NCBI RefSeq assembly: GCF_002284575.1
Contig: NZ_NPKJ01000019.1
Coordinates: 248,001 to 312,000 of the forward strand
Length of the DNA: 64,000 bases
Source: Mesorhizobium temperatum
GTDB lineage: Bacteria; Pseudomonadota; Alphaproteobacteria; Rhizobiales; Rhizobiaceae
Direction of reading: 5' to 3'
A program made the translations under genes and the position numbers. Of the stretch, positions 1 to 64,000 are shown one piece after another (positions within the stretch are counted from its first letter, which is position 1; the number at the start of each line of letters is the position of its first letter). Below the pieces are notes generated by a model. The model searched no databases. It was given only the letters and a program-made list of their open reading frames with translations, and was not told the DNA's origin.

Positions 1-69
1 TGTTCGATGTCCGGCCTGAAGCGCGGTGTTCGCGCCGCTATGCGATCCGGCCGCTGGGACAATGAGACG

Positions 70-771
70 ATGGACCTGCTTCGACCAAAGACACGGGACG
101 GCAAGCCGGCGATGCGCTGGTTTCCGGTCTATGCCGGCCTGCGCGACGCCATCGTCAGCCACCGCCTCGCACCGGGCACAAAACTACCCGAGGACGAACT
201 CGCCTCGATCTATTCGGTGAGCCGCGCGGTGATACGCGCGGCGCTGCAGGCGCTGTCGCATGACCGCTTGGCCCGGCTCGAGCCGAACCGCGGCGCGTTC
301 GTCGCCCAGCCGACTAAGCAGGAAGCGCGCGAGGTGTTCGAAGCGCGGGCGCTGATCGAGCCCAAGGTCGCGGCGCTTGCCGCCGACGTGGCAAAGCCGG
401 CCGAGATCGCGCAACTGCGGCTTCATCTCGAAAAAGAGCATGAGGCCCTGCATGCCGGCCGCGACAGCGACGCCATCATGCTGTCGGCAAAATTCCACGT
501 CGGGATCGCCGAAATCGCCGGCCATTCGATCCTAACCGGCTTCGTCAAAGACCTGCTGTCGCGGTCGTCGCTGATCATCGCGCTTTACTGGCGCCGCCGC
601 GACACCACCTGCGAAAGCCAGGCCCATCACGCCCTTGTCGATGCCATCGAAAAACACGACGCAAAAGACGCGTCCGACCTGATGCGAAGTCATCTCGTCG
701 ACCTGCTGTCGGGCCTTGATCTGTCGCTTGGCGAGAAGAAGCCCGAGAGCCTGTCGGACATCTTGCGCTGA
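70..771 (+). CDS. GntR family transcriptional regulator (FadR/FCD type)
   Basis: This is a DNA-binding regulator of about 233 residues. An N-terminal winged helix-turn-helix (roughly residues 15-80, containing 'LPEDELASIYSVSRAVIRAAL') is followed by an all-helical FCD ligand-binding domain. The FCD part shows the EARALIEP segment and metal-ligand-type histidines in 'KFHVGIAEIAGH' and near the C terminus ('RSHL'). FCD regulators usually respond to small organic acids. The frame is open further upstream, to base 7; I chose the ATG at 70 because it gives the usual family length, but no strong ribosome binding site decides it. The target is unknown because the upstream neighbour lies outside the window. 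Confidence 0.85.
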   Translation: MDLLRPKTRDGKPAMRWFPVYAGLRDAIVSHRLAPGTKLPEDELASIYSVSRAVIRAALQALSHDRLARLEPNRGAFVAQPTKQEAREVFEARALIEPKVAALAADVAKPAEIAQLRLHLEKEHEALHAGRDSDAIMLSAKFHVGIAEIAGHSILTGFVKDLLSRSSLIIALYWRRRDTTCESQAHHALVDAIEKHDAKDASDLMRSHLVDLLSGLDLSLGEKKPESLSDILR

Positions 772-1196
772 TCTCCGCTGGCAAACTCTTCGCCGGAGTT
801 CGCCGATGTCCGCGCCATGCTGGGCGTGATTGAAGGCATAGCTTCGGTCCATGACTGCTGCTTCTTCGTTCCTGCCGTCATAACAGTAGCGCTCGTAGAG
901 TTCGCGGCGCTGCCCCTCCAGCCGCCACTGCTGCTGGGCCATAGAGTCAATATCAGTCCCTCCCGCACAACGAGCCGGTAGGGTAACGCGCCCGGATCAG
1001 AGCTTGAAGCGGCAATCCTAAAGCGTGTGTATGCCAACCAACCCGCGACGGAAACAAAGCAAATCGCTACGAAGATCCGCTCACCCACCCCTAACGAGAC
1101 CTCCACTGCTGTGTCGGCGAAAGCCCTGAAATGGCGCAAACACGTCGGCCAGCGTGGTCGTTTGGAAGTCGGCTTTCAGGAAGCGCCAAAGGCACC
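772..1196. other. Gene-poor stretch after the GntR gene
   Basis: About 425 bases without a gene I can support. An open frame on the minus strand (start near 942) begins with a plausible-looking Gln/Arg/Glu-rich segment. It runs antisense into the GntR gene and has no good ribosome binding site, so I do not call it. The stretch ends at the short motif shared with 27.3 kb. Confidence 0.5.
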
Positions 1197-1228
1197 CTCA
1201 ATGACCGGTATCAGGCGCAAAAGCGGAC
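1197..1228. repeat. Short dispersed motif, copy 1
   Basis: The 32-base stretch reads CTCAATGACCGG then TATCAGGCGCAAAAGCGGAC. It matches 27263-27293 with three substitutions and one base length difference. A weaker relative lies at 2505-2527. All copies sit next to decayed mobile-element sequence or gene-free DNA, so this looks like a remnant of a shared element end or of a conserved intergenic segment. Confidence 0.6.
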
Positions 1229-1633
1229 CTAACATAGCAGCGCACTTTGTGCGTGCGCCATTGCGCCGGTACGGGCTGAAGTAGATCAGCAGTGGTCATC
1301 GTGGCTGGTTGGTGCCCGTCGAGCACCGTCTCGACGATTGCCGGAGAAAGCAGCGTCAGTTGTAAGAGACGATTGACGTATGAGGCGCTGATTTTCTCTG
1401 CCTTGGCGATATCCTCGGCGCTCGCGTAGGCGCCCTGCTTCAGCATCTGATGCCAGCGATAGGCGCGGGCAATTGCTTTAACGAGCGTGTTGTCGACGCG
1501 GGGCCGAGCAGAGGCCCATTGTTCCTGGCCAAGCGGCGCGACGATCAGCTTGCGTTCTCCCCGCTTGCGAAAGCGTCAGCGGAACCTCAATGGTGATGAT
1601 GCTTGCGTTGCCGCTGAGCTCAGCATCGGACAT
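1198..1633 (-). pseudogene. Frameshifted recombinase-associated small protein
   Basis: The reading begins with an ATG at 1633 that overlaps the recombinase stop by one base (TGATG), giving MSDAELSGNASIITIEVPLTL. It then has to change frame near 1565-1572 to continue as RKRGERKLIVAPLGQEQW, followed by a helix-turn-helix-like part 'AEDIAKAEKISASYVNRLLQLTLLSP' to a stop at 1198. The total of 436 bases is one more than a multiple of three, in keeping with a single-base indel. From memory, small proteins with these segments follow large serine recombinase genes in rhizobia. The extreme C terminus also looks replaced by unrelated sequence. Confidence 0.6.
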
Positions 1634-2070
1634 CACGCGGCGCTCCTGACATCGTGACGCTGGTTAAGGTCGGCCGCAAGACCGGCCAACCCCTCGGTGC
1701 GCAGGCGCATGGAAAGGCTGTCCATTGTCACGTCCACGCGCTCGACCAGCAGCTGGACAATGCGCGCCTGCTCGGCGGGGAAGAGTTCATTCCAGAGCGG
1801 ATCAAGGTCGAGCAGCGCCGCCCTCACCTCGCTTTCACTGATGCCGGCGTCCGTGAGGCGTGCTGCCTTCCAGGTGGCGACGATGATTTCGGGCGAGCGG
1901 AGGAGGATTCGCAACTGATCAATGACGGCTGCCTCGACCTCGGCCGCTGGCAGGCGCCCAACCGGGCATGCGCCAGCACCGTGCTTCAGTACCGATTGGC
2001 TAACATAGTAGCGGTAGAGCTTGCCTGCCCTGACGCCGCGGCGTGGCGGCAATCTCGTATCGTGAACGCG
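1633..2070 (-). pseudogene. Remnant of a large serine recombinase (C-terminal part)
   Basis: The translation contains the 'GKLYRYYVS' segment of the recombinase zinc-ribbon/C-terminal region, then 'AAEVEAAVIDQLRILLRSPEIIVATW', 'LWNELFPAEQARIVQLLVERVDV' and a C-terminal tail. These are typical of large serine site-specific recombinases of rhizobial islands. The N-terminal catalytic resolvase domain and most of the DNA-binding region are missing. Upstream of about 2070 the frame no longer resembles the family. It is therefore a dead recombinase, and evidence that a mobile element once sat here. Confidence 0.7.
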
Positions 2071-2666
2071 GTTGAAGAAGTGCGAAGCTGGACGGATGAG
2101 CAAGGCCGGCACCCCTTGTCTGATGACGCCAACACCATCAAGAAGCGAAAGGCGGACAAAGTACTCCGCGTGCTGCGGACATACCGTGTGGTTGTCACGA
2201 CGGAGGAGGCCTTCCTGCATTTCGTGAAATCATGGGCCGATTGGATGGGGAGCCTCGACCTCGATCCGCGGCTGGTGATGGCCGCATGAGCGGGCGCTTC
2301 TCCAATTTCGTCATAAAGGCCTTGGTCGACACCATCACCGGAGGCGCCGGCTGCGACAGCGCCGATTGCCGCGCCCCGGGCCCGGTGGCGGCACGGATCG
2401 CACCGCCGAAACCTTCTTCGTGCGGTGCTGCCAGCCTCCGGCGACGGCGACGAGCGGCTCTCCGCACGCGATGTCTGCTTTTGGTGCGCAACCAAATCAC
2501 TCGTATGACCGATATGCGGCGCAAAGCCGCCTGTTGCCTCGGCACTAGTGATATCCGCTTTTGGTGAATGGACAAGATCTTTGTAACGGCCGTCATCGGC
2601 GCAAAGCAGCCATGCCGCCGTCGCGTGTGAGACTCTGCTTCGGGTCACAAGCAGAACAGCAGCCCC
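2071..2666. other. Gene-free junk with element remnants
   Basis: Overlapping open frames on both strands have low-complexity compositions and no recognisable domains. The segment includes TGTCTGCTTTTGGTGCG (from about 2471) and a related 'ATATCCGCTTTTGGTG' near 2551. It also holds 'ATGACCGATATGCGGCGCAAAGC' at 2505-2527, which resembles the motif at 1197. I read it as decayed mobile-element sequence. Confidence 0.45.
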
Positions 2667-3179
2667 CTACGGCTCGTCCCTCTCATCGCGCAAATTAGAC
2701 ACAACGCGGCGGTTCTGCGACCTGCAGGCGGTGTCGGGGCAGTCGCGGACGAGCCTGTCCTTGCCGTAGCCCTTGGCCCACATGCGGTTGCGGTCTATGC
2801 CGCCGGCGGCGAGGTAGTCCATCACCGCATCGGCGCGCTGCTGCGACAGCGCCGTTTCACTTGCGCCGGGATCGTCGGCGAAACCCTGCAGCTTGAGCAG
2901 CCAGCGCGGATGCTTTGCTAACCAGGCGATCTGGGTGTCAAGGGTGGCCTTGGCGACAGAATCGAGCGCGGCCGAACCTTGCGTGAAATAGGTGCGGCGG
3001 CCGACATTGAGGATAAAATCCTCCTCGCTGCCCGGCTGCACGTTCTGGAAGCCGGCAACCTCGGTGTTGGTGATGTCGGGCGTGGAAGGGGCCAGCGTGT
3101 TGCTGGTCGAGCAGGATGCGGCCAGCACCAGCAGGCTGGCGGCGAGCAGCCGGCGCGTGTTTTCAATCATGCGGTTCAT
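2667..3179 (-). CDS. OmpA-family lipoprotein
   Basis: About 170 residues. The N terminus 'RLLAASLLVLAASC' is a lipoprotein signal peptide with a lipobox Cys near residue 23. The C-terminal two thirds is an OmpA-like peptidoglycan-binding domain: 'RTYFTQGSAALDSVAKATLDTQ', 'LKLQGFADDPGASETALSQQRADAVMDYL' and 'NRMWAKGYGKDR'. It resembles Pal but is short and has an unusual D/C-rich end. It probably ties the outer membrane to peptidoglycan. The upstream gene, an L,D-transpeptidase, ends 10 bases before this start, so the two form an envelope operon. The same frame stays open into the neighbour, but that extension is a shadow of the transpeptidase gene. Confidence 0.8.
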   Translation of the reverse strand: MNRMIENTRRLLAASLLVLAASCSTSNTLAPSTPDITNTEVAGFQNVQPGSEEDFILNVGRRTYFTQGSAALDSVAKATLDTQIAWLAKHPRWLLKLQGFADDPGASETALSQQRADAVMDYLAAGGIDRNRMWAKGYGKDRLVRDCPDTACRSQNRRVVSNLRDERDEP

Positions 3180-3189
3180 AAGGCGCCAA

Positions 3190-3849
3190 TCATTCGACAG
3201 TGGTGGAAGCGGGCACCTGGTCGGCGATGTGCGGCAGGACCTGCACCGCGGTGCCGATCGGGCAGCGCTGGTAGAGGTCGATGATGTCTTCCGGGAACAT
3301 GCGGATGCAGCCGCTGGAAGCGTCGGTGCCGATGCTCCATGGCTCCAGCGTGCCATGCAGGCGGTAGCCGGTGTCGGCGCCGTTGCGGTGCAGATAGAGC
3401 GCGCGCGGCCCGAGCGGATTGTTGGACGCGCCGCCTGCGACCATGTGCGGTAGGTCCGGCTTGCGCTTACGCATTTCGGGGGGCGGGACCCATTGCGGCC
3501 ACAGCGCGCGGCGGTCGATCGTCGCGCGGCCGTACCATTTGAAGCCGTCCTTGCCGACGCCGACGCCGTAGCGGATGGCGGTCTTGTTTTCCATGATGAC
3601 GTAGAGGAAGTGGTGGCGGGTATCGACCACGACGGTGCCGACCGGCTCGCTGCTGAAATACTTGACGATCTGGCGATGCCATCTCTTGTCGATCTTGGCG
3701 AAGTTGGTCTTGCGATAGACAAAATTGTTGTCGCTGGCGGTACCGGCGAAAAAGGATTTTGCCGCCGCGGCTTGAGCAATATTGCTGGTTGCACCCACCG
3801 CGACCAGCGCCAGGCCGCCGAGCACGACACCCCTGCGTGATAAAACCAT
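3190..3849 (-). CDS. L,D-transpeptidase (YkuD domain)
   Basis: This enzyme makes 3-3 cross-links or attaches proteins to peptidoglycan in the periplasm. The start at 3849 (MVLSRRGVVLGGLALVAVG) gives a clear signal peptide with a twin Arg. A start 63 bases upstream is possible but would spoil the signal. The catalytic signature is 'HGTLEPWSIGTDASSGCIRM', with the nucleophilic Cys in S-x-G-C-I-R. Upstream conserved parts include 'GTVVVDTRHHFLYVIMENKTAIRYGVGVGKDGF' (read here in overlapping pieces of the domain core). It is co-transcribed with the OmpA-like gene downstream. Confidence 0.88.
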   Translation of the reverse strand: MVLSRRGVVLGGLALVAVGATSNIAQAAAAKSFFAGTASDNNFVYRKTNFAKIDKRWHRQIVKYFSSEPVGTVVVDTRHHFLYVIMENKTAIRYGVGVGKDGFKWYGRATIDRRALWPQWVPPPEMRKRKPDLPHMVAGGASNNPLGPRALYLHRNGADTGYRLHGTLEPWSIGTDASSGCIRMFPEDIIDLYQRCPIGTAVQVLPHIADQVPASTTVE

Positions 3850-4115
3850 CGGCAATATTCCCCCCCATGCCAAAAGCCTTGCGAACCATAGTTGAGAATT
3901 ACTTCGCCTCAAAGTGGAAAATGCTGCGTTGCTTCAGTCCGCCGTGTCCGGCATTCGGCAATTTGGCGGCGAGTGACCGAATTGTGACAATCTTGCCGAG
4001 GACGAACGTCTAACCTAAACCCCATCCAGGACCTTAACCAAATTGGCGCGACTGTTTGGGACCGGGCGTAGTTGCGACATTTGCCCTTTCCGGACGTGTG
4101 AGCGATGCCGTGGGC

Positions 4116-5177
4116 ATGATGCATGCTTTTTTTCGTTCGGTTGCTGCGATGATCGTGATGTCCGGCGTGGCAGGTTGCACCAGCATTTCCTACTACGCAC
4201 AATCCTTGAAGGGTCACGTGGAGATCATGGCGGCGCGCCAGGATGTCGGAGAGCTGATCGACGATCCTTCGACCCCTGGGACATTGCGCGCTCGAATGGC
4301 ATCGGCGAGCGCCATCCGACAGTTTGCGATAGATGAACTAGTGCTGCCGGACAACAATAGCTACCGCAGCTATGTTGACGTTGGTCGGGACGCGGTGACA
4401 TGGGCCATCTTCGCAGCGCCGGAATTCTCGCTGACGCCACGAACATGGTGCTTTCCGGTGTTCGGATGCGTTCCGTACCGAGGATACTTTTCCAAAAGGT
4501 CTGCGATTGAAACCGCTGTCGAACTTCAGAGACAGGGCCTGGACGTCTATGTGACGGGCATCACTGCATATTCCACGCTCGGCTGGTCAAGTGACCCGCT
4601 GCTAAGCACCATGCTCAGCCAAGATGAAGCGGGTCTTGCAGGGCTGGTGTTCCATGAGCTGGCCCACCAGCGCGTCTACATACAGGACGATTCCGCGTTC
4701 AACGAAGCGTTCGCTGCCGCTGTCGAAACAACCGGTGTAAGAAAATGGCTGCGCGCGAATGGGGATACTGCCGGTTTGCGCCGTTACGAAGCCGACCGGA
4801 GGCGCAGAGCTCAATTTCTTGCGCTGGTGTCGCAGATCCGAGACGAGCTAAGGCACGTCTATGACGACAGCGCTACCTCTGAGCAGAAGCGGGCCGCAAA
4901 GATAGCCGCGATCGAACGGCTGCGGATGCGCTACCGAGAGATGCGCGACAGTCGCTGGCGTGGATACCGGGGATACGATGTCTGGTTCGATTCTCCGATT
5001 AACAACGCGAAGCTCGCCGCGACTTCCGTCTACGGCGATCGGGTGGCGACGTTTCTCCGCTTGTTCGATTTGTGTTCGGGCGACTATCCACGATTCTTCG
5101 CGTCGGTTCGACGGATAGGAGCGTTAGACAAATCTGACCGCGCCGAAGCGCTCAAGGCGGCAGATTCATGCGATTGA
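4116..5177 (+). CDS. Lipoprotein aminopeptidase-like metalloprotease (PF10023-type)
   Basis: About 353 residues. The start at 4116 (MMHAFFRSVAAMIVMSGVAGC) gives a lipoprotein signal with the lipobox Cys in 'GVAGC'. The zinc-peptidase motif HELAHQ lies in 'AGLVFHELAHQRVYIQDDSAFNEAFA'; the Glu of NEAFA is likely the third metal ligand. The segment 'YVTGITAYSTLGWSSDPLLSTM' is characteristic of the putative aminopeptidase family. It is probably anchored in the envelope facing the periplasm. Substrates are unknown. The gene stands alone, divergent from the L,D-transpeptidase. Confidence 0.82.
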   Translation: MMHAFFRSVAAMIVMSGVAGCTSISYYAQSLKGHVEIMAARQDVGELIDDPSTPGTLRARMASASAIRQFAIDELVLPDNNSYRSYVDVGRDAVTWAIFAAPEFSLTPRTWCFPVFGCVPYRGYFSKRSAIETAVELQRQGLDVYVTGITAYSTLGWSSDPLLSTMLSQDEAGLAGLVFHELAHQRVYIQDDSAFNEAFAAAVETTGVRKWLRANGDTAGLRRYEADRRRRAQFLALVSQIRDELRHVYDDSATSEQKRAAKIAAIERLRMRYREMRDSRWRGYRGYDVWFDSPINNAKLAATSVYGDRVATFLRLFDLCSGDYPRFFASVRRIGALDKSDRAEALKAADSCD

Positions 5178-5406
5178 GCCGGTCAATCCGAAGGCCAGAA
5201 GCGGCGAATCGGTCGCTGATGTACTCGGCAGCCGGCGCAGGTGATTGAATTGACCATTTGTCGGCCGATTTCCTAGGTACTTTGACGTCGGCGGGGCCGG
5301 AAGTCGCATGTCGGCCTACAGAAGCCAAAGCGGACTTGCCTGAACTCCCCGCGGGATCCTGGACCACAATGATTGCCGGCGGGCCGTGGCGCCTCAGCGT
5401 GCGCCC

Positions 5407-5640
5407 CTACGAGGCCGAAAACCTCACGCTCACGCCGCGCTGCCGAAAATAAGCCTGCATTAGCTTGCGGCCCGAACGGTTGTTCTGCGCCAGCCTGGTC
5501 GGGTCGAACACCGCTTGTTCTATCCCCTCTCGCGTCAGCGCTGCTTTGAGCGCCGCAATATGTGCGTCGATGTCGGCATTGTTCGCCCGGAGCGATGCAT
5601 AGATGCTGTCGGTCGCCTCGGCCACGGTCGGCTCGCTCAC
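5407..5640 (-). CDS. Small protein of unknown function
   Basis: A 77-residue protein I do not recognise. The start is set by a strong ribosome binding site (AAAGGAG) about 8 bases before a GTG at 5640; the longer open frame upstream is not needed. It is acidic and helical in the first half ('EATDSIYASLRANNADIDAHIAALKAAL') and basic in the second half ('RLAQNNRSGRKLMQAYFRQRG'). No membrane segment is visible. Confidence 0.55.
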   Translation of the reverse strand: MSEPTVAEATDSIYASLRANNADIDAHIAALKAALTREGIEQAVFDPTRLAQNNRSGRKLMQAYFRQRGVSVRFSAS

Positions 5641-5736
5641 GGGTGTACTCCTTTGGCTATTCGGGCGGCGGCTTAGCACAGATCAGCGGCTTCGCCGATA
5701 CCGATAAGACGGCTAGATGGGCGGCAACAGTGTTCC

Positions 5737-6573
5737 TTGGGACTTAAAAAGGATGCCGATGACGCGCGGCCTTGGAAGCCAACGGCTCGCCGCTTTCGGG
5801 AAATGGTGTCGCCCGTTGTGAACGGCCGATATGGGCATACTGTCGCCTACCTGCTGGCACGGCTGGCCTCCGATGGGGACGGAGCGGCCATCACCGATGC
5901 CGTGTTCGAGAGCGACCTCGAAGCAATTGGCGCGGCGGCGCTTCGTCAGCGATTGTCGATCGGAGCCTCGGGTTTGGGATTGGGTCTTGCCCGCGGCCTG
6001 ATCGCAGCGGGCACCGTACGTCGCCACCAGAGGACCGCTGTTTACGGCAAGCCGGTCGCAGGACCAGCAGCTGTTCTTGCCGGAAGCTGCTCGCAGGCGA
6101 CCTTGAAACAGATCGCCAACGCCGAGCAGACAATGCCCGTCCTGCGGCTCGATCCGGAAAAGCTTATGAACGGGCGGGACGAGGCACAGCTTGCCCTCGA
6201 TTGGGCGGCCGAGCGGATGGCCCGAACTCCCGTCATCATCGCCAGCAGCTCCAATCCGGATGATGTATCAAGGCTGCAAACTCGCTACGGACGCGACGCG
6301 GTCGGCCAGGTCATTGAACGATCCCTCGCGGCGATTGCCGAAGGCCTGGTGGAACGGGGCGTGCGTCGGCTGATCGTCGCGGGTGGAGAGACATCCGGCG
6401 CAGTGGTTGACCGGCTTGCAATTCCCGCATTTCAACTCGGGCAGGAGATCGTTGCGGGCGTGCCCGTCTTGCACAGTATCGGAAGTCGCCACGGCGACAT
6501 GGTGTTGGCTCTTAAATCTGGAAATTTCGGCGGCGAAAGCTTCTTCGCGGACGCTTTGGCCATTATGGCGTAA
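5737..6573 (+). pseudogene. N-terminally truncated four-carbon acid-sugar kinase (OtnK/DUF1537-like)
   Basis: The C-terminal nucleotide-binding domain is clear: 'VAGPAAVLAGSCSQATLKQI', 'LIVAGGETSGAVVDRL', and near the end 'GSRHGDMVLALKSGNFGGESFF'. Family members are about 420 residues; here only about 250 resemble the family, beginning around 'DGAAITDAVFESDLEAIG'. The substrate-binding N-terminal domain is absent. The sequence before the ATG at 5737 is unrelated and gives no continuation. The usual partner genes (an acid-sugar dehydrogenase and an aldolase) are also missing. Most likely a non-functional fragment left by a deletion. Confidence 0.75.
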
Positions 6574-6988
6574 GCGCCGTGGCGGCTCTGGGCCGGGAGC
6601 GGACTGGCCGCTTCCGGGACGAGGTTACCGACAAGCGGCCATTCCGCTGACGACCCCTTTGCCTTTGCGGAAGTTCGCTCACCCTCGGTCGAACTCACGC
6701 CCATGACCCGAAGCCGTTATCCGCCACACACACGTGTCCGTCCTAAGATCGGTGCAGATCTGCCGGCACCGTTCGGGCAAGATACGACCGCCCACCGTGT
6801 AGGTCCGGAATGGCGCAACCACATCATCACTGCCTAATGGCCGCGTGCAAGTCTGGCCTTCCTAATGTGCGACAGCTTGATGGTTAGCGGGATTGGCGTG
6901 AAATCTCAGCAAAACGCTGCAAGCAATTCCTTTATTGTCGCCGACTCAAGTGTCAAAGTGCGAGCGGCGTAGCTTGCGGGAGGTCCTC
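6574..6988. other. Gene-free stretch between the kinase fragment and methyltransferase
   Basis: About 415 bases in which I see no supported gene. Base composition falls toward the methyltransferase gene, which may mark a junction between segments of different origin. Confidence 0.4.
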
Positions 6989-7735
6989 ATGAGAAGTCTT
7001 CAATCGACGTTGAGACGGATTCAAATCGTGGCCCTTAATCGGACACATGCTGCGACGCTGAGAGGGTTGAGCAAGGTTCGTGAACACAGGCATTGCCCCT
7101 TGTGTGGGTGGACGGGATTCCAATTTTCTGCCGGTAAACCTGGTCCATTCTTCCGGTTTGACGCTCGATGCCCATCATGCTGGTCCGCGGAGCGTCACAG
7201 GCTAGCTTACATCCTTCTGAAGGATTCCCTCCCGGCCAAGATAGATAAAATTCTGCACTTCGCTCCCGAACCAGAGATCCAGAAATGGCTCCAGCGAAGT
7301 TGCACTGAGTACCACACTGCCGATCTTATGGATCCGCAAGTTATGCATAAGGTTGACATTCAAGACATGCCGTTTGAGGACAACACCTACGATCTCATCT
7401 GGTGCTCGCACGTTCTAGAACACGTCCCTGATGACCGAAGGGCTCTGAGCGAAATCAGCCGTATCCTCGCCCCAAACGGCATCGCCGTGATTCAGGTACC
7501 TCTTTGGGGATCTAAAACCATCGAAGGCGACCTCCCAACTTCCGAACGCGTGCGGGTCTACTATCAGGAAGACCACCTTCGCCGTTACGGAATGGATATT
7601 CTGGAGCGGCTTTCTATGGATGGACTTTCTGTCAGCGTCCGCAGTGTTCAAGAACTGGAACTTCAGTTAGTATTGAGGTGCTCACTGAACGACATGGCGA
7701 GCAACGATGTTTTCCTTCTCAGGAAGCTCGCCTGA
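6989..7735 (+). CDS. SAM-dependent methyltransferase with N-terminal zinc ribbon
   Basis: About 248 residues; the start at 6989 has a GGGAGG ribosome binding site. An N-terminal Cys pair set ('HCPLCGW' about residue 33 and 'RCPSCWSAERHR' about residue 60) looks like a zinc ribbon. A class I methyltransferase fold follows: 'ILHFAPEPEI' (SAM loop), 'EYHTADLMDP', and the Methyltransf_11 signature 'NTYDLIWCSHVLEHVPDDRRALSEISRIL'. Proteins of this layout often sit in surface-polysaccharide loci; here it stands alone. It is less GC-rich than its neighbours, which suggests recent acquisition. Confidence 0.78.
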   Translation: MRSLQSTLRRIQIVALNRTHAATLRGLSKVREHRHCPLCGWTGFQFSAGKPGPFFRFDARCPSCWSAERHRLAYILLKDSLPAKIDKILHFAPEPEIQKWLQRSCTEYHTADLMDPQVMHKVDIQDMPFEDNTYDLIWCSHVLEHVPDDRRALSEISRILAPNGIAVIQVPLWGSKTIEGDLPTSERVRVYYQEDHLRRYGMDILERLSMDGLSVSVRSVQELELQLVLRCSLNDMASNDVFLLRKLA

Positions 7736-7973
7736 CATCGCTCGGCTCTTCCAGCCCGCGGTCATACTCGGCGGCGGAGAATCTCATCTTGCTCCAGTCC
7801 CAACGGCAAGCTCCATCAAGGAGTTAAGCTGCTGCCGCTGGTGAGGTCTCAAACTGGCTCAGACAAGAGATTTTGCCGTTTTTCCATGAGCAATGCGCGA
7901 TAACAACCCATCGTACAATGTTAAGCACCTGGGTGAAGCTGTCCCAGTCGACCCACCGTCCCTGCGCAAACCG

Positions 7974-10900
7974 TCAGCCGAATACAAGCTCCGGCAGAAC
8001 TGCTTCCCAGACATCTCGGTGAAGGTGCACCCGGAACTCTTCCAGACTATCGGACTTGCGCCAGCGCACGATGGCACCGACCTCGCCGCGCAGGAAGATG
8101 AGGCCTTCGGGAGGCGACCAGCTTCTGGCCATGCGTCCGAGGGCCTGCCCTTGTTTGTCCTGTATCATCCAGAGCGGGCCATCGCGCACGATCTGAATCG
8201 GATCTCCTACTTTCGCCGCCGAGATGGCGGCGAGGGAGGGATTGCCCGGCCTGAGACGCCCTGCCCATGACAGGTCCACGGTCTTAAGGTTCGGCACCTG
8301 GTACAGCGCGGTCGGAAGAGCGACGCCGTCGGCGACAGCCGGCGCGGCTCGGCGCAGCACATGCTCTTTGTCCTGCTGGACGAACGGATGCTGACCTTGA
8401 GCAATGATCGCGAGGCTGCGTCGCGCCCGGGTCATGGCGACATAGAACAGGCGGCGCGGCGCATCGTGGTCCTCGCCTTGGGAAGGCTTGTCCCAACCGC
8501 CATTCAGGATGACGACATCCTCGAATTCCAGGCCTTTCGATCGATGCGCCGTCAGCAGCAGCAGCGCGCGCTGATCGCTGCGGGCATCATTGGCCCACTC
8601 AGCGAACCACTCGACAAGGTCCGGCACGGGCATGGTCTTGTTCGCAAGCTCCTTTGCAAGCGCGGCGATGCCTTCGGCGATCAGATCCGTCCAGCGGTTG
8701 GACGGTATCACGTTCAGCATATCCACCAGATCACGGACGGCCAGCAGACGGGTATTATCGCGGCGCAGTGTGTCGATGAACTGCTGCATCTCGCGCAGGC
8801 GCCAGATGCTGGGCAGGCTCTCGTTTGCCATCTCCACTGGGATGCCAAGCGTTTCGGCATAGGCCCGCACCGAAGCCAGCCGCCGCCAGTCGCGCGCGAT
8901 GATCGCGGCGCGCGACCAGCTCCACTCCGGATCAAGGCGCGAAAGCCGGACGAGTTCATCCATCGCGGCCATGGCCTGCGCCACGTCACCGGCCCGGCAG
9001 TCCAGCACATGCACTCGCCCTTGCGCAACCGGATCGAGCGCCGCCATGTCTCCGCCGGGCGGCGCTACGCTGCGCTTGCGATCTATGGCAATGTCGTGTC
9101 CCGCTTTCATGCGGTCAGCGGCGGGCGCAATGACTGCGTTGGCCGCCGCAATGATATGTCCGGTCGAACGGTAATTCTCGACCAGGAATTGCGGTCGTGC
9201 ACGATAGTCGGCCTCGAACTGCCGGATGAAGCGGATGGACGCACCGGCGAAGGCGTAGATGTTCTGATCGTCATCGCCCACCGCAAAAAGGCTGAGCCGA
9301 AGGTCCGGATCGTCCAGGGAGCGGCCCGCAACGGCCGAGATCAGCGCGTATTCCTCAGGGCCGATGTCCTGATACTCGTCCACCAGAATCCAGCGATAAC
9401 CCTGGATCAGGGTGTCGCGTTGTGCCTCCGCCTCGGGCTTGCTGAGCCCTTCGCCGTTCAACTGGCGCACGGCCTCCATGACGATCCCGTCGAAGTCGTG
9501 CGTCGTCTCGTTCGCACTTCCGGCAAAGCTCGCCCCCACCAGCCGCATGGCGAGGGCGTGGCATGTGGATATGGTCACCGCATTCGCGTCATCGCCGATC
9601 AGGTGGCGGAGCCGGATGCGTATCTCGGCGGCGGCATGACGGTTGTAAGTCAGCACTAGGATGCCGCGCGGATCCTCGCGACGGACCCGGATGAGATAGG
9701 CGATGCGGTGCACCAGAACGCGCGTCTTACCTGAACCCGGTCCTGCCAGGACCAGGACGCTGGTCTGTTCGCGGTCGTCGGCGACGATCTCTTGCTGAAC
9801 CGGGTTCTTCAGTGCCTCAACGATCGCTTTCCAGGAGGTGCCGGTGGTTTGACGCCGGATCTCGCCGCCCTTGCCGGGCATCCAGCGGCGCAGGAAGGCG
9901 TCGCGATCGAGCACGAAGTAGTCCTCGGACAGCCGCAGCGCCTGATCCATCGCGGCAAGGCCCTTTTCGGCATAGGCCGCCATCACATGGGTCTGGATCG
10001 TCTGCTCGGCGTAGTGTTCCTCGAGGGGTACAAAATCCTTCGCGGTGAACTGGCCGCCCGAAGGGTTCAGATGGACCGTCATCGCCGGCCGAAAGATCGT
10101 CAGCCCCTTGCCTAGCGTCACCACCTCCTGCTCGTGCAGCCACAGAAGTGCGCGGTCCATCAGCTTGGTCATGTCCTGAATGCCGCCGCCGCGCAGCAGG
10201 GCGTCTCCGGTCAGGGTGGCGAGCAGATCGCCCATCGTGGTTTCGACCTGGATGTCCTTGCCGCGGCTGCCATTCGGCAGCTTGCCCAGAAGATGACCCA
10301 GCAACAGTTCGGCGCCCTGCTGCCGCAGGCTTGCCGTCTGTTCCAGTGCCTGCCAGGTCCTTTGCAGTGTCACCATCAATGTGTTGCGCGAAGCCTTGCG
10401 CAGCCGCAGATTGCCCTTGCCACCATCCTGATCGCGCCCGTCACGGCCCATGCTGCGCAGCAGCTTTTCCACGATGTCGGGTCGCACTGCGCTGTGCCCC
10501 CGATTGCGGAGCGCCTGAGAGGTTTCGGCCAGATGCAGGGGAATGCCTCCGGCACCTTCGGCATCGGGGGCGGCCTCGCGCATCAGGGTGATCAGCGCGG
10601 TTTCAAGCCGTGCGGCCTGCGCCAGCCGCTGCTGCGAATGACCCTCGACTGCGACATGGACAAAGATCGTGACCACGACGTCGTTGCGGGCGATCCCGAG
10701 CGCCTCGAGATCCGCCATCGCCTTGTTCAGCATACCCCCTGTCAATCCGCTGATCCCGACCAGCTCATCGGTGGAAATGCCATGATCGGGGGGCGCGTTC
10801 ATCAGGTGGCGGGTAATATCCAGAAGCTGCTTGCGACGGGTGCCGGTGATCGCGGCCTTGGCCAGGATCGCCTCGACTTCTTCCAGGTTGCGGATTCTAA

Positions 10901-11063
10901 GGCATGAGGGAAAGACCTGAACTCGGTTTTCTTCGCGGCTCAGGAGCGTGGCCTCTTCCAGCCAGGACACAGCGGTTTTCACTCTCGTGTCGTCGGTGGC
11001 GCTGTCGCGCTCGAACTCCTGATCACGTTCGGCTCGCACGACTTCGCCTGAGGTGGCGACCAC
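7974..11063 (-). CDS. C-terminal fragment: UvrD-type helicase
   Basis: This is the part after the amber codon if translation restarts at the first available codon (GTG at 11063); no obvious ribosome binding site supports a real restart. The first 420 residues have no domain I recognise. Residues 437-447 carry 'VLAGPGSGKTR', followed by all SF1A motifs. The frame is fully open from the amber codon to 7974, with no further damage over 3.2 kb. Confidence 0.6.
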   Translation of the reverse strand: MVATSGEVVRAERDQEFERDSATDDTRVKTAVSWLEEATLLSREENRVQVFPSCLRIRNLEEVEAILAKAAITGTRRKQLLDITRHLMNAPPDHGISTDELVGISGLTGGMLNKAMADLEALGIARNDVVVTIFVHVAVEGHSQQRLAQAARLETALITLMREAAPDAEGAGGIPLHLAETSQALRNRGHSAVRPDIVEKLLRSMGRDGRDQDGGKGNLRLRKASRNTLMVTLQRTWQALEQTASLRQQGAELLLGHLLGKLPNGSRGKDIQVETTMGDLLATLTGDALLRGGGIQDMTKLMDRALLWLHEQEVVTLGKGLTIFRPAMTVHLNPSGGQFTAKDFVPLEEHYAEQTIQTHVMAAYAEKGLAAMDQALRLSEDYFVLDRDAFLRRWMPGKGGEIRRQTTGTSWKAIVEALKNPVQQEIVADDREQTSVLVLAGPGSGKTRVLVHRIAYLIRVRREDPRGILVLTYNRHAAAEIRIRLRHLIGDDANAVTISTCHALAMRLVGASFAGSANETTHDFDGIVMEAVRQLNGEGLSKPEAEAQRDTLIQGYRWILVDEYQDIGPEEYALISAVAGRSLDDPDLRLSLFAVGDDDQNIYAFAGASIRFIRQFEADYRARPQFLVENYRSTGHIIAAANAVIAPAADRMKAGHDIAIDRKRSVAPPGGDMAALDPVAQGRVHVLDCRAGDVAQAMAAMDELVRLSRLDPEWSWSRAAIIARDWRRLASVRAYAETLGIPVEMANESLPSIWRLREMQQFIDTLRRDNTRLLAVRDLVDMLNVIPSNRWTDLIAEGIAALAKELANKTMPVPDLVEWFAEWANDARSDQRALLLLTAHRSKGLEFEDVVILNGGWDKPSQGEDHDAPRRLFYVAMTRARRSLAIIAQGQHPFVQQDKEHVLRRAAPAVADGVALPTALYQVPNLKTVDLSWAGRLRPGNPSLAAISAAKVGDPIQIVRDGPLWMIQDKQGQALGRMARSWSPPEGLIFLRGEVGAIVRWRKSDSLEEFRVHLHRDVWEAVLPELVFG

Positions 11064-11240
11064 GGTGCCGGTCTTCTTCGTCCGCTCGTCCAGCCGCCGC
11101 AGGGCCTTGAGGATGGCACCGATTTCGTGCCGGGCCAGGCGCGAGCGCGCCGAAAGCGAGAACTGCCGCTCGACATCCTCGACGGCGAACAGCAGGACGC
11201 AATTGGCATGCGCGCGATCGCGGCCCGCTCGGCCGGCTTC

Positions 11241-13076
11241 CTACAGGTAATTCTCCAATGATCCGGGAATATCGCCATGAACCACCAGCCGGATATCGGG
11301 CTTGTCGATCCCCATGCCGAAAGCGTTGGTCGCGGCGATGATGCGCAGTTCGCCGATACGGAAGCGTTCCTGAATGTCGCGCTTTTCCTCGGGCGTCAGA
11401 CCGGCGTGGAACCGTTCCGCCGACAGACCCTGCTGTTTGAGGAAATCGGCGACGCGTTGCGTCTCGTTGCGTGTGGCACAGTAGACCACCGCACCCGAAG
11501 CGCCGTCCTGTGGCAGCTTGGCCTCGATCACGTCGAGGATATCGGCCAGCTTGGTGCCGGGCTGCGTCGGCCGGACCTCGAAGCTGAGATTGGTGCGCAC
11601 CGCGCCGCCGTCCAGCAGCATCAGTTCGCGCTCGAGACGTGATTGGAAATGGTCGCGGATGTCGCGCACCACTTCGGGCTTGGCGGTGGCGGTCAGACAA
11701 AGCACCGGGGCAGCAGCTTCATCCCCTACGGATTCCTTGATGAAGCGGCTGATATAGCGGTAGTCGGGCCGAAAATCGTGGCCCCATTTCGACACGCAAT
11801 GCGCCTCGTCCAGCACCCAGAGTCCGATTTCACGCTGTGCCAGAACCGAGCGGACCGAGTTGCTGCGCAATTGCTCGGGCGAGATCAGCAGCATTGCCGC
11901 CTCGCCCATACGCACACGGTCCAGCGCATCCTGCCGCTCGGGCATCGACAGCATTCCGTTGACGGTTACGGCCGAGGAAATGCCCGCCCGCGCCATGCCC
12001 TGCACCTGATCGGCCATCAGCGCGACCAGCGGAGAGATCACTACTGTCAGCGCCCCAGTCTTGTCGAATTTCGACAGGGCGGGAATTTGGTAGCAGACCG
12101 ATTTGCCGGTGCCGGTCGGCAGAATCCCGAGGACGCTCGCCCCGCGCATCGCCTCATCGACGATTCGCTCCTGGAGGGGGCGGCCCATATCGTCCACCGG
12201 CTGCGCGCGGAAGGCATTGAACCCGAACCAGCGCGACAGCGCGCGGACCGGGTCGTTTTTCTCACTGCACCAGGCGCAATCCGGGCTTTCGCAATTGGTA
12301 TCGCGCAGGTGCCGCACGATCAGTGCAGCCTCGCGGAATTGCGCCCGCACCCAGGGCGGCATGACGGAATCCCCGCCCGCGACCAGGATCCAGGACAAAG
12401 CATAGGCCATGGGCCATCCGAGCTGCGGGTTCGAAAGGCGGCTCAGCGTCTGCTCGACCCGCCTCTCGCAGGCACGCCCCGCCAGCAGCCGGGAAATCGC
12501 TTCTCTCGCCGCAAGAGGACCCGGCGCAGGAGCTCCCCGAACCTCCTGGAACACTGCGTCGAACCCACCTGGGTTTTCCATTCTCGTAGTAAGGAAATGA
12601 AAGGCTGCTACGGCATCGGGCTGGTCGGCATTCTGCTGCGTCAAAGCCGCCAGTTGATTGCGCAGCACCTGAAACACCAGTCGCGCATCCATTTCCGGAT
12701 CGTTGACATGGCCCGCTTGCAGGCGCCCGTCGTGGTAGTGCTTGACTAGGTGGTGATAGGGATTGCGCGGAAATGCGAGCGGATTGAGCCATAGGGTGTC
12801 GATCGGCGATCGAAAAATGTTCGCGAGTCCAGGCCGCAATGCGACTAGATGAGGCAAGTCATGTCGAATGATGTTGTGGCCGAGCAGATGCTCGGCCGCG
12901 GCTGACTCTGCTCCCAGACGGTCAAGGGCCGCATCGAGATCGCGTTTCTTTGCAAGGATTGAGGGACGAGCGTCATCACGCACCGCCGCAAAAGCGAAGA
13001 TGGTAGCGGTTGCAGGATCCACTTCCAGATCGACCGAAACGCAACGCTGCAAAAAGGGTTGGAAAGGCTCAGTCAT
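11241..13076 (-). CDS. N-terminal fragment: exonuclease-like domain plus RecQ helicase core
   Basis: This is the translated part before the amber codon, 611 residues from an ATG at 13076. The exonuclease-like motifs are D16/E18 ('VSVDLEVDP'), 'LLGHNIIRHDLPHL' (64-77) and D126/D130 ('NDPEMDARLVF'). RecQ motifs run in order: 'GILPTGTGKSVCYQIP', 'VVISPLVALMADQV', 'LWVLDEAHCVSKWGHDFRP', 'LTATA', 'VVYCATRNETQRV', and 'ATNAFGMGIDKPDIRLVVH'. It ends at 'ENYL', immediately before the arginine-finger motif VI. Without motif VI an SF2 helicase is expected to be inactive. Confidence 0.75.
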   Translation of the reverse strand: MTEPFQPFLQRCVSVDLEVDPATATIFAFAAVRDDARPSILAKKRDLDAALDRLGAESAAAEHLLGHNIIRHDLPHLVALRPGLANIFRSPIDTLWLNPLAFPRNPYHHLVKHYHDGRLQAGHVNDPEMDARLVFQVLRNQLAALTQQNADQPDAVAAFHFLTTRMENPGGFDAVFQEVRGAPAPGPLAAREAISRLLAGRACERRVEQTLSRLSNPQLGWPMAYALSWILVAGGDSVMPPWVRAQFREAALIVRHLRDTNCESPDCAWCSEKNDPVRALSRWFGFNAFRAQPVDDMGRPLQERIVDEAMRGASVLGILPTGTGKSVCYQIPALSKFDKTGALTVVISPLVALMADQVQGMARAGISSAVTVNGMLSMPERQDALDRVRMGEAAMLLISPEQLRSNSVRSVLAQREIGLWVLDEAHCVSKWGHDFRPDYRYISRFIKESVGDEAAAPVLCLTATAKPEVVRDIRDHFQSRLERELMLLDGGAVRTNLSFEVRPTQPGTKLADILDVIEAKLPQDGASGAVVYCATRNETQRVADFLKQQGLSAERFHAGLTPEEKRDIQERFRIGELRIIAATNAFGMGIDKPDIRLVVHGDIPGSLENYL

Positions 13077-13727
13077 ATTGCAGCGCTGTACTCACGGGAT
13101 GAAACGGTTAGCGATCATGGTCGCGCTCGACGAAAGGTCAACGTTCAACTTGAGCCACAAAGACGTTGCCCGACAGCCACCTATCCAGCTCAGTTCAATA
13201 ACGCGACCCGTAATGTGCAGGTTATCGACTAATCCCGATTGTGCCTCACAGAGGGTAATGTGCGCAGCGGCAACCATCCGAGAAGCAATATCTGCCAAAT
13301 GCCGCAATCTGGGGCTATAGCACACGGTGCTTTGATGCCTAGAGGTGCCGCGAAGGGTTGAGGAGGCTGAAGGTTTCGATTTGAAATTGCTCGCTGCGAC
13401 TGACGGGATGAGAAAGTCGCGCGAACTCGCTGCCCGAGGATCCAGTGCCAGCCCAAGCGCGCCATAGTTCCGACAGTGGCAGCTTTTTGGCAACGACGGC
13501 AGAGCGACTACTGACCGAGTTGAGGCACATTGCTGCCGGCAGCCTTGGGGCCGAGTGCGGACCCTCCGCAATCAGCGCGGAACTGTCAGAAAGCGGAAGT
13601 AGCGACAGCAGCAGATCGCTCACCTGTCCCAACAAACGACGCGCGGTGAGACGGGCGGCACGCCAAACGTGCTGTCAGGGCTGGGCGGAACGCCGCAGAG
13701 CGGCGTCCCGTGGCTTCGTTCACAAGT
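13077..13727. other. Gene-free stretch with a stem-loop after the ABC operon
   Basis: About 650 bases with no gene I can support; the open frames have unlikely compositions. At 13690-13706 there is a perfect 7-base-pair stem with a 3-base loop (ACGCCGC / GCGGCGT). It lies about 22 bases beyond the last gene of the ABC operon on the minus strand. No U-run follows it, so it could protect the 3' end rather than act as a classic terminator. Confidence 0.45.
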
Positions 13728-15245
13728 CTAGTTCTTGACCACGTCTTCCAGAAAGAACCGGCCCAGCGGATTCTGGTAGAAGTTCTCGATGTTATTACGC
13801 GAGACGTTGATGAACGGGCTGTAGTACAGATCGATCCAGTTGACGTCCTCTTTGGCCATCTTCTGCAGATCGGTGTACATTTGCTCGCGCTTGGCCGGAT
13901 CCATCTCGATGCGCGCCGCCGCAACCAGCTCCTTGACCTTCTCGTTGTTGTAGCGCGTCATGTAATTCATGTTCGCGTCGTGGCCGAGAACGAAGGTGGT
14001 CTTCTGGTCTGGGTCGAGGATGTCGTTGGTCCAGTAGTTGACACAGATGTCATAGTCGCCGGCCACCAGCATGTCCCATTCCTGGCTCGGGTCGACCTTC
14101 TGGATGTGGACGGTGACTCCGGCTTTGGCGAGCTGCTGCTGCAGCAGCACGGCCGTCTGCTCGACGATCTCGTCGCCGGCCCGTACGACGTAGTTGAGCG
14201 TCAGGTCCGAGGCCCCGGCGTCGGCCAGCATCTGCTTGGCCTTTTCCGGATCGTAGGGCCGCTTCAGATTGTCGGCGTAGTAATAGAGCGCGCCCTTCGG
14301 GACGTAGGAGTTTGCGACCTCGCCGTAGCCGAACGTCACCGTGTCGACCACAGCCTGCTCGTCGATGGCCATGTCGAGGGCCTGCCGCACCTCCTTCTTC
14401 GCCAGCGCGCCATGCTCGTGGTTAATCAGCAGGTGATCCTCGCGGGTCGACGGGTCGAGATGGACGGTGAGGTTGGAATCCTTCTGCAGTTCGGCGACGC
14501 GTGAGAACGGCACAAAGATCGCGGTGTCGAGCTGGCCGGCCTGCACGTTCAGCATGCGGGTGTTATCGTCCGGCACGGAGATCCACTCGACGCCGTCGAG
14601 GCTGACACGATCGGCCTCCCAGAAATGCGGGTTTTTCGCCAGGATGACACGGTCGCCGCGCCTCCATTCCGTGATGGTGAAGGCGCCAGAGCCGATGGGT
14701 GTTTCGGCATATTTCTCCGGACCGAGCGTCTCGAAGCCCTTCTTGGAAAGAACCGAGGCGATCGGGAAGGCCAGCGTCGCCAGGAACGGCGCGGTCGCCT
14801 GCTTGAGTTTGATCGTGACGGTCTTTGGATCGGTTGCCTCGACCGTATCCATCACCTTGAAAGGATCCGCCCACAGCGAGCCCTCGTCATCCCTGATGCG
14901 GGTGAGGCTGAACACCACGTCGTCGGCCGTCAAGTCGGAGCCGTCCGAGAACTTCGCGTCGCGCAGCTTGAGCGTATAGGTGAGGCCGTCCGGACTGACC
15001 TCCCAACTCTCGGCGAGACCGGGCTCCAGCTTGGTGCCCGTCTTGTCGACGCGGATCAGCACGTCATAGACGTTGGCGAACACCCACAGGTCGATGTTCT
15101 GGGCGGTCTTGATCGGATCGAAGGTGGTCGAGTCTTCGCGCCGGCCAATCGTGAGTACGCCGGCGGCTTCTGCGAGCGTCGCCCCCAGGGACAGGCTGGT
15201 CATAACGGTGACCAAGCCGATGCGCATCCATTTGCTTCTTAACAT
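13728..15245 (-). CDS. ABC transporter periplasmic substrate-binding protein (family 5, DppA/OppA type)
   Basis: About 505 residues with a Sec signal peptide ('LVTVMTSLSLGATLAEAAG'). The SBP_bac_5 pattern is clear: 'ESWEVSPDGLTYTLKLRDAKFSDGSDLTADDVVFSL', 'PIGSGAFTITEWRRGDRVILAKNPHFW', and the 'YVPKGALYY' region. It captures the ligand for the two permeases and the fused ATPase upstream; the gap to the ATPase gene is 30 bases. In PipR-type loci of other plant-associated bacteria the equivalent protein delivers a plant-derived signal or peptide. That ligand assignment is inferred from context only. Confidence 0.88.
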   Translation of the reverse strand: MLRSKWMRIGLVTVMTSLSLGATLAEAAGVLTIGRREDSTTFDPIKTAQNIDLWVFANVYDVLIRVDKTGTKLEPGLAESWEVSPDGLTYTLKLRDAKFSDGSDLTADDVVFSLTRIRDDEGSLWADPFKVMDTVEATDPKTVTIKLKQATAPFLATLAFPIASVLSKKGFETLGPEKYAETPIGSGAFTITEWRRGDRVILAKNPHFWEADRVSLDGVEWISVPDDNTRMLNVQAGQLDTAIFVPFSRVAELQKDSNLTVHLDPSTREDHLLINHEHGALAKKEVRQALDMAIDEQAVVDTVTFGYGEVANSYVPKGALYYYADNLKRPYDPEKAKQMLADAGASDLTLNYVVRAGDEIVEQTAVLLQQQLAKAGVTVHIQKVDPSQEWDMLVAGDYDICVNYWTNDILDPDQKTTFVLGHDANMNYMTRYNNEKVKELVAAARIEMDPAKREQMYTDLQKMAKEDVNWIDLYYSPFINVSRNNIENFYQNPLGRFFLEDVVKN

Positions 15246-15275
15246 CGGTATTCCCCTTCTGGTTTGCCTTTGGTT

Positions 15276-16952
15276 TCAGTTTGCGACCCCGTCGGCCTGC
15301 GGGGTCGCCATCTTCGCGGGAGCAAGCAGCGGCTTGTCCGGATCGATATGTGGAACGGCGGCAATCAGCGCGGCGGTGTAGGCATGCTTCGGCCGGGAGA
15401 ACACTTCCTCCGACCGACCTTCCTCGACGATCACGCCGCGGTGCATCACCACAACACGCTGGCAGAGATTGCGAACGATTGCGAGATCGTGGGCGATAAA
15501 TATCAGCGTGAGCGACATACGTTCCACCAGTTCGCGGAACAACTCCACGATCTGCGCCTGGATAGTGACGTCGAGGGCGGCCACGCACTCGTCCGCAATG
15601 ATAAGTTTCGGGTCGACGGCGAGCGCGCGAGCTATGCCGGCCCGCTGGCATTGGCCGCCGCTCATCGAGCGCGGCTTGCGGTCGAGGAACGCGCGCCCCA
15701 AGCCGACCAGGTCGAGCAGTTCGCCGCAGCGTGCCGGAATTTGCGCGGTCTCGATCTTGCCCTGTACCCGCAGGACCTCCGCCAGCATCTTGCCAACGGT
15801 AAGATGAGGATTGAGGGCGTTGTAGGGGTCCTGGAAAACCATGGCGGTTTGACGTCGCAGCATGCCGAGGACTGCGCGACCCGATGCGATGTCCGTACCA
15901 TCGAACCGTATCGTGCCTGACGAGACCGGCGTAAGTCCAAGGACGGCGCGCGCCAGAGTGCTCTTGCCGCTTCCGGATTCGCCGACAATGCCGACCGTTT
16001 CGCCCGGCATGACACGGAGTGTGACCCCATTGACGGCATCAACCGCGCCTCGCCGGAACAGGCCGCCCGTGGCGAAGCGCACGTGCAGCTTCTCGATGTC
16101 GACCACCGGCACCGCTCCGGGTGCCCGGAGCTCCTCAGCCTTTGCCGGCATGTCCTCCTCCGGCAGCGAGGGATGACTGGCGATCAGCGAACGGGTGTAG
16201 GCATGCGCCGGCGCCGCAAGCAGACCGCGCTTCTCTCCAATCTCCACCAGTCGACCTTGCCACATCACCGCGATGCGGTCGCAGACTTGGGCGACGATGC
16301 CGAGATCGTGGGTGACCAGGATCACCGAGAGTCCACGCCTGGCGCGGATGTCCATCAGAAGCCGCAGGATTTGCGCCTGTATCGTCACGTCGAGTGCCGT
16401 CGTCGGCTCGTCGGCGATCAGGATCCTGGGATTGCTCGATAGCGCCGCGCCGATCATGGCGCGCTGGCGCATGCCGCCGGAGAATTCGTGCGGGTAGCTA
16501 TCGTATTGCCGAGCCGGATCCGGAAACCCGACCTGGGCGAGGATAGCCACCGCCGCGGCGCGCGCCGCCTTGGCGTCCAGCCGCTGGTGAAAGCGGATGC
16601 CCTCGGTGATCTGGTCGCCGATCCTCATGACCGGGTCGAGATGGCTGCTCGGATTCTGAAAGATCATGCCGATTTCACCGCCGCGCACCGCGAGCATCTC
16701 GGCTTCCGGCGCGGTCGTCAGCTCACGCCCGGAAAGTGTGATCGAGCCACCGCTGATCCTGAGCCGGCTCGATGGCAGCAGCCTAACGAGTGAGCGGCAG
16801 AGCAGGCTCTTGCCCGACCCGCTCTCCCCGACCAGCCCGAGCACTTCTCCCGGGGCGAGATCGAGCGACACGGCATCGAGCAGGGTACGCTCCCCGCCGT
16901 CACCGACATGGACGACCGTCAGGTCGGTGACCTTGAGCAGCGCCGCGATCAC
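15276..16952 (-). CDS. Fused dipeptide-type ABC transporter ATPase (DppD-DppF like)
   Basis: About 558 residues with two complete ATPase domains in one chain. The first has Walker A 'GLVGESGSGKSLLC', signature 'SGGMRQRAMIG' and Walker B 'LIADEPTTALD'. The second has 'GIVGESGSGKSTLAR', 'SGGQCQRAGIA' and 'IIADECVAALD', where Cys replaces the usual Pro after the catalytic Glu. The start is a GTG at 16952 overlapping the preceding permease stop (GTGA), so translation is coupled. The open frame extends further upstream, but that part is a shadow of the permease. It energises peptide-type uptake. Confidence 0.88.
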   Translation of the reverse strand: MIAALLKVTDLTVVHVGDGGERTLLDAVSLDLAPGEVLGLVGESGSGKSLLCRSLVRLLPSSRLRISGGSITLSGRELTTAPEAEMLAVRGGEIGMIFQNPSSHLDPVMRIGDQITEGIRFHQRLDAKAARAAAVAILAQVGFPDPARQYDSYPHEFSGGMRQRAMIGAALSSNPRILIADEPTTALDVTIQAQILRLLMDIRARRGLSVILVTHDLGIVAQVCDRIAVMWQGRLVEIGEKRGLLAAPAHAYTRSLIASHPSLPEEDMPAKAEELRAPGAVPVVDIEKLHVRFATGGLFRRGAVDAVNGVTLRVMPGETVGIVGESGSGKSTLARAVLGLTPVSSGTIRFDGTDIASGRAVLGMLRRQTAMVFQDPYNALNPHLTVGKMLAEVLRVQGKIETAQIPARCGELLDLVGLGRAFLDRKPRSMSGGQCQRAGIARALAVDPKLIIADECVAALDVTIQAQIVELFRELVERMSLTLIFIAHDLAIVRNLCQRVVVMHRGVIVEEGRSEEVFSRPKHAYTAALIAAVPHIDPDKPLLAPAKMATPQADGVAN

Positions 16953-17797
16953 TCGTGAACCCCGAACAAATCGGCCAGCCCGTCGCCGATCATGCTGAAG
17001 GCGAAGGCGAGCGTCACGATCGCAAGCCCCGGGAACAGTGTAATCCACCACGCGGTGGTGACGAAGGCTTGGCCTTCCGCCACCATCACGCCCCACTCCG
17101 CGACTGGCGGCTGCACGCCCAGCCCGAGGTAGCTGATGGCCGCGCCATTCAGCAGGACGAGGACCGCGTCGGACATCGCGAAGACGACCGAGCCGGCAGC
17201 GGCATTGGGCAGGAGGTGACGGAACATGATGCGCATGCGGCTGAAGCCGAGGCTGACCGCCGCAACCGCGTAGTCGTGGTTCTTGAGCACGAGCATCTGG
17301 GCGCGGATGAGCCGCGCGTAGGAAACCCAGCCGACGAGGGCCATGGCGATGTAAAAACTGGCCAGGCCAGGCCCCAGGATCGCAATGATCGACAGCATCA
17401 GTACCAGGAACGGGAAGGCCAAGATGACGTCGACCAGCCGCATGAAGATGGCGTCGACTATCCCGCCGAAGAAGCCGGCTACCGTGCCCAGCGTGGTGCC
17501 GATGAGAAAGGGGAAGATAACGCCGATGACGGCGATCTTGAGGTCGATGCGCGTACCCCAGATGACGCGCGAGAAGATGTCGCGGCCGAAATTGTCGGTC
17601 CCGAACGGGTGCAGCCAGGACGGCCCCTGGAGCCGTGCTGTCGCGTCCTGGGCGATCGGATCGTAGGGCGCGATCAGCGGCGCGCCGAGCGCGAGGACGA
17701 CGAACGCCCCAAGCAGGAAGACGCCGGCCGCCAGCGTACCACGGCGGCGAAAGCGGCCCTTCCTGCCGAGCGCGGGCGCGGCCAAGGGCTCGCTCAC
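16949..17797 (-). CDS. ABC transporter permease (DppC type)
   Basis: 282 residues with an N-terminal cytoplasmic stretch and about six membrane segments. It contains the N-terminal motif 'APYDPIAQDATARLQGPSWLHPFGTDNFGRDIFSRVIWGTRIDL', typical of OppC/DppC (quoted in overlapping parts of the conserved region). The EAA-type loop is near 'AAVSLGFSRMRIMFRHLLPNA'. It overlaps the upstream permease gene by 4 bases (ATGA). It forms the inner-membrane channel with the DppB-type partner. Confidence 0.88.
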   Translation of the reverse strand: MSEPLAAPALGRKGRFRRRGTLAAGVFLLGAFVVLALGAPLIAPYDPIAQDATARLQGPSWLHPFGTDNFGRDIFSRVIWGTRIDLKIAVIGVIFPFLIGTTLGTVAGFFGGIVDAIFMRLVDVILAFPFLVLMLSIIAILGPGLASFYIAMALVGWVSYARLIRAQMLVLKNHDYAVAAVSLGFSRMRIMFRHLLPNAAAGSVVFAMSDAVLVLLNGAAISYLGLGVQPPVAEWGVMVAEGQAFVTTAWWITLFPGLAIVTLAFAFSMIGDGLADLFGVHE

Positions 17798-18732
17798 AGC
17801 TTCACCCTCGGATCGAGAGCCACCGTGACGATGTCAGCCAGGAAGTTGATCAGCACGGTGGCGCAGGCGAAGACCATCGCCACGCCCTGCACGACCATGT
17901 AGTCGCGCGAGAAGATGGCGCGCACCAGCAGCTGGCCCATGCCGGGCAGCGCGAAGACGGTCTCCACCACGACGGTGCCGCCTATCAGCCAGCCTATGTT
18001 TACGGCGAGAAGATTGACGGTCGGCACCAACGAATTTGGCAGCACGTGGCGCCAGAACACGATGCTCTCCGGCATGCCGCGCGCGCGCGCGGCAGTCGCC
18101 ACGTCGGACTTCAAGCCTTCGACCATCGCCGCACGCAAGCTGCGCGCCAGAACGGTCGACAGCGACAGCGAGACAGTGAGGCTCGGCAGCACGAGATGTG
18201 CAAGCTTTTCAGAAAGCGTGTTGCCGTAACCGGACACCGGGAGAATGGCGAGTTCGACGCTGAACAGGATGATCAGCATCAGGCCGAGCCAGAAGGGCGG
18301 GAAGCCGATGCCGAAGGTGGAAACGATGCGGATAACTTGGTCCGCCAGCCTGCCCTGATTGCGCGCCGCGATCGCCGCCACCGGCACGGCGATCAATACC
18401 GACAGCACAACGCTGCAAAGCACCAGCGTCAGAGTGGGCTCGATGCGCGTGGCGATCAGCTTCAGCACATCGATCTTGTAGAGGATCGAGCGTCCCATCT
18501 CGCCGTCGGCGAGGTTGCGCAGGAAGTAGAAATACTGGGCGAGCATGGGCTCATCGAGGCCGTACTGCGCGCGGATGCGGGCGATCGCTTCGGGGGTGGC
18601 GCGGGTGCCGAGCAGAACGCGAGCGGGGTCGCCGGGGATCAGCCGGACAAGGATGAACGTGATCACGCTGATGCCGAACAGCACCGGCAGGAACTGAAGC
18701 GGACGGTATAGAACGAACTTATAGCGGTGCAT
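17794..18732 (-). CDS. ABC transporter permease (DppB type)
   Basis: 312 residues. The N terminus 'YRPLQFLPVLFGISVITFILVRLIPGDPA' and 'RAQYGLDEPMLAQYFYFLRNL' are classic DppB/OppB features. The EAA loop lies near 'KSDVATAARARGMPESIVFWRHVLPNS'. It sits about 50 bases after the iminopeptidase gene and overlaps the next permease by 4 bases. Confidence 0.88.
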   Translation of the reverse strand: MHRYKFVLYRPLQFLPVLFGISVITFILVRLIPGDPARVLLGTRATPEAIARIRAQYGLDEPMLAQYFYFLRNLADGEMGRSILYKIDVLKLIATRIEPTLTLVLCSVVLSVLIAVPVAAIAARNQGRLADQVIRIVSTFGIGFPPFWLGLMLIILFSVELAILPVSGYGNTLSEKLAHLVLPSLTVSLSLSTVLARSLRAAMVEGLKSDVATAARARGMPESIVFWRHVLPNSLVPTVNLLAVNIGWLIGGTVVVETVFALPGMGQLLVRAIFSRDYMVVQGVAMVFACATVLINFLADIVTVALDPRVKL

Positions 18733-18783
18733 GGCCCTGACGTGTTTCCCCGTCCGATCCCTTCCCCCTGCATTCCGCCTGCA

Positions 18784-19674
18784 TCAGCCTGCCTTGTTGC
18801 GCGAGAGGAACCCCAAAAGGATCGGATAGTATGCAGCTGGGTTCTCGTAGAAGGGCATGTGACTCGCATTCGGGATGATGTGCAACTCCGACTGCGGCAG
18901 GCCAAGCTTCATGCGCAGACCACAGGCTGGTGTCAGTTCGTCGTGCTCGCCATGCGTGATCAGCACCGGCACCTTGATCCTGGGCAGGTCGGGCACCCGG
19001 TTCCAGTCCTTGAGATTGCCGATGTAGAGAAACTCGTTCGGACCTTGCATGGTCGCGTAGGGTCCCATGTTCCAGTCGTCGAGCGAGCGGCGCAACGGCG
19101 CCGGCCATTCGGGCAGGCGGCAGACATGGCGGTAGTTGAGGATCGTCACCGCCGCCTTGTATTCCGGATGATCGTAGGTTCCCTGCGCCTCGTGCTTCTG
19201 CATCATCGATACTGTCTCGGGTCCCAGCGAGGCGCGCAGGCGTTCCAGTTCCAGAACAAGATGCGGCATGTCGGCGACGGTATCCTCGAGGATCAACGTC
19301 TGCAGGTTCTCTTGGTAGGCAAGCGCATAGTCGATCGCCAGCCAGCCGCCCCAGGAATGACCCAGCATGTGTACATTGCCGAGTCCCAGCGTCTTGCGAA
19401 CCGTCTCGGTCTCCTCGACGTAGCGCGCAATAGTCCACAACGAGGTGTCCGTCGGCCGGTCGGAGGCGCCGGTGCCAAGCTGGTCGAACGCCACGACCCT
19501 GTATCCCTGGTCTACCAGGCAGGAGTGCGATTCGCGAAGGTAGTCGCAGGCCAGGCCAGGCCCGCCGTTGAGGCAGAACACCGTCTCGGTGCTGGAGCCG
19601 AAGCTGTAGGCGACGACCTTAAAGCCGTCGACATTTACCTCGATGCGATCGTCGGCCGCCATCTCACGCCACAT
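18784..19674 (-). CDS. pip: Proline iminopeptidase (PipA-like alpha/beta hydrolase)
   Basis: About 296 residues from the ATG at 19674, which has a GGAG 7 bases upstream; an in-frame GTG at 19692 is the alternative. It is a serine hydrolase of the S33 family: oxyanion part 'LNGGPGLACDYL', nucleophile elbow 'GHSWGGWL', acid 'THGEHDELTP', and catalytic His in 'NASHMPFYE'. It removes N-terminal Pro or related residues from small peptides or amides. It is first in the ABC operon and divergent from the LuxR-type regulator. That arrangement matches PipR/PipA loci of plant-associated Pseudomonas and relatives. Confidence 0.88.
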   Translation of the reverse strand: MWREMAADDRIEVNVDGFKVVAYSFGSSTETVFCLNGGPGLACDYLRESHSCLVDQGYRVVAFDQLGTGASDRPTDTSLWTIARYVEETETVRKTLGLGNVHMLGHSWGGWLAIDYALAYQENLQTLILEDTVADMPHLVLELERLRASLGPETVSMMQKHEAQGTYDHPEYKAAVTILNYRHVCRLPEWPAPLRRSLDDWNMGPYATMQGPNEFLYIGNLKDWNRVPDLPRIKVPVLITHGEHDELTPACGLRMKLGLPQSELHIIPNASHMPFYENPAAYYPILLGFLSRNKAG

Positions 19675-19772
19675 GATACGCTCCGAATGCACAGATTTTA
19701 GGCATGCTCATATATTAAGCGAAACGTTGGGAGTGCGTCAGCTATAAGAAGTGATAGGGTGGGTCCGGGAGG

Positions 19773-20552
19773 ATGTCGGCGGAAGAGCTCATGCTGGACG
19801 AAATCACAACGATCAGGCGGCGTTTCACTCGCCATGGCACCTTGGACGAATGCATCGACGAGGCGTTCGCCGCCCTGTCCGGCCTAGGCTACGACGCGCT
19901 GGTCTACGACTACACGCCCATCCCGTACGATCTCGACGGCGCTATCATGATCCCGTCGATGCTCAAGCTGCGTAACATCGATGACGATATGCGCGACTAT
20001 TGGTGCGATCGAGGTTACTTCCGCATCGATCCGGTGCAGATCGTGGCGGCGCGCAGTTCCACCCCCTTCGCCTGGAGCTACGACAAGGCGATCGACACCG
20101 AGATAGGCGCGCTCCTCGACGAGACTACGGAACCCGTTGCGCGCTATCTGCGCGAGCGCGACCTCACTAGCGGCGTCACGATCCCTATCCACATGCCGCG
20201 CGGCGGCTATGCCACGGTTACCGGCATCCGCCTCGGCGCGGACGAGATGGTAGATCGGGATGCGGGAACCATCGCGCGCTTTAGCTTGCTGGCGCATGTC
20301 TTCCACGACACGGCCTACGCCCTCTACGACCGATCGGCTCTCAGTCCGCTCCAGCCGTCCTTGACTGAGCGCGAGCGCGAGTGTCTCCGCCATTCGGCAC
20401 ATGGCCTCTCTGCCAAGGAGATCTCGCGCGTCATCGGGCGCTCGATTCCTACGGTCGTCATGCACCTCACCGCCGCCGCCAGGAAGCTGGGCGCCAGGAA
20501 CCGCACGCAGGCCGTCGTTCGCGCCGCGCATTTCCGCCTGCTCGACAACTGA
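19773..20552 (+). CDS. LuxR-family solo regulator of the plant-signal (PipR/OryR-like) subgroup
   Basis: 259 residues: an N-terminal autoinducer-binding domain (about 15-170) and a C-terminal LuxR helix-turn-helix ('LTERERECLRHSAHGLSAKEISRVIGRS'). Counting from the conserved DP pair (D86, P87), the positions matching TraR W57 and Y61 are M73 and W77, while W101 and G134 are retained. From memory of the literature, W57M/Y61W is the hallmark of LuxR solos in plant-associated bacteria (OryR, XccR, PsoR, NesR, PipR). These respond to plant compounds rather than acyl-homoserine lactones. No luxI-type synthase is in the window. The ribosome binding site sits right against the ATG at 19773, so the in-frame ATG at 19791 is a possible start. 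Confidence 0.87.
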   Translation: MSAEELMLDEITTIRRRFTRHGTLDECIDEAFAALSGLGYDALVYDYTPIPYDLDGAIMIPSMLKLRNIDDDMRDYWCDRGYFRIDPVQIVAARSSTPFAWSYDKAIDTEIGALLDETTEPVARYLRERDLTSGVTIPIHMPRGGYATVTGIRLGADEMVDRDAGTIARFSLLAHVFHDTAYALYDRSALSPLQPSLTERERECLRHSAHGLSAKEISRVIGRSIPTVVMHLTAAARKLGARNRTQAVVRAAHFRLLDN

Positions 20553-20843
20553 CGAAAAGACCCTATCACCCCAGCAGGCCCGGTGGTTCCTAACAGTGCG
20601 GGTATCGCTTTCTGCGGACGGACCGCTCGGCAAGTTTGCAGCCGGTTCTTCCACCTATGAGGGAGAAGCCAACTAAAGCCCCGCAGATAGCCCAAAAAGT
20701 ATCTTTGGAAGAAGTGCGGGAGTTTTGACCGGCGAGGAAACCGCTTTGTTCTTGTTGAGAAGCGGCTGTATCGTGAAAGCAGCACCCATGACAATCCGCA
20801 ACTAGGTCAGCGGCGTGGAGAGGCTAAGACACGGAGTCGTGCC

Positions 20844-23800
20844 ATGTCATCGGATAACCATCCCCGGCCGAACCCGAAGCGGAGGCCTAAGGTGGCTTCC
20901 TCGGTTCCAGCTAAGCCGGCAGCGCCGGACGCGCGGGAGCCCGGGCCGGACGCCCGCAAGACGGTCACCATCCTCTTCGCCGACATCGTCGATTCCTCGC
21001 GGCTTAGCCTCTCCCTCGATCCCGAAGCGCTCCGGAACCTGCTCTCCCGGTACTTCAGCGAGTTGAGCGCCGTCGTTCAACGGCACGGCGGAATCGTGAA
21101 CAACTATATCGGGGACGCGATCATGGCTGTGTTCGGCATGCCGTTCGTCCACGAAGACGACGCGCTGCGCGCGGTGCGGGCAGCGGTGGAGATGCGCGAA
21201 ACACTTGCCATCCTTAACCACGAGCTCGAAGCCGGTTGGGGCGTCCGCCTTATGAACCGAATCGGCATCAACACCGGCGAGGTGATCGCCGGCGACCAAA
21301 CGCAGGGATACTTGTCAGTCGCCGGAGAGGCCGTCATTGTCGCGAAGCGCCTTGAGGAGGCAGCGACGGCGAATGAGATCCTGATAGGGGAGCCGACGCA
21401 CAAGCTCGTGCGCGATGCGGTTGTCGTCGAGCCGAGCGGGCCGCGCGCACTCAAGCGCGGCGCGACCATCCGCGCCCTCGTCGTGTTAGAAGTCCTCGCC
21501 CACGCCCCGGGCGTTGCGCGCCGCTTCGACTCGCCTTTCGTCGGGCGCGAACGCCAACGAGCCTTGCTTGAGACCGTCTTCCGCAACGCGGTCGGCGATA
21601 GAACCTGCCACCTGGTCACCATTCTCGCCGACGCGGGTGTGGGAAAGTCGCGGCTCGTACGGGAGTTCACGAGCGGCCTTGCCGAGGATGTCACAGTCTT
21701 GCACGGCCGCTGTCTGCCCTATGGCGAGGGCATCACCTATTGGCCGCTGGCCGAGATCGTCCGGGAGCTTACCCGCGCGGAGGGACCGGACTCCGGCAAG
21801 CAGCTCGCAGCGGTGATCGAGGCGCGGCTCACAGGCGACGAGAAGGCCGGGCTGATTGCCGAGCGTGTGACCGGGGCGCTCGGGCTTGGCGGCGCGGGAC
21901 AAGGGACGACCGAGGAGACCGCCTGGGCCGTCCGGAGGCTGTTTGAGGCGCTCGCGCGAGCGGGGCCGCTCGTCGTTGTGGTGGACGACGTCCATTGGGC
22001 CGAGTCGACATTCCTCGACTTAGTCGAGCACGTCGCCGACTTCTCACGCGATTTCCCGATCCTGCTCATCTGCATCGCGCGGCCGGAGCTCTTCGACTCG
22101 CGTCCTGGCTGGGGGGCCGGCAAACGCAACGCGACGTCGATCGTCCTCGAGCGGCTCAGCGACGCGGAATGCCGCGAGCTGATCTCCAACCTGCTTGGCC
22201 CCGCGCCGCTGCCGCCCGCTGCCGAGTCGAGGATCGCGAGCGCGGCCGAGGGCAATGCGCTCTTCGCTGAGGAACTCGTGGCGATGCTCGTCGACGACGC
22301 GTTGCTCAGGCACGCGCCCGACAGCTGGGTCGCCGCGTCGGACCTCGTTGAGCTGCCCGTCCCCTCGACTATCAACGCGCTTCTCACTGCCCGTCTCGAG
22401 GGCCTCCCGTCCGTCGAGCGCGCCCTCCTGACGGCCGCAGCGGTCGAGGGCTCAGTATTCCATCGGAGCGCCGTCAGCGAGCTCGCCGGCCCGGTGCTCG
22501 ACACATTCGAGGACGGCTTGCTCGCGCTCGTCCGCCGGGACCTGATCCGCCCGGAGGCGCCGTTGTTCGCCGGCGAGAAGGCCTATCGCTTCCGTCACGT
22601 CCTGATCCGCGACGCCGCGTATCGCTCCCTGCCGAAGAATGCGCGCGCCGACCTGCACGAGCGCTTCGCCGCCTGGCTCGAGCTAGCGGCCGCGGACCGG
22701 CTACGCGAGTTTGAGGAGATTGTCGGCTATCACCTCGAACAGGCCTTTCAGTACCGTGTCGCGCTCGGTCCGCGCGACGTGCGCGCGGCCTCGCTTGCCG
22801 CCCGGGCGTGCGAGCGGCTCGAGGCAGCCGGGCGGCGGGCGCTTGTCCGCAGTGACCTGCCGGCGGCGATCAGCCTGCTTGAGAGGGTTTCCCGGCTGCT
22901 TCCCACCGATGACACACGGCGGATCGTGCTGCTCGCCGACTTGAGCGGCGCGCTGATCGAAAGCGGCCGGCTGGACGACGCCGGGCGCGCGCTGGACGAG
23001 GCGGAGCGCTTGGCCGCTGCCGCTGACGACCAGCGCTTGGCAGCGCATGTGCTCGTTCAGCGGCAGTTCCTCCGGATCTTCCACGGCGAAGAGGGCGGGC
23101 TGGAGGAGGCGGCACGCGCGGCAGCTGCGGTGATCCCGGTCTTCGAGCGCCTCGGGGACGACCTCGGCCTCTGCCGCGCACGGCGGCTCGAGGCCTGGCT
23201 ATCCTTCACCGCAGCTCGCGGCGAGGCCGCCATTGCAGCTTGGGAGCAAGCTGCTGCTCACGCGCGACGTGCGGGGGATTGGCATGAGTACTACGAAATC
23301 CTCACGTGGATCGCTTCCTCCTTGTGGTTCGGGCCCACCCCGGCAGCCGAAGGCATCCGCCGTTGCGAGGCGATGCGCGTGCAGGTGGGCGAAAGCCCCG
23401 AGTCCGAGGCAGCGATCCTCCGCCAGCTCGCGTGCCTCAACGCGATTGTCGGCCGCTTCGCGATTGCCCGCGAGCTGATCGCGACGAGCAACGCCACCTA
23501 CGCCGACCTCGGCCTTACGCTCTACGTGGCGTCCTCAGAGCACGAGGCCGTCATCGAGCTGCTCGCCGGGAACCCCGCTGCGGCCGAGAGGAGCGCGCGC
23601 GCGGCGTATCGCGCGCTTGAGGAGATGGGCGAACGCGCGTTCCGTTCGACGATGGCCGCGTCTCTCGCCGTGGTGATCCTCGAACAGGGACGCGACGAAG
23701 AGGCCGAGGACTTTGCTAAACTCAGCGCCCAGCTGGCTGCGAGCGGAGACCTGGTGACGCAGGTCCGTTGGCGCCGCGTGCGCGCACGCGTGCATGCGCG

Positions 23801-24044
23801 GCGGGCAGAGCTCCGGGCGGCGGAGGCGCTCGCGCGCGAAGCCGTGACGATCGCCGAAGCGACCGACTTCGTCAACGACCGGGCGGATGCACTGGTCGAC
23901 CTGTCGCACGTGCTCGAGGCCGCCCGCCGAGGCGACGAGGCGGTCGCCGCTGTGTCCGGAGCGCTGCATCTCTACGAGCTGAAGGGAAACGTGGTCGCCG
24001 CGGCCGCGACCCAGCTCCGCCTAGGCAAACTCGTCAAAATGTGA
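20844..24044 (+). CDS. Adenylate/guanylate cyclase-like protein with AAA ATPase and TPR regions
   Basis: 1,066 residues. Residues about 35-200 form a class III cyclase domain: metal Asp in 'FADIVDSS' and 'GDAIMAVFG'. Residues about 230-560 form a STAND-like ATPase (P-loop 'LADAGVGKSRLVREF', Walker B 'LVVVVDDVHWAES'). The remainder is TPR-like helical repeats rich in Ala, Arg and Glu. The cyclase active site is unusual. The substrate Lys position is Asn ('GGIVNNYIGD'), and the 'GDTVNVAAR' segment reads 'GEAVIVAKR', losing the transition-state Asn while keeping the Arg. It may be inactive or regulatory. A 46-residue ORF and a heme peroxidase follow on the same strand. Confidence 0.85.
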   Translation: MSSDNHPRPNPKRRPKVASSVPAKPAAPDAREPGPDARKTVTILFADIVDSSRLSLSLDPEALRNLLSRYFSELSAVVQRHGGIVNNYIGDAIMAVFGMPFVHEDDALRAVRAAVEMRETLAILNHELEAGWGVRLMNRIGINTGEVIAGDQTQGYLSVAGEAVIVAKRLEEAATANEILIGEPTHKLVRDAVVVEPSGPRALKRGATIRALVVLEVLAHAPGVARRFDSPFVGRERQRALLETVFRNAVGDRTCHLVTILADAGVGKSRLVREFTSGLAEDVTVLHGRCLPYGEGITYWPLAEIVRELTRAEGPDSGKQLAAVIEARLTGDEKAGLIAERVTGALGLGGAGQGTTEETAWAVRRLFEALARAGPLVVVVDDVHWAESTFLDLVEHVADFSRDFPILLICIARPELFDSRPGWGAGKRNATSIVLERLSDAECRELISNLLGPAPLPPAAESRIASAAEGNALFAEELVAMLVDDALLRHAPDSWVAASDLVELPVPSTINALLTARLEGLPSVERALLTAAAVEGSVFHRSAVSELAGPVLDTFEDGLLALVRRDLIRPEAPLFAGEKAYRFRHVLIRDAAYRSLPKNARADLHERFAAWLELAAADRLREFEEIVGYHLEQAFQYRVALGPRDVRAASLAARACERLEAAGRRALVRSDLPAAISLLERVSRLLPTDDTRRIVLLADLSGALIESGRLDDAGRALDEAERLAAAADDQRLAAHVLVQRQFLRIFHGEEGGLEEAARAAAAVIPVFERLGDDLGLCRARRLEAWLSFTAARGEAAIAAWEQAAAHARRAGDWHEYYEILTWIASSLWFGPTPAAEGIRRCEAMRVQVGESPESEAAILRQLACLNAIVGRFAIARELIATSNATYADLGLTLYVASSEHEAVIELLAGNPAAAERSARAAYRALEEMGERAFRSTMAASLAVVILEQGRDEEAEDFAKLSAQLAASGDLVTQVRWRRVRARVHARRAELRAAEALAREAVTIAEATDFVNDRADALVDLSHVLEAARRGDEAVAAVSGALHLYELKGNVVAAAATQLRLGKLVKM

Positions 24045-24114
24045 CACCGTCGGAAGGCGGCAAGGGGCACCGCCCGCACCTCCTTGTGAACCGCTCTGGA
24101 TCGGAGGTAATGTG

Positions 24115-24255
24115 ATGCCACCGAACTTCGATACGATCGACGAGCATAAATATGTCTCACCGCTGGCCCCTAGAGCTGGACCGGGCGAGACAGTGCTGAG
24201 GCTCGATATTTGGGTCCTCCAGCCGGGTGGCGCCTGCATGGGCCTTTCTGCTTAA
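24115..24255 (+). CDS. 46-residue protein between cyclase-like and peroxidase genes
   Basis: I do not recognise it. It starts at an ATG with GGAGGT 6 bases upstream, begins MPPNFDTIDEHKYVSPLAPR and ends 'WVLQPGGACMGLSA'. It has one Cys and one Trp, no membrane segment and no signal peptide. It lies 70 bases after the cyclase-like gene and 74 bases before the peroxidase gene, on the same strand. A strong ribosome binding site and this position argue that it is translated. A role as a partner or substrate of either neighbour is only a guess. Confidence 0.5.
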   Translation: MPPNFDTIDEHKYVSPLAPRAGPGETVLRLDIWVLQPGGACMGLSA

Positions 24256-24329
24256 TCCCAACTTGTTGAAGGCCCCCTTTCCCATGGGGTGAGGGTGCTA
24301 CTTCCTGAAATCATTTTCAGAGGTCAAGC

Positions 24330-26174
24330 ATGGTCACGAAAAAGAAAGCCCCAGCGAAACAGACACCCAAGCGCCTCGGTGGGACGAAGCCTACGAAGCG
24401 AAAAGCTGAGACAGCGAACCCAGCCGCAACTTCCGAAATTCCCGAGCCGGTCCGCGAATTTCTCAACAAGACATCAATTCCCAAAGGATTCGTCAACCCA
24501 AAGCCGATCGTGCTGTCGGAGCTGCGAAAGCGCGTGACCGAAACGAATCTGAGGCCCACCGTTTCGCTGGAGCAACTGTTGGCCAGTGCCAATCGCATCA
24601 AGCCGGCGGACCTTCCCGCGGAGAAATTACCGGAAGACGTCCAAGAGTCTATCGCCGCACTAAAGCCGGAGCTTCGACGTTTTCACGGCGTTAAAATTCC
24701 GCTCTACTGGTTCCCGTTTCCCTGGCTGAGTTCTGCCTGTGCAGATCGTTTCGGATACATGTCGTCAGCGTCCACCCGTGCGGCAACGAAGTTGCCATTC
24801 AATGCCGTGACGCAATTACTCCTCGGCGAGCTCGGTAACATGATGGCAGACTCCGGCCGTGATCCCAATCCTGCGTCTCACAATCCGGCAGACGCGGGCG
24901 TGTCTTCGCTACCAGCAGGCTTCACCTATTTTGGTCAGTTTGTGGACCATGACATCACGTTCGACGTCTCGTCGACTCTCGACGCCGATACCGGCGCGAA
25001 CACGATCAATAACATGCGAAGCCCGGCGCTCGATCTGGATTCCGTTTACGGCCGCGGGCCTGGCTTAGATCCGTTTCTCTACGTTTTTCCTACATCTGGT
25101 CCAGCTACCGCGATTAAGCTGCATAGGGGCACGAACACTCCTATTGGTTCGGGCGGCCCCAGCAACAACGGTGACAAATCGGGGATGGTCCAGCAGACGA
25201 ACTGGGATGTGCCCCGCATGCAGGGTACGAATACTGCCGCGATCGGCGATCCGCGCAACGACGAAAATCTGATCATCGTGCAGTTCCAGCACGCTATGCT
25301 GCGTTTCCATAATGCCGTCGTTGAGCTGCTGGTGGCAGTCGAGTTTGCGGGCGACATCTTCGCAGAGGCCAAACGAATCGTGATACATCACTACCAATGG
25401 GCCGTGGTGCATGACTTTCTGGAAAGAATCTGCGGAGTGGCTGCCGTGAACAACGCGATGGCGAGCGTATCTGCTCCCGTCGGCAGCTCGTTCCGAATGC
25501 CCGTCGAGTTCGCCGTGGCAGCGTACCGGTTCGGCCACAGTATGATCCGTGATACGTACTGGGTGAATTTCAACTTCAAGAAGGCCACTCTCGCGCAGGT
25601 GTTTGAGTTCAATCGCAATCCGCGGCTGCCGGTCTTTTCAAACTGGGTCGTTGATTTCAACGCGTTCTTTGACACGGGAGTATCGGTACCGGTTCACAAC
25701 AAGGCCCGGAAAATCGACAGCTTCATGGCCAATGGACTGGAATCGTTGCCCGGATTCTCGGGAATGATGGCGATTCTGGCAACGCGAAACCTCCGGCGCG
25801 GTCTGGCTCTCGGTCTGCCGAGCGGACAGGGCATGGCTAAATCATTCGGCATCGCGCCGATGACCGCGGCGCAGCTGAAATCCGGGTTGCCGGCGGCAGA
25901 AGTGGCTGTGCTGAATTCCAGCGGCGGCTTGCTGCTGAAAAAGACGCCTCTGTGGTATTACGTCCTTCGCGAGGCTGCGGTCCTCGCCGGCGGAAATCAG
26001 TTGGGTCCGGTTGGCCGTAGGATCGTGGCGGAGACGTTTGTGAGGATGTTGAAGCGGGACGCGTCATCCTATCTGAACGTCCCCGGTGGGTTCACACCTA
26101 TTCTTCCTTCGTCCATGCCTGGAGACTTCACGGTGGCGGATTTGGTGGCCTTCGCCGGGGTAACGCAACCATAG
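24330..26174 (+). CDS. Animal-type heme peroxidase (peroxidase-cyclooxygenase superfamily)
   Basis: 614 residues. A Lys/Pro-rich, probably disordered N terminus of about 40 residues replaces a signal peptide, so the protein is likely cytoplasmic or secreted by another route. The catalytic core is clear: distal His H207 in 'YFGQFVDHDITFD' (with the adjoining Ca-site Asp) and catalytic Arg/Glu in 'GDPRNDENLIIVQFQHAMLRFHN' (R309, E312; quoted from one conserved block). The proximal His is H403 in 'YRFGHSMIRDTYW'. Family members oxidise halides, phenols or fatty acids with peroxide. An AGAGG ribosome binding site precedes the ATG. No heme-delivery or secretion gene is adjacent. Confidence 0.87.
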   Translation: MVTKKKAPAKQTPKRLGGTKPTKRKAETANPAATSEIPEPVREFLNKTSIPKGFVNPKPIVLSELRKRVTETNLRPTVSLEQLLASANRIKPADLPAEKLPEDVQESIAALKPELRRFHGVKIPLYWFPFPWLSSACADRFGYMSSASTRAATKLPFNAVTQLLLGELGNMMADSGRDPNPASHNPADAGVSSLPAGFTYFGQFVDHDITFDVSSTLDADTGANTINNMRSPALDLDSVYGRGPGLDPFLYVFPTSGPATAIKLHRGTNTPIGSGGPSNNGDKSGMVQQTNWDVPRMQGTNTAAIGDPRNDENLIIVQFQHAMLRFHNAVVELLVAVEFAGDIFAEAKRIVIHHYQWAVVHDFLERICGVAAVNNAMASVSAPVGSSFRMPVEFAVAAYRFGHSMIRDTYWVNFNFKKATLAQVFEFNRNPRLPVFSNWVVDFNAFFDTGVSVPVHNKARKIDSFMANGLESLPGFSGMMAILATRNLRRGLALGLPSGQGMAKSFGIAPMTAAQLKSGLPAAEVAVLNSSGGLLLKKTPLWYYVLREAAVLAGGNQLGPVGRRIVAETFVRMLKRDASSYLNVPGGFTPILPSSMPGDFTVADLVAFAGVTQP

Positions 26175-26399
26175 AGATCGCGTTGCGAACGCCGATGACG
26201 GACCTTCAGCCGCGCTGACTTCATCTGCGATCTGGTCCAGATCCAGTTCACCGGTCCCCCTGGCAAGCCGCTCATGCAGTATCGTCGCAACTTGACGGTC
26301 CCGCGAATTTTTCCGCTCGCCTCTGTTCGATGAATAGCCGCTTTTTGACCCGTGTTGGTCATTCCGAACCAACACCGACTGCCTTGAGCCGCCGGACCT

Positions 26400-26582
26400 T
26401 TACTTTTTTTTAAAAACGTCCTCTATAGCTTCCTTAGTAGATTTCCCCTCGTTAACTTGCTGCTCAACTTCCGCGAGCCGTTTTTGGGCCCTGCCGATCG
26501 CAGCCTCAATCCCCGTCTTCATGTTCTCAAGGACCTGGACCTGATTTTGGAAACTCTTCATATAAACATCGTCGATGGGCAT
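26400..26582 (-). CDS. Small helical protein of unknown function
   Basis: 60 residues from an ATG at 26582, with GGAGG about 6 bases upstream. Almost the whole length is predicted amphipathic helix or coiled coil ('QVQVLENMKTGIEAAIGRAQKRLAEVEQQV') and it ends in KKK. It lies 41 bases after the gene for the 124-residue protein on the same strand; the two probably form an operon convergent with the peroxidase gene. Confidence 0.6.
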   Translation of the reverse strand: MPIDDVYMKSFQNQVQVLENMKTGIEAAIGRAQKRLAEVEQQVNEGKSTKEAIEDVFKKK

Positions 26583-26623
26583 TTCATTCCTCCATCTATG
26601 CCGCGCTCGATAGTTAGCGGCCG

Positions 26624-26998
26624 TTATGCAAGCCAGACTATCTCATACCACCATTCGAATTCAGTGGTATTGGGATTTGTGGCGGTATCCCGATAAGCCA
26701 AGAGCGCGATCCCCAGTGCGAATCCGCTCGTGAATTTTCCGTATGCCCACCCCGGGTCGTCTGCCTTCCACATAGTATACGGCCCCGCCCCCCAACCTGA
26801 CCAATGTGGAGTGTGGCCTGAGCTTTGACTGGGGCCCACATATTTAATGAACGGTAACGCGGCTCCAGCGCCAGCCTGCACAACCCAGGCGTCGACCCAC
26901 CTGGGTTCTTCGGAGGGGTTGAGGCCTGTGATCGGACCCGTCGGCCACTCGACCCGACCATTGTTAAGTGTCTGCATAAGGTCCCAATTGGCTGCCAT
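26624..26998 (-). CDS. Aromatic-rich protein of unknown function
   Basis: 124 residues from an ATG at 26998 with GGAG upstream; an upstream in-frame ATG near 27040 is less likely. It is rich in Trp, Gly and Pro ('PRWVDAWVVQAGAGAALPF', 'HWSGWGAGPYTMWKADDPGW') and ends 'EWWYEIVWLA', which looks like a beta-sandwich or lectin-like fold. No signal peptide. I do not recognise the family. Base composition is lower in GC than the core genes, which suggests transfer. Confidence 0.6.
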   Translation of the reverse strand: MAANWDLMQTLNNGRVEWPTGPITGLNPSEEPRWVDAWVVQAGAGAALPFIKYVGPSQSSGHTPHWSGWGAGPYTMWKADDPGWAYGKFTSGFALGIALLAYRDTATNPNTTEFEWWYEIVWLA

Positions 26999-27333
26999 GA
27001 CATATCTCCAATCGCTGCCGGGCGACTCGCCCGGATTCATGAACAAGAGATCATATGCTCCTCAACTATGTCCCATTTCTTCGAAATCGGCTAGGTTATA
27101 TATTAGGTGTAGATAATGTGTCCTAGGCACTCGTGCAGGAACTTCTGGAACGGGCCCGACTGCTACCGTTCATCGGGGATGCCTCGAACCTCCGCAGATG
27201 GCGCAACCGCGGCCTCCAGAATGGTCGCCAACAATCTGCTTTCAGGCAGTGGCAACGGTCACCTCAATGGCCGATACCAGGCGCAAAGCGGACAGGTTCC
27301 ACGATCGGCCGGTACGCAGTAATCGACCACCAC
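26999..27333. other. Gene-free stretch ending the accessory region
   Basis: About 335 bases with no supported gene. The open frame on the plus strand (from 27133) has fragments resembling decayed coding sequence but no domain. The stretch contains the second copy of the dispersed motif at 27263-27293. Confidence 0.4.
27263..27293. repeat. Short dispersed motif, copy 2
   Basis: Reads CTCAATGGCCGATACCAGGC followed by GCAAAGCGGAC. It matches 1197-1228 apart from three substitutions and one missing A. It has the same orientation as copy 1, next to the boundary where ordinary metabolic genes resume. Confidence 0.6.
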
Positions 27334-28314
27334 TCAAGGTATCAGCACGACCTTGCCGGTCGAGCGGCGCTCCTCCAGCAGGCGATGCGCTTCGTTGGCC
27401 CGGTCGAGCGGATGGCGGCCGCCTAGCGTCACGGCAAGCTGGCCGCCGGCGGCAAGTTGGAAAAGCTCCGACAGGCTGGCCCTGAGGCCGTCGGCGGAGA
27501 GCAGCGGCAGCAGGGCAAAACCTCGCAAGGACTGGTTTCGACTGATCATCGCTTCCAGGTCCGAGGCGCTGATCGCGTATCTGCCCAGCGCCGCAAAGAC
27601 CAGCTCTCCGCCAGGCGCGAGCGCTGCCAGCGATGCCGCCGTCATCGAGCCGCCGACAATGTCGTAGATGATACCGACGCCGGCGCCGCCAGCCGCCTCC
27701 CGCACACGCATCGGCCAATCCGACGCGCTGTAGTCGACCGCGGCATCGGCGCCAAGCGACTGGGCAAGATCGAGCTTGGCCCTGCTGCCGGCGACCGCGA
27801 TCACGGCGCTGGCGCCCTGGCGTTTGGCGAGCTGGACCAGCAACGAGCCGACACCGCCCGCTGCTGCAGTGACCAGCACCGATTTGCCGGCTGGCGGGCT
27901 TTGCCGCAGCAGATGAAAAGCCGTCAGTCCCTGCACCATCAACGCCGTCGCGTCTTCGAATGAGAGCGCGTCGGGCAGAGGCACGGCCAGCGATGCGTCG
28001 ATCGTCACATAGTCGGCATAGCCGCCAAACGGGCGCTTCGAAGCGAACAGCGGCGCCGCGACGCGTCTCCCGGCCAGCGAGATGTCGACCCCGTGACCAA
28101 GCGCCTCCACGGTCCCGGCAGCCTCGACGCCGAGAACCATCGGCAATTGCGGCGTCATCGCGTAGCGGTCCCCGCGCATCAACACCTCGAAGAAATTCAA
28201 GCCGGCCACATGAACGCGGATCAGCACCTCGCCTGTTTGCGGCTCCGGCTTCGGCATCTCGACGATGTCGAGGACGTCGGGACCGCCGAAACGGTTCAGC
28301 TGAATGGCTCTCAT
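27334..28314 (-). CDS. Quinone oxidoreductase-like zinc-independent alcohol dehydrogenase
   Basis: About 326 residues of the medium-chain dehydrogenase family, QOR branch. The N-terminal GroES-like fold ('MRAIQLNRFGGPDVLDI', 'VLGVEAAGTVEALG') lacks the catalytic zinc Cys/His set. The NADPH-binding motif is 'VTAAAGGVGSLLVQLAKRQGA'. It reduces quinones or unsaturated carbonyls with NADPH. It is divergent from an HxlR regulator across a 97-base gap, which probably controls it. The start at 28314 is preferred to one three codons upstream. Confidence 0.85.
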   Translation of the reverse strand: MRAIQLNRFGGPDVLDIVEMPKPEPQTGEVLIRVHVAGLNFFEVLMRGDRYAMTPQLPMVLGVEAAGTVEALGHGVDISLAGRRVAAPLFASKRPFGGYADYVTIDASLAVPLPDALSFEDATALMVQGLTAFHLLRQSPPAGKSVLVTAAAGGVGSLLVQLAKRQGASAVIAVAGSRAKLDLAQSLGADAAVDYSASDWPMRVREAAGGAGVGIIYDIVGGSMTAASLAALAPGGELVFAALGRYAISASDLEAMISRNQSLRGFALLPLLSADGLRASLSELFQLAAGGQLAVTLGGRHPLDRANEAHRLLEERRSTGKVVLIP

Positions 28315-28411
28315 GGCATGCACCCATCGCTATGGCATCGGCTGCTATTTGCCACTATCTGCCTGATCGCGACTACACACTCATTTGTCCACTGCTGACC
28401 AGGAGGTGACC

Positions 28412-28849
28412 ATGGCCATGCCGACCACAAGGGGGCCGACCAAAAGGGGGCCGACCAAAAGGCTGCCAACCAAGAGACTGCCGCTGCTGCCGGCGGAACG
28501 CGCGCTGAAAGTGATCTCGGGCCGATGGAAGGCCGTCATTCTCTACCATCTCTTCGACGGCCCCCGGCGGCTGTCGGTGCTGAAGACGCTGGTGCCTGAT
28601 ATCACTCAGAAAGTGCTGATCCAGCAGCTTCGCGAAATGGAGGAACACGGCCTTGTCAGACGCGAGATCTTTGCCGAGATTCCCTCACGCGTCGAATATT
28701 CGGCGACGCGCCTCGGCCTCAGCCTTGAGCCTATCCTTCTGGCGCTCTGCGAGTGGGGCCAGCACCATGCGGATGAGCTGAACGAGATGAACCGCCTCGC
28801 CAACTGTATCATCAGGCCTCGGCAGGCGCGGCAGCCAGCCATCGCCTGA
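28412..28849 (+). CDS. HxlR-family regulator with an N-terminal PTKR repeat
   Basis: 145 residues. AGGAGGTGA lies 5 bases before the ATG at 28412. The winged-helix HxlR core begins at 'KVISGRWKAVILYHLFDGPRRLSVLKTLVPDITQKVL' (read across the domain) and ends in 'WGQHHADELNE'. HxlR proteins often sense electrophiles or quinones, though the usual redox Cys near the N terminus is absent here. The first 24 residues are four tandem five-residue units of the type PTKR-G/L, encoded by a 15-base tandem repeat, giving a basic tail. It is divergent from the quinone oxidoreductase. Confidence 0.85.
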   Translation: MAMPTTRGPTKRGPTKRLPTKRLPLLPAERALKVISGRWKAVILYHLFDGPRRLSVLKTLVPDITQKVLIQQLREMEEHGLVRREIFAEIPSRVEYSATRLGLSLEPILLALCEWGQHHADELNEMNRLANCIIRPRQARQPAIA

Positions 28850-28911
28850 ATCAAAAGGGGCGACGCAAGCGCCGCCCCGGAATCCTTGGGAGGATTGTTC
28901 TGGTCTGCGGT

Positions 28912-29517
28912 TCAGGCCGCCTTGACTTCTTCGGCCACCACGTCGGCCTGACGCGCCGCCTTCAGCACTTTGGCCCACCATGCAACGTCGTTGACCAGCG
29001 CGGCCGCCGCCTGGTTCAGGTGCTCGAGCTCCTCGAGCTTCTTTTCACCTTGTCGGACGGCAAGGAAATCGCCCCAGGCAATATGGACTGCCGACTTGAC
29101 CGGCGCCATCTGCAGCTCGACGGCATGCAATCTGAGCTGCTCGACGGCACGCGCGCCGCCGACGCTGCCATAGCCGACGAAGCCGGCCGGCTTCTTGTTC
29201 CATTCATTGGCGGCGTAGTCGATCGCATTCTTCAGCACGGCTGTCGGGCCGTGGTTGTATTCGGCGGTGGTGAAGATGAAGCCGTCGAATTCCGCGACCT
29301 TCTTTTGCCAGCGCTGCGCCACTGCGTTCTGCGACGGCGCCCAGGCGGACGATGCGACCTCGTCGAAGAACGGCAGCGGGAAGTCGCGCAGATCGACCAC
29401 TTCCACGTCGATGTCGGCATGCGACTTGGCGATCTTGGCGATCCACTGGGTCGGAACGTCGGCAAATCGTGCGGCGCGGGTCGAACCGACGACAATGGCG
29501 ATTTTGGGTTTGGACAT
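28912..29517 (-). CDS. NADPH-dependent FMN reductase / quinone reductase-like
   Basis: 201 residues of the flavodoxin-like FMN reductase family: 'IAIVVGSTRAARFADVPTQW' at the N terminus (phosphate-binding loop G-S-T-R), 'EYNHGPTAVLKNAIDYAANEW' and 'KPAGFVGYGSVGGARAVEQL'. The AAAGGAG ribosome binding site supports the ATG at 29517. It reduces flavin, azo dyes or quinones. It is divergent from the HxlR gene at 29571 across a 53-base region containing a palindrome. Confidence 0.87.
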   Translation of the reverse strand: MSKPKIAIVVGSTRAARFADVPTQWIAKIAKSHADIDVEVVDLRDFPLPFFDEVASSAWAPSQNAVAQRWQKKVAEFDGFIFTTAEYNHGPTAVLKNAIDYAANEWNKKPAGFVGYGSVGGARAVEQLRLHAVELQMAPVKSAVHIAWGDFLAVRQGEKKLEELEHLNQAAAALVNDVAWWAKVLKAARQADVVAEEVKAA

Positions 29518-29545
29518 AGAGGGGCTCTCCTTTAGGCAAATTTCT

Positions 29546-29562
29546 GGTATCGTTTAGATACC
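29546..29562. promoter_or_regulatory. Operator-like palindrome between FMN reductase and HxlR genes
   Basis: A perfect inverted repeat GGTATC-N5-GATACC lies between the two divergent starts, 9 bases before the HxlR ATG and 29 bases before the reductase ATG. The position and symmetry suit an HxlR dimer site that would regulate both genes. Confidence 0.6.
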
Positions 29563-29570
29563 TGAGCTAT

Positions 29571-29978
29571 ATGAGTGACTACGCTCACGAGGCGCAAGGA
29601 GGCACCTTTTTGTTACCAAGGCACCCGCACCGCACCGAGGACTGCCGCGCCATCTCGGAAATCCTGCAGCGCGTCGGCGACAAATGGACCGTACTCGTCG
29701 TCGGCAAGCTCGGTGACGGGCCGCTGCGCTTCAACGAATTGCGCAGCGCCGTCGGCGGCATTTCGCAGAAGATGCTGACCACCACATTGCGCGGGCTTGA
29801 GCGCGACGGCTTCGTCACCCGCACCGTGTTCCCCACCATTCCGCCGCGCGTCGACTACGAACTGACCGACCTTGGTTACGAGCTTCTTGTGCCGGTCGGC
29901 GCGCTCGGCGACTGGGCGCGCAAGAACACCGAGCGGGTCAAGGCCGCGCGGGCGAGGTTCGATGGGCTTCATGCCTGA
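29571..29978 (+). CDS. HxlR-family transcriptional regulator
   Basis: 135 residues with a typical HxlR winged helix: 'DCRAISEILQRVGDKWTVLVVGKLGDGPLRFNEL' (Cys at the canonical position after the N-terminal arm), 'GISQKMLTTTLRGLERDGFVTRTVFPTIPPRVDYELT' and 'LGDWA' near the end (read from successive parts). The conserved Cys suggests redox or quinone sensing. It is the second divergent regulator/oxidoreductase pair within 2.7 kb. Confidence 0.88.
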   Translation: MSDYAHEAQGGTFLLPRHPHRTEDCRAISEILQRVGDKWTVLVVGKLGDGPLRFNELRSAVGGISQKMLTTTLRGLERDGFVTRTVFPTIPPRVDYELTDLGYELLVPVGALGDWARKNTERVKAARARFDGLHA

Positions 29979-30487
29979 AACTCTTGCGCTGCAAGGGTTT
30001 GCGCACGACGCGTAGCGTAGACGAATTCTACGGCTGCATCTGCATTCCGGCCTGCAGACGGCTTTCGACCCGCTTCGATTTCGGGCCCGATTGCCACCTT
30101 GCCGTCGATGGCGCAGGCCGCCCCTTTGCCGCAATTGCTCACGCTCATCGCGCCGGTTTCTTACGTCGTCGCAACGCAGATTCCGCACCCTGATCACTTG
30201 CCGCTTGAGGCTATGGTTTTCGGAGGCGCAACTGGCTGCGGCCTCGTCTCGTTTGACCCCGGTTTAGGCGGTCCCGGCCAACAGGCAGAACAAGGCTGCA
30301 AGCGCCTGCCAACGCGCCGTTCAGCAGTCGTTGACGCATTGTCTTTTCCCCATGTCCTGCCGGAATGGTCACGGAAATGTGCGAACGCGAATATGAAAAC
30401 CATCACACAGCATCGCTGTTCGCGTCTCCTTGCGAGAGGCTGGCAGCGGCGTTGCCGTTCGACTTTAAGCCGACCGCATCCAGCCGA
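29979..30487. other. Gene-free stretch
   Basis: About 510 bases. Open frames on both strands have no recognisable domain or convincing ribosome binding site. I see no RNA gene or repeat. Confidence 0.4.
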
Positions 30488-30826
30488 TCAGCTTTCCGCT
30501 GGAACGGCCTTCGGCTTGCCTTCGCCGTCCAGCGCCACCATGATGAAATCGGCATGGGTGACCTTCTCCATCAGGTCGGAGAGGTAGCGCTGCGCCCAGG
30601 CCTCGACCTTGAGCGTCATCGAGGTGCGGCCGACGCGCTCGACATGCGTATAGATGCACAGCGTGTCGCCGATCTTCATCGGCTTGGCGAACGACATTTC
30701 CTTCACCGCCGCCGTCACCACGCGGCCCTTGGCGCGCTCGGCGGCGCGGATGCCGCAGGCAAGGTCCATCTGTGCCATCACCCAGCCGCCAAAAATGTCG
30801 CCCGCCGCATTGGCGTCAGAAGGCAT
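30488..30826 (-). CDS. YciA-like acyl-CoA thioesterase, probably N-terminally shortened
   Basis: Hotdog-fold thioesterase. The conserved block 'NAAGDIFGGWVMAQMDLACG' carries the catalytic Asp region, followed by 'VKEMSFAKPMKIGDTLCIY'. From the ATG at 30826 it is 112 residues, about 15-20 short of the family. The missing N terminus is still readable in frame: ATG at 30883 (with GAGGGG 9 bases upstream), then V-H, a TAG at 30874-30872, then 'ADGRPIGDLTLRTLAMPSD'. A CAG-to-TAG change at codon 4 would explain this. Whether the downstream ATG rescues translation is unknown. Confidence 0.78.
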   Translation of the reverse strand: MPSDANAAGDIFGGWVMAQMDLACGIRAAERAKGRVVTAAVKEMSFAKPMKIGDTLCIYTHVERVGRTSMTLKVEAWAQRYLSDLMEKVTHADFIMVALDGEGKPKAVPAES

Positions 30827-31000
30827 GGCCAGCGTCCTGAGCGTCAGATCGCCGATGGGCCGTCCGTCCGCCTAATGAACCATGCGCCAAATCCCCTCGA
30901 CATCGATCTTCTCCCGATCCCGTATCGGGATGGCACCGATGCGTCAACGCGCACTGCCAAGTGCTAAACTGCACACAGTGAGTTGAGAAGGCAGGCTGAC

Positions 31001-31573
31001 ATGAAACTTACCTCTCGCCCTCTGACATCAGATCTATGGCCCGCCCTCGAAGACCTGTTCGGTGAAAGCGCCGTCTGCAGTCGCTGTTGGTGTATGTACG
31101 GGCGGATCGGCAGTTGTTATCGAAAGCGACCAGGCGAGGAAAACAAGGCTGCGTTCCGGCAAGTCGTCGAGCATGGTCCCTCCCCAGGCGTACTTGCTTT
31201 CGACGGCGGTACTGCTGTCGGCTGGTGCCAGGTGACACCGCGCGATGCCGTGCCCTGGCTCGATCGGCTGTGGCAGCTCAAGCGGGTGGATGATGCGCCG
31301 GTCTGGTCCTTGTCCTGCCTCTACGTGCGAAAAGCATACCGCCGGCAAAGCATCACATTCCACCTGATCGCAGCGGCGCTGGAAGCCGCAAGGCGCGCAG
31401 ATGCCCCTGCGCTTGAGGCCTATCCTTTTGATGCCGATGTATCGCCGAGCGCTTCCGGCAGTGGATACGCCTCCACCTTCGCTCGCGCCGGGTTCAGGGT
31501 CGTCGCTCGTAGGGTGCCAGCCCGCCCGATCATGCGTTATGATTTCAAGCAAAATTCTGATGATGGCGTATGA
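31001..31573 (+). CDS. GNAT-family N-acetyltransferase
   Basis: 190 residues from the ATG at 31001. It belongs to the group with a Cys-rich N terminus ('AVCSRCWCMYGRIG') followed by an acetyltransferase fold: 'WSLSCLYVRKAYRRQSITFHLIAAAL' holds the acetyl-CoA loop, where the usual R-G-x-G/A is R-R-Q-S-I-T. The substrate is unknown. It is transcribed divergently from the thioesterase. Confidence 0.75.
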   Translation: MKLTSRPLTSDLWPALEDLFGESAVCSRCWCMYGRIGSCYRKRPGEENKAAFRQVVEHGPSPGVLAFDGGTAVGWCQVTPRDAVPWLDRLWQLKRVDDAPVWSLSCLYVRKAYRRQSITFHLIAAALEAARRADAPALEAYPFDADVSPSASGSGYASTFARAGFRVVARRVPARPIMRYDFKQNSDDGV

Positions 31574-31735
31574 TGCTTGGACCGCTTGCCCACGAGGCAA
31601 GGGCCGCTTCGGGCAGGGCACCGAATGCAAACGAACTGCCGGTCGCTTTTTTCACAGGCGATGCCGGAGCTCCGGTGATCGCGGCGGCTTGCGGCGTCTA
31701 GGTTGAGCGAAAATTCGGAGCCGGCCGCAGCCACC

Positions 31736-33352
31736 ATGCAGACCTATGATTTTATCATCGTCGGCTCCGGCTCGGCCGGCTCGGTTCTGGCCGAAAGACT
31801 ATCGGCCACGGGCCGCTTTTCGGTTTTGGTGCTCGAGGCCGGCGGCAGCGACCGCCGCTTCTACGTCCAGATGCCGCTCGGCTACGGCAAGACCTTCTTC
31901 GACCCGGCGGTCAACTGGAACTACAAGACCGAGCCGGACCCGGGCCTCGCCGGCAATGTCGACCACTGGCCGCGCGGCAAGCTGCTCGGCGGTTCGAGTT
32001 CGATCAACGCCATGGTCTGGATCCGGGGCGCGCGCGAGGATTTCGACGCTTGGGCGGCGGCCGGCAATCCCGGCTGGGGCTTCGACGACCTGCTGCCCGC
32101 CTTCAAGGCGCTCGAGGACAATCAGGCCGGCGCCGACCAATGGCGCGGCGTTGGCGGTCCGCTGCACATCACCGACTGCTCGACCTCCGTCCATCCGCTC
32201 ACCAAGCGCTATCTGGCGGCCGCCAATCAGGCCGGCCTGCCGTTCAACCCGGATTTCAACGGCGCCTCCCAGGAAGGCGTCGGCATCTATCAGATCACCA
32301 CCAAAAACGGCCGCCGCATGTCAGCTGCCCGCGCCTTCCTGCGCCCGGCGATGAAGCGAAAAAACGTCCGCGTCGAGATCAACGCGCTGGCGACCAGGAT
32401 CCTGTTCGAGGGCAAGCGCGCCGTTTGCATCGAGTACCTGCAGAACGGTGAGACGAAGACTGCCCGCGCCGGTCGCGAAGTCATCCTTTCTGGCGGCTCG
32501 GTCAATTCGCCTCAATTGCTGCAGCTTTCCGGGGTCGGCCCGTCGGCCCTGCTCGGCGCTCTCGGCATTCCCGTCGTCCACGCTAGCGAGAATGTTGGCG
32601 CGAACCTGCAGGACCATGTCGGCATCAACTACACGTATCGGGGCAGGCTGCCGACGCTCAACCAGATCCTGCGTCCCTGGTGGGGCAAGCTCATGGTCGG
32701 CATGCAATACATGCTGATGCGCTCCGGCCCGCTGTCGCTGTCGATGAACAATGCCGGCGGCTTCTTCCGCACCGACCCGGCTATTTCACGGCCCAACATG
32801 CAGCTTTATTTCCAGGCATTCTCGACCGTCATCCCGAAGAGCGGAGAACGCCCGATCCTGACCCCAGATCCGTGGCCGGGCTTTTCCATCGGCCTGTCCA
32901 ACTGCCGTCCATCGAGCCGTGGCGAGATCATGATCCGCTCCGCCAATCCGCACGATTATCCGAAGATCGTCGCCAATGCCTTTTCGACCGAGGCGGACGT
33001 CGCCGAAATGCTGGCGGCGGTGAAGTTCATTCGGAAGATCGCCGCCATGCCGGCAATGGCCGAGATCATCGAGGAAGAGGTTTTGCCGGGCCCGTCAATC
33101 ACCTCCGACGCCGATCTCATTCAGGATTTCAGGAAACGTTCGGGCACCGTCTACCACCCGGTTTCGACATGTCGCATGGGAACGGACGCTGCGCGCGCCG
33201 TTGTCGACCCGCGCCTGACCGTTCACGGCCTCGCCGGCTTGCGCGTCATCGACGCCTCGATCTTTCCCGATAACATCACCGGCAACACCAACGCCGCCTC
33301 GATCGTGACCGGATGGAAGGGCGCCGAGCTGGTTCTGGAGGATCAAAAATGA
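31736..33352 (+). CDS. GMC-family FAD-dependent oxidoreductase (choline/alcohol dehydrogenase like)
   Basis: About 538 residues. FAD-binding GxGxxG is at the N terminus ('FIIVGSGSAGSVLAERLS'), GMC signature 1 is near 'WPRGKLLGGSSSINAMVWIRG', and signature 2 is 'SGGSVNSPQLLQLSGVG'. The catalytic His region is 'VYHPVSTCRMG', and the C-terminal 'DASIFPDNITGNTNAASI' is also conserved. It oxidises an alcohol or sugar. The start at 31736 is preferred; a TTG at 31703 extends the frame. It overlaps the next gene by 4 bases, so the two act in one pathway. Confidence 0.88.
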   Translation: MQTYDFIIVGSGSAGSVLAERLSATGRFSVLVLEAGGSDRRFYVQMPLGYGKTFFDPAVNWNYKTEPDPGLAGNVDHWPRGKLLGGSSSINAMVWIRGAREDFDAWAAAGNPGWGFDDLLPAFKALEDNQAGADQWRGVGGPLHITDCSTSVHPLTKRYLAAANQAGLPFNPDFNGASQEGVGIYQITTKNGRRMSAARAFLRPAMKRKNVRVEINALATRILFEGKRAVCIEYLQNGETKTARAGREVILSGGSVNSPQLLQLSGVGPSALLGALGIPVVHASENVGANLQDHVGINYTYRGRLPTLNQILRPWWGKLMVGMQYMLMRSGPLSLSMNNAGGFFRTDPAISRPNMQLYFQAFSTVIPKSGERPILTPDPWPGFSIGLSNCRPSSRGEIMIRSANPHDYPKIVANAFSTEADVAEMLAAVKFIRKIAAMPAMAEIIEEEVLPGPSITSDADLIQDFRKRSGTVYHPVSTCRMGTDAARAVVDPRLTVHGLAGLRVIDASIFPDNITGNTNAASIVTGWKGAELVLEDQK

Positions 33353-34560
33353 AAATCACCGAGGTAAAAACCTGGGTTGTCGGCAATCCGCCACCCGGCA
33401 TCGGCGGCAAATATTTCATCTTCGTCAAGCTCACCACCGACGGCGGCGTGGTCGGCTATGGCGAGGCCTACAACGCCACCTTCTCGGCCCATGTCACCGC
33501 GAAAATGGTCGAGGACATGGCCGAGCGCTATCTCGTCGGCCGCGATCCGCACGACATCGAGAACTTCTTCCGCCGCGCCTATTCGTCCGGCTTCACCCAG
33601 CGCCCGGACGTTTCCGGCATGGGCTGTTTCTCGGCGCTCGAAATGGCCTGCTGGGACATTATCGGCAAGGAGGCCGGCAAGCCGGTCTACAAGCTGCTCG
33701 GCGGCCAGGTGAACGAAACGCTGCGTTCCTATACCTACCTCTATCCGCACAGCGGCAGCGTCCACTCGGAGGATGCGCGCGGCAAGAACGTCTACAACGA
33801 TCCCGATATGGCGGCCGAATGCGCGCTCGAATATGTCGAGCAGGGTTTTACTGCCGTCAAGCTCGATCCGGCCGGCCCCTACACCGCCTTTGACGGTCAC
33901 CAGCCGCGCCTCGTCGACATCGATCTCTCCGCCCGCATGGTCAAGGCGATCCGCGAGGCGGTCGGCACAAGGGCCGACATCCTGTTCGGCACGCATGGCC
34001 AGTTCACCGCATCGGGCGCGCTGCGCATGGCCCGCGCCATCGAACCTTACGATCCGCTGTGGTTCGAGGAACCGGTGCCGCCCGACATGCCGGAAGTGAT
34101 GGCACAGGTGGCGCGTGGCACGTCTATCCCGATCGCCACCGGCGAACGGCTGACGACCAAGTTCGAATTCGCCCGCGTCATCGAGAACCGCGCCGCCACC
34201 ATTCTGCAGCCCGACCTCGGCCGCTCCGGCGGCATTCTCGAAACCAAGAAAATCGCAGCCATGGCCGAGGCCTACCACATCCAGGTCGCACCGCACTGCT
34301 ATTGCGGGCCGATCGTCGGTGCGGCCAACATCCAGCTTGCCGTGACCTTGCCCAACTTCCTCATCCTGGAATCGCTGAAGCAGTGGGACGGTTTTCACGA
34401 AAAGCTGCTGAAGAAGAAGATCGAATGGCAGGACGGCAACATCATTCCGTCGAAGGAACCAGGCCTTGGCGTCGAGCTCGACGAAGCCGTCTGCGAGGCG
34501 CATCCCTGGACCGGTACGGACCTGCATCTGCAGATGATGCAGACGCCGTTGATGCCGTGA
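33349..34560 (+). CDS. Mandelate racemase/muconate lactonizing enzyme family protein
   Basis: 403 residues from an ATG overlapping the GMC stop (ATGA). Enolase-superfamily acid-sugar dehydratase type: N-terminal capping domain 'MKITEVKTWVVGNPPPG', general base region 'FTAVKLDPAGPY', 'ADILFGTHGQFT', metal ligands in 'LWFEEPVPPD' and 'IPIATGERLTT', and 'QVAPHCYCGPIVGAA'. It is probably a sugar-acid dehydratase acting after the GMC enzyme. The exact substrate cannot be read from sequence. Confidence 0.85.
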   Translation: MKITEVKTWVVGNPPPGIGGKYFIFVKLTTDGGVVGYGEAYNATFSAHVTAKMVEDMAERYLVGRDPHDIENFFRRAYSSGFTQRPDVSGMGCFSALEMACWDIIGKEAGKPVYKLLGGQVNETLRSYTYLYPHSGSVHSEDARGKNVYNDPDMAAECALEYVEQGFTAVKLDPAGPYTAFDGHQPRLVDIDLSARMVKAIREAVGTRADILFGTHGQFTASGALRMARAIEPYDPLWFEEPVPPDMPEVMAQVARGTSIPIATGERLTTKFEFARVIENRAATILQPDLGRSGGILETKKIAAMAEAYHIQVAPHCYCGPIVGAANIQLAVTLPNFLILESLKQWDGFHEKLLKKKIEWQDGNIIPSKEPGLGVELDEAVCEAHPWTGTDLHLQMMQTPLMP

Positions 34561-34712
34561 GCGCGCGCGAGAGGTACGCCTTCATCGTACGCTGGGTTTC
34601 CCGGCCAAGCTCGAGCTCTGACATCAGGTAATTACCACGCGATTTCAGTACATTGACCGGATCGCCGAAATCACGCCCGTAACGACCTGAATCAGTTTCT
34701 CAGCGCGTTGAT

Positions 34713-35651
34713 TCAATACCTCAGCGTAAGCGCACCCGGCAGGATCTCGAAGGTCGCCGGTATGCGCCCTGGCGATTCACCGTCTACGTCGACCAGCGCG
34801 CCGTTCTTCTGCACATCGCCCAACGGTTCGACAACCACTTTCTTGCCGCGCAAAATGGTGATCGCCGGATGGTTGCGATGCCTCCCGCCATAGAGCAGAC
34901 GGATATCCCAGATCAGGTTCAACTTGCCCGCCGCCCGCAGGATGACGATGTCGAACTGCCCGTCGTCCAGTTCGGCATCCGGCGCGATCATCATGCCGCC
35001 GCCGAAGAACTTTCCGTTGGCCACCGCCACCAGCGCCACGCGCGCCTCGACCGGGACGCCGTCATCGACGGTGATCACAACGTCCTGGAACCGGTAGCGG
35101 ATGAATTCCCACACGGTGCGCCAGTAGAACAGCGCCTTGGCCGACACCTTGCCCTTGCGCTTGTCGGCGTTGACCGCCCGGTCGGTAGCGCCCGAAAGAC
35201 CGAGGCTGGCAATGTTGATGAAATGACGGCTGGCCAGCGCGCCATGGTCATCAACATAGGAGATGCGGCCGGCATCGACCCTGCGAGCCTTGGCCTCGGC
35301 GATGCGCTTCAGCGTCAAGTCGACCTCGTCCGAAAGACCGAGCCCGCGGGCGAAATCGATGCCGGCGCCGCAAGGCAGCAGGCCGAGCTCGGCCGTCCGG
35401 CCGCTTTCTGCAAACGCCTGCAGCAGTCCGTCGGCCACTTCGCTGGCTGTGCCGTCGCCGCCCGCCGCGATCACCAGTTCGAAGCCGCTGGCGGCAAGGA
35501 CGAGCGCCAGCCGTTCGGCGTCGCCGGTCGCCTGCGTTTCGCGCAGCTCGAAATCGCCGAAATTTTTCCTGAGCGAAGCACTGACCTCAGGCCAATGTCG
35601 TCTGAGCCGGCCACCACCGGCAATCGGATTGAGAACCACCCCGACCTTCAA
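34713..35651 (-). CDS. Diacylglycerol/lipid kinase family protein (YegS-like)
   Basis: 312 residues. GGGGAGG lies 6 bases before a TTG at 35651, so I take that start (first residues KVGVVLNPIAGGG after the initiator) rather than the open frame five codons longer. The catalytic motif 'VIAAGGDGTASEVADGLL', 'LLPCGAGIDFARGLG' and 'GGGMMIAPDAELDDGQFDIVIL' define the family. It phosphorylates a membrane lipid at the inner membrane. Confidence 0.87.
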   Translation of the reverse strand: MKVGVVLNPIAGGGRLRRHWPEVSASLRKNFGDFELRETQATGDAERLALVLAASGFELVIAAGGDGTASEVADGLLQAFAESGRTAELGLLPCGAGIDFARGLGLSDEVDLTLKRIAEAKARRVDAGRISYVDDHGALASRHFINIASLGLSGATDRAVNADKRKGKVSAKALFYWRTVWEFIRYRFQDVVITVDDGVPVEARVALVAVANGKFFGGGMMIAPDAELDDGQFDIVILRAAGKLNLIWDIRLLYGGRHRNHPAITILRGKKVVVEPLGDVQKNGALVDVDGESPGRIPATFEILPGALTLRY

Positions 35652-36601
35652 GAACGCCCTCCCCAAAGGACGGCAACGACACTGCTGTCCTAAAATCCTT
35701 TGCCGGCATTGAAGCCCGCGCCGCTCCGTGGGGCAAGGGCCGAATGTTCGATCATGCTGCTCGCCGCAGATCAGGGCCGTGTCCCGCCTCCTGCATCTCG
35801 TCCAGAAAAACGCTCCGACGCCGAACTTGGTCCCCGATAATCCCGCTATCCACAGGCTCGTGGCCGTTTCGCCAGAAGCTTATCCCCCGTATGTTAAACC
35901 CATCTCAGGCGGCTACCGATCGCCAAGTCGAAAGGCAAAGCGAAACGGCGGATTTCCTGAGGCCCGTACGGCCCCGAACGAAAGCAGGCTTGCCTGATTT
36001 GAGGAGGGATGCCGAGACCTACGGGGCCGCGGAAAGCGTGCGAACGCCTACGGCGGACCGATGCTGCCATGAAGGACGGCAAACACCTTCGATGGCGCGC
36101 TGGACGAAGCTCGCAAGGGTGGAGACTGGCGAGGTCCCGAACGGCGCTGCCCTCGCGCAGTGACTGGCAGGACCGTCAACATCAAGGCCGGCATGGCGCG
36201 ACGTCTTTACGGAAGTTGCTGCCGCGACCGTGTCCTGATCTGACAGGGAGGCGCTGGGAGAAATCCCGGCGCCGACTGTCGTTTGGGCTTCTCTCGCGAT
36301 TTGACCGCCTGGCTCACGCGCATCGGATCGACTACGATCGCCCCGGAGGGAAACTTCCTGACGTTGATTCAGAAGCTTTGCAGCAGACGTCAAGTCGAAC
36401 ACAACTACGATTGGTGCGACCTTTCGGCCACAGTCAGCGACCACGTTCCGTTCCGTGGCGTACCCGTCACGCTCATTCCACAATCGCGGCCAAATCCCGC
36501 CTTGTTCCACGGTGATTGACGATGCCTGAGCGTCGCGCATCCTGTTCGGTCACGCGAAGGACCTCAGCGGTATTTTTCAAGCAACTCAGAGGGACAGGAC
36601 C
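35652..36601. other. Gene-free stretch of about 950 bases
   Basis: The longest gap in the window. Several open frames exist on both strands, but none has a recognisable domain, a good ribosome binding site or steady codon use. I see no clear hairpin or repeat. It may hold decayed genes or an unrecognised RNA. Confidence 0.4.
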
Positions 36602-37111
36602 GTGATCAAGACCGCCCTTGTCGCCATGACCATCGTCGGCTGCGACTGCGATGCCAGGCTTTGCGAATATATCGGCGAGACGCCGGCCAAGTGGTCGTCC
36701 ATCGCCGATTGCGAAGCGGCCATGAAAAGCCAGATGTTGCACGCGCGCAATTTCAACTATCCGCTTGTCTCAGGCATCTGTCGTACGACGCAAACGCCGT
36801 CGTCGCAGCTTGCCGCGACGGCCTCAATGCCCGAGTTGACGACGGCAGCGCAGACAGCCACCGACCCGCTCCCCTCGGAATTGGACCATCGGCCGAGCGT
36901 TGCTGTCGGATCGCGGGCAACGGCGACGGAAACGGAAGCTGCCACACCGGTTGCCTATGACTCTGTGGTCGATGGCGGACGGTCGGTGCTGTATCGCACA
37001 AAGAATGGTTACGGCGTCGTCAAGACCGACTTTGGCCGCGCCGCATCCGCGACCATCGGCATGGCCAAGCGGTCGGCGAACTGGCTGGCTGCGAAAATGC
37101 CCGGCGGCTAA
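36602..37111 (+). CDS. Conserved-looking protein of unknown function
   Basis: 169 residues from a GTG at 36602. An N-terminal region of Cys-rich type ('IVGCDCDARLCEYI', then 'DCEAAMKSQM' and 'SGICRT') looks like a small disulfide-stabilised exported domain. A Thr/Ala-rich linker follows, then 'YDSVVDGGRSVLYRTKNGYGVVKTDFGRA'. From memory, proteins with this N terminus are widespread in rhizobia, with no known function. It ends 4 bases into the convergent DUF3137 gene. Confidence 0.68.
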   Translation: MIKTALVAMTIVGCDCDARLCEYIGETPAKWSSIADCEAAMKSQMLHARNFNYPLVSGICRTTQTPSSQLAATASMPELTTAAQTATDPLPSELDHRPSVAVGSRATATETEAATPVAYDSVVDGGRSVLYRTKNGYGVVKTDFGRAASATIGMAKRSANWLAAKMPGG

Positions 37112-38112
37112 CCCGCTGCCTCGTCGTTTGCGCCGATCTTGCGCACCAGCGCCGCCGTCGCCAGCATCGCGCCGATGTCTGATATCATCGGCGCGACATG
37201 CTTGGCGTAGTCGAGCGGCACCGAGATATCAGGCAGCTCGAAAAAATCCTTCCTCTGCGGCAACAGCAGAAAACCATCGCCGCCATTGAGCGCAACCCGG
37301 GCGGGGTCATCAGGCCATGTCTCGCTGAGCCATGTCAGCGCCTGCGCCAGCCGGCCGCTCACCAGCGGCTGCGCCGCCTCGACATTGTCGGTGCGGAAGT
37401 CGTAGGCGGCATCGAGCTCGGGCACCCCGCATGACAATTCCTGCATCTTGCTGGCGAACATGCCGCGGAAGAACCCGACGGCCATGTCAGTCCGGCGGGC
37501 CGCCACCAATATGCCGGGGAACGGCACGATCGTCTCGAAGGCAACGACGATCCCCTTGAATGCTATCGTGCCGCTCTTGCCCGTGCCTTGCCGGAGATCC
37601 GCTTCGTAAAGCTCGAACGGAAATCCCTCGTAGCGGCCGGATACGATGTCGTCGAAGCGTCTGGTGTTAAAAGTGCCGATCGTCTCGCGCGGCAGCCGGT
37701 CGAACGAATTCGGCGTCACATCATGCTCGTAGCGCATATCCTCAATAAAACCGAAGATGATCGGCAGCAGCGTTTTGCGGAACGAGTGCTGCAACGTGCT
37801 CGTCGGCTTGATCGCCTGGAAATAGAGCAGGATCGCCGCCACGAACCCGACGACATAGAGGAACACATGCGGTGTCGAGAACCATCGCTCGTATGGATCG
37901 GCGATCATATTGAAAAGCCAGGCGACGAGTGCCACGAACAACAGCACCAGTCCGATGAACAGCGGCACCCGCCAGCGGACTTGCCGGTAGGCCGAAGCCC
38001 TTTCGGTCTCGTAGGCCGCGAGATTGCTCTTGATGCCGGCGATGTCAGCTTCATCAGGCATGAAATCCGCTGCTTCCATCGCCATACCACCGTCGAAAGA
38101 CCGAACACCCAT
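37108..38112 (-). CDS. DUF3137 membrane protein
   Basis: About 334 residues. Two membrane segments lie near the N terminus ('VPLFIGLVLLFVALVAWLF' and 'VFLYVVGFVAAILLYF'). The cytoplasmic remainder is typical of DUF3137: 'RKTLLPIIFGFIEDMRYEHD', 'FNTRRFDDIVSGRYEG', and 'AFKGIVVAFETIVPFPGILV'. Function unknown. The exact start is uncertain: ATGs at 38112, 38085 and 38079 are all in frame. Confidence 0.8.
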   Translation of the reverse strand: MGVRSFDGGMAMEAADFMPDEADIAGIKSNLAAYETERASAYRQVRWRVPLFIGLVLLFVALVAWLFNMIADPYERWFSTPHVFLYVVGFVAAILLYFQAIKPTSTLQHSFRKTLLPIIFGFIEDMRYEHDVTPNSFDRLPRETIGTFNTRRFDDIVSGRYEGFPFELYEADLRQGTGKSGTIAFKGIVVAFETIVPFPGILVAARRTDMAVGFFRGMFASKMQELSCGVPELDAAYDFRTDNVEAAQPLVSGRLAQALTWLSETWPDDPARVALNGGDGFLLLPQRKDFFELPDISVPLDYAKHVAPMISDIGAMLATAALVRKIGANDEAAG

Positions 38113-38211
38113 CTCGGACAATAGCCGATTTTGCGGAAAGTCGCGCGACGACAGCGTTGGGATGGTGGTGAGACCACACGATTTGTCTGAGCCACCAGTC
38201 GACTGTGGCCA

Positions 38212-39282
38212 TCAATCCCGGTTACCAAAAACCGCAACGAAACGGTCCGTAACGTTTTGCCTTAATGCGCCCTCCAGCGTCTCAATGGGAACCAGCCGCT
38301 CATGGTCGCCGGCGCGCAGCCGCATGAAGGGATGCAGCCGGTAGGCGGCAATGGCGCCACGCGTGCCGGCGTCAGCGCTGATATCGACGGTCAGGATGCC
38401 CCCGATGCGGCCGGGCCACGGCTGGCGCGCAAAGGCGGTGCCGAGGAAATCGCCGAGCCCATAGGCGACGAGCGCCTTGCCGATCCGCTCCACCGGCTGC
38501 ACGACATGGGCATGGTGGCCGGCGATCAGCCCGACGCCTTGCGCGGCCAAATGCCGTGCCAATGCACGCGTTGCGGCCTGTGGAAAATGCCGGAATTCCC
38601 AATCCCAATGTGGCACGGCACAGGTGAGGTCGACGGCGGCGCCGCGCGGCCATCGTGCCGGGTCGCCTTGCATCGACACACGGCCCGCGTACGCGGCCGC
38701 GCCGGCATTGCGCCACAGCGTGAAAGCGGCAAAGCCTATTGTCAGCGGCCCGACCGAAAGGCGCTCGACCGGACCGGCGGCGGCGGTACCGATGCTGCGG
38801 ATGCCGAGACGGTTCAGCGCCGCCACGGTCTCGTCGAAACCCTCGACGCCTTGATCGAGCACATGATTGTTGGCGAGCGATAGCACCAGTTTCTCGCGCG
38901 AGATGCCGACGGCCGCCAGCGTCTCGGCAAGAAACCGCTCGGTCATGGCGTGACGGGTGCCAAGCTTCGTGCCCATCGCCGCGCTCGGTCGCTCCACCAC
39001 CGGGCTTTCGCAATTGCCGACCACCAGATCGGCGGAGCCGAGCAACGTGGCGATCGCCGGGTCGCATTGCGGCGCACTGCGATTGGCCACCGCCGAGATA
39101 TCGCCGACAAAGGCGAGCCGCACCGTCCGCCCCGGCGGCGGCTCGATCATCGTTCCTGCCGCCGGTGCAAAACCACGGGCGTCGCCGCCAAGCGTCGGCT
39201 TCAGGAAACGCGGCAGCCAAGACAATTTGTAGGAAAGCGGATAGTTCGACACGCGCAGCCTGTACCCGAATGGAACTGCCAC
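38212..39282 (-). CDS. CapA-family protein (poly-gamma-glutamate biosynthesis/metallophosphatase type)
   Basis: About 356 residues if it starts at the GTG at 39282; the open frame reaches 39423 without better evidence. CapA fold motifs: 'RLAFVGDISAVANR', 'LVVGNCESPVVERP', 'LSLANNHVLDQGVEGFDET', 'GLIAGHHAHVVQPVER' and 'LVAYGLGDFLGT'. These supply the metal-binding Asp/Asn/His set. Members take part in capsule or cell-surface polymer synthesis, or act as phosphatases. No capB/capC genes are nearby, so the role is open. Confidence 0.8.
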   Translation of the reverse strand: MAVPFGYRLRVSNYPLSYKLSWLPRFLKPTLGGDARGFAPAAGTMIEPPPGRTVRLAFVGDISAVANRSAPQCDPAIATLLGSADLVVGNCESPVVERPSAAMGTKLGTRHAMTERFLAETLAAVGISREKLVLSLANNHVLDQGVEGFDETVAALNRLGIRSIGTAAAGPVERLSVGPLTIGFAAFTLWRNAGAAAYAGRVSMQGDPARWPRGAAVDLTCAVPHWDWEFRHFPQAATRALARHLAAQGVGLIAGHHAHVVQPVERIGKALVAYGLGDFLGTAFARQPWPGRIGGILTVDISADAGTRGAIAAYRLHPFMRLRAGDHERLVPIETLEGALRQNVTDRFVAVFGNRD

Positions 39283-39395
39283 GGTAGACGATGCGCCCGA
39301 TATAGCGAAGCGCCTCTGTTCGGAATCGTGCGGACAAGGCGCGGCACGCGAATTGCGTGTATGCTTGCCGCCGAACAGCATACCGGAGGACCAAG

Positions 39396-40643
39396 ATGAC
39401 GCGATTTTCGAGCCTGCTGGCATCCGCCCTTATTCTGCTGCTGCCGGTTGCTTCTGCCGGTGCCGCAGCCCCCGAACCGGCCGCCCTGTTCGAGGCAAAA
39501 ACCGTAGCCGACCGCGACAGCACGCTTACAGCGCTCGAAGCCGCGCCCACTGATCCCGCGTCGGCCTACGCCGCGGGCGCCGGCCAATTCTTCACCGCGC
39601 TGGAGATCCTGGCCGGCGGCCTGCACCGCCATGGTTTCGAGAGCCCGCAATCATTCATACTGCCGCTGATGCGGCTGCCGGTACCGGACAATCCCAATCC
39701 CGAGCCGCTGACCTACGACGACTTCCGCGCCATCCTGGTCGCCTTCCGCGATCGGTTGGAAAAGTCCGCCGCCACGCTTGGATCCGTGCCTGCCGATGCC
39801 GACATCGGCATGGAGGTCGACCTCACACGTCTCGGCATCGACCTCAACGAGGATGGCCAGATCGCGCCGGACGAAAGCGCCGCGGCGATCATGGCATCGC
39901 TGTCACGCGGCGGCGCGCCAGACCCGGCCGCACCCGCCCTCACCTTCCGCTTCGACCGCGCCGATGGCTACTGGCTGCAGGGCTATGCCGAATTCCTGAT
40001 GGCGCAGGCGGATTTCTGGCTGGCGCATGATTTCAGGAACGCCTTCGACGGTTCGTTCCACATGCTGTTTCCGCGCGCCAGACTGCCGCTGCAGGACACG
40101 CTCGTTCCGCCGGACGGCGGCATGAGCGGCGGCATGCTGTCGTCCGAGTGGCGCATCGCCGACTTCATCTCGCTGGTTCATCTGGTCAACTGGCCGGTCG
40201 TCGAGCCGGAGCGCCGGCAGGCGGCGCGTCGCCATCTCATGGAAATGATCCGTCTGTCCCGCGAAGACTGGAAGGCGATCCGCGCCGAGACCGACAACGA
40301 CCGCGAATGGCTGCCCGGCCCGCTACAGAAAGGCGCCAGCCCGCTCACCGGCCTGGAAGTCGGCGAGGAGCAGGTCCAGGCCTGGCACGCCGCGCTTGAC
40401 ATGGCAGAGGACCTACTCGAAGGCCGCATCTTGCTGCCGCATTTCCGCTTCGCTGACAAAGGCATCAATATGAAGCGCTTCTTCGACGAACCAAAGCCCT
40501 TTGACCTGGTGCTGTCGATCACCGGCCCGGCCATCGCGCCCTATCTCGAGAGCGGAAAGATCCTCACCAGCGAAGAGTTCGACCAGATCCAGCGCCAGTT
40601 CGGCGGCGCCGGGTTTTTCACGTTTGCGCTGTGGTTCAACTGA
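39396..40643 (+). CDS. Exported protein of unknown function with an EF-hand-like loop
   Basis: 415 residues; GGAGG precedes the ATG at 39396 by 6 bases. A signal peptide ('LLASALILLLPVASAGAAA') directs it to the periplasm. The loop 'DLNEDGQIAPDE' near residue 150 matches a calcium EF-hand, and the rest is helical with no family I can name. It is divergent from the CapA-like gene. Confidence 0.72.
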   Translation: MTRFSSLLASALILLLPVASAGAAAPEPAALFEAKTVADRDSTLTALEAAPTDPASAYAAGAGQFFTALEILAGGLHRHGFESPQSFILPLMRLPVPDNPNPEPLTYDDFRAILVAFRDRLEKSAATLGSVPADADIGMEVDLTRLGIDLNEDGQIAPDESAAAIMASLSRGGAPDPAAPALTFRFDRADGYWLQGYAEFLMAQADFWLAHDFRNAFDGSFHMLFPRARLPLQDTLVPPDGGMSGGMLSSEWRIADFISLVHLVNWPVVEPERRQAARRHLMEMIRLSREDWKAIRAETDNDREWLPGPLQKGASPLTGLEVGEEQVQAWHAALDMAEDLLEGRILLPHFRFADKGINMKRFFDEPKPFDLVLSITGPAIAPYLESGKILTSEEFDQIQRQFGGAGFFTFALWFN

Positions 40644-40753
40644 GGGCGTTTCGACATCGCTCCTGACACCCTTGTGTCAGCAGCTTGGTTTCCTCTCGCG
40701 CCCCTAGTCACTCCGCTCTTTCCATTTTGGCCGATACCTCCCATATTCGGGGC

Positions 40754-43700
40754 ATGGCCAAACTTTCTGATAAAAAAACGCCGCAGCCGGCGCGTGATGA
40801 TCGCGCTTCGCCGCCCAAGCGGCGCAGCCCGTTGACCGATTTCCTCGATGCTTCGGAGCCGCTGCACAAGTGCGGTTTTGCCGAGGCGCCGCAGGCTGAA
40901 TTCTCAGGCACGCCGCTGACCGGCTCGATCGCCGATTGGGCCGAGCAGATCGAGCAGGAAGCCGAGAAGGAAGGGCGCCAAGTCTCCCCGCTTGAGGGGG
41001 AGATGTCGCCGAAGGCGACAGAGGGGGTCGGCAAAGGAAGCGCTCAACATGAGGGGTCGCCGAGCACTGCCGCACCGACCCCACCCGGCGGCTCCGCCGC
41101 CACCCTCCCCTCAAGGGGGAGGGAAGGCGCCAAGCAAAAGAAGATTCCCGAACGCTCCTCCTCCCCTGGCCGCACGGCGCGAGGCACCTCGATGGGCGGC
41201 GCGGCGTCGGCGCGGGAGCGAACCGCGGCCGGCCTCAATCCAGTTGCCGGCCTCGATGTTTCGCTGGAAGAGGCCGAGACCATGGCCTCCGGCGGCGTCA
41301 CCGCCACCGTTGCGGCGCTGTCGGCGCTGATCGAATCCGGCAATCCGCTGCACAAGGACGGCGTGCTGTGGACGCCGCACCGCCCGGCCCGGCCGGAAAA
41401 ATCCGAAGGCGGCATCGCCATCAAGATGGTGTCGGATTTCGAGCCGGCCGGCGACCAGCCGACGGCGATCAAGGACCTTGTCGAAGGCGTCAACGACAAC
41501 GACCGCACCCAGGTGCTGCTCGGCGTCACCGGCTCGGGAAAAACCTTCACCATGGCCAAGGTGATCGAGGAGACGCAGCGCCCTGCTTTGATCCTCGCCC
41601 CCAACAAGACGCTGGCCGCGCAGCTTTATTCCGAGTTCAAGAAATTCTTCCCGGAAAACGCCGTCGAGTATTTCGTCTCGTACTACGACTACTACCAGCC
41701 GGAAGCCTATGTGCCCCGGACGGATACCTTCATCGAGAAGGAATCGTCGATCAACGAGCAGATCGACCGCATGCGTCACTCGGCGACGCGCTCGCTGCTG
41801 GAGCGCGACGACGTCATCATCGTCGCCTCGGTATCCTGCATCTACGGTATCGGCTCGGTCGAAACCTATACGGCGATGACCTTCCAGATGCAGATCGGCG
41901 ACCGGCTCGACCAGCGCGCGCTGCTCGCCGACCTCGTCGCCCAGCAATACAAGCGGCAGGATATCAACTTCGTGCGCGGCTCGTTCCGCGTGCGCGGCGA
42001 CACGATCGAAATTTTTCCGGCTCACCTAGAGGATCGCGCCTGGCGCATCTCGCTGTTCGGCGACGAGATCGAGGCGATCACCGAGTTCGACCCGCTCACC
42101 GGCCAGAAGACCGGCGAATTGAAGAGCGTCAAGATCTACGCCAATTCGCACTATGTCACGCCGCGCCCGACCCTGAACCAGGCCATCAAGTCGATCAAGG
42201 AAGAGCTCAAGCACCGGCTGGTCGAACTCGAACGGGCAGGACGCCTGCTCGAGGCGCAGCGGCTGGAGCAGCGCACCCGCTTCGATCTCGAGATGCTGGA
42301 AGCCACCGGCTCCTGCGCCGGTATCGAGAACTATTCGCGCTATCTCACTGGCCGTCAGCCGGGCGATCCGCCGCCGACCCTGTTCGAATACATTCCCGAT
42401 AATGCGCTGGTTTTCATCGACGAAAGCCACGTCACCATACCGCAGATCGGCGGGATGTATCGCGGCGACTTCCGCCGCAAGGCGACACTGGCGGAGTACG
42501 GTTTCCGCTTGCCGTCCTGCATGGACAACCGGCCGCTGCGCTTCGAGGAATGGGACGCCATGCGCCCGCTCTCCGTCGCGGTTTCGGCAACGCCCGGCGG
42601 CTGGGAAATGGAACAGTCCGGCGGCGTCTTTGCCGAACAGGTCATTCGCCCGACCGGCCTGATCGACCCGCCGGTCGAAGTGCGTCCGGCCAAGACCCAG
42701 GTCGACGACGTCGTCGGCGAAATCCGCGAAACCACCAAGGCCGGCTACCGTACGCTGGTCACCGTGCTGACCAAGCGCATGGCCGAGGACCTCACCGAAT
42801 ATTTGCACGAGCAAGGCATTCGCGTCCGCTACATGCACTCCGACATCGACACGCTGGAGCGCATCGAGATCCTGCGTGACCTGCGCCTCGGCACCTTCGA
42901 CGTGCTGGTCGGCATCAACCTTTTGCGCGAAGGTCTCGACATTCCCGAATGCGGCTTCGTTGCCATTCTCGATGCCGACAAGGAGGGCTTCCTGCGCTCC
43001 GAAACTTCGCTGATCCAGACCATCGGCCGCGCCGCCCGAAACGTCGACGGCAAGGTCATCCTCTACGCCGACCAGATCACCGGCTCGATGGAGCGGGCGA
43101 TGGCCGAAACCAACCGCCGTCGCGAGAAGCAGATGGAGTGGAACGCGGCCAACGGCATTACCCCGGAATCGGTCAAGTCGCGCATCTCCGACATCCTGGA
43201 CTCGGTCTACGAGAAGGATCATGTCCGCGCCGACATCTCGCAGTTCACCGACAGCGCCGGCGCGATGATGGGCAACAATCTGAAAGCTCATCTCGACGCG
43301 ATGGACAAGCAGATGCGCGACGCCGCCGCCAATCTCGACTTCGAGAAGGCGGCCCGCATCCGCGACGAGATCAAGCGGCTGCGCGAGATGGAGCTGTCCA
43401 TCTCCGACGATCCGCTGGCCAAATATGCCGATATGGAAAGCCCGGTTTCGGGCCGCGAGAAGGGCAAGCACAACAAGGGCCGCGCCATCCACCGCACGGT
43501 CGACGATGACGGCAAGGGCCTGTTCCGCAAGCCCGCGCTCGATGAGATGGGCGCCGACGGCGCCGTGCCGGTCAAGAAGCCGCTCTTTGCCAAACCCTCG
43601 CTCGACGCGATGGGTCCGGGCACCGACATGCCGACGCCGGCCGGTGCGGTATCCCGCTCGCTGTTCAAGAAACAGTCGGCCGAAGAGGCGCACGGTTCCG

Positions 43701-43966
43701 ATTTCGGCATTCCAGGCGACTCGACCAAGCCGCTGTTCAAGAAGAACTCGCTCGATGAGATGACCGTGCGGCGGACTGAGAAACCGGTCGAAGGAAAAGT
43801 GCCAGCCAAGCCACAGCCGATCTCCCGCCAAACGGGCGCGAAGGAACGCTACGATTCGGCCAAACCAGTTGTCCGCCAGCGCGCCGGCATCGGCTCCTAC
43901 GAAGACCCCGCCGACGCCCGCCGCGAAAAGCGCCGCCCCGGTAAGACCGGTCGGCCCGGACGGTAG
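40754..43966 (+). CDS. uvrB: Excinuclease ABC subunit B
   Basis: 1,070 residues, against about 670 for a typical UvrB. It is the damage-verifying helicase of nucleotide excision repair. The core begins near '[20 protein letters not shown]' (residue 227); Walker A is 'GVTGSGKT' (257-264), the beta-hairpin is near '[20 protein letters not shown]', and a UvrC-binding UVR motif lies near '[17 protein letters not shown]'. The N-terminal 226 residues are extra and include a translated palindromic repeat (residues about 77-127). The C-terminal tail has four copies of an LFxKxxLDEM-like motif. The ATG at 40754 is preferred; the frame is open 69 bases further upstream. Confidence 0.92.
40982..41134. 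repeat. Palindromic repeat inserted in frame inside uvrB
   Basis: The left arm (from TCTCCCCGCTTGAGGGGGAG to 'GAGGGGGTCG') and the right arm (from 'CGACCCCACCCGG' to 'CCTCAAGGGGGAGGG') are imperfect inverted copies of each other. They flank a centre of about 45 bases. The same architecture occurs between genes at 43977. Here the whole element is read through without a stop, giving about 50 residues in the UvrB N-terminal extension. Confidence 0.72.
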
Positions 43967-43976
43967 AGAGCTTCCC

Positions 43977-44114
43977 TTCTCCCCTTGTGGGAGAAGGTGG
44001 ATTGGCGCGCAGCGCCAAGACGGTTGAGGGGTGCTGGACGGAGCGCCGTCGGTGCCAAGCTGGAACACCCCTCATCCGACCGAGCTTTGCTCGGCCACCT
44101 TCTCCCACAAGGGT
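43977..44114. repeat. Intergenic palindromic repeat, split by the insertion sequence
   Basis: Begins with the stem CCTTCTCCC / GGGAGAAGG at 43977-43999, has a middle with 'GGTTGAGGGGTG' opposite 'CACCCCTCATCC', and ends with a second CCTTCTCCC arm at 44098-44106. Its last part continues after the insertion sequence (45384 onward, AAGGGGAGAAGG). It follows uvrB and may act as a transcript end. Confidence 0.65.
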
Positions 44115-45383
44115 GTTTGGACTGGGGACATCGCGAACAGGTGTGCGAGGACATCGCGAACAGTTTGCCATCCTATCGAGCCAGGGCATTGAGGTCGATG
44201 GTTTCTATTTTCTGGTGTCTGAACCAGGCGTCGAAGACGCCGTCGGCAGCGGTTGGGCGAAAGGCGACGGATTTGCCGGCGAAGGCCCTGCACAGGCGCA
44301 TGGTGTGGCCGAGGATGGAGACGAAGCCATGCTGCTGAACGCGGCGGACGAGATCGTCCTTGGCATAGTCGAACGGCTCGACGATATCGCGATACTGGCG
44401 CTGCGAGACGCGGTAGCGGTCGAGCGGCACAGCGCCGCCAAGCGCGTCGTGCGGACGCACGGTGTTGTAGACGTGACGCCAGCGATCGAAGGCGTCCTGG
44501 GCCTTGGGGAGATCGGCAAAGGGCGGTCCCTGCAGCGCTTCGGCTTTGAGCGAGCGATGGAAGCGCTCGTCCTTGCCGAGCGTCTGCGGGTGGCAAGGCC
44601 TGGAGTGGCTGACGGCGACGCCAGCCTCGATCAGCCAGACGGTGAGCAGCGTGAAGTTGTTGCGGCCGCCGTCGCCCCAGGGCGGGCCGTTGTCGGTGGC
44701 GATACGCCACGGCAGGCCGTATCGGCGGAAGGCGGCGATCAGCCGGGCCTTCACGGTTGCGGTGGTCTGATCGGCGCAGGCCGACAGCGCGATCGAGAAG
44801 CGCGAATGGTCGTCGAGCACAGTGAGCGGATGCAGCCGACCGCCATGCAAGGCGATGTGGCCCTTGAAATCCATCTGCCACAGATCGTTGGGAGCTTCGT
44901 GCTCGAAGCGGATGAAGGGCTGCGCCCCGCCGCCCAGCGCGCCCAGCGCGATGCCGTTGCGGCGCAGGATGCCGGTCACCGTCGAGGCCGCGGGCGTGCC
45001 GATACCATCGCGGGCGATGACGCGCGCGATCTTGCGTCCACCCCAAGCCGGATGCGCTGCACGCACCGAAAGCGCAGCCGTTTCCACCTCCGGCGCGCAC
45101 TGCGCCGGGCTCGATCTCGGCCGCCGCGACTGCTCGGCCAGTCCTGCCTCGCCCTCGCTCCGGTAGCGCGAAAGCAGCTTGTGGCCGCACGTCCGCCCGA
45201 TGCCGAAGCGCCGACACAACGCGCTCACATTCGACCCCTCCACCAACGCCAGCCTCACGAACTCCAACTTCTGCTTCATCGCGCTTCTGTCCTTGAGCGG
45301 CATCCCGAACCCCCTCGCGCACAATGCGCAAAACTGTTCGCGATGTCCTCGCACACCTGTTCGCGATGTCCCCAGTCCAAACA
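44115..45383 (-). mobile_element. Complete IS481-family insertion sequence
   Basis: 1,269 bases bounded by perfect 53-base inverted repeats (44115-44167 and 45331-45383) beginning TGTTTGGACTGGGG. Each end contains the 14-base unit GACATCGCGAACAG twice, probably two transposase sites. A 5-base target duplication AAGGG flanks it (44110-44114 and 45384-45388). It landed in the last stem of a palindromic repeat between uvrB and the ABC-F gene. Perfect ends and an intact transposase suggest a recent, functional element. Confidence 0.88.
44173..45303 (-). CDS. IS481-family transposase
   Basis: About 376 residues from the ATG at 45303. An N-terminal helix-turn-helix ('EGSNVSALCRRFGIGRTCGHKLLSRY') is followed by an rve/DDE integrase core. 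Core segments are 'DLWQMDFKGHIAL' (first Asp), 'RIATDNGPPWG' (second Asp) and 'HPQTLGKDERFHRSLKAE' (catalytic Glu region). The segment 'YNTVRPHDALGG' closes the family pattern. The frame is open upstream to 45384, but that part lies in the terminal repeat. Confidence 0.9.
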   Translation of the reverse strand: MPLKDRSAMKQKLEFVRLALVEGSNVSALCRRFGIGRTCGHKLLSRYRSEGEAGLAEQSRRPRSSPAQCAPEVETAALSVRAAHPAWGGRKIARVIARDGIGTPAASTVTGILRRNGIALGALGGGAQPFIRFEHEAPNDLWQMDFKGHIALHGGRLHPLTVLDDHSRFSIALSACADQTTATVKARLIAAFRRYGLPWRIATDNGPPWGDGGRNNFTLLTVWLIEAGVAVSHSRPCHPQTLGKDERFHRSLKAEALQGPPFADLPKAQDAFDRWRHVYNTVRPHDALGGAVPLDRYRVSQRQYRDIVEPFDYAKDDLVRRVQQHGFVSILGHTMRLCRAFAGKSVAFRPTAADGVFDAWFRHQKIETIDLNALAR

Positions 45384-45495
45384 AAGGGGAGAAGGGGGAG
45401 CATAGCCACCACTGTCAACGGCCGGCCACTTGCCATCCGCCCCACCCTTGGTGTAGCCAGTTTCTACAACTCAAACGTCTTGAAAGGAGGGCTGC

Positions 45496-45561
45496 ATGTC
45501 TTTCGACCACCACCGTCAGCGCGGCCCTGTCCCTGCCCTGCGAGCTTGCTTGCAGGGCTGA
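45496..45561 (+). CDS. Leader peptide upstream of the ABC-F gene
   Basis: A 21-codon ORF with a near-perfect ribosome binding site (AAAGGAGG, 5 bases before the ATG). It reads MSFDHHRQRGPVPALRACLQ-G. The R-Q-R is an Arg-X-Arg motif of the kind that promotes macrolide-dependent ribosome stalling in erm-type leaders. Its stop codon (45559-45561) lies inside the first arm of the alternative stems described for 45552-45697. Ribosome stalling in it could therefore change the mRNA fold. Confidence 0.6.
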   Translation: MSFDHHRQRGPVPALRACLQG

Positions 45562-45697
45562 CCAGAGACGGTCCGGGTTCTCCCGCTTCGATTTTCTTGG
45601 TCTGCCCTTCGTGGTGCTGCAATGCCGAGCCTGATGGCCTGCCTGCGCACCGTCAAAGTGCATCGAACCGGAGCCTCACTCCGGGCAGACCAGAGAA
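45552..45697 (+). promoter_or_regulatory. Candidate translational attenuator of the ABC-F gene
   Basis: GGTCTGCCC (45599-45607) pairs perfectly with GGGCAGACC (45683-45691), just before the weak ribosome binding site AGAGA of the ABC-F gene. It can pair, with one mismatch, with GGGCTGACC (45555-45563) at the stop of the leader ORF. The two competing arms are part of a 14-base direct repeat GGGC-T/A-GACCAGAGA. A further stem GCCCTGC / GCAGGGC (45535-45541 and 45552-45558) lies within the leader ORF. Mutually exclusive folds of this type sequester or free a start site. Confidence 0.6.
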
Positions 45698-45703
45698 ATC
45701 AAC

Positions 45704-47233
45704 ATGGCCCTGATCAGCCTCAAGTCCCTCGGCGTCACCGTGAGTGCGCCGCTCTTCTCCAACCTCGATCTCACCATCGGCACCGGCGACCGCCTCGGCA
45801 TCGTCGCCGCCAACGGCCGCGGCAAATCCACCTTGCTGAAGTGCCTGACCGGCGAGATGGAGCCGACATCAGGCGACATCACCCACACGCGCGGCCTGCG
45901 CGTCGGCTATGTCGAGCAGGCCGTTCCCGCCGCACTGGCCGAGCACCGCTTTCAGCAGGTGGTGGCGGACGCCTTGCCGGCCGAGCAGGCCGAAAGCGAG
46001 CAATGGCGCGTCGACGTGGTTCTCGATTCACTCGACGTGCCGCAGCCGATGCGCGAGCGGCCGATGCGGGCCTTGAGCGGCGGCTGGCAAAGGCTGGCGC
46101 TGATCGCCCGCGTCTGGGTCACCGATCCCGACGTCCTGCTTCTCGACGAGCCGACCAATCATCTCGACCTTGCCAAGATCAGCCAGCTCGAAACCTGGCT
46201 GAACGCACTGCCGCGCGAGGTGCCGGTGGTGATTGCCAGCCATGACCGGGCGTTCCTCGACGCAACGACCAACCGGACGCTGTTCCTGCGCCCCGAACAG
46301 TCGCCGGTATTCTCGCTGCCCTACTCAAGGGCACGCGATGTGTTGAGCGAAGTTGACGCCTCGACCGAGCGCAAATTCCAGCGCGACATGAAGGTGGCGC
46401 AGCAATTGCGCCGGCAGGCGGCCAAGCTCAACAACATCGGCATCAACTCGGGCAGTGACCTGCTGACGGTCAAGACCAAGCAGCTCAACCAGCGCGCCCA
46501 GCGCCTCGAGGAGGTCGCGGCACCCGCGCACCGCGAAAGATCTGCGGGCGCGATAAAGCTCGCCAATCGCGGCACCCATGCCAAGGTGCTGATCACGCTC
46601 GACGACGTGGCGGTCGAAACGCCTGACGGCACGCTGCTGTTCAGGACCGGCAAGCGCCATATCTGCCAAGGCGACCGCATCGTCCTGCTTGGCCGCAACG
46701 GTGTCGGTAAGTCGCGGCTCATCAGCCTGATCAGGAATGCCATCGTCGAGCCGGAGACGGCGGCGCAAGGCGTGAAGGTGACGCCGTCGACGGTGCTCGG
46801 CTACAGCGATCAGGCGCTGTCGGGCATCAGTGGCGACGACACGCCGCTGGCGATGCTCTCGCGCAGGTTCGATGTCGGCGAGCAGCGCGCCCGCTCGTTG
46901 CTGGCGGGTGCGGGCGTCGGCATCGACATGCAGGAGCGCAGGATCGGCGTGCTGTCGGGCGGACAGAAGGCGCGGCTGATGATGCTGGCGCTCAGACTCG
47001 CCAATCCCAATTTCTACCTGCTCGACGAGCCGACCAACCATCTCGACATCGACGGCCAGGAGGCGCTGGAAACGGAACTGCTCGCCCATCAGGCGAGCTG
47101 CGTGCTGGCATCGCACGACCGCTCCTTCATCAGGGCGATCGGCAACCGTTTCTGGCTGATCGAGAAGCGGCGGCTGGCCGAGGTCGACAGCCCCGAAGGT
47201 TTCTTCCGATCGGTGGCAGAAACGGGCGGTTGA
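45704..47233 (+). CDS. ABC-F family ATPase
   Basis: 509 residues with two ATPase domains and no membrane segments. Domain 1: Walker A 'GIVAANGRGKSTLLK', signature 'LSGGWQRLAL', Walker B 'VLLLDEPTNHLD'. The linker is about 80 residues of basic coiled coil ('FQRDMKVAQQLRRQAAKLNNIG'). Domain 2: 'LLGRNGVGKSRLI', 'LSGGQKARLMML', 'FYLLDEPTNHLD'. ABC-F proteins act on the ribosome, either in translation control or in protection from antibiotics that bind the 50S subunit. The upstream leader ORF and stems argue for drug-responsive or stalling-responsive control. Confidence 0.88.
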   Translation: MALISLKSLGVTVSAPLFSNLDLTIGTGDRLGIVAANGRGKSTLLKCLTGEMEPTSGDITHTRGLRVGYVEQAVPAALAEHRFQQVVADALPAEQAESEQWRVDVVLDSLDVPQPMRERPMRALSGGWQRLALIARVWVTDPDVLLLDEPTNHLDLAKISQLETWLNALPREVPVVIASHDRAFLDATTNRTLFLRPEQSPVFSLPYSRARDVLSEVDASTERKFQRDMKVAQQLRRQAAKLNNIGINSGSDLLTVKTKQLNQRAQRLEEVAAPAHRERSAGAIKLANRGTHAKVLITLDDVAVETPDGTLLFRTGKRHICQGDRIVLLGRNGVGKSRLISLIRNAIVEPETAAQGVKVTPSTVLGYSDQALSGISGDDTPLAMLSRRFDVGEQRARSLLAGAGVGIDMQERRIGVLSGGQKARLMMLALRLANPNFYLLDEPTNHLDIDGQEALETELLAHQASCVLASHDRSFIRAIGNRFWLIEKRRLAEVDSPEGFFRSVAETGG

Positions 47234-47337
47234 AGCTTTGCGGCAAAAAATTCTGACGGTCTGTCGGGTCATGGCCGCGCGCCACGTCCTTGGGATGCCG
47301 ACACGATGATGCCGGCGCCAATCGAGGAGAAAGCATC

Positions 47338-47523
47338 ATGTCTATTCTGTCATCCGTAGGTCGTATAGCGACCCGTTACTCGGCGGCTCGCGCCCGTTAC
47401 CGCAGCGAGCGCGCCCTCCTTTCATTGCCGATCGAGCTGCGCAAGGACATCGGCTGGCCGGAGATCGTCATCGACGCACAGAACAGCCCGCGGATTGCAA
47501 TCTCCTTGTCCGAGGCAAGATGA
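47338..47523 (+). CDS. Small DUF1127-like protein
   Basis: 61 residues with a GAGGAGAAAG ribosome binding site. The Arg-rich C-terminal half 'RYRSERALLSLPIELRKDIGWPE' matches the DUF1127 (YjiS-like) pattern. Such small proteins in rhizobia bind RNA and take part in phosphate, carbon and small-RNA control. The exact role here is unknown. Confidence 0.72.
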   Translation: MSILSSVGRIATRYSAARARYRSERALLSLPIELRKDIGWPEIVIDAQNSPRIAISLSEAR

Positions 47524-47711
47524 AGAGACCCGCTGGCCGCAGCGGGGCCGTCATAAGCCTTGCGCGTCGCCCAGGGTCACTCCAGCCGCCGACGGCCCAG
47601 CCCATCTGGTCTCGGCATTAAAAAAACGCGTCGACGGTGTAGGATCGCCGCCGCCTCATTCGTCCTGCGAATGGCCGCAACGGCAAAACCCGGTATCAAG
47701 GAGGAACAGAG

Positions 47712-48140
47712 ATGAACGATCAGCCCCAAACCCAGCCTGCCGCGAAAGTCCTCGGCGGATTGACGCCCTACCTTCAGCTGGACGGCGCCTTCAAGGCTTC
47801 AGAATTCTATCAGAAGGCGTTCGGCGCCGAGCAGGTCTTCTTCTACCCGCCGGACGAGCAGGGGCGGACGATGCACATCCATCTCCACATAAACGGTTCG
47901 ACGTTGATGATTTCCGACTTCTATCCCGAGCACGGAATGGCCGCGGTGAAGCCGCAGGGCTTCACCATGCAGCTCCATCTCGGCAGCGACGACATCGACG
48001 CCTGGTGGAAGCGCGCAGTCGACGCAGGCTGCACGGTCGGCACGCCGCTGCAGGTGATGTTCTGGGGCGACCGCTGGGGTCAGCTGACTGACCCCTTCGG
48101 CGTGGAGTGGGCGATGAACGCGCCGGTGAAGGCGGCGTAG
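47712..48140 (+). CDS. VOC-family (PhnB-like glyoxalase) protein
   Basis: 142 residues of the vicinal oxygen chelate fold: 'GGLTPYLQLDGAFKASEFYQKAFGAEQV', 'HIHLHINGSTLMISDFYPEHG', and 'FWGDRWGQLTDPFGVEWAMN'. It resembles the PhnB/YjdN group, whose substrates are mostly unknown. An AAGGAGGA ribosome binding site precedes the ATG. It is followed by a small hairpin and the DUF1428 gene, probably in one transcript. Confidence 0.87.
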   Translation: MNDQPQTQPAAKVLGGLTPYLQLDGAFKASEFYQKAFGAEQVFFYPPDEQGRTMHIHLHINGSTLMISDFYPEHGMAAVKPQGFTMQLHLGSDDIDAWWKRAVDAGCTVGTPLQVMFWGDRWGQLTDPFGVEWAMNAPVKAA

Positions 48141-48150
48141 CGCCTTCTTT

Positions 48151-48173
48151 CCTTCTCCCCTTGCGGGAGAAGG
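48151..48173. repeat. Half palindromic repeat (hairpin)
   Basis: CCTTCTCCC / GGGAGAAGG with a 5-base loop, the same stem that opens the repeat at 43977. It sits between the VOC and DUF1428 genes and may stabilise or attenuate the transcript. Confidence 0.6.
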
Positions 48174-48199
48174 AAAAATCCAATCCAAGGAGAACCACA

Positions 48200-48553
48200 A
48201 TGTCCTATGTCGATGGTTTCGTACTTGCCGTGCCCAAAGCAAATCTCGATGCCTACAAGAAGCTGGCAGAAACAGCCGGCGCCGTCTGGAAGGAGCACGG
48301 TGCGCTCGCCTTTGTCGAATGCATAGGCGATGACGTGCCCTATGGCGAGGTCACCTCGTTCCCGCGCGCCGTGCAGGCCAAGGACGACGAGGTCGTCGTC
48401 TTCTCATGGGCCGTCTATGAATCGCGGCAGAGCCGCGATGCGGTAATGGCCAAGGTGATGGCCGACCCACGCATGAAATCCGACTGGTCGGCGATGCCGT
48501 TCGACGGCAAGCGCATGATCTTCGGCGGCTTTCAGCCGTTCATTGAGCTGTAG
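48200..48553 (+). CDS. DUF1428 family protein
   Basis: 117 residues from an ATG at 48200 with AAGGAG. A dimeric alpha-beta barrel type protein: 'MSYVDGFVLAVPKANLDAYK', 'WKEHGALAFVECIGDDVPYG', and 'MPFDGKRMIFGGFQPFIEL' at the end. It is common next to VOC proteins in rhizobia; the biochemical role is unknown. Confidence 0.87.
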   Translation: MSYVDGFVLAVPKANLDAYKKLAETAGAVWKEHGALAFVECIGDDVPYGEVTSFPRAVQAKDDEVVVFSWAVYESRQSRDAVMAKVMADPRMKSDWSAMPFDGKRMIFGGFQPFIEL

Positions 48554-48560
48554 GCCCGCA

Positions 48561-50195
48561 TTACGCTAGCCGGTCGAGCAGCGGCTTGAGCCGGTCGCCA
48601 TAGCGCTTCCACAGATCGACCGAGCCCTGGTACATCGGCTGGCGCACCTGCGCCGCCGATGCCGTGCGCACCGGCCGGTCGGTTTCGTGGAACGACAGCA
48701 CCGCATCGTCCCATAGCAGGCCAAGATGGGCGATCAGCGCCCGCGTCTGCCCTTCCTGATCGGCGACGAAATCCTCGTAGCGCACATCATGCACGACATC
48801 AGGCAGAACGGTGCGCCAATGCGCCATGATATCGGTGTAGAGATTGTGGAAATCGGCGAGCTCGCCGAGGTCGTAGCCGTAGCGGTGGCTGTCGCCGCGG
48901 AAATGCACCTTGTAGATCGACAGGCAGGTCGCCGCCGCGTCGCGCGCGCAATGGATGATCTTGGCCTTGGGCAGCATCAGATGGATGAAGCCGATCAGCA
49001 GGAAGTTGCCGGGCATCTTGTCGGTGACATGCCGGAAACCCGGATAGCGGGCGTGCAGCAGGTCTAGATAGGCCTGGCCTGCCTCGGCATAGGCCTTGTC
49101 GGGCAGGTCGGCAATCCCGCTGGGGAAACCGCCCTTCATACCAGGCGGAAACTGCTTGCCGACCGCCGTCTTCAATATGCCGAGCTCACCGGCGCCATAG
49201 ACCTGGGGATGGCTGGCGATGATCTGCTCGACCAGCGTGGTGCCGGAGCGCGGCATGCCGACGACGAAGATCGGCGTGTCGTCGGTAATCCCGCTCGGTC
49301 TGTGCTTGTCGAAGAAGGCCTTGTCGAACACCGCCTTCATCGCCTCGAATTCGGCACGTGTCTTGCCCGCATCATAGTCGATGCCCGTGCGGCGGATCGC
49401 ATTGCCTTCGGCGAAATAATCGAAGGCACGGCCATAATCCTTCAGATCGTCATTGGCCTTGCCGAGGCCGAACGAAAGCTGCATGCGCGCCAGGCTGCCT
49501 TCCGGCGCCTTGGCGTGCTGCGCCTCCATCCCGGCAAGCTCGGCGTCACGCTCCTGCTGGCGCTTGACCTGAGTGAGCATCAGCCAGGCCCTGGCCATAC
49601 CGGGATCGACCGCCAGCGCCTGCCGGAAATGCTCCGCTGCCTCTCCGAGGTTGCCCTTCTCCATCAGCCCGACGCCCAGACCGTGCAGCAGGTCGGCGTC
49701 CTTCGGCCGGATTGCCAATGCTTCGCGGAAGACGGCAAGCGCCTCCTCCAGCCGCCCCGCCTCCTGCAGCGTTTCGGCAAGCCCGATGCGGGCGCGGACA
49801 TGGAACGGGTTGCGACCGATGGTGCCGCGATAGATCTCTTCCGCGCCCTCGAACTGGCCGAGTTGCTTCAGCGAGGAGCCGAGATTGTCGCGCGCCGCGA
49901 GTTGGTCCGGCCGGATTGCCACCGCGCCACGGAAGAAATCGACGGCTGCACTGACACGGCCGAGGTCGCGCATCACCGTGCCGAGGTTGTTGAGGAAATC
50001 TGGATTCTTGGGCTGCAGGCGCACCGACTGTTCGAGGAGATCAAGTCCTTCGGCGCTGCGCCCGGTCTGGTGCAGCAGCAAGCCGAGGAAATGTGCTGCC
50101 GCCGCGTGGTTGGCTTTTTGCGCCAGCACCTGCCGGTAGAGCATCTCGGCTTCCTGCCGGCGCCCCGCCTGATGCAATTGCAGCGCCTGCTGCAC
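48561..50195 (-). CDS. TPR-repeat sulfotransferase family protein
   Basis: 544 residues. The first 260 are tetratricopeptide repeats ('AAHFLGLLLHQTGRSAEGLDLLEQ' and repeated units). The C-terminal half is a sulfotransferase domain with the PAPS 5'-phosphate loop 'VVGMPRSGTTLVEQIIASHP' and the 3'-phosphate region 'IIHCARDAAATCLSIYKVHF'. It would transfer sulfate to a protein, glycan or lipid; no sulfate-activation genes lie nearby. The start is a GTG at 50195. Confidence 0.87.
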   Translation of the reverse strand: MQQALQLHQAGRRQEAEMLYRQVLAQKANHAAAAHFLGLLLHQTGRSAEGLDLLEQSVRLQPKNPDFLNNLGTVMRDLGRVSAAVDFFRGAVAIRPDQLAARDNLGSSLKQLGQFEGAEEIYRGTIGRNPFHVRARIGLAETLQEAGRLEEALAVFREALAIRPKDADLLHGLGVGLMEKGNLGEAAEHFRQALAVDPGMARAWLMLTQVKRQQERDAELAGMEAQHAKAPEGSLARMQLSFGLGKANDDLKDYGRAFDYFAEGNAIRRTGIDYDAGKTRAEFEAMKAVFDKAFFDKHRPSGITDDTPIFVVGMPRSGTTLVEQIIASHPQVYGAGELGILKTAVGKQFPPGMKGGFPSGIADLPDKAYAEAGQAYLDLLHARYPGFRHVTDKMPGNFLLIGFIHLMLPKAKIIHCARDAAATCLSIYKVHFRGDSHRYGYDLGELADFHNLYTDIMAHWRTVLPDVVHDVRYEDFVADQEGQTRALIAHLGLLWDDAVLSFHETDRPVRTASAAQVRQPMYQGSVDLWKRYGDRLKPLLDRLA

Positions 50196-50356
50196 GCGCT
50201 GGTCGAGCCCCAGCGGCGGCTGTCCGCCTGAGCCGAAATTAGCGCCCGCGCCTGCCGGTCTTCTCTGATCTCTGTTGATGGGAAACCTGCCGTGTTTTGT
50301 CCGCCTGCCGCGATCTAGGCCATCGGCGCGGTAGGTTCAAGGGTTCGCAGGCCAGC

Positions 50357-50620
50357 TTACCGGAAATCGGCCTGGGTCAATACATACATGTTCTTGCGGC
50401 CGTGCGAATAGGCTTCGCGCGCAACATCCTGGATCGACGAACGCTCCGCATCGAAGGCGCTGAGATACTCGGCTTCCGCTCCGCTTGTGGCCGTTGCCGC
50501 CGGAAGCGCTGCAATCTCCACAAAGAACGGCACTTCGAACATGCCGTCATGGCCGACGAAGCGAATGCGCCTGGCGGCAGCGTCATAGGAGCGGCTGCGG
50601 TTGGGAAAATTGAGCGTCAT
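50357..50620 (-). CDS. DUF1488 family protein
   Basis: 87 residues from the ATG at 50620 (first residues MTLNFPNRSRSYDAAARRIRF). The pattern 'IRFVGHDGMFEVPFFVE' and the C-terminal 'RKNMYVLTQADF' fit DUF1488. Function unknown. Its 5' end abuts the palindromic repeat at 50637. Confidence 0.75.
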   Translation of the reverse strand: MTLNFPNRSRSYDAAARRIRFVGHDGMFEVPFFVEIAALPAATATSGAEAEYLSAFDAERSSIQDVAREAYSHGRKNMYVLTQADFR

Positions 50621-50636
50621 GATCGAGTTCCTCAGC

Positions 50637-50734
50637 GCATGACCCCGAACCGGAAGTTCGGAAAGGATCATGCGCAAAATCAAAGTACTACAGCGCCCTT
50701 TGCGCGTCCAAAAGGACGCGCGGCGCTGTAGGGC
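50637..50734. repeat. Rhizobial palindromic repeat, copy C
   Basis: Ends in the strong stem TACAGCGCC-(CTTT)-GCGCGTCC / GGACGCGC-GGCGCTGTA, preceded by 'CCGAACCGGAAGTTCGGAAAG', 'ATCATGCGC' and 'AAAGTACTACAGCG'. It shares order and stem design with the copies at 59702 and 62114. Confidence 0.62.
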
Positions 50735-50751
50735 ACTGCAAGCCGGCCATG

Positions 50752-50946
50752 TCAGATCAGGCGGTTGGTCTCCGCAACCTGTTTGGCCCGCCGCACCGTG
50801 CCGTCGGTGTCGGCGATCCTTCGCCGTGCAGCCTCGTCACTTCGTATCGTCAGACGCGCCGACATGACTTTCGCAGGCCCGACGGTCGGCGTGACGACGG
50901 GATTGATTGTTACGGTTACGCCACTCGGCGTTTTCACAGAGATCAT
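50752..50946 (-). CDS. Small protein of unknown function
   Basis: 64 residues from the ATG at 50946, with AAAGGAAA upstream. The first half looks like a beta-rich element ('MISVKTPSGVTVTINPVV'); the second is basic and helical ('RLTIRSDEAARRRIADTDG'). Not recognised. Confidence 0.5.
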   Translation of the reverse strand: MISVKTPSGVTVTINPVVTPTVGPAKVMSARLTIRSDEAARRRIADTDGTVRRAKQVAETNRLI

Positions 50947-51322
50947 GAAGTTTTTCCTTTCAAACGAAATAAAACATAGATGCCGGCACAAAAGTTCCGG
51001 CGACGTATCAGACATTTTCAGAAAGCTCTTGAATCATATCAGCATTCTGCAAATAATTATAGAGAGAGAATTTTGTGAATGGATCATGATCCGGCAGGAA
51101 CCTTCTTGAATAAGCCGCAATTTCGGATTAAAGAATTGAGATCGTTTTTTGGGCCAAGCTTGGCATCTCGCGGCGTCAGAGGTTCTCGACCCGCCAAACT
51201 CATTCCAGATCGCCGATACCCAAATTGCCGACACAGGGACGCACGACATTAAAGCCCCGGTGCCGCGAAGCGGGCGCCACCTTATCGGATCCAAGCCGGA
51301 AACGAGACTTCGAGGCACGAGA
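50947..51322. other. Gene-free stretch of lower GC
   Basis: About 375 bases. The middle part (51000-51160) is clearly AT-richer than its surroundings. It probably carries the divergent promoters of the small genes on either side. No clear hairpin was found. Confidence 0.4.
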
Positions 51323-51589
51323 ATGTCTGGCCGAACTACCCATTCCATAGCGCATTTCGAGGCACCCTTCATGCTCGGCGGCCTGGAAGGAAAATTGCCG
51401 GCCGGCGACTACGACATCGACCACGATGAGGAGCTTATCGATGGCATGTCGTGGCTTGCCTGGCGCCGTGTCGCGACCTTCATCCATCTGCCGGCGAGGA
51501 CGGTGAAAAGCCAGACCAGCCAATTGGTCGCTATCGACCTCGCCGAACTCGAAACCGCGCTGAGGCGCGACCAGGAGAATGCCGTATGA
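51323..51589 (+). CDS. Small conserved-looking protein
   Basis: 88 residues from the ATG at 51323. It begins MSGRTTHSIAHFEAPFMLGG and has an acidic centre 'GDYDIDHDEELIDGMSWLAWRR'. I do not recognise a named family, but the next gene overlaps by 4 bases (ATGA), so both are translated together. Confidence 0.62.
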   Translation: MSGRTTHSIAHFEAPFMLGGLEGKLPAGDYDIDHDEELIDGMSWLAWRRVATFIHLPARTVKSQTSQLVAIDLAELETALRRDQENAV

Positions 51590-51834
51590 TCCGTTTCCAG
51601 CAGAACGCGCGCCCGCGCACCGACACGCCGGCGCATCTTTTCGCGATCGGCCAGACCGTTCGCATGAAGAGCCGTACCGGCCTTGTCCAGAAGACCGCGG
51701 AGCTGTTCCAGATCAAGAGCAAGCTGCCGGTCAAGGACGGCTCGCCGCAATACCGCATCCGCAGCGACGAGGAGACCTATGAGCGGGTCACCACGGAAGA
51801 CAATCTCGAAATGGCGGACAATCCGAGCGTCTAA
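51586..51834 (+). CDS. Small conserved-looking protein, coupled to the preceding gene
   Basis: 82 residues. The pattern 'HLFAIGQTVRMKSRTG' and 'YRIRSDEETYERVTTED' suggests a small beta barrel. From memory, such proteins are common in rhizobia and have no assigned function. Confidence 0.65.
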   Translation: MIRFQQNARPRTDTPAHLFAIGQTVRMKSRTGLVQKTAELFQIKSKLPVKDGSPQYRIRSDEETYERVTTEDNLEMADNPSV

Positions 51835-51874
51835 TGCATGTCGCCCAAAAGTGCGAAGCGGTTAACGACATGCA
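51835..51874. repeat. Inverted repeat after the small-protein operon
   Basis: TGCATGTCG (51835-51843) and CGACATGCA (51866-51874) form a perfect 9-base-pair stem around a 22-base loop, starting at the stop codon of the preceding gene. It probably stabilises or ends that transcript. Confidence 0.55.
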
Positions 51875-51976
51875 TAAAAACAAAAGCTTTAAGCGCGTCG
51901 ACTGAATCCTTTTCACGCGATGTGCTTTGGTTCCACATCAACCACCACCACGTTAATCAATCACGAGGACCAAGAA

Positions 51977-52114
51977 ATGGCCAAGGGTCAACAGCGCAGC
52001 AACCGCGAGACACGCAAGCCCAAGAAGGACAAGACGGCGGCAAAGCCGGCCTCGCCCTTCGGCTCGGCCGTCAAGCAGGCGGAAGCCGGTTTGAAGCCGA
52101 AGTCCAAGGGCTAG
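51977..52114 (+). CDS. Small basic protein
   Basis: 45 residues, 'MAKGQQRSNRETRKPKKDKT' onward, Lys/Arg-rich and likely disordered, with a GAGG ribosome binding site. From memory, similar short proteins are widespread in Hyphomicrobiales; function unknown. Confidence 0.68.
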   Translation: MAKGQQRSNRETRKPKKDKTAAKPASPFGSAVKQAEAGLKPKSKG

Positions 52115-52345
52115 TGGCTGACGGATGAGCAACCCTGCATTCATCCAACCGCCGCGCGGATCGGATTAAAGATCCACGCAACGTCGAAGCCATATGGTCA
52201 GGATTGGCTAGGGCCGAGTTCATCGCCCATTGCCATAAGGCGAGGCTGCCGGCGTAGAGGCAAGAGGCGCCAACTGCCCTCCCCGCCTATGTCCAGTTGG
52301 CAGATGGGCCCTCCCCGTCCGGAGACGGGGGAGGAAACCAGCCTC

Positions 52346-52747
52346 TCAGCAGGGACCGTCGTCGACGATACGATAGTCGGCGGCGCGAGCCTCGCAGGCG
52401 TTGGGGAAGGTGCGCAATTCGCCACGGCGGCGTGCGCAGACAGGGGCATACTCGCGCGTGCAGAATGTCTGCTCGTCACCACCGCCGCCGCCGTCGCGGC
52501 ACTGGCCGTCGCGGATGATGCGGTACCCGGCCCGCTCGGCAAGGCAGGCATTGGCGAAGGTCTGGCGGTCGCCGCCGCGCCGGGCGCAGACCGGATCATA
52601 CTGCTTGGTGCAGAATTGCGGCCCGGGCCTTGGCGGGCGGTACCCCGGTCCTTCCTCCACCACAACCGCGGTACAGGCTGCAAGAACTGCCGACAGCAAC
52701 AGGATGGCAAAACCCTGCCGCGAGAAGATTGCCGCAAGAAATTTCAT
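52346..52747 (-). CDS. Lipoprotein with two Kazal-type protease-inhibitor domains
   Basis: 133 residues from the ATG at 52747, with GGGAGG upstream. A lipoprotein signal ('AILLLSAVLAAC') is followed by a Pro-rich spacer and two similar domains. Each has the Kazal core: 'FCTKQYDPVCARRGGDRQTF' with 'NACLAERAGY', and 'FCTREYAPVCARRRGELRTF' with 'NACEARAADY'. A Gly-rich linker joins them. Each domain has four Cys in this core pattern, fewer than the six of classical Kazal domains. Likely outer-membrane anchored; it could inhibit serine proteases of hosts, predators or the cell itself. Confidence 0.82.
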   Translation of the reverse strand: MKFLAAIFSRQGFAILLLSAVLAACTAVVVEEGPGYRPPRPGPQFCTKQYDPVCARRGGDRQTFANACLAERAGYRIIRDGQCRDGGGGGDEQTFCTREYAPVCARRRGELRTFPNACEARAADYRIVDDGPC

Positions 52748-52983
52748 GACCGTACCTCCCGAGCCCCCGCTCCGGCGCAAAATACGCTCCACTCCAAGCC
52801 GATCCTCGCCATTCCGCTGCCAAATGCAACCCCTGTTTGCAAGCTGCCCCCGCCCGCTGGACCATGCGTGGCCGGGCTCTGGCTGATGACCGGGCGAGCA
52901 CCCCGCCCTATCGATGCCACGCGTCGGAATGCGCCCATCGGGCGGCCCGCGGACGCTACCTTGCAACGATCACCTTTCCGTGC

Positions 52984-53025
52984 GATAAATTTTGTGTTCG
53001 GGCATTTGCGACCCGGAGAGCGGAA
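52984..53025 (+). promoter_or_regulatory. Conserved 5' element upstream of the first cold-shock gene
   Basis: Contains 'TTCGGGCATTTGCGACCCGG', which matches the hairpin upstream of the second cold-shock gene (53601-53642). It lies about 170 bases before the start. A second GC-rich hairpin (near 53070-53090) sits between it and the gene. Confidence 0.5.
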
Positions 53026-53196
53026 CGTTTTGGACGACCTTTCCCCGATACTGTGAATCTCTGACGGCCCCGTTTTTCGGCGGGGGGTTTTGACCATGCG
53101 CCAATGCATGACTGCCGAAGCAACCACCGGGACTTGCCCACGGCGTCAGGCGGCGGGCAAACCACAAAGACTGACACGGGTGAAGGAGTTTCCCCA

Positions 53197-53409
53197 ATGG
53201 CCCAGACCGGCACCGTTAAATTCTTCAACGCTACCAAAGGCTTCGGCTTCATCACGCCAGATGACGGCGCCAAGGACGTGTTCGTCCACATCTCTGCGAT
53301 CGAAGCTTCGGGCCTGCGCACGCTCGTCGATGGCCAGAAGGTCACCTTCGACGTTGAGCCCGACCGCATGGGCAAGGGACCGAAGGCGGTCAATCTCCGC
53401 GCGGACTGA
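53197..53409 (+). CDS. Cold-shock protein, CspA family
   Basis: 70 residues from the ATG at 53197, with AAGGAG. RNP1 and RNP2 nucleic-acid motifs are intact ('KGFGFI' and 'VFVHI'). It melts RNA secondary structure at low temperature. The paralogue at 53666 has the same length and nearly the same sequence, so this is a tandem duplication. Confidence 0.92.
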
Positions 53410-53508
53410 ATCGTCGGCGCGCGCACGTCCGCGCGGACGTGCCAGGAATGTGCCCGGGGCCCCTTCAGAGGCCTTGAACCGGCTTTCAGCGCCGGACCCG
53501 AGTTTTCG

Positions 53509-53538
53509 AAGGCGCGGCGGTTTTCGTCGCGCCTTTTT
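53509..53538 (+). terminator. Rho-independent terminator after the first cold-shock gene
   Basis: The stem AAGGCGCG / CGCGCC is followed by TTTTT, 100 bases after the stop codon. It separates the two cold-shock genes into independent transcripts. Confidence 0.7.
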
Positions 53539-53600
53539 CTTGGCGTGGCGGCAAGCCAGGGCTCGCAAAACTTTCTCTTGCCGATGACGCTAAAATAAAG

Positions 53601-53642
53601 GACAAATTTCCACTCGGGCATTTGCCGGCCCGAGACTGGACT
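53601..53642 (+). promoter_or_regulatory. Conserved 5' hairpin upstream of the second cold-shock gene
   Basis: A perfect stem CTCGGGC (53613-53619) / GCCCGAG (53628-53634) with loop ATTTGCCG lies about 31 bases before the ATG. The loop and left arm are shared with the element upstream of the first cold-shock gene. A temperature-responsive 5' leader is a reasonable inference. Confidence 0.55.
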
Positions 53643-53665
53643 TGATGGGATCAAAGGAGCTTCCC

Positions 53666-53878
53666 ATGCCGCAGACCGGCACCGTCAAATTCTTCAATCA
53701 TGCCAAAGGCTTCGGCTTCATCACGCCGGATGATGGCGCGAAGGATGTCTTCGTCCATATTTCGGCCGTGCAGGCGTCGGGTCTTCCCGGTCTTGAGGAT
53801 GGGCAGAAGGTAACATTCGACACCGAGCCGGACAAGCGCGGCAAGGGTCCGAAAGCCGTCAACCTGTCGATCGGCTGA
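53666..53878 (+). CDS. Cold-shock protein, CspA family
   Basis: 70 residues, [20 protein letters not shown] onward, with AAAGGAG 7 bases upstream of the ATG. RNP motifs 'KGFGFI' and 'VFVHI' are intact. Paralogue of the gene at 53197. Confidence 0.92.
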
Positions 53879-54096
53879 GCCGAGATCGAGACAGCGTCGG
53901 ACGGTCCCGTGGCGCAGGTCCGCTCCTTGTTGAGCGTACGATATTTGTGCCTTGCGCCATGCCTGATCGATGAATATCGGCTGGCCCCAGCCCCGTCAAT
54001 TTCGTTCAGCCCCCGTTCAGCCACGGTCGCCTATTAGCTTCGGTAAAGCCGGACCGCATCCCCCAAATTACCCGGGCCGGCATGAAGGAGACCGAC

Positions 54097-54513
54097 ATGA
54101 ATCGAATTTTCAAGACCGCCGTCCTGTCCGCCGCAATTGCTGCGACCACGCTCGCGACCTTGCCAGCGGCTAGCGCTGGTGACTGGCGCCACCGGCACCA
54201 TCATCGTGGCAATGGCGATGCGATCGCGGCAGGCGTCCTTGGCCTCGCGGCCGGCGCCCTGATCGTTGGTGCGCTCAACAACCCGCAGCCCAGCTATTAC
54301 GACCCCGGCTACGACGATTACGGTCGTTATCCACGCCCCGCCCCGGTGCGCCGCTACTACGCGGAACCGCGGGTCGTCTACAATGACGGCTACGCAGAGC
54401 CATGGACCCGTGGCTGGTATGAATATTGTTCGGATCGCTATCGCTCTTTCAACGCCCGCACCGGCACGTTCACCGGCTATGACGGCGAACAGCGTTTCTG
54501 CACCGCGAACTGA
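54097..54513 (+). CDS. BA14K family protein
   Basis: 138 residues from the ATG at 54097 (AAGGAG 7 bases upstream; the frame is open five codons earlier). A signal peptide ('TTLATLPAASA') is followed by a His-rich patch, a Gly/Ala membrane-like segment ('AAGVLGLAAGALIVGAL') and a Tyr/Pro-rich spacer. It ends in the BA14K C-terminal domain 'YCSDRYRSFNARTGTFTGYDG'. BA14K proteins are Brucella/rhizobial envelope proteins with lectin-like activity reported for the Brucella homologue. Confidence 0.87.
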   Translation: MNRIFKTAVLSAAIAATTLATLPAASAGDWRHRHHHRGNGDAIAAGVLGLAAGALIVGALNNPQPSYYDPGYDDYGRYPRPAPVRRYYAEPRVVYNDGYAEPWTRGWYEYCSDRYRSFNARTGTFTGYDGEQRFCTAN

Positions 54514-54532
54514 GGCTTTCCTGCCCCCAAAC

Positions 54533-54564
54533 AAAAGCGCTGTCCGCAAGGCCAGCGCTTTTTT
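54533..54564 (+). terminator. Rho-independent terminator after BA14K
   Basis: The stem AAGCGCTG / CAGCGCTT with a 10-base loop is followed by six T residues, 22 bases after the stop codon. Confidence 0.85.
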
Positions 54565-54629
54565 GTTGTCCGTATGCAAAGGGAAGAGATTGAAGCGCGT
54601 CGCATGAGGCACCCCAGACGCGACGCGCT

Positions 54630-55271
54630 TTAAATCAGGAATGGATTGCTCCGGCGCTCCTCGCCGAAGCGGCCGCCGGGACCATGGCCGCAGATGAAGC
54701 CGATGTCGTCGCCGAGCGGCAAAAGCTTGTCCTTGATCGAGGCGATCAGCGCGGCGTGGTCGCCGCCCGGCAGGTCGGTGCGCCCGACCGAGCCGCGGAA
54801 CAACACGTCGCCGACATGGGCGAACTTCGCAGCACGATTGTAGTAGACGACATGTCCGGGCGCGTGGCCGGGGCAATGAAGGACCTCGAACGCGTGCTGG
54901 CCGAACGAGACGGTATCGCCTTCGCTGAGAAAGCGGTCGGGCACGCAATTGCGTACCGGATCGGTGATGCCGTAGTGTTTCGCCTGGTTCTCGAGATTGG
55001 CAAGCAACGGACGGTCGGCCTCATGCGGGCCGATGATCTCGATGCCGAGCGCCTCCTTCAGTTCCATGGCGCCGCCGGCGTGGTCGATATGACCATGCGT
55101 GATCCAGATTGCGCCGGCGTTGATCGCATTATCCTTGAGCACTGCCAGCACCTTATCGATGTCGCCGCCCGGATCGACGACAACGCCTTGTCTGTCGTCC
55201 ATATCGAAGAGGATGGTGCAGTTTTGCTGGAACGCCGTGACCGGCACGATACCGGCATTGAGCTGACCCAT
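54630..55271 (-). CDS. Metallo-beta-lactamase fold hydrolase (glyoxalase II-like)
   Basis: 213 residues from the ATG at 55271. The metal-binding motif is 'WITHGHIDHAGGAMEL', with further His/Asp ligands in 'HCPGHAPGHVVYYN' and 'HVGDVLFRGSVGRTDLPGG'. The layout is that of YcbL-type glyoxalase II-like hydrolases. It probably hydrolyses a thioester of glutathione or similar. Confidence 0.88.
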   Translation of the reverse strand: MGQLNAGIVPVTAFQQNCTILFDMDDRQGVVVDPGGDIDKVLAVLKDNAINAGAIWITHGHIDHAGGAMELKEALGIEIIGPHEADRPLLANLENQAKHYGITDPVRNCVPDRFLSEGDTVSFGQHAFEVLHCPGHAPGHVVYYNRAAKFAHVGDVLFRGSVGRTDLPGGDHAALIASIKDKLLPLGDDIGFICGHGPGGRFGEERRSNPFLI

Positions 55272-55391
55272 GATCGTCCTTTCGCTGTGTCGGCCCTGAT
55301 GTAGAGACACATGTAAACGGCGTCCACCGCTGCCACGACACAAAAATGGGCGGCCGAAGCCGCCCATGCGAAAAGCCCGAAACCGCCAGGC

Positions 55392-55709
55392 TTACTTCTT
55401 CATCGCATTCATGACCGCGCCGATGATGGCCGTCAGAATGGCGCCACCACCGGCACCGCCGACGATGTTCTGCACATTCAGCGCGCTGCCCAATCCGCTC
55501 GTTGCCGCTGCGGCTGCAGCCGGATCGATCGTACCACCGCCGAGCAGGCTGCCGAGGATGGCCGCACCGCCGACGCCGCCAAGCGCGCCGCCCAGGATTT
55601 TGGTAAGCTGCCCCATTGCCGCTGTTTTGAGCGCCGCGCCCACCGCCTGGCCACCGATGATACCCGTAATCACCTGAACAATGATCGGAAGAAGCGTGTT
55701 CATGTCCAT
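55392..55709 (-). CDS. Gly/Ala-rich hydrophobic protein of unknown function
   Basis: 105 residues from the ATG at 55709, with GGAGGG upstream; the open frame goes 16 codons further. It is made of hydrophobic Gly/Ala stretches ('IIVQVITGIIGGQAVGAAL', 'ILGGALGGVGGAAILGSLLGGG', 'GGAGGGAILTAIIGAVM'), which suggests membrane association. Function unknown. Confidence 0.7.
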   Translation of the reverse strand: MDMNTLLPIIVQVITGIIGGQAVGAALKTAAMGQLTKILGGALGGVGGAAILGSLLGGGTIDPAAAAAATSGLGSALNVQNIVGGAGGGAILTAIIGAVMNAMKK

Positions 55710-55801
55710 ATTACCAGTCCCTCCATAGCTGCCAGCCTCCCGGGCCGACAGCATCATGAGACGCCGAATTGGACGAAAGTCAAATGCAGAACTGCTTAAA
55801 T

Positions 55802-55828
55802 AAAAGGGGCGGCTCGAAAACCGCCCCT
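55802..55828 (-). terminator. Rho-independent terminator after ilvE
   Basis: On the minus strand GGGGCGG / CCGCCCC with an 8-base loop is followed by TTTT, about 27 bases beyond the ilvE stop. Confidence 0.8.
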
Positions 55829-55854
55829 ACTTATTAAAAAAGCTGTGACTTTCG

Positions 55855-56748
55855 TTATTCTGCGGCGATCGCATGCTTGGGTTGAACGGCTGCAGAATAG
55901 TCGTTCATCAGAGTCTTGGCGATTTCACCCACCTCGAATCGGTATGGACCGATCTCTGAAACGGGCGTCACCTCGGCCGCCGTTCCGGTGAGGAAGCACT
56001 GCTGGAAGCCTTCGAGCTCTTCCGGCATAATGGTGCGCTCGATCACCTCGAAGCCGCGATCCTTGGCAAGGCCGATCACCGTACGGCGGGTGATCCCGTC
56101 GAGGAAGCAATCGGGGGTGGGTGTGTGGATCTTGCCGTCCTTGACGAAGAAGATATTGGCGCCGGTCGCTTCCGCAACCTGGCCGCGCCAGTCGAGCATC
56201 ATGGCGTCGGCATAGCCTTTGGCTTCGGCGGCGTGCTTGGACATGGTGCAGATCATATAAAGGCCGGCAGCCTTCGATTTCGACGGCGCGGTGCGCGGAT
56301 CGGGGCGGCGCCATTCGGCCAGATCGAGACGGATGCCCTTCAGCTTCTGTGCCGGATCGAAATAGCTCGGCCACTGCCAGATGGCGATGGCGCAGTTGAT
56401 CCGGCTGTTTTGCGCCGAAACGCCCATTTGTTCGCTGCCGCGCCAGGCGATCGGCCGGACATAGGCATCCTGGAAACCCTGCTTCTTCAACAGCGTGCGG
56501 CAGGCATCGTCGATCTCGGCAACCGAATAGGGAATCTTGAAGCCGAGCAAGCGTGCCGATTCGTGCAGGCGCTCGCTGTGGTCGGTCAGCTTGAAAATCT
56601 CGCCGCCATAGGCGCGCTCGCCCTCGAACACCGCGCTGGCGTAGTGCAGGCCATGGGTCAGCACGTGGATCTTGGCGTCGGTCCATTTGACGAACTCGCC
56701 GTTCATCCAGATAAAGCCGTCCATTTGGTCAAAGGGAACGGATGCCAT
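55855..56748 (-). CDS. ilvE: Branched-chain amino acid aminotransferase
   Basis: 297 residues, PLP fold class IV. 'HVLTHGLHYASAVFEGERAYGG' is the family entry motif. The PLP Lys is in 'SKAAGLYMICTMSKHAAEAKGY' (the catalytic Lys follows the first Ser of this block), and 'EATGANIFFVKDG' and 'GITRRTVIGLAKDRG' complete the signature. It makes Val, Leu and Ile from their keto acids. It is divergent from the MarR-type regulator. Confidence 0.93.
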   Translation of the reverse strand: MASVPFDQMDGFIWMNGEFVKWTDAKIHVLTHGLHYASAVFEGERAYGGEIFKLTDHSERLHESARLLGFKIPYSVAEIDDACRTLLKKQGFQDAYVRPIAWRGSEQMGVSAQNSRINCAIAIWQWPSYFDPAQKLKGIRLDLAEWRRPDPRTAPSKSKAAGLYMICTMSKHAAEAKGYADAMMLDWRGQVAEATGANIFFVKDGKIHTPTPDCFLDGITRRTVIGLAKDRGFEVIERTIMPEELEGFQQCFLTGTAAEVTPVSEIGPYRFEVGEIAKTLMNDYSAAVQPKHAIAAE

Positions 56749-56996
56749 GGTAACCTCCCGCGGGCGGCCGCCCGCACATTATTGTGTCGTTGCGTGTTTC
56801 AAGTCAGCCGCACCGAGCGGCCGGTATCTCGAAGCGTAGGCGGATATATAAGGTCTGGCAAACACAGGAAGTTCCGGAAAAACGGCTTTCCCTTGCCTTT
56901 TCGTTCGCAATCCGCCGAAAAGCTTGTCAAAAATTACCATTGCCGGGAAATTACGTCAATAGTACTGACATAATTTCCCTTTCGCACGGAGAAAAG

Positions 56997-57530
56997 ATGA
57001 CGGATCGCAGCCACCCAGCCGGAAAACCGATCAGGACGGCGATCACCGACGAGGACGGCATCGACTTTGCCATCATCGAATTGTTCTTCTTCGCCTATCG
57101 CGATTTTACCTCCGATCCGGACCAGATCCTGTCCGACTACGGCTTCGGCCGCGCCCATCACCGGGTTCTGCATTTCGTCAATCGCAGGCCGGGCCTGACG
57201 GTCGCCGAACTCCTCGACGTGCTGAAGATCACCAAGCAGAGCCTGGCGCGCGTGCTCAAGCAACTGATCGACACCGACCACATCGTCCAGTTGCAGGGTC
57301 CGCGCGACCGCCGCCAGCGCGAGCTCTATCCGACAGCCAAGGGCCGCGCCCTGGCACTGGCGCTGGCACGGCCACAGTCACGCCGCATCCATGCTGCATT
57401 GGAAGATTCCGGAGCCACCGAACGCGCCTTGATCGAGCGCTTCCTGGAAGCGATGGTCAATCCGGAACTAAGGGCGCAGATCGACATTGTGCCCGCAAAA
57501 ACGTCAGGGAAAAGCCATGGAGACCATTGA
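56997..57530 (+). CDS. MarR-family regulator (PetP-like)
   Basis: 177 residues from the ATG at 56997. The winged-helix core is 'YGFGRAHHRVLHFVNRRPGLTVAELLDVLKITKQSLARVLKQL' (read across the helix-turn-helix). It overlaps the response-regulator gene by 14 bases. The MarR / OmpR-type pair is the same order as petP-petR of Rhodobacter, so I call it PetP-like on context; the target genes are unknown. Confidence 0.82.
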   Translation: MTDRSHPAGKPIRTAITDEDGIDFAIIELFFFAYRDFTSDPDQILSDYGFGRAHHRVLHFVNRRPGLTVAELLDVLKITKQSLARVLKQLIDTDHIVQLQGPRDRRQRELYPTAKGRALALALARPQSRRIHAALEDSGATERALIERFLEAMVNPELRAQIDIVPAKTSGKSHGDH

Positions 57531-58236
57531 AAGGGTTGATCGACCGGCAGCACCGGACGACGACGCGCCGCATCTGCTGGTGATTGATGACGATACCCGT
57601 ATCCGCAATCTTCTCAAACAATATCTGACCGAAAACGGCTTTCGCGTCACCGTTGCCGGAAATTCCGGCGAAGCGCGGCGCAAGCTCGCCGGCCTCGATT
57701 TCGACCTGCTCGTGCTCGATATCATGATGCCGGGCGAAACCGGCGTCGATCTCGCCAAGGCGCTGCGGGCAAGCAAGAACGTGCCGATCCTGATGCTTAC
57801 CGCGCTCTCCGAGACCGACAGCCGGATCACCGGGCTCGAAGCCGGCGCCGATGACTACCTGCCGAAGCCTTTCGATCCCCGCGAATTGATCCTGCGCATC
57901 AACAACATCCTGCGCCGCGGCGGTCCGGCAACGACGCCCAAGGTCGAGCAACTGGTCTTCGGCCCCTACACGTTCCAGATCGCCAGGCGGGAGCTCAAGC
58001 GCGGCGGCGAGGCTCTGAAGCTGACCGACCGCGAGCAGGAGATCCTGGCGATCTTCGCGGCGCGGGCCGGCGAAACGATACCGCGTCATGAGCTTGTCGG
58101 CGACGAGTCCGAAGTCGGCGAACGCACCATCGACGTCCAGATCAACAGGCTGCGCCGCAAGATCGAGCGCGATCCGTCCAATCCGGTCTGGCTGCAGACC
58201 GTGCGCGGTATTGGGTATCGGCTCAGCGTGGAATAG
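57517..58236 (+). CDS. OmpR-family response regulator (PetR-like)
   Basis: 239 residues from the ATG at 57517, which lies inside the end of the MarR gene. Receiver domain: acidic pocket 'LLVIDDDTRI', phospho-Asp in 'DLLVLDIMMPGETG', Thr in 'ILMLTALSE', Lys in 'YLPKPFDPRE'. C-terminal winged helix: 'LKLTDREQEILAIFAARAGE' to 'WLQTVRGIGYRL'. The following gene is its probable sensor kinase. Confidence 0.9.
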   Translation: METIERVDRPAAPDDDAPHLLVIDDDTRIRNLLKQYLTENGFRVTVAGNSGEARRKLAGLDFDLLVLDIMMPGETGVDLAKALRASKNVPILMLTALSETDSRITGLEAGADDYLPKPFDPRELILRINNILRRGGPATTPKVEQLVFGPYTFQIARRELKRGGEALKLTDREQEILAIFAARAGETIPRHELVGDESEVGERTIDVQINRLRRKIERDPSNPVWLQTVRGIGYRLSVE

Positions 58237-58261
58237 ACTGACGCCCACAGCCCCTTGTTGA

Positions 58262-59701
58262 GTGGCTGAAGATGAGCAAAAAGGGCGAATGGCGACCACA
58301 CAACTGGAACGGCCGGGAGATCGCGGCTTGAGCGCTCGCGCCACGCGGGCGCTCAAGGCGGTGCCGCTTGCCTGGAAACGGTTCTGGCGCCTCGTTTCGC
58401 TTTACATGCCGAAGCGGCTCTATGCCCGCTCGCTGATCATCGTCATCGCACCGATGATCCTGCTGCAATCGGTCCTCGCCTTTGTCTTCATGGAACGCCA
58501 CTGGCAGACCGTGACACAGCGCCTGTCGCAGGCCACGGTCCGCGACATTGCCGCGATCGTCGACCTGGTAGAAACCTATCCGAACGACGCCGACTACGCC
58601 AACATCATCCGCATCGCGCAGGATCGCATGCAGCTGAAGATCGACTTGCTGCCGCCCGATCCGCTGCCGGCGCCCGGTCCAAAGCCGTTCTTCTCGATCC
58701 TCGACGAAATTCTCTCGTCCGAGATCACCCATCAGATCAACCGTCCGTTCTGGATCGATACGGTCGGCAATTCCAATATCATCGAGGTCCGTGTCCAGCT
58801 CGAGGGCAAGGTGCTGCGCGCCTTCGTGCGCCGCAGTCAGGCCTATGCCTCGAACACGCACATTTTCCTGATCTGGATGGTCGGCACCTCGCTGGTCCTG
58901 CTGATGATCGCCATCCCGTTCCTGCGCAACCAGATCCGGCCGATCCTGACGTTGGCCGAGGCCGCCGAAAGTTTTGGCAAGGGCCGGCCGATGCCGCTCG
59001 ATTTTCGTCCGCGCGGCGCCGAGGAGGTTCGCCGCGCCGGCTTTGCCTTCATCCAGATGCGCGAACGTATCGAACGCCAGCTCGAACAGCGCACCGCCAT
59101 GCTTACCGGCGTCAGTCACGATTTGAGGACCATCCTCACCCGCTTCAAGCTGCAGATTGCGCTGACCGGGACCAAGGCCGACACCGAGGCGCTCGGCCAG
59201 GACATCGACGACATGCAGTCCATGCTGGAAGGCTATCTCGCCTTTGCCCGCGGCGAGGCGACGGAAGACGCCGGCCGTTTCAATCTTCAAGCCTATTTCG
59301 ACAAGCTCGGCGAGGAGGCCACGCTGCGCAAGCGCAAACTGTCGACCGCGCTCGCCGGTGATCCAAATGTGCATGTGCGGCCCCACGCTTTTGCCCGGCT
59401 GTTGTCCAATGTCGTCGGCAACGCCTTCCGTTATGCTAAGACGATTGAGATCAACGCCAACCACGGCCGCGGCTCGCTGCTCGTCACCATTGACGACGAC
59501 GGTCCGGGCATTCCACCCGAAAAGCGCGAGGACGTGTTCAAGCCTTTCGTGCGGCTTGATGAGGCCCGCAACCTCGACGCCAGCGGCACCGGCCTAGGCC
59601 TTGCCATCGCACGCGACATCGCGCGCAGCCATGGCGGCGACATCATGCTGGACAAGAGCCCGCTCGGCGGCTTGCGCGCCGTCATCAAGGTTCCGGCCTG
59701 A
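58262..59701 (+). CDS. EnvZ-type sensor histidine kinase
   Basis: About 479 residues from a GTG at 58262, or 470 from an ATG at 58289. Two membrane segments ('SLIIVIAPMILLQSVLAFVF' and 'IFLIWMVGTSLVLLMIAIPF') flank a periplasmic sensor of about 120 residues. A HAMP linker, HisKA with 'VSHDLRTILTRFKLQ' (phospho-His) and HATPase with 'FARLLSNVVGNAFRYA' (N box), 'DDDGPGIPPE' (G1) and 'GTGLGLAIARDI' (G2) follow. Together with the upstream regulator it forms a two-component system for an envelope signal. Confidence 0.9.
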   Translation: MAEDEQKGRMATTQLERPGDRGLSARATRALKAVPLAWKRFWRLVSLYMPKRLYARSLIIVIAPMILLQSVLAFVFMERHWQTVTQRLSQATVRDIAAIVDLVETYPNDADYANIIRIAQDRMQLKIDLLPPDPLPAPGPKPFFSILDEILSSEITHQINRPFWIDTVGNSNIIEVRVQLEGKVLRAFVRRSQAYASNTHIFLIWMVGTSLVLLMIAIPFLRNQIRPILTLAEAAESFGKGRPMPLDFRPRGAEEVRRAGFAFIQMRERIERQLEQRTAMLTGVSHDLRTILTRFKLQIALTGTKADTEALGQDIDDMQSMLEGYLAFARGEATEDAGRFNLQAYFDKLGEEATLRKRKLSTALAGDPNVHVRPHAFARLLSNVVGNAFRYAKTIEINANHGRGSLLVTIDDDGPGIPPEKREDVFKPFVRLDEARNLDASGTGLGLAIARDIARSHGGDIMLDKSPLGGLRAVIKVPA

Positions 59702-59802
59702 TTGGAGCGACGTGCGTCCAATTGGACGCACAAAGTACGCTCTAACACTTTGAACCTACGCATCGTATTTTCCGAAAATCGAATTCGATTTTCGGCCGAT
59801 GC
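59702..59802. repeat. Rhizobial palindromic repeat, copy A
   Basis: Contains the stem GCGACGTGCGTCC-AATT-GGACGCAC-AAAGTAC-GC and a second stem 'CCGAAAATCGAATTCGATTTTCGG'-type palindrome (CCGAAAATCG / CGATTTTCGG). It is about 88% identical, in reverse orientation, to 62114-62216. Confidence 0.75.
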
Positions 59803-59959
59803 GCTGCTTTCCGGTGGTTGTAGACGGCCGTCGGCTATGCCTTCATCGGCCCGTCATGAAACCATGCTGAAGAGCGCGCATGAAGCGCGTGATCCTGATT
59901 GATTCGGCCTTGCGGCCTCGCATCAAGGAAACCGACGACCTTTCAAGCAAAGGGCTGCT

Positions 59960-61045
59960 ATGCGCATCCTGATGGTTACCGACGCCTGGCGCCCGCAAGT
60001 CAACGGCGTCGTCCACACGCTGGAACGGCTTTCGGAAACCCTGAAATCCTTCGACGTCGAGACGGACTTCCTGACCCCGAACATCTTTCGCACCTTGCCC
60101 CTGCCGACCTACCCGGACATCCGGCTGGCGCTGACGACGCCAGGCCACGTCGCGCGCCTGATCGAGGCGCGCAATGCCGATCATATCCATATCGTCACCG
60201 AAGGCCCGCTCGGCATCATGGCGCGGCGCTATTGCCGCAAAGCCGGCCGGCCGTTCACGACAAGCTATCACACGCGCTTTCCGGAATATCTGAGCGCGCG
60301 GCTGCCTATACCGGAAGCCTGGGCCTATCGCTGGCTTCGCAATTTCCATAATTCCGGACAAGGCACGCTGGTCGCCACCCAGTCGCTGGCGGACGATCTG
60401 TCGGCGCGCGGCTTCACCAAGCTGAGACCATGGACACGCGGCGTCGACACCGACCATTTCCGGCCGGACAAGAAGAAGGATCTGGGACTCCAGCGACCGA
60501 TCTTCCTCTGTGCCGGCCGCGTCGCAATCGAAAAGAACCTGGCCGCCTTCCTCGATCTGGATTTGCCCGGCAGCAAGGTGATCGTCGGCGAGGGGCCGGA
60601 GTTGGCCAGGCTCAAGGCCAGATACCCCGATGCCCATTTCCTTGGCCACCGCCCGAACGACGAACTGGCCGAAATCTACGCCTCGGCCGATGTCTTCGTC
60701 TTCCCCAGCCGCACCGACACGTTCGGCAATGTCATCATCGAGGCGCTGGCCAGCGGCACGCCGGTCGCAGCCTATCCGGTGACCGGACCAATCGACATTG
60801 TCGGCGACGGCGACGGCGGAGCGGTGTCGAACGATTTGCGTGAGGCCGCGCTCGCCGCGCTCCACGTCGATCGCGCCGAGGCGCGCCAACGGGCGATGCG
60901 CTATAGCTGGAAAGCCTGCGCGGAGATGTTCCTGGAAACGGTTGGAGAGGCACTGGGCACCCAGCGAAAACTGACACCAACTTTCGTCATTCACGGGCGA
61001 AGCGGCGGCGAAGCCGACGCGCAGACCCGAGGATCCATTCCGTGA
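59960..61045 (+). CDS. Glycosyltransferase family 4 protein (MgtA-like)
   Basis: 361 residues, GT-B fold. N-terminal 'RILMVTDAWRPQVNGVVHTL' and 'EGPLGIMARRYCRK' bind the acceptor side; C-terminal 'FLCAGRVAIEKNLAAFLDL' and the donor-binding E-x7-E region 'PSRTDTFGNVIIEALASGTP' are conserved. Similar enzymes add mannose or glucose to diacylglycerol or lipid carriers. In rhizobia, related proteins make glycolipids under phosphate starvation; that role is inference here. Confidence 0.88.
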   Translation: MRILMVTDAWRPQVNGVVHTLERLSETLKSFDVETDFLTPNIFRTLPLPTYPDIRLALTTPGHVARLIEARNADHIHIVTEGPLGIMARRYCRKAGRPFTTSYHTRFPEYLSARLPIPEAWAYRWLRNFHNSGQGTLVATQSLADDLSARGFTKLRPWTRGVDTDHFRPDKKKDLGLQRPIFLCAGRVAIEKNLAAFLDLDLPGSKVIVGEGPELARLKARYPDAHFLGHRPNDELAEIYASADVFVFPSRTDTFGNVIIEALASGTPVAAYPVTGPIDIVGDGDGGAVSNDLREAALAALHVDRAEARQRAMRYSWKACAEMFLETVGEALGTQRKLTPTFVIHGRSGGEADAQTRGSIP

Positions 61046-61219
61046 CCTGCGGGCGGCCCCTTCGGTGAAGAACTTGTTGGGTTGAGGCGGCGAGCCGCAC
61101 TTGCTCCACGGGAGCGGCCAAGGAAAGAACAACGCGATTCTGGACCGTCCTATTCTTCGACCACTGCTACGGCGTGGATCCTCGGGTCTGCGCGTCCGCT
61201 TCGCCGGTGGATGACGAAG

Positions 61220-61579
61220 CTAGAACAATCGGCCGCCGTCAGGGACCCTGCGTTCGATTGCGCCGAGGACAACGGCACCCTCCTCGTCGGGAAAGCCAAG
61301 CGTCAGCACTTCCGACATGAAGGGTCCGATCTGCCGCGGCGGAAAATTGACCACCGCGAACACCTGCCGGCCGATCAGCGTCTCGGACGCATAATATTTG
61401 GTGATCTGCGCCGACGATTTCTTCACCCCGATGTCAGGGCCGAAATCGATCTTCAGCTTGATCGCCGGCTTTCGCGCCTCCGGAAACGGCTCGGCCTCGA
61501 CGATGGTGCCGGCACGGATATCGACCCGGTCGAAATCGGCGAAGCTGATCTCGGGCTTGCGCTGGCTGCTCGAACTCAT
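61220..61579 (-). CDS. csaA: tRNA-binding domain protein, CsaA-like
   Basis: 119 residues. OB-fold of the EMAP/CsaA type: '[20 protein letters not shown]', '[26 protein letters not shown]' and '[20 protein letters not shown]' (quoted in pieces). The length equals that of CsaA chaperones. It binds tRNA or nascent chains. It starts 12 bases after the YbjN gene ends. Confidence 0.88.
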
Positions 61580-61591
61580 TGAGGACCTGGC

Positions 61592-62092
61592 TCAGGCGTT
61601 TCCGTAGGTCTCGAACAGGACGCCGGCCAGCGCATCCTTGGCCGAGGTTCCCGACCAGACGACGAACTGGAACGCCTGGAAATAGCATTCGCAGGCTTCC
61701 AGCGCCGACGACAACAGCACCTCGACCTGCTGGCTCGACGGCTCTACCCCGCCGGCGAGCAGCAGCGACTGGCGGAACATGATCGCGCCTTCCTGTTCCC
61801 AGAGGTCGAAATGGCCGAACAGCATCTGCTCGTTGATCAGCGAAAGCAGCCGCATCACTTCGAGCGCGCGCGCCTCCGGCACCTTGATGTCGAAAGCGCA
61901 GGCCAGATGCAGCGCCTCGAAATCCTCCATCCAGGAAAATGAGACGTGGTAGTCGGTCCAGCTTCCGGCAACCGAAATCGAAATCTCGTCGTCGCCGGCC
62001 CGTTCGAAGGACCATTCGTTGTTGTGCGCCACCTGCTCGATAACATCCACCGGATGGATTTCGCGCGAGAATTCGAGTTCGAGAAGTTCCAT
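61592..62092 (-). CDS. YbjN domain-containing protein
   Basis: 166 residues from the ATG at 62092 with AGGAAG upstream. The fold is the type III secretion chaperone-like YbjN domain: 'DVIEQVAHNNEWSFERAGDDEISISVAGSW', 'LHLACAFDIKVPEARALEVM', and 'LLSLINEQMLFGHFDLWEQEG' (quoted in parts). Function is poorly known, and it is co-oriented with csaA. Confidence 0.87.
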   Translation of the reverse strand: MELLELEFSREIHPVDVIEQVAHNNEWSFERAGDDEISISVAGSWTDYHVSFSWMEDFEALHLACAFDIKVPEARALEVMRLLSLINEQMLFGHFDLWEQEGAIMFRQSLLLAGGVEPSSQQVEVLLSSALEACECYFQAFQFVVWSGTSAKDALAGVLFETYGNA

Positions 62093-62113
62093 GGAATGCT
62101 TCCTGTCGTTCCT

Positions 62114-62216
62114 TCGCATCGGCCCGAAAATCGGTTCGATTTTCGGAAAGCACGATGCGAACGTTCAAAGTTCTAGAGCGTACTTTGTGCGTCCAAGTGG
62201 ACGCACGTCGCTCTAG
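62114..62216. repeat. Rhizobial palindromic repeat, copy B
   Basis: Inverted relative to copy A (59702). Two stems: CCGAAAATCGG-TT-CGATTTTCGG and AGAGCG-TACTTT-GTGCGTCC / GGACGCAC-GTCGCTCT. It ends 5 bases after the stop-distal side of the YbjN upstream region and probably carries no gene. Confidence 0.75.
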
Positions 62217-62511
62217 TGAGCGCCACACGCGCCGCGGGGCACACACAACGAACAATCTTGTCTAGAACTCGGACGGCCGGGACTTCGTCAACGCAAAGAC
62301 CCCAGACCGGACCCCACCGCCCGGCGCATGACCCTGCTCCGAATCATGCAACAAATTCAGTCTATTGATCGGGAGTCGCGTGACCAGCCCAATTTTTCGC
62401 ACTGCGTCATTCGCATGTGGAAAGCCGCTGTCACAAAGATTCACGCAATGCCGGTAAGCGATTCACGACAAAGCGCTTTTTGCGATTGTGCTTTGTGGAA
62501 AAGTTTAACGA

Positions 62512-62814
62512 TTATTTTTTTGATCTGGGCTTTGCCGCAGCCGCAGGTGCGGCCTGCCCGGTCAATTCGGCGAGCTTCGCCTCAAGCACTTCGATGCGGG
62601 CAGCGAGACGGGTGTTTTCCTCCCTGGCCTTCGCCGCCATGTCGCGGGCGGCCTCGAATTCTTCGCGCTGCACCAGGTCCATTGAGTTGAGAACGCGCTC
62701 GGCCTGCCCCTTGAAGGCGGTTTCCACTTCGCGGCGCACGCCTTGCGCGGCACCCGCAGCGTCGGTCATCAGCTTGGCGAATTCATCGAGAATGCGGTTC
62801 GGTCCGGTCGACAT
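62512..62814 (-). CDS. ubiK: Accessory factor UbiK family protein (BMFP)
   Basis: 100 residues from the ATG at 62814 with GAGG upstream; the open frame goes 54 codons further but without support. A coiled coil ('FEAARDMAAKAREENTRLAARIEVLEAKLAELTG') ends in a Lys-rich tail, as in UbiK/BMFP proteins. They help ubiquinone synthesis and membrane fusion in vitro. Confidence 0.85.
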   Translation of the reverse strand: MSTGPNRILDEFAKLMTDAAGAAQGVRREVETAFKGQAERVLNSMDLVQREEFEAARDMAAKAREENTRLAARIEVLEAKLAELTGQAAPAAAAKPRSKK

Positions 62815-62979
62815 GGCAAATCCTCGCTTGCTCGATTTGACGTAGTGGCGCGCGACACGGAATGCAAGAACGTTGAAGCCGATGGCACCGACTGTCGGTG
62901 GACTTTGGTCCACTGAGTACTGGTTTAGCAGATCAATAACTATTATTATCACCCGAGAGGCATCTCCGAGGAGCACTCC

Positions 62980-63240
62980 ATGGCCATCAGCGCAGATTTG
63001 GGCAACCGTCTGGAGGACGTCGTAAACCAGCTTGTCAGCACCGGCCGCTATAATTCGAAGAGCGAAGTGCTGCGCGAAGGCGTTCGCCTCGTCGAAGAGC
63101 GGGAGAAGCGCCTGGCTGCGCTCGACGCCGCGCTCGCCAAAGGCATCGGCGATGCCGACGCAGGGCGACTGAAGCCCGCGGAAGACGTGCTTGACCGCCT
63201 GGAGGGAAAATACAAGGCGATGGCCGAGAAGGCCAGGTGA
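62980..63240 (+). CDS. parD: ParD-family antitoxin
   Basis: 86 residues. N-terminal ribbon-helix-helix with 'SADLGNRLEDVVNQLVSTGRYNSKSEVLREGVRLVEERE' (quoted in one conserved block shorter than the gene) and a C-terminal helix that would wrap the toxin. GAGGAG lies 7 bases before the ATG. Its stop overlaps the toxin start (TGATG). It represses its own operon and neutralises ParE. Confidence 0.9.
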   Translation: MAISADLGNRLEDVVNQLVSTGRYNSKSEVLREGVRLVEEREKRLAALDAALAKGIGDADAGRLKPAEDVLDRLEGKYKAMAEKAR

Positions 63241-63540
63241 TGCGGCTGATCTTTACCCATCAGGCTGAGGCAGATCTTGAAGCCATTTGGCGATCACATC
63301 GCGTTCGACAGCCCGCTTCGCGCGGTGACATTCATCCGGGAATTGCGTGACGATTGCCTGGAACTGCGGACCATGCCGGAGCGATATCCGCTCCTGCAGC
63401 GTCATCGATCTTCCGGCGTCCGCCGCCGCCTTCATGGCAGCTATCTGATCTTCTACCGCATCACCACCGACGCATTGGAGACACTGCATGTCTTGCACGG
63501 CGCGATGGATTTTGATGCCATCCTTTTCCCTGGGAAATGA
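63240..63540 (+). pseudogene. parE: ParE-family toxin, frameshifted
   Basis: The toxin starts at 63240 (MRLIFTHQAEADLEAI) overlapping the parD stop. The run ATTTGG at 63285-63290 throws it out of frame: the expected 'GDHIAFDSPLRAVTFIRELR' continues in the next frame and runs to the normal stop at 63540 ('MDFDAILFPGK'). A single extra T explains it. The toxin is either dead or the extra T is a sequencing error. Confidence 0.82.
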
Positions 63541-63617
63541 GCATCCACGTCGCCTTGACCCCGTCAAAACCCTGCCGCATGGTCCGCGCCCGAACGTGAT
63601 CGCAACCGGGAGATCCT

Positions 63618-64000
63618 GTTGAGCGAATATTTTATGCTGCCGTTGGCCGCCCTGCCCTTCCCCAACATCGATCCGGTCATCGTCCAGATCGGGCCGCTGG
63701 CGGTGCATTGGTATGGCGTCGGCTACATCGTCGGCATTCTCTTCGCCTGGTGGTATGCCAAGCGGCTCGTCACCAATGCAAGGCTCTGGCCCGACGGCAC
63801 CGTGCCCATGAAGCCCGAGGATCTCGACGACTTCATCGTCTGGGCGGCTATCGGCGTGGTGCTTGGCGGGCGTGTCGGCTACGTGCTGTTTTACGACCTC
63901 CCGCGCTACATCGCTCAACCGTTCGATATCCTTGCCGTCTGGCAGGGCGGCATGTCCTTCCATGGCGGGCTGCTCGGCGTCATTCTCGCCATGACGCTGT
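63618..64000 (+). CDS. lgt: Prolipoprotein diacylglyceryl transferase, partial (runs off the window)
   Basis: The first 127 residues are present. The start is a TTG at 63618 with GGGAG upstream; an ATG at 63633 is the alternative. The family N terminus '[26 protein letters not shown]' and the signature segment '[13 protein letters not shown]' then '[13 protein letters not shown]' are clear. The enzyme adds diacylglycerol to lipoprotein Cys residues in the inner membrane. The C-terminal half lies outside the window. Confidence 0.93.

Follow-up and report, generated by a model that had tools for sequence, protein, structure and literature searches.

A conserved leader peptide and RNA hairpin set before an ABC-F gene of Mesorhizobium temperatum and other Alphaproteobacteria: a candidate ribosome-stalling attenuator

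The leader, the RNA arms and the ABC-F gene

The window, a stretch of 64,000 nucleotides from a Mesorhizobium temperatum genome of 7.17 Mb, contains an ABC-F gene preceded by a short leader ORF and by four complementary RNA segments, named here arm0 to arm3. A 21-codon ORF with an excellent ribosome binding site had been described in an earlier note on this DNA, and both were found before the ABC-F gene. The features of the region are the following.

45483–45491, + strand: Shine-Dalgarno (SD) sequence of the leader, AAAGGAGGG, predicted anti-SD pairing of −16.1 kcal/mol
45496–45561, + strand: leader ORF, MSFDHHRQRGPVPALRACLQG, 21 codons; the coordinates take in the TGA stop at 45559–45561
45523–45528, + strand: codons of Gly10-Pro11, the proposed stall site, with Gly in the P site and Pro in the A site
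45535–45545, + strand: arm0, GCCCTGCGAGC, expected to pair with arm1 if the leader is unstalled; inverted repeat with covariation in 66 sequences
45548–45568, + strand: arm1, GCTTGCAGGGC (partner of arm0) continuing into TGACCAGAGA across the stop codon; GGGCTGACCAG is the partner of arm2
45590–45607, + strand: arm2, GATTTTCTTGGTCTGCCC, the shared site, with complementarity to arm1 as well as arm3
45683–45700, + strand: arm3, GGGCAGACCAGAGAAATC, immediately 5' of the ABC-F ATG; partner of arm2, covering the start region
45704–47233, + strand: ABC-F gene, the proposed controlled gene, 509 amino acids with two ABC_tran domains

The predicted anti-SD pairing at the ABC-F start reaches only −3.5 kcal/mol, compared with −16.1 for the leader, and by the same prediction the leader has the stronger SD in all 73 representative loci used below, which include 12 later loci left unclustered for similarity. 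The most conserved element of the region is the inverted repeat of arm0 with GCTTGCAGGGC (45535–45545 and 45548–45558, 11 nt, 91%), through which a fourth arm absent from the earlier note (GCCCTGC at 45535, arm0) forms a hairpin with the leader stop region. The other arms had been recognized before: GGTCTGCCC at 45599–45607 does possess two alternative partners, one with a single mismatch at the leader stop region (GGGCTGACC, 45555–45563) and a perfect complement at the ABC-F start (GGGCAGACC, 45683–45691), and these belong, as claimed, to a 14-base direct repeat, GGGCTGACCAGAGA at 45555–45568 and GGGCAGACCAGAGA at 45683–45696, identical at 13 of 14 positions. The 9-mer GGTCTGCCC occurs twice over both strands of the window against 0.63 expected; since 14 of 100 shuffles also reach two copies, its recurrence by itself is weak evidence. 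A longer inverted repeat joins 45590–45618 to 45672–45700 (29 nt, 72%).

Regarding the whole region, its predicted fold has a z-score of −3.08 against shuffles, none of 200 being equally good, and the predicted resting fold holds arm0:arm1 and arm2:arm3 simultaneously, with the ABC-F start covered. The layout is thus one of four arms as in erm-type attenuators, an arrangement known from the ermC attenuator: either arm0:arm1 together with arm2:arm3 (start covered), or arm1:arm2 (start free). Two marks of that type are found: a brief leader that is translated from a strong SD of its own, and four arms with two exclusive pairings. Neither an intrinsic-terminator-like site nor a sigma-70 consensus promoter was found in 45300–45800, and Rfam covariance models gave no match on the region, either at the gathering score or at E≤1.

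The top-scoring NCBIfam ABC-F model for the protein is NF000355, of antibiotic-resistance ABC-F, with 298.4 bits, below its cut-off of 380, and on this comparison of sequences the protein is not named a resistance protein here. Among chains with a solved structure, YheS, YbiT and ExpZ are nearest to it in sequence; AlphaFold, given an alignment of two rows, produced a model of mean pLDDT 40.3 that was left unused. An IS481-family transposase ORF (44173–45384, − strand) lies between a UvrB gene (40685–43966) and the leader, which is intact beside this upstream insertion; in several relatives, a UvrB fragment stands upstream of the leader in place of the transposase ORF. On the 3' side of the ABC-F gene, an ORF of 61 residues (47338–47520, + strand) has a good ribosome binding site and no family match.

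Distribution of the leader with its ABC-F gene

Within the genus, a DNA search recovered the region in 34 of 37 genomes and in none of 24 others. A pattern count over the genus (140 of 146 genomes) is given no weight here: the pattern can match by chance, and its backward control produces hits as well. Two covariance models were then used: R1, built on 37 genus leaders, and R2, with 62 positions, for the class-wide search. The leader pattern, R1 and R2 each match the host genome once, so that, by these searches, its other ABC-F genes are without such a leader.

As seen with R1, the leader is present in 86 of 394 genomes of a family sample and in 62 of 397 genomes of an order sample, the latter having an ABC-F at E≤1e-100 in 64 genomes. 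In the order sample, 56 of the 62 matches adjoin the ABC-F gene directly on its 5' side. Among the others, one leader (L167) is separated from its ABC-F gene by a transposase ORF, another (L169) sits at the end of a short contig with the ABC-F gene behind it, and for the four remaining, whose E values are 1.7e-4 or worse, no ABC-F was matched. The insert of L167 is a transposase-like ORF at 863–2105 on the − strand, named by eye. Conversely, six ABC-F genomes lack an R1 match; in five of them a leader is readable by eye, and the ABC-F of the sixth is only 36% identical. The leader therefore accompanies 63 of the 64 ABC-F genomes of the order sample, the five read by eye included. Among the further loci fetched from the family sample, seven are without ABC-F: six weak matches and L151, where a leader-like remnant (540–760) is followed by an ABC-F gene lost just past its start codon.

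At the class level, R2 matches 15 of 385 genomes, the host genome counted. In 10 of the other 14, an ABC-F gene with 52–63% identity lies downstream and a leader is readable in all ten, and four have no ABC-F. Nine of the ten leaders have Gly-Pro two codons 5' of the hairpin, and the tenth (L211) has Gln-Pro. Carriers identified by name include psymA of Sinorhizobium meliloti (L195) and a Shinella sp., as well as Rhodobacterales, with Ketogulonicigenium vulgare, Gemmobacter fulvus and a Rhodobacteraceae MAG. In Bradyrhizobium macuxiense (L192), a one-base deletion between Gly-Pro and the hairpin makes the leader continue in another frame. The position of the leader in front of the ABC-F gene, as first described for the window, is thus borne out across the order and class samples: the leader and its hairpin set are real, conserved and travel together with this ABC-F, and conservation of the cassette extends well outside the rhizobia, with recurrence in other alphaproteobacterial families.

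Constraint on the peptide and on the RNA pairings

For the peptide, 141 leader rows were collected, of which six with a misplaced ABC-F start or an odd ORF and L123, whose arm0 begins GCCTTG, were removed, leaving 134. Proline is kept in 132 of these, encoded by CCC (52), CCG (39), CCT (35) or CCA (6), and glycine likewise in 132, with three codons used. Over the 73 representatives, the entropies at the first, second and third positions of the six core codons are 0.60, 0.60 and 1.34 bits, respectively; Gly-Pro stands exactly two codons 5' of the hairpin in 72 with all four proline codons occurring, and Arg or Lys is found three positions before Gly in 62. The residue after the core is mostly Val or Ile, and the N-terminal residues are variable. 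The constrained core, as read from these alignments, is R-[QT]-x-G-P, its spacing to the hairpin is fixed, and the leader is under constraint at the protein level. Programmed frameshifting at Gly-Pro was set aside, the Pro codon being free among the four.

The Arg-Gln-Arg proposed earlier as the stall motif does not hold in this comparison: [RK]x[RK] occurs in 50 of the 73 representatives (38 RQR and 12 RTR) and is replaced in 23 by RQC, LQH, RTH, RQY, LTY and others, against 72 with Gly-Pro at the fixed hairpin distance. Although it is the commonest form, Arg-X-Arg is excluded on this count as the general determinant, and the conserved Arg/Lys-X-Arg/Lys at the stall site that marks macrolide leaders of the +x+ kind is not what is seen here. 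Gly-Pro itself has exceptions, being replaced by Cys-His or Arg-His in L144 and L150, where the hairpin and arms are retained, and changed by Gln in place of Gly in L211.

Regarding the RNA, 66 of the 73 representatives entered the covariation alignment of the arm0:arm1 hairpin, six hairpins of unusual length having been set aside earlier. In this alignment 96.4% of cells are paired, compared with 29.8–51.5% when the arms are slid, and 6 of 11 pairs are changed on both sides, with 35 double-change cells against 9.1 in shuffles and 0–15 on sliding. The stem bases co-vary, as with GCCCCGCG and CGCGGGGC in Rhodobacterales. The hairpin is also retained in leaders whose stop codon lies within it (L148, L149, L172, L188, L147 and L153), and it is therefore not a by-product of coding.

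For one stretch on the arm2 side with complementarity to arm1 and arm3 alike, 69 of 73 representatives fall below the shuffled mean and 38 reach p≤0.05, related sequences being counted as independent in these pairing tests. Taken singly over 61 representatives, arm1:arm2 pairs better than shuffles at p<0.05 in only 26% and arm2:arm3 in 48%, and arm3 in many relatives pairs worse than in the window (GGCAAGACC). The Rhodobacterales type has other arm letters and keeps the scheme, with p of 0.02 for L197 and a non-significant 0.49 for L196. Within the genus, RNAalifold also proposed a long-range pairing of the leader codons for Arg-Gln-Arg-Gly with the start codons of the ABC-F gene, which was rejected because other genera start with ATGACCCTC, ATGTCGCTC or ATGAGCCTC.

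A proposed stalling switch and its alternatives

The best explanation of these features, and a likely one, is an attenuator in which ribosomes stall on a leader peptide and so control an ABC-F translation factor, with Gly-Pro rather than Arg-X-Arg as the motif, the switch itself being a prediction from sequence. In the proposed mechanism, the leader would be translated from its strong ribosome binding site, the RNA resting as arm0:arm1 and arm2:arm3 with the weak ABC-F start covered. Slow peptide-bond formation into Pro after R-x-x-Gly would then make the ribosome wait with Gly-Pro in the P and A sites, its front edge lying over the first bases of arm0, so that arm1 would be freed to pair with arm2, opening arm3 and the ABC-F start. 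A ribosome running on to the stop codon would instead cover arm1, and arm2 would close arm3 again. Stalling at R-x-x-Gly-Pro is suggested by the conserved core, and the signal that slows the ribosome may be a drug at the peptidyl-transferase centre or a lack of ABC-F or EF-P activity. The translational attenuator drawn in the earlier note keeps its translated leader, its competing arms with a shared site and its covered start, but not its two-partner logic as written, because with the upstream partner occupied by a ribosome, GGTCTGCCC would pair at the ABC-F start, which would then be closed; opening thus needs an earlier stall, over arm0.

By position, a ribosome that holds Gly in its P site has its edge three bases into arm0; one that holds Gln8 there ends three bases before arm0, and one at the stop codon covers arm1. 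When nascent RNA without arm3 was folded, arm1:arm2 had on average 5.1 bp unstalled, 7.3 with the ribosome at RQR, 11.3 at Gly-Pro (above 5 bp in 58 of 58) and 0.1 at the stop, and arm0:arm1 had 9.5, 9.5, 5.4 and 0 bp, respectively; the nascent RNA of the window already has 8.7 bp of arm1:arm2 with no ribosome. At equilibrium with arm3 present, arm2:arm3 has 7.5 bp unstalled, 6.3 at Gly-Pro, 5.5 with Pro in the P site, 8.0 at RQR and 8.2 at the stop. The mean unpairedness of the ABC-F start, 0.368 unstalled, becomes 0.394 at Gly-Pro and 0.410 with Pro in the P site; gains above 0.05 are seen in 16 and 19 of 58, respectively, and losses in 6 and 5. Equilibrium folding of the window itself gave no change at the ABC-F start. 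Given the small size of this change, if the switch works as proposed, either it must depend on the order in which the RNA is made or the arms are wrongly weighed by the equilibrium model.

A leader of the macrolide type, in which a drug would stall the ribosome at Arg-X-Arg and the ABC-F gene would be induced as a resistance gene, agrees with the 50 of 73 representatives in which RQR or RTR precedes Gly-Pro, with the drug response of known ABC-F attenuators and with the +x+ motif of MefAL and ErmDL. It is nevertheless very unlikely, as 23 representatives lack Arg-X-Arg, a ribosome with Gln in the P site leaves arm0 wholly free and moves the unpairedness of the start slightly in the wrong direction at equilibrium (0.368 to 0.347), and the ABC-F, at 298 bits, falls short of the cut-off of 380 set for the resistance family. 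On the first two of these points, the macrolide reading was replaced by a stall at R-x-x-Gly-Pro. The hardest to sustain is that the peptide is irrelevant and that the passage of a ribosome alone, or plain translational coupling, opens the structured start: this would suit the weak SD of the ABC-F gene and the strong one of the leader, but R-x-x-G-P is constrained as protein, with free third positions and variable N-terminal residues. Less improbable than either, though still unlikely, is a transcriptional output of the same leader and stall, whose translation would expose or hide a Rho site or a pause, steered by the arms. Transcription is where many ABC-F attenuators act, and EttA acts on the MgtL leader, which gates Rho; against it, no intrinsic-terminator-like site was seen in 45300–45800 and arm3 sits at the ABC-F start, as a translational switch requires. 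For the stalling attenuator, control would be placed at translation rather than transcription.

No description of the leader was found in the literature searched, which was mainly open-access. Known ABC-F genes with leaders include msrD, whose product MsrD damps its own induction and whose leader MsrDL stalls at its own stop codon and controls a terminator (PMC10314930), VmlR (PMC9226507), LmrC and others. ermC, MsrD and VmlR share with the present case a short leader, a strong SD and exclusive hairpins, with an ABC-F target in the latter two; here, in contrast, the proposed R-x-x-G-P stall motif lies inside the leader, the shared site lies between two repeat arms, the ABC-F falls below the resistance-family cut-off and the host is alphaproteobacterial. 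Arrest peptides with R-A-G-P or R-A-P-P at their end expose a start that lies downstream, and the RAPP-like ApdP occurs in Alphaproteobacteria (PMC10987492, PMC12992588). SecM, ApdP and ApcA resemble the leader by an Arg shortly before Gly-Pro or Pro-Pro and by a stalled ribosome that frees a covered downstream start; however, none of the motifs RAGP, RAPP or RGPP is found, the core being R-x-x-G-P with Arg three residues before Gly and not two, the leader has about 20 residues and no export signal, and the target is an ABC-F and not a Sec or YidC gene. In toiL of E. coli, which senses several ribosome drugs, a stall within the leader likewise unmasks a downstream ribosome binding site, but several different stall sites are proposed there (PMC12121999), compared with one site at a conserved hairpin distance here. 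A patchy ABC-F outside the well-known families recalls PAF1 and other predicted-resistance ABCFs, PAF1 being described as a predicted new resistance ABCF from Vibrio, Enterobacter, Klebsiella, Serratia and Citrobacter (PMC6723617).

Stalls at Asp-Pro in Bacillus subtilis are relieved when extra YfmR is present, and together with the ABC-F leader genes, the action of EttA on MgtL and the arrest peptides, this makes a Gly-Pro stall before an ABC-F gene a natural arrangement; these precedents also hint, though they do not demonstrate, that the leader may be acted on by the very factor whose gene it precedes. It is possible, if somewhat doubtful, that R-x-x-Gly-Pro, together with a hairpin located where the mRNA enters the ribosome, forms a self-testing sensor, that is, a stall resolved by this very ABC-F. 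Low ABC-F activity would then leave ribosomes waiting and open ABC-F synthesis, enough activity would shut it, and throughout the class such feedback would adjust how much of a ribosome-rescue factor is made, drugs being only one way of deepening the stall.

If the stalling attenuator is true, it would represent an unannotated family of arrest-type leader peptides common to many families of Alphaproteobacteria, whose sequence, structure and target are all fixed enough for testing, and a natural reporter for an uncharacterised ABC-F, its signal being whatever relieves or deepens the Gly-Pro stall. The case of Arg-X-Arg indicates how a plausible motif in a single genome misleads until relatives are compared. 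For the Gly-Pro claim itself, L144 and L150 are natural tests.
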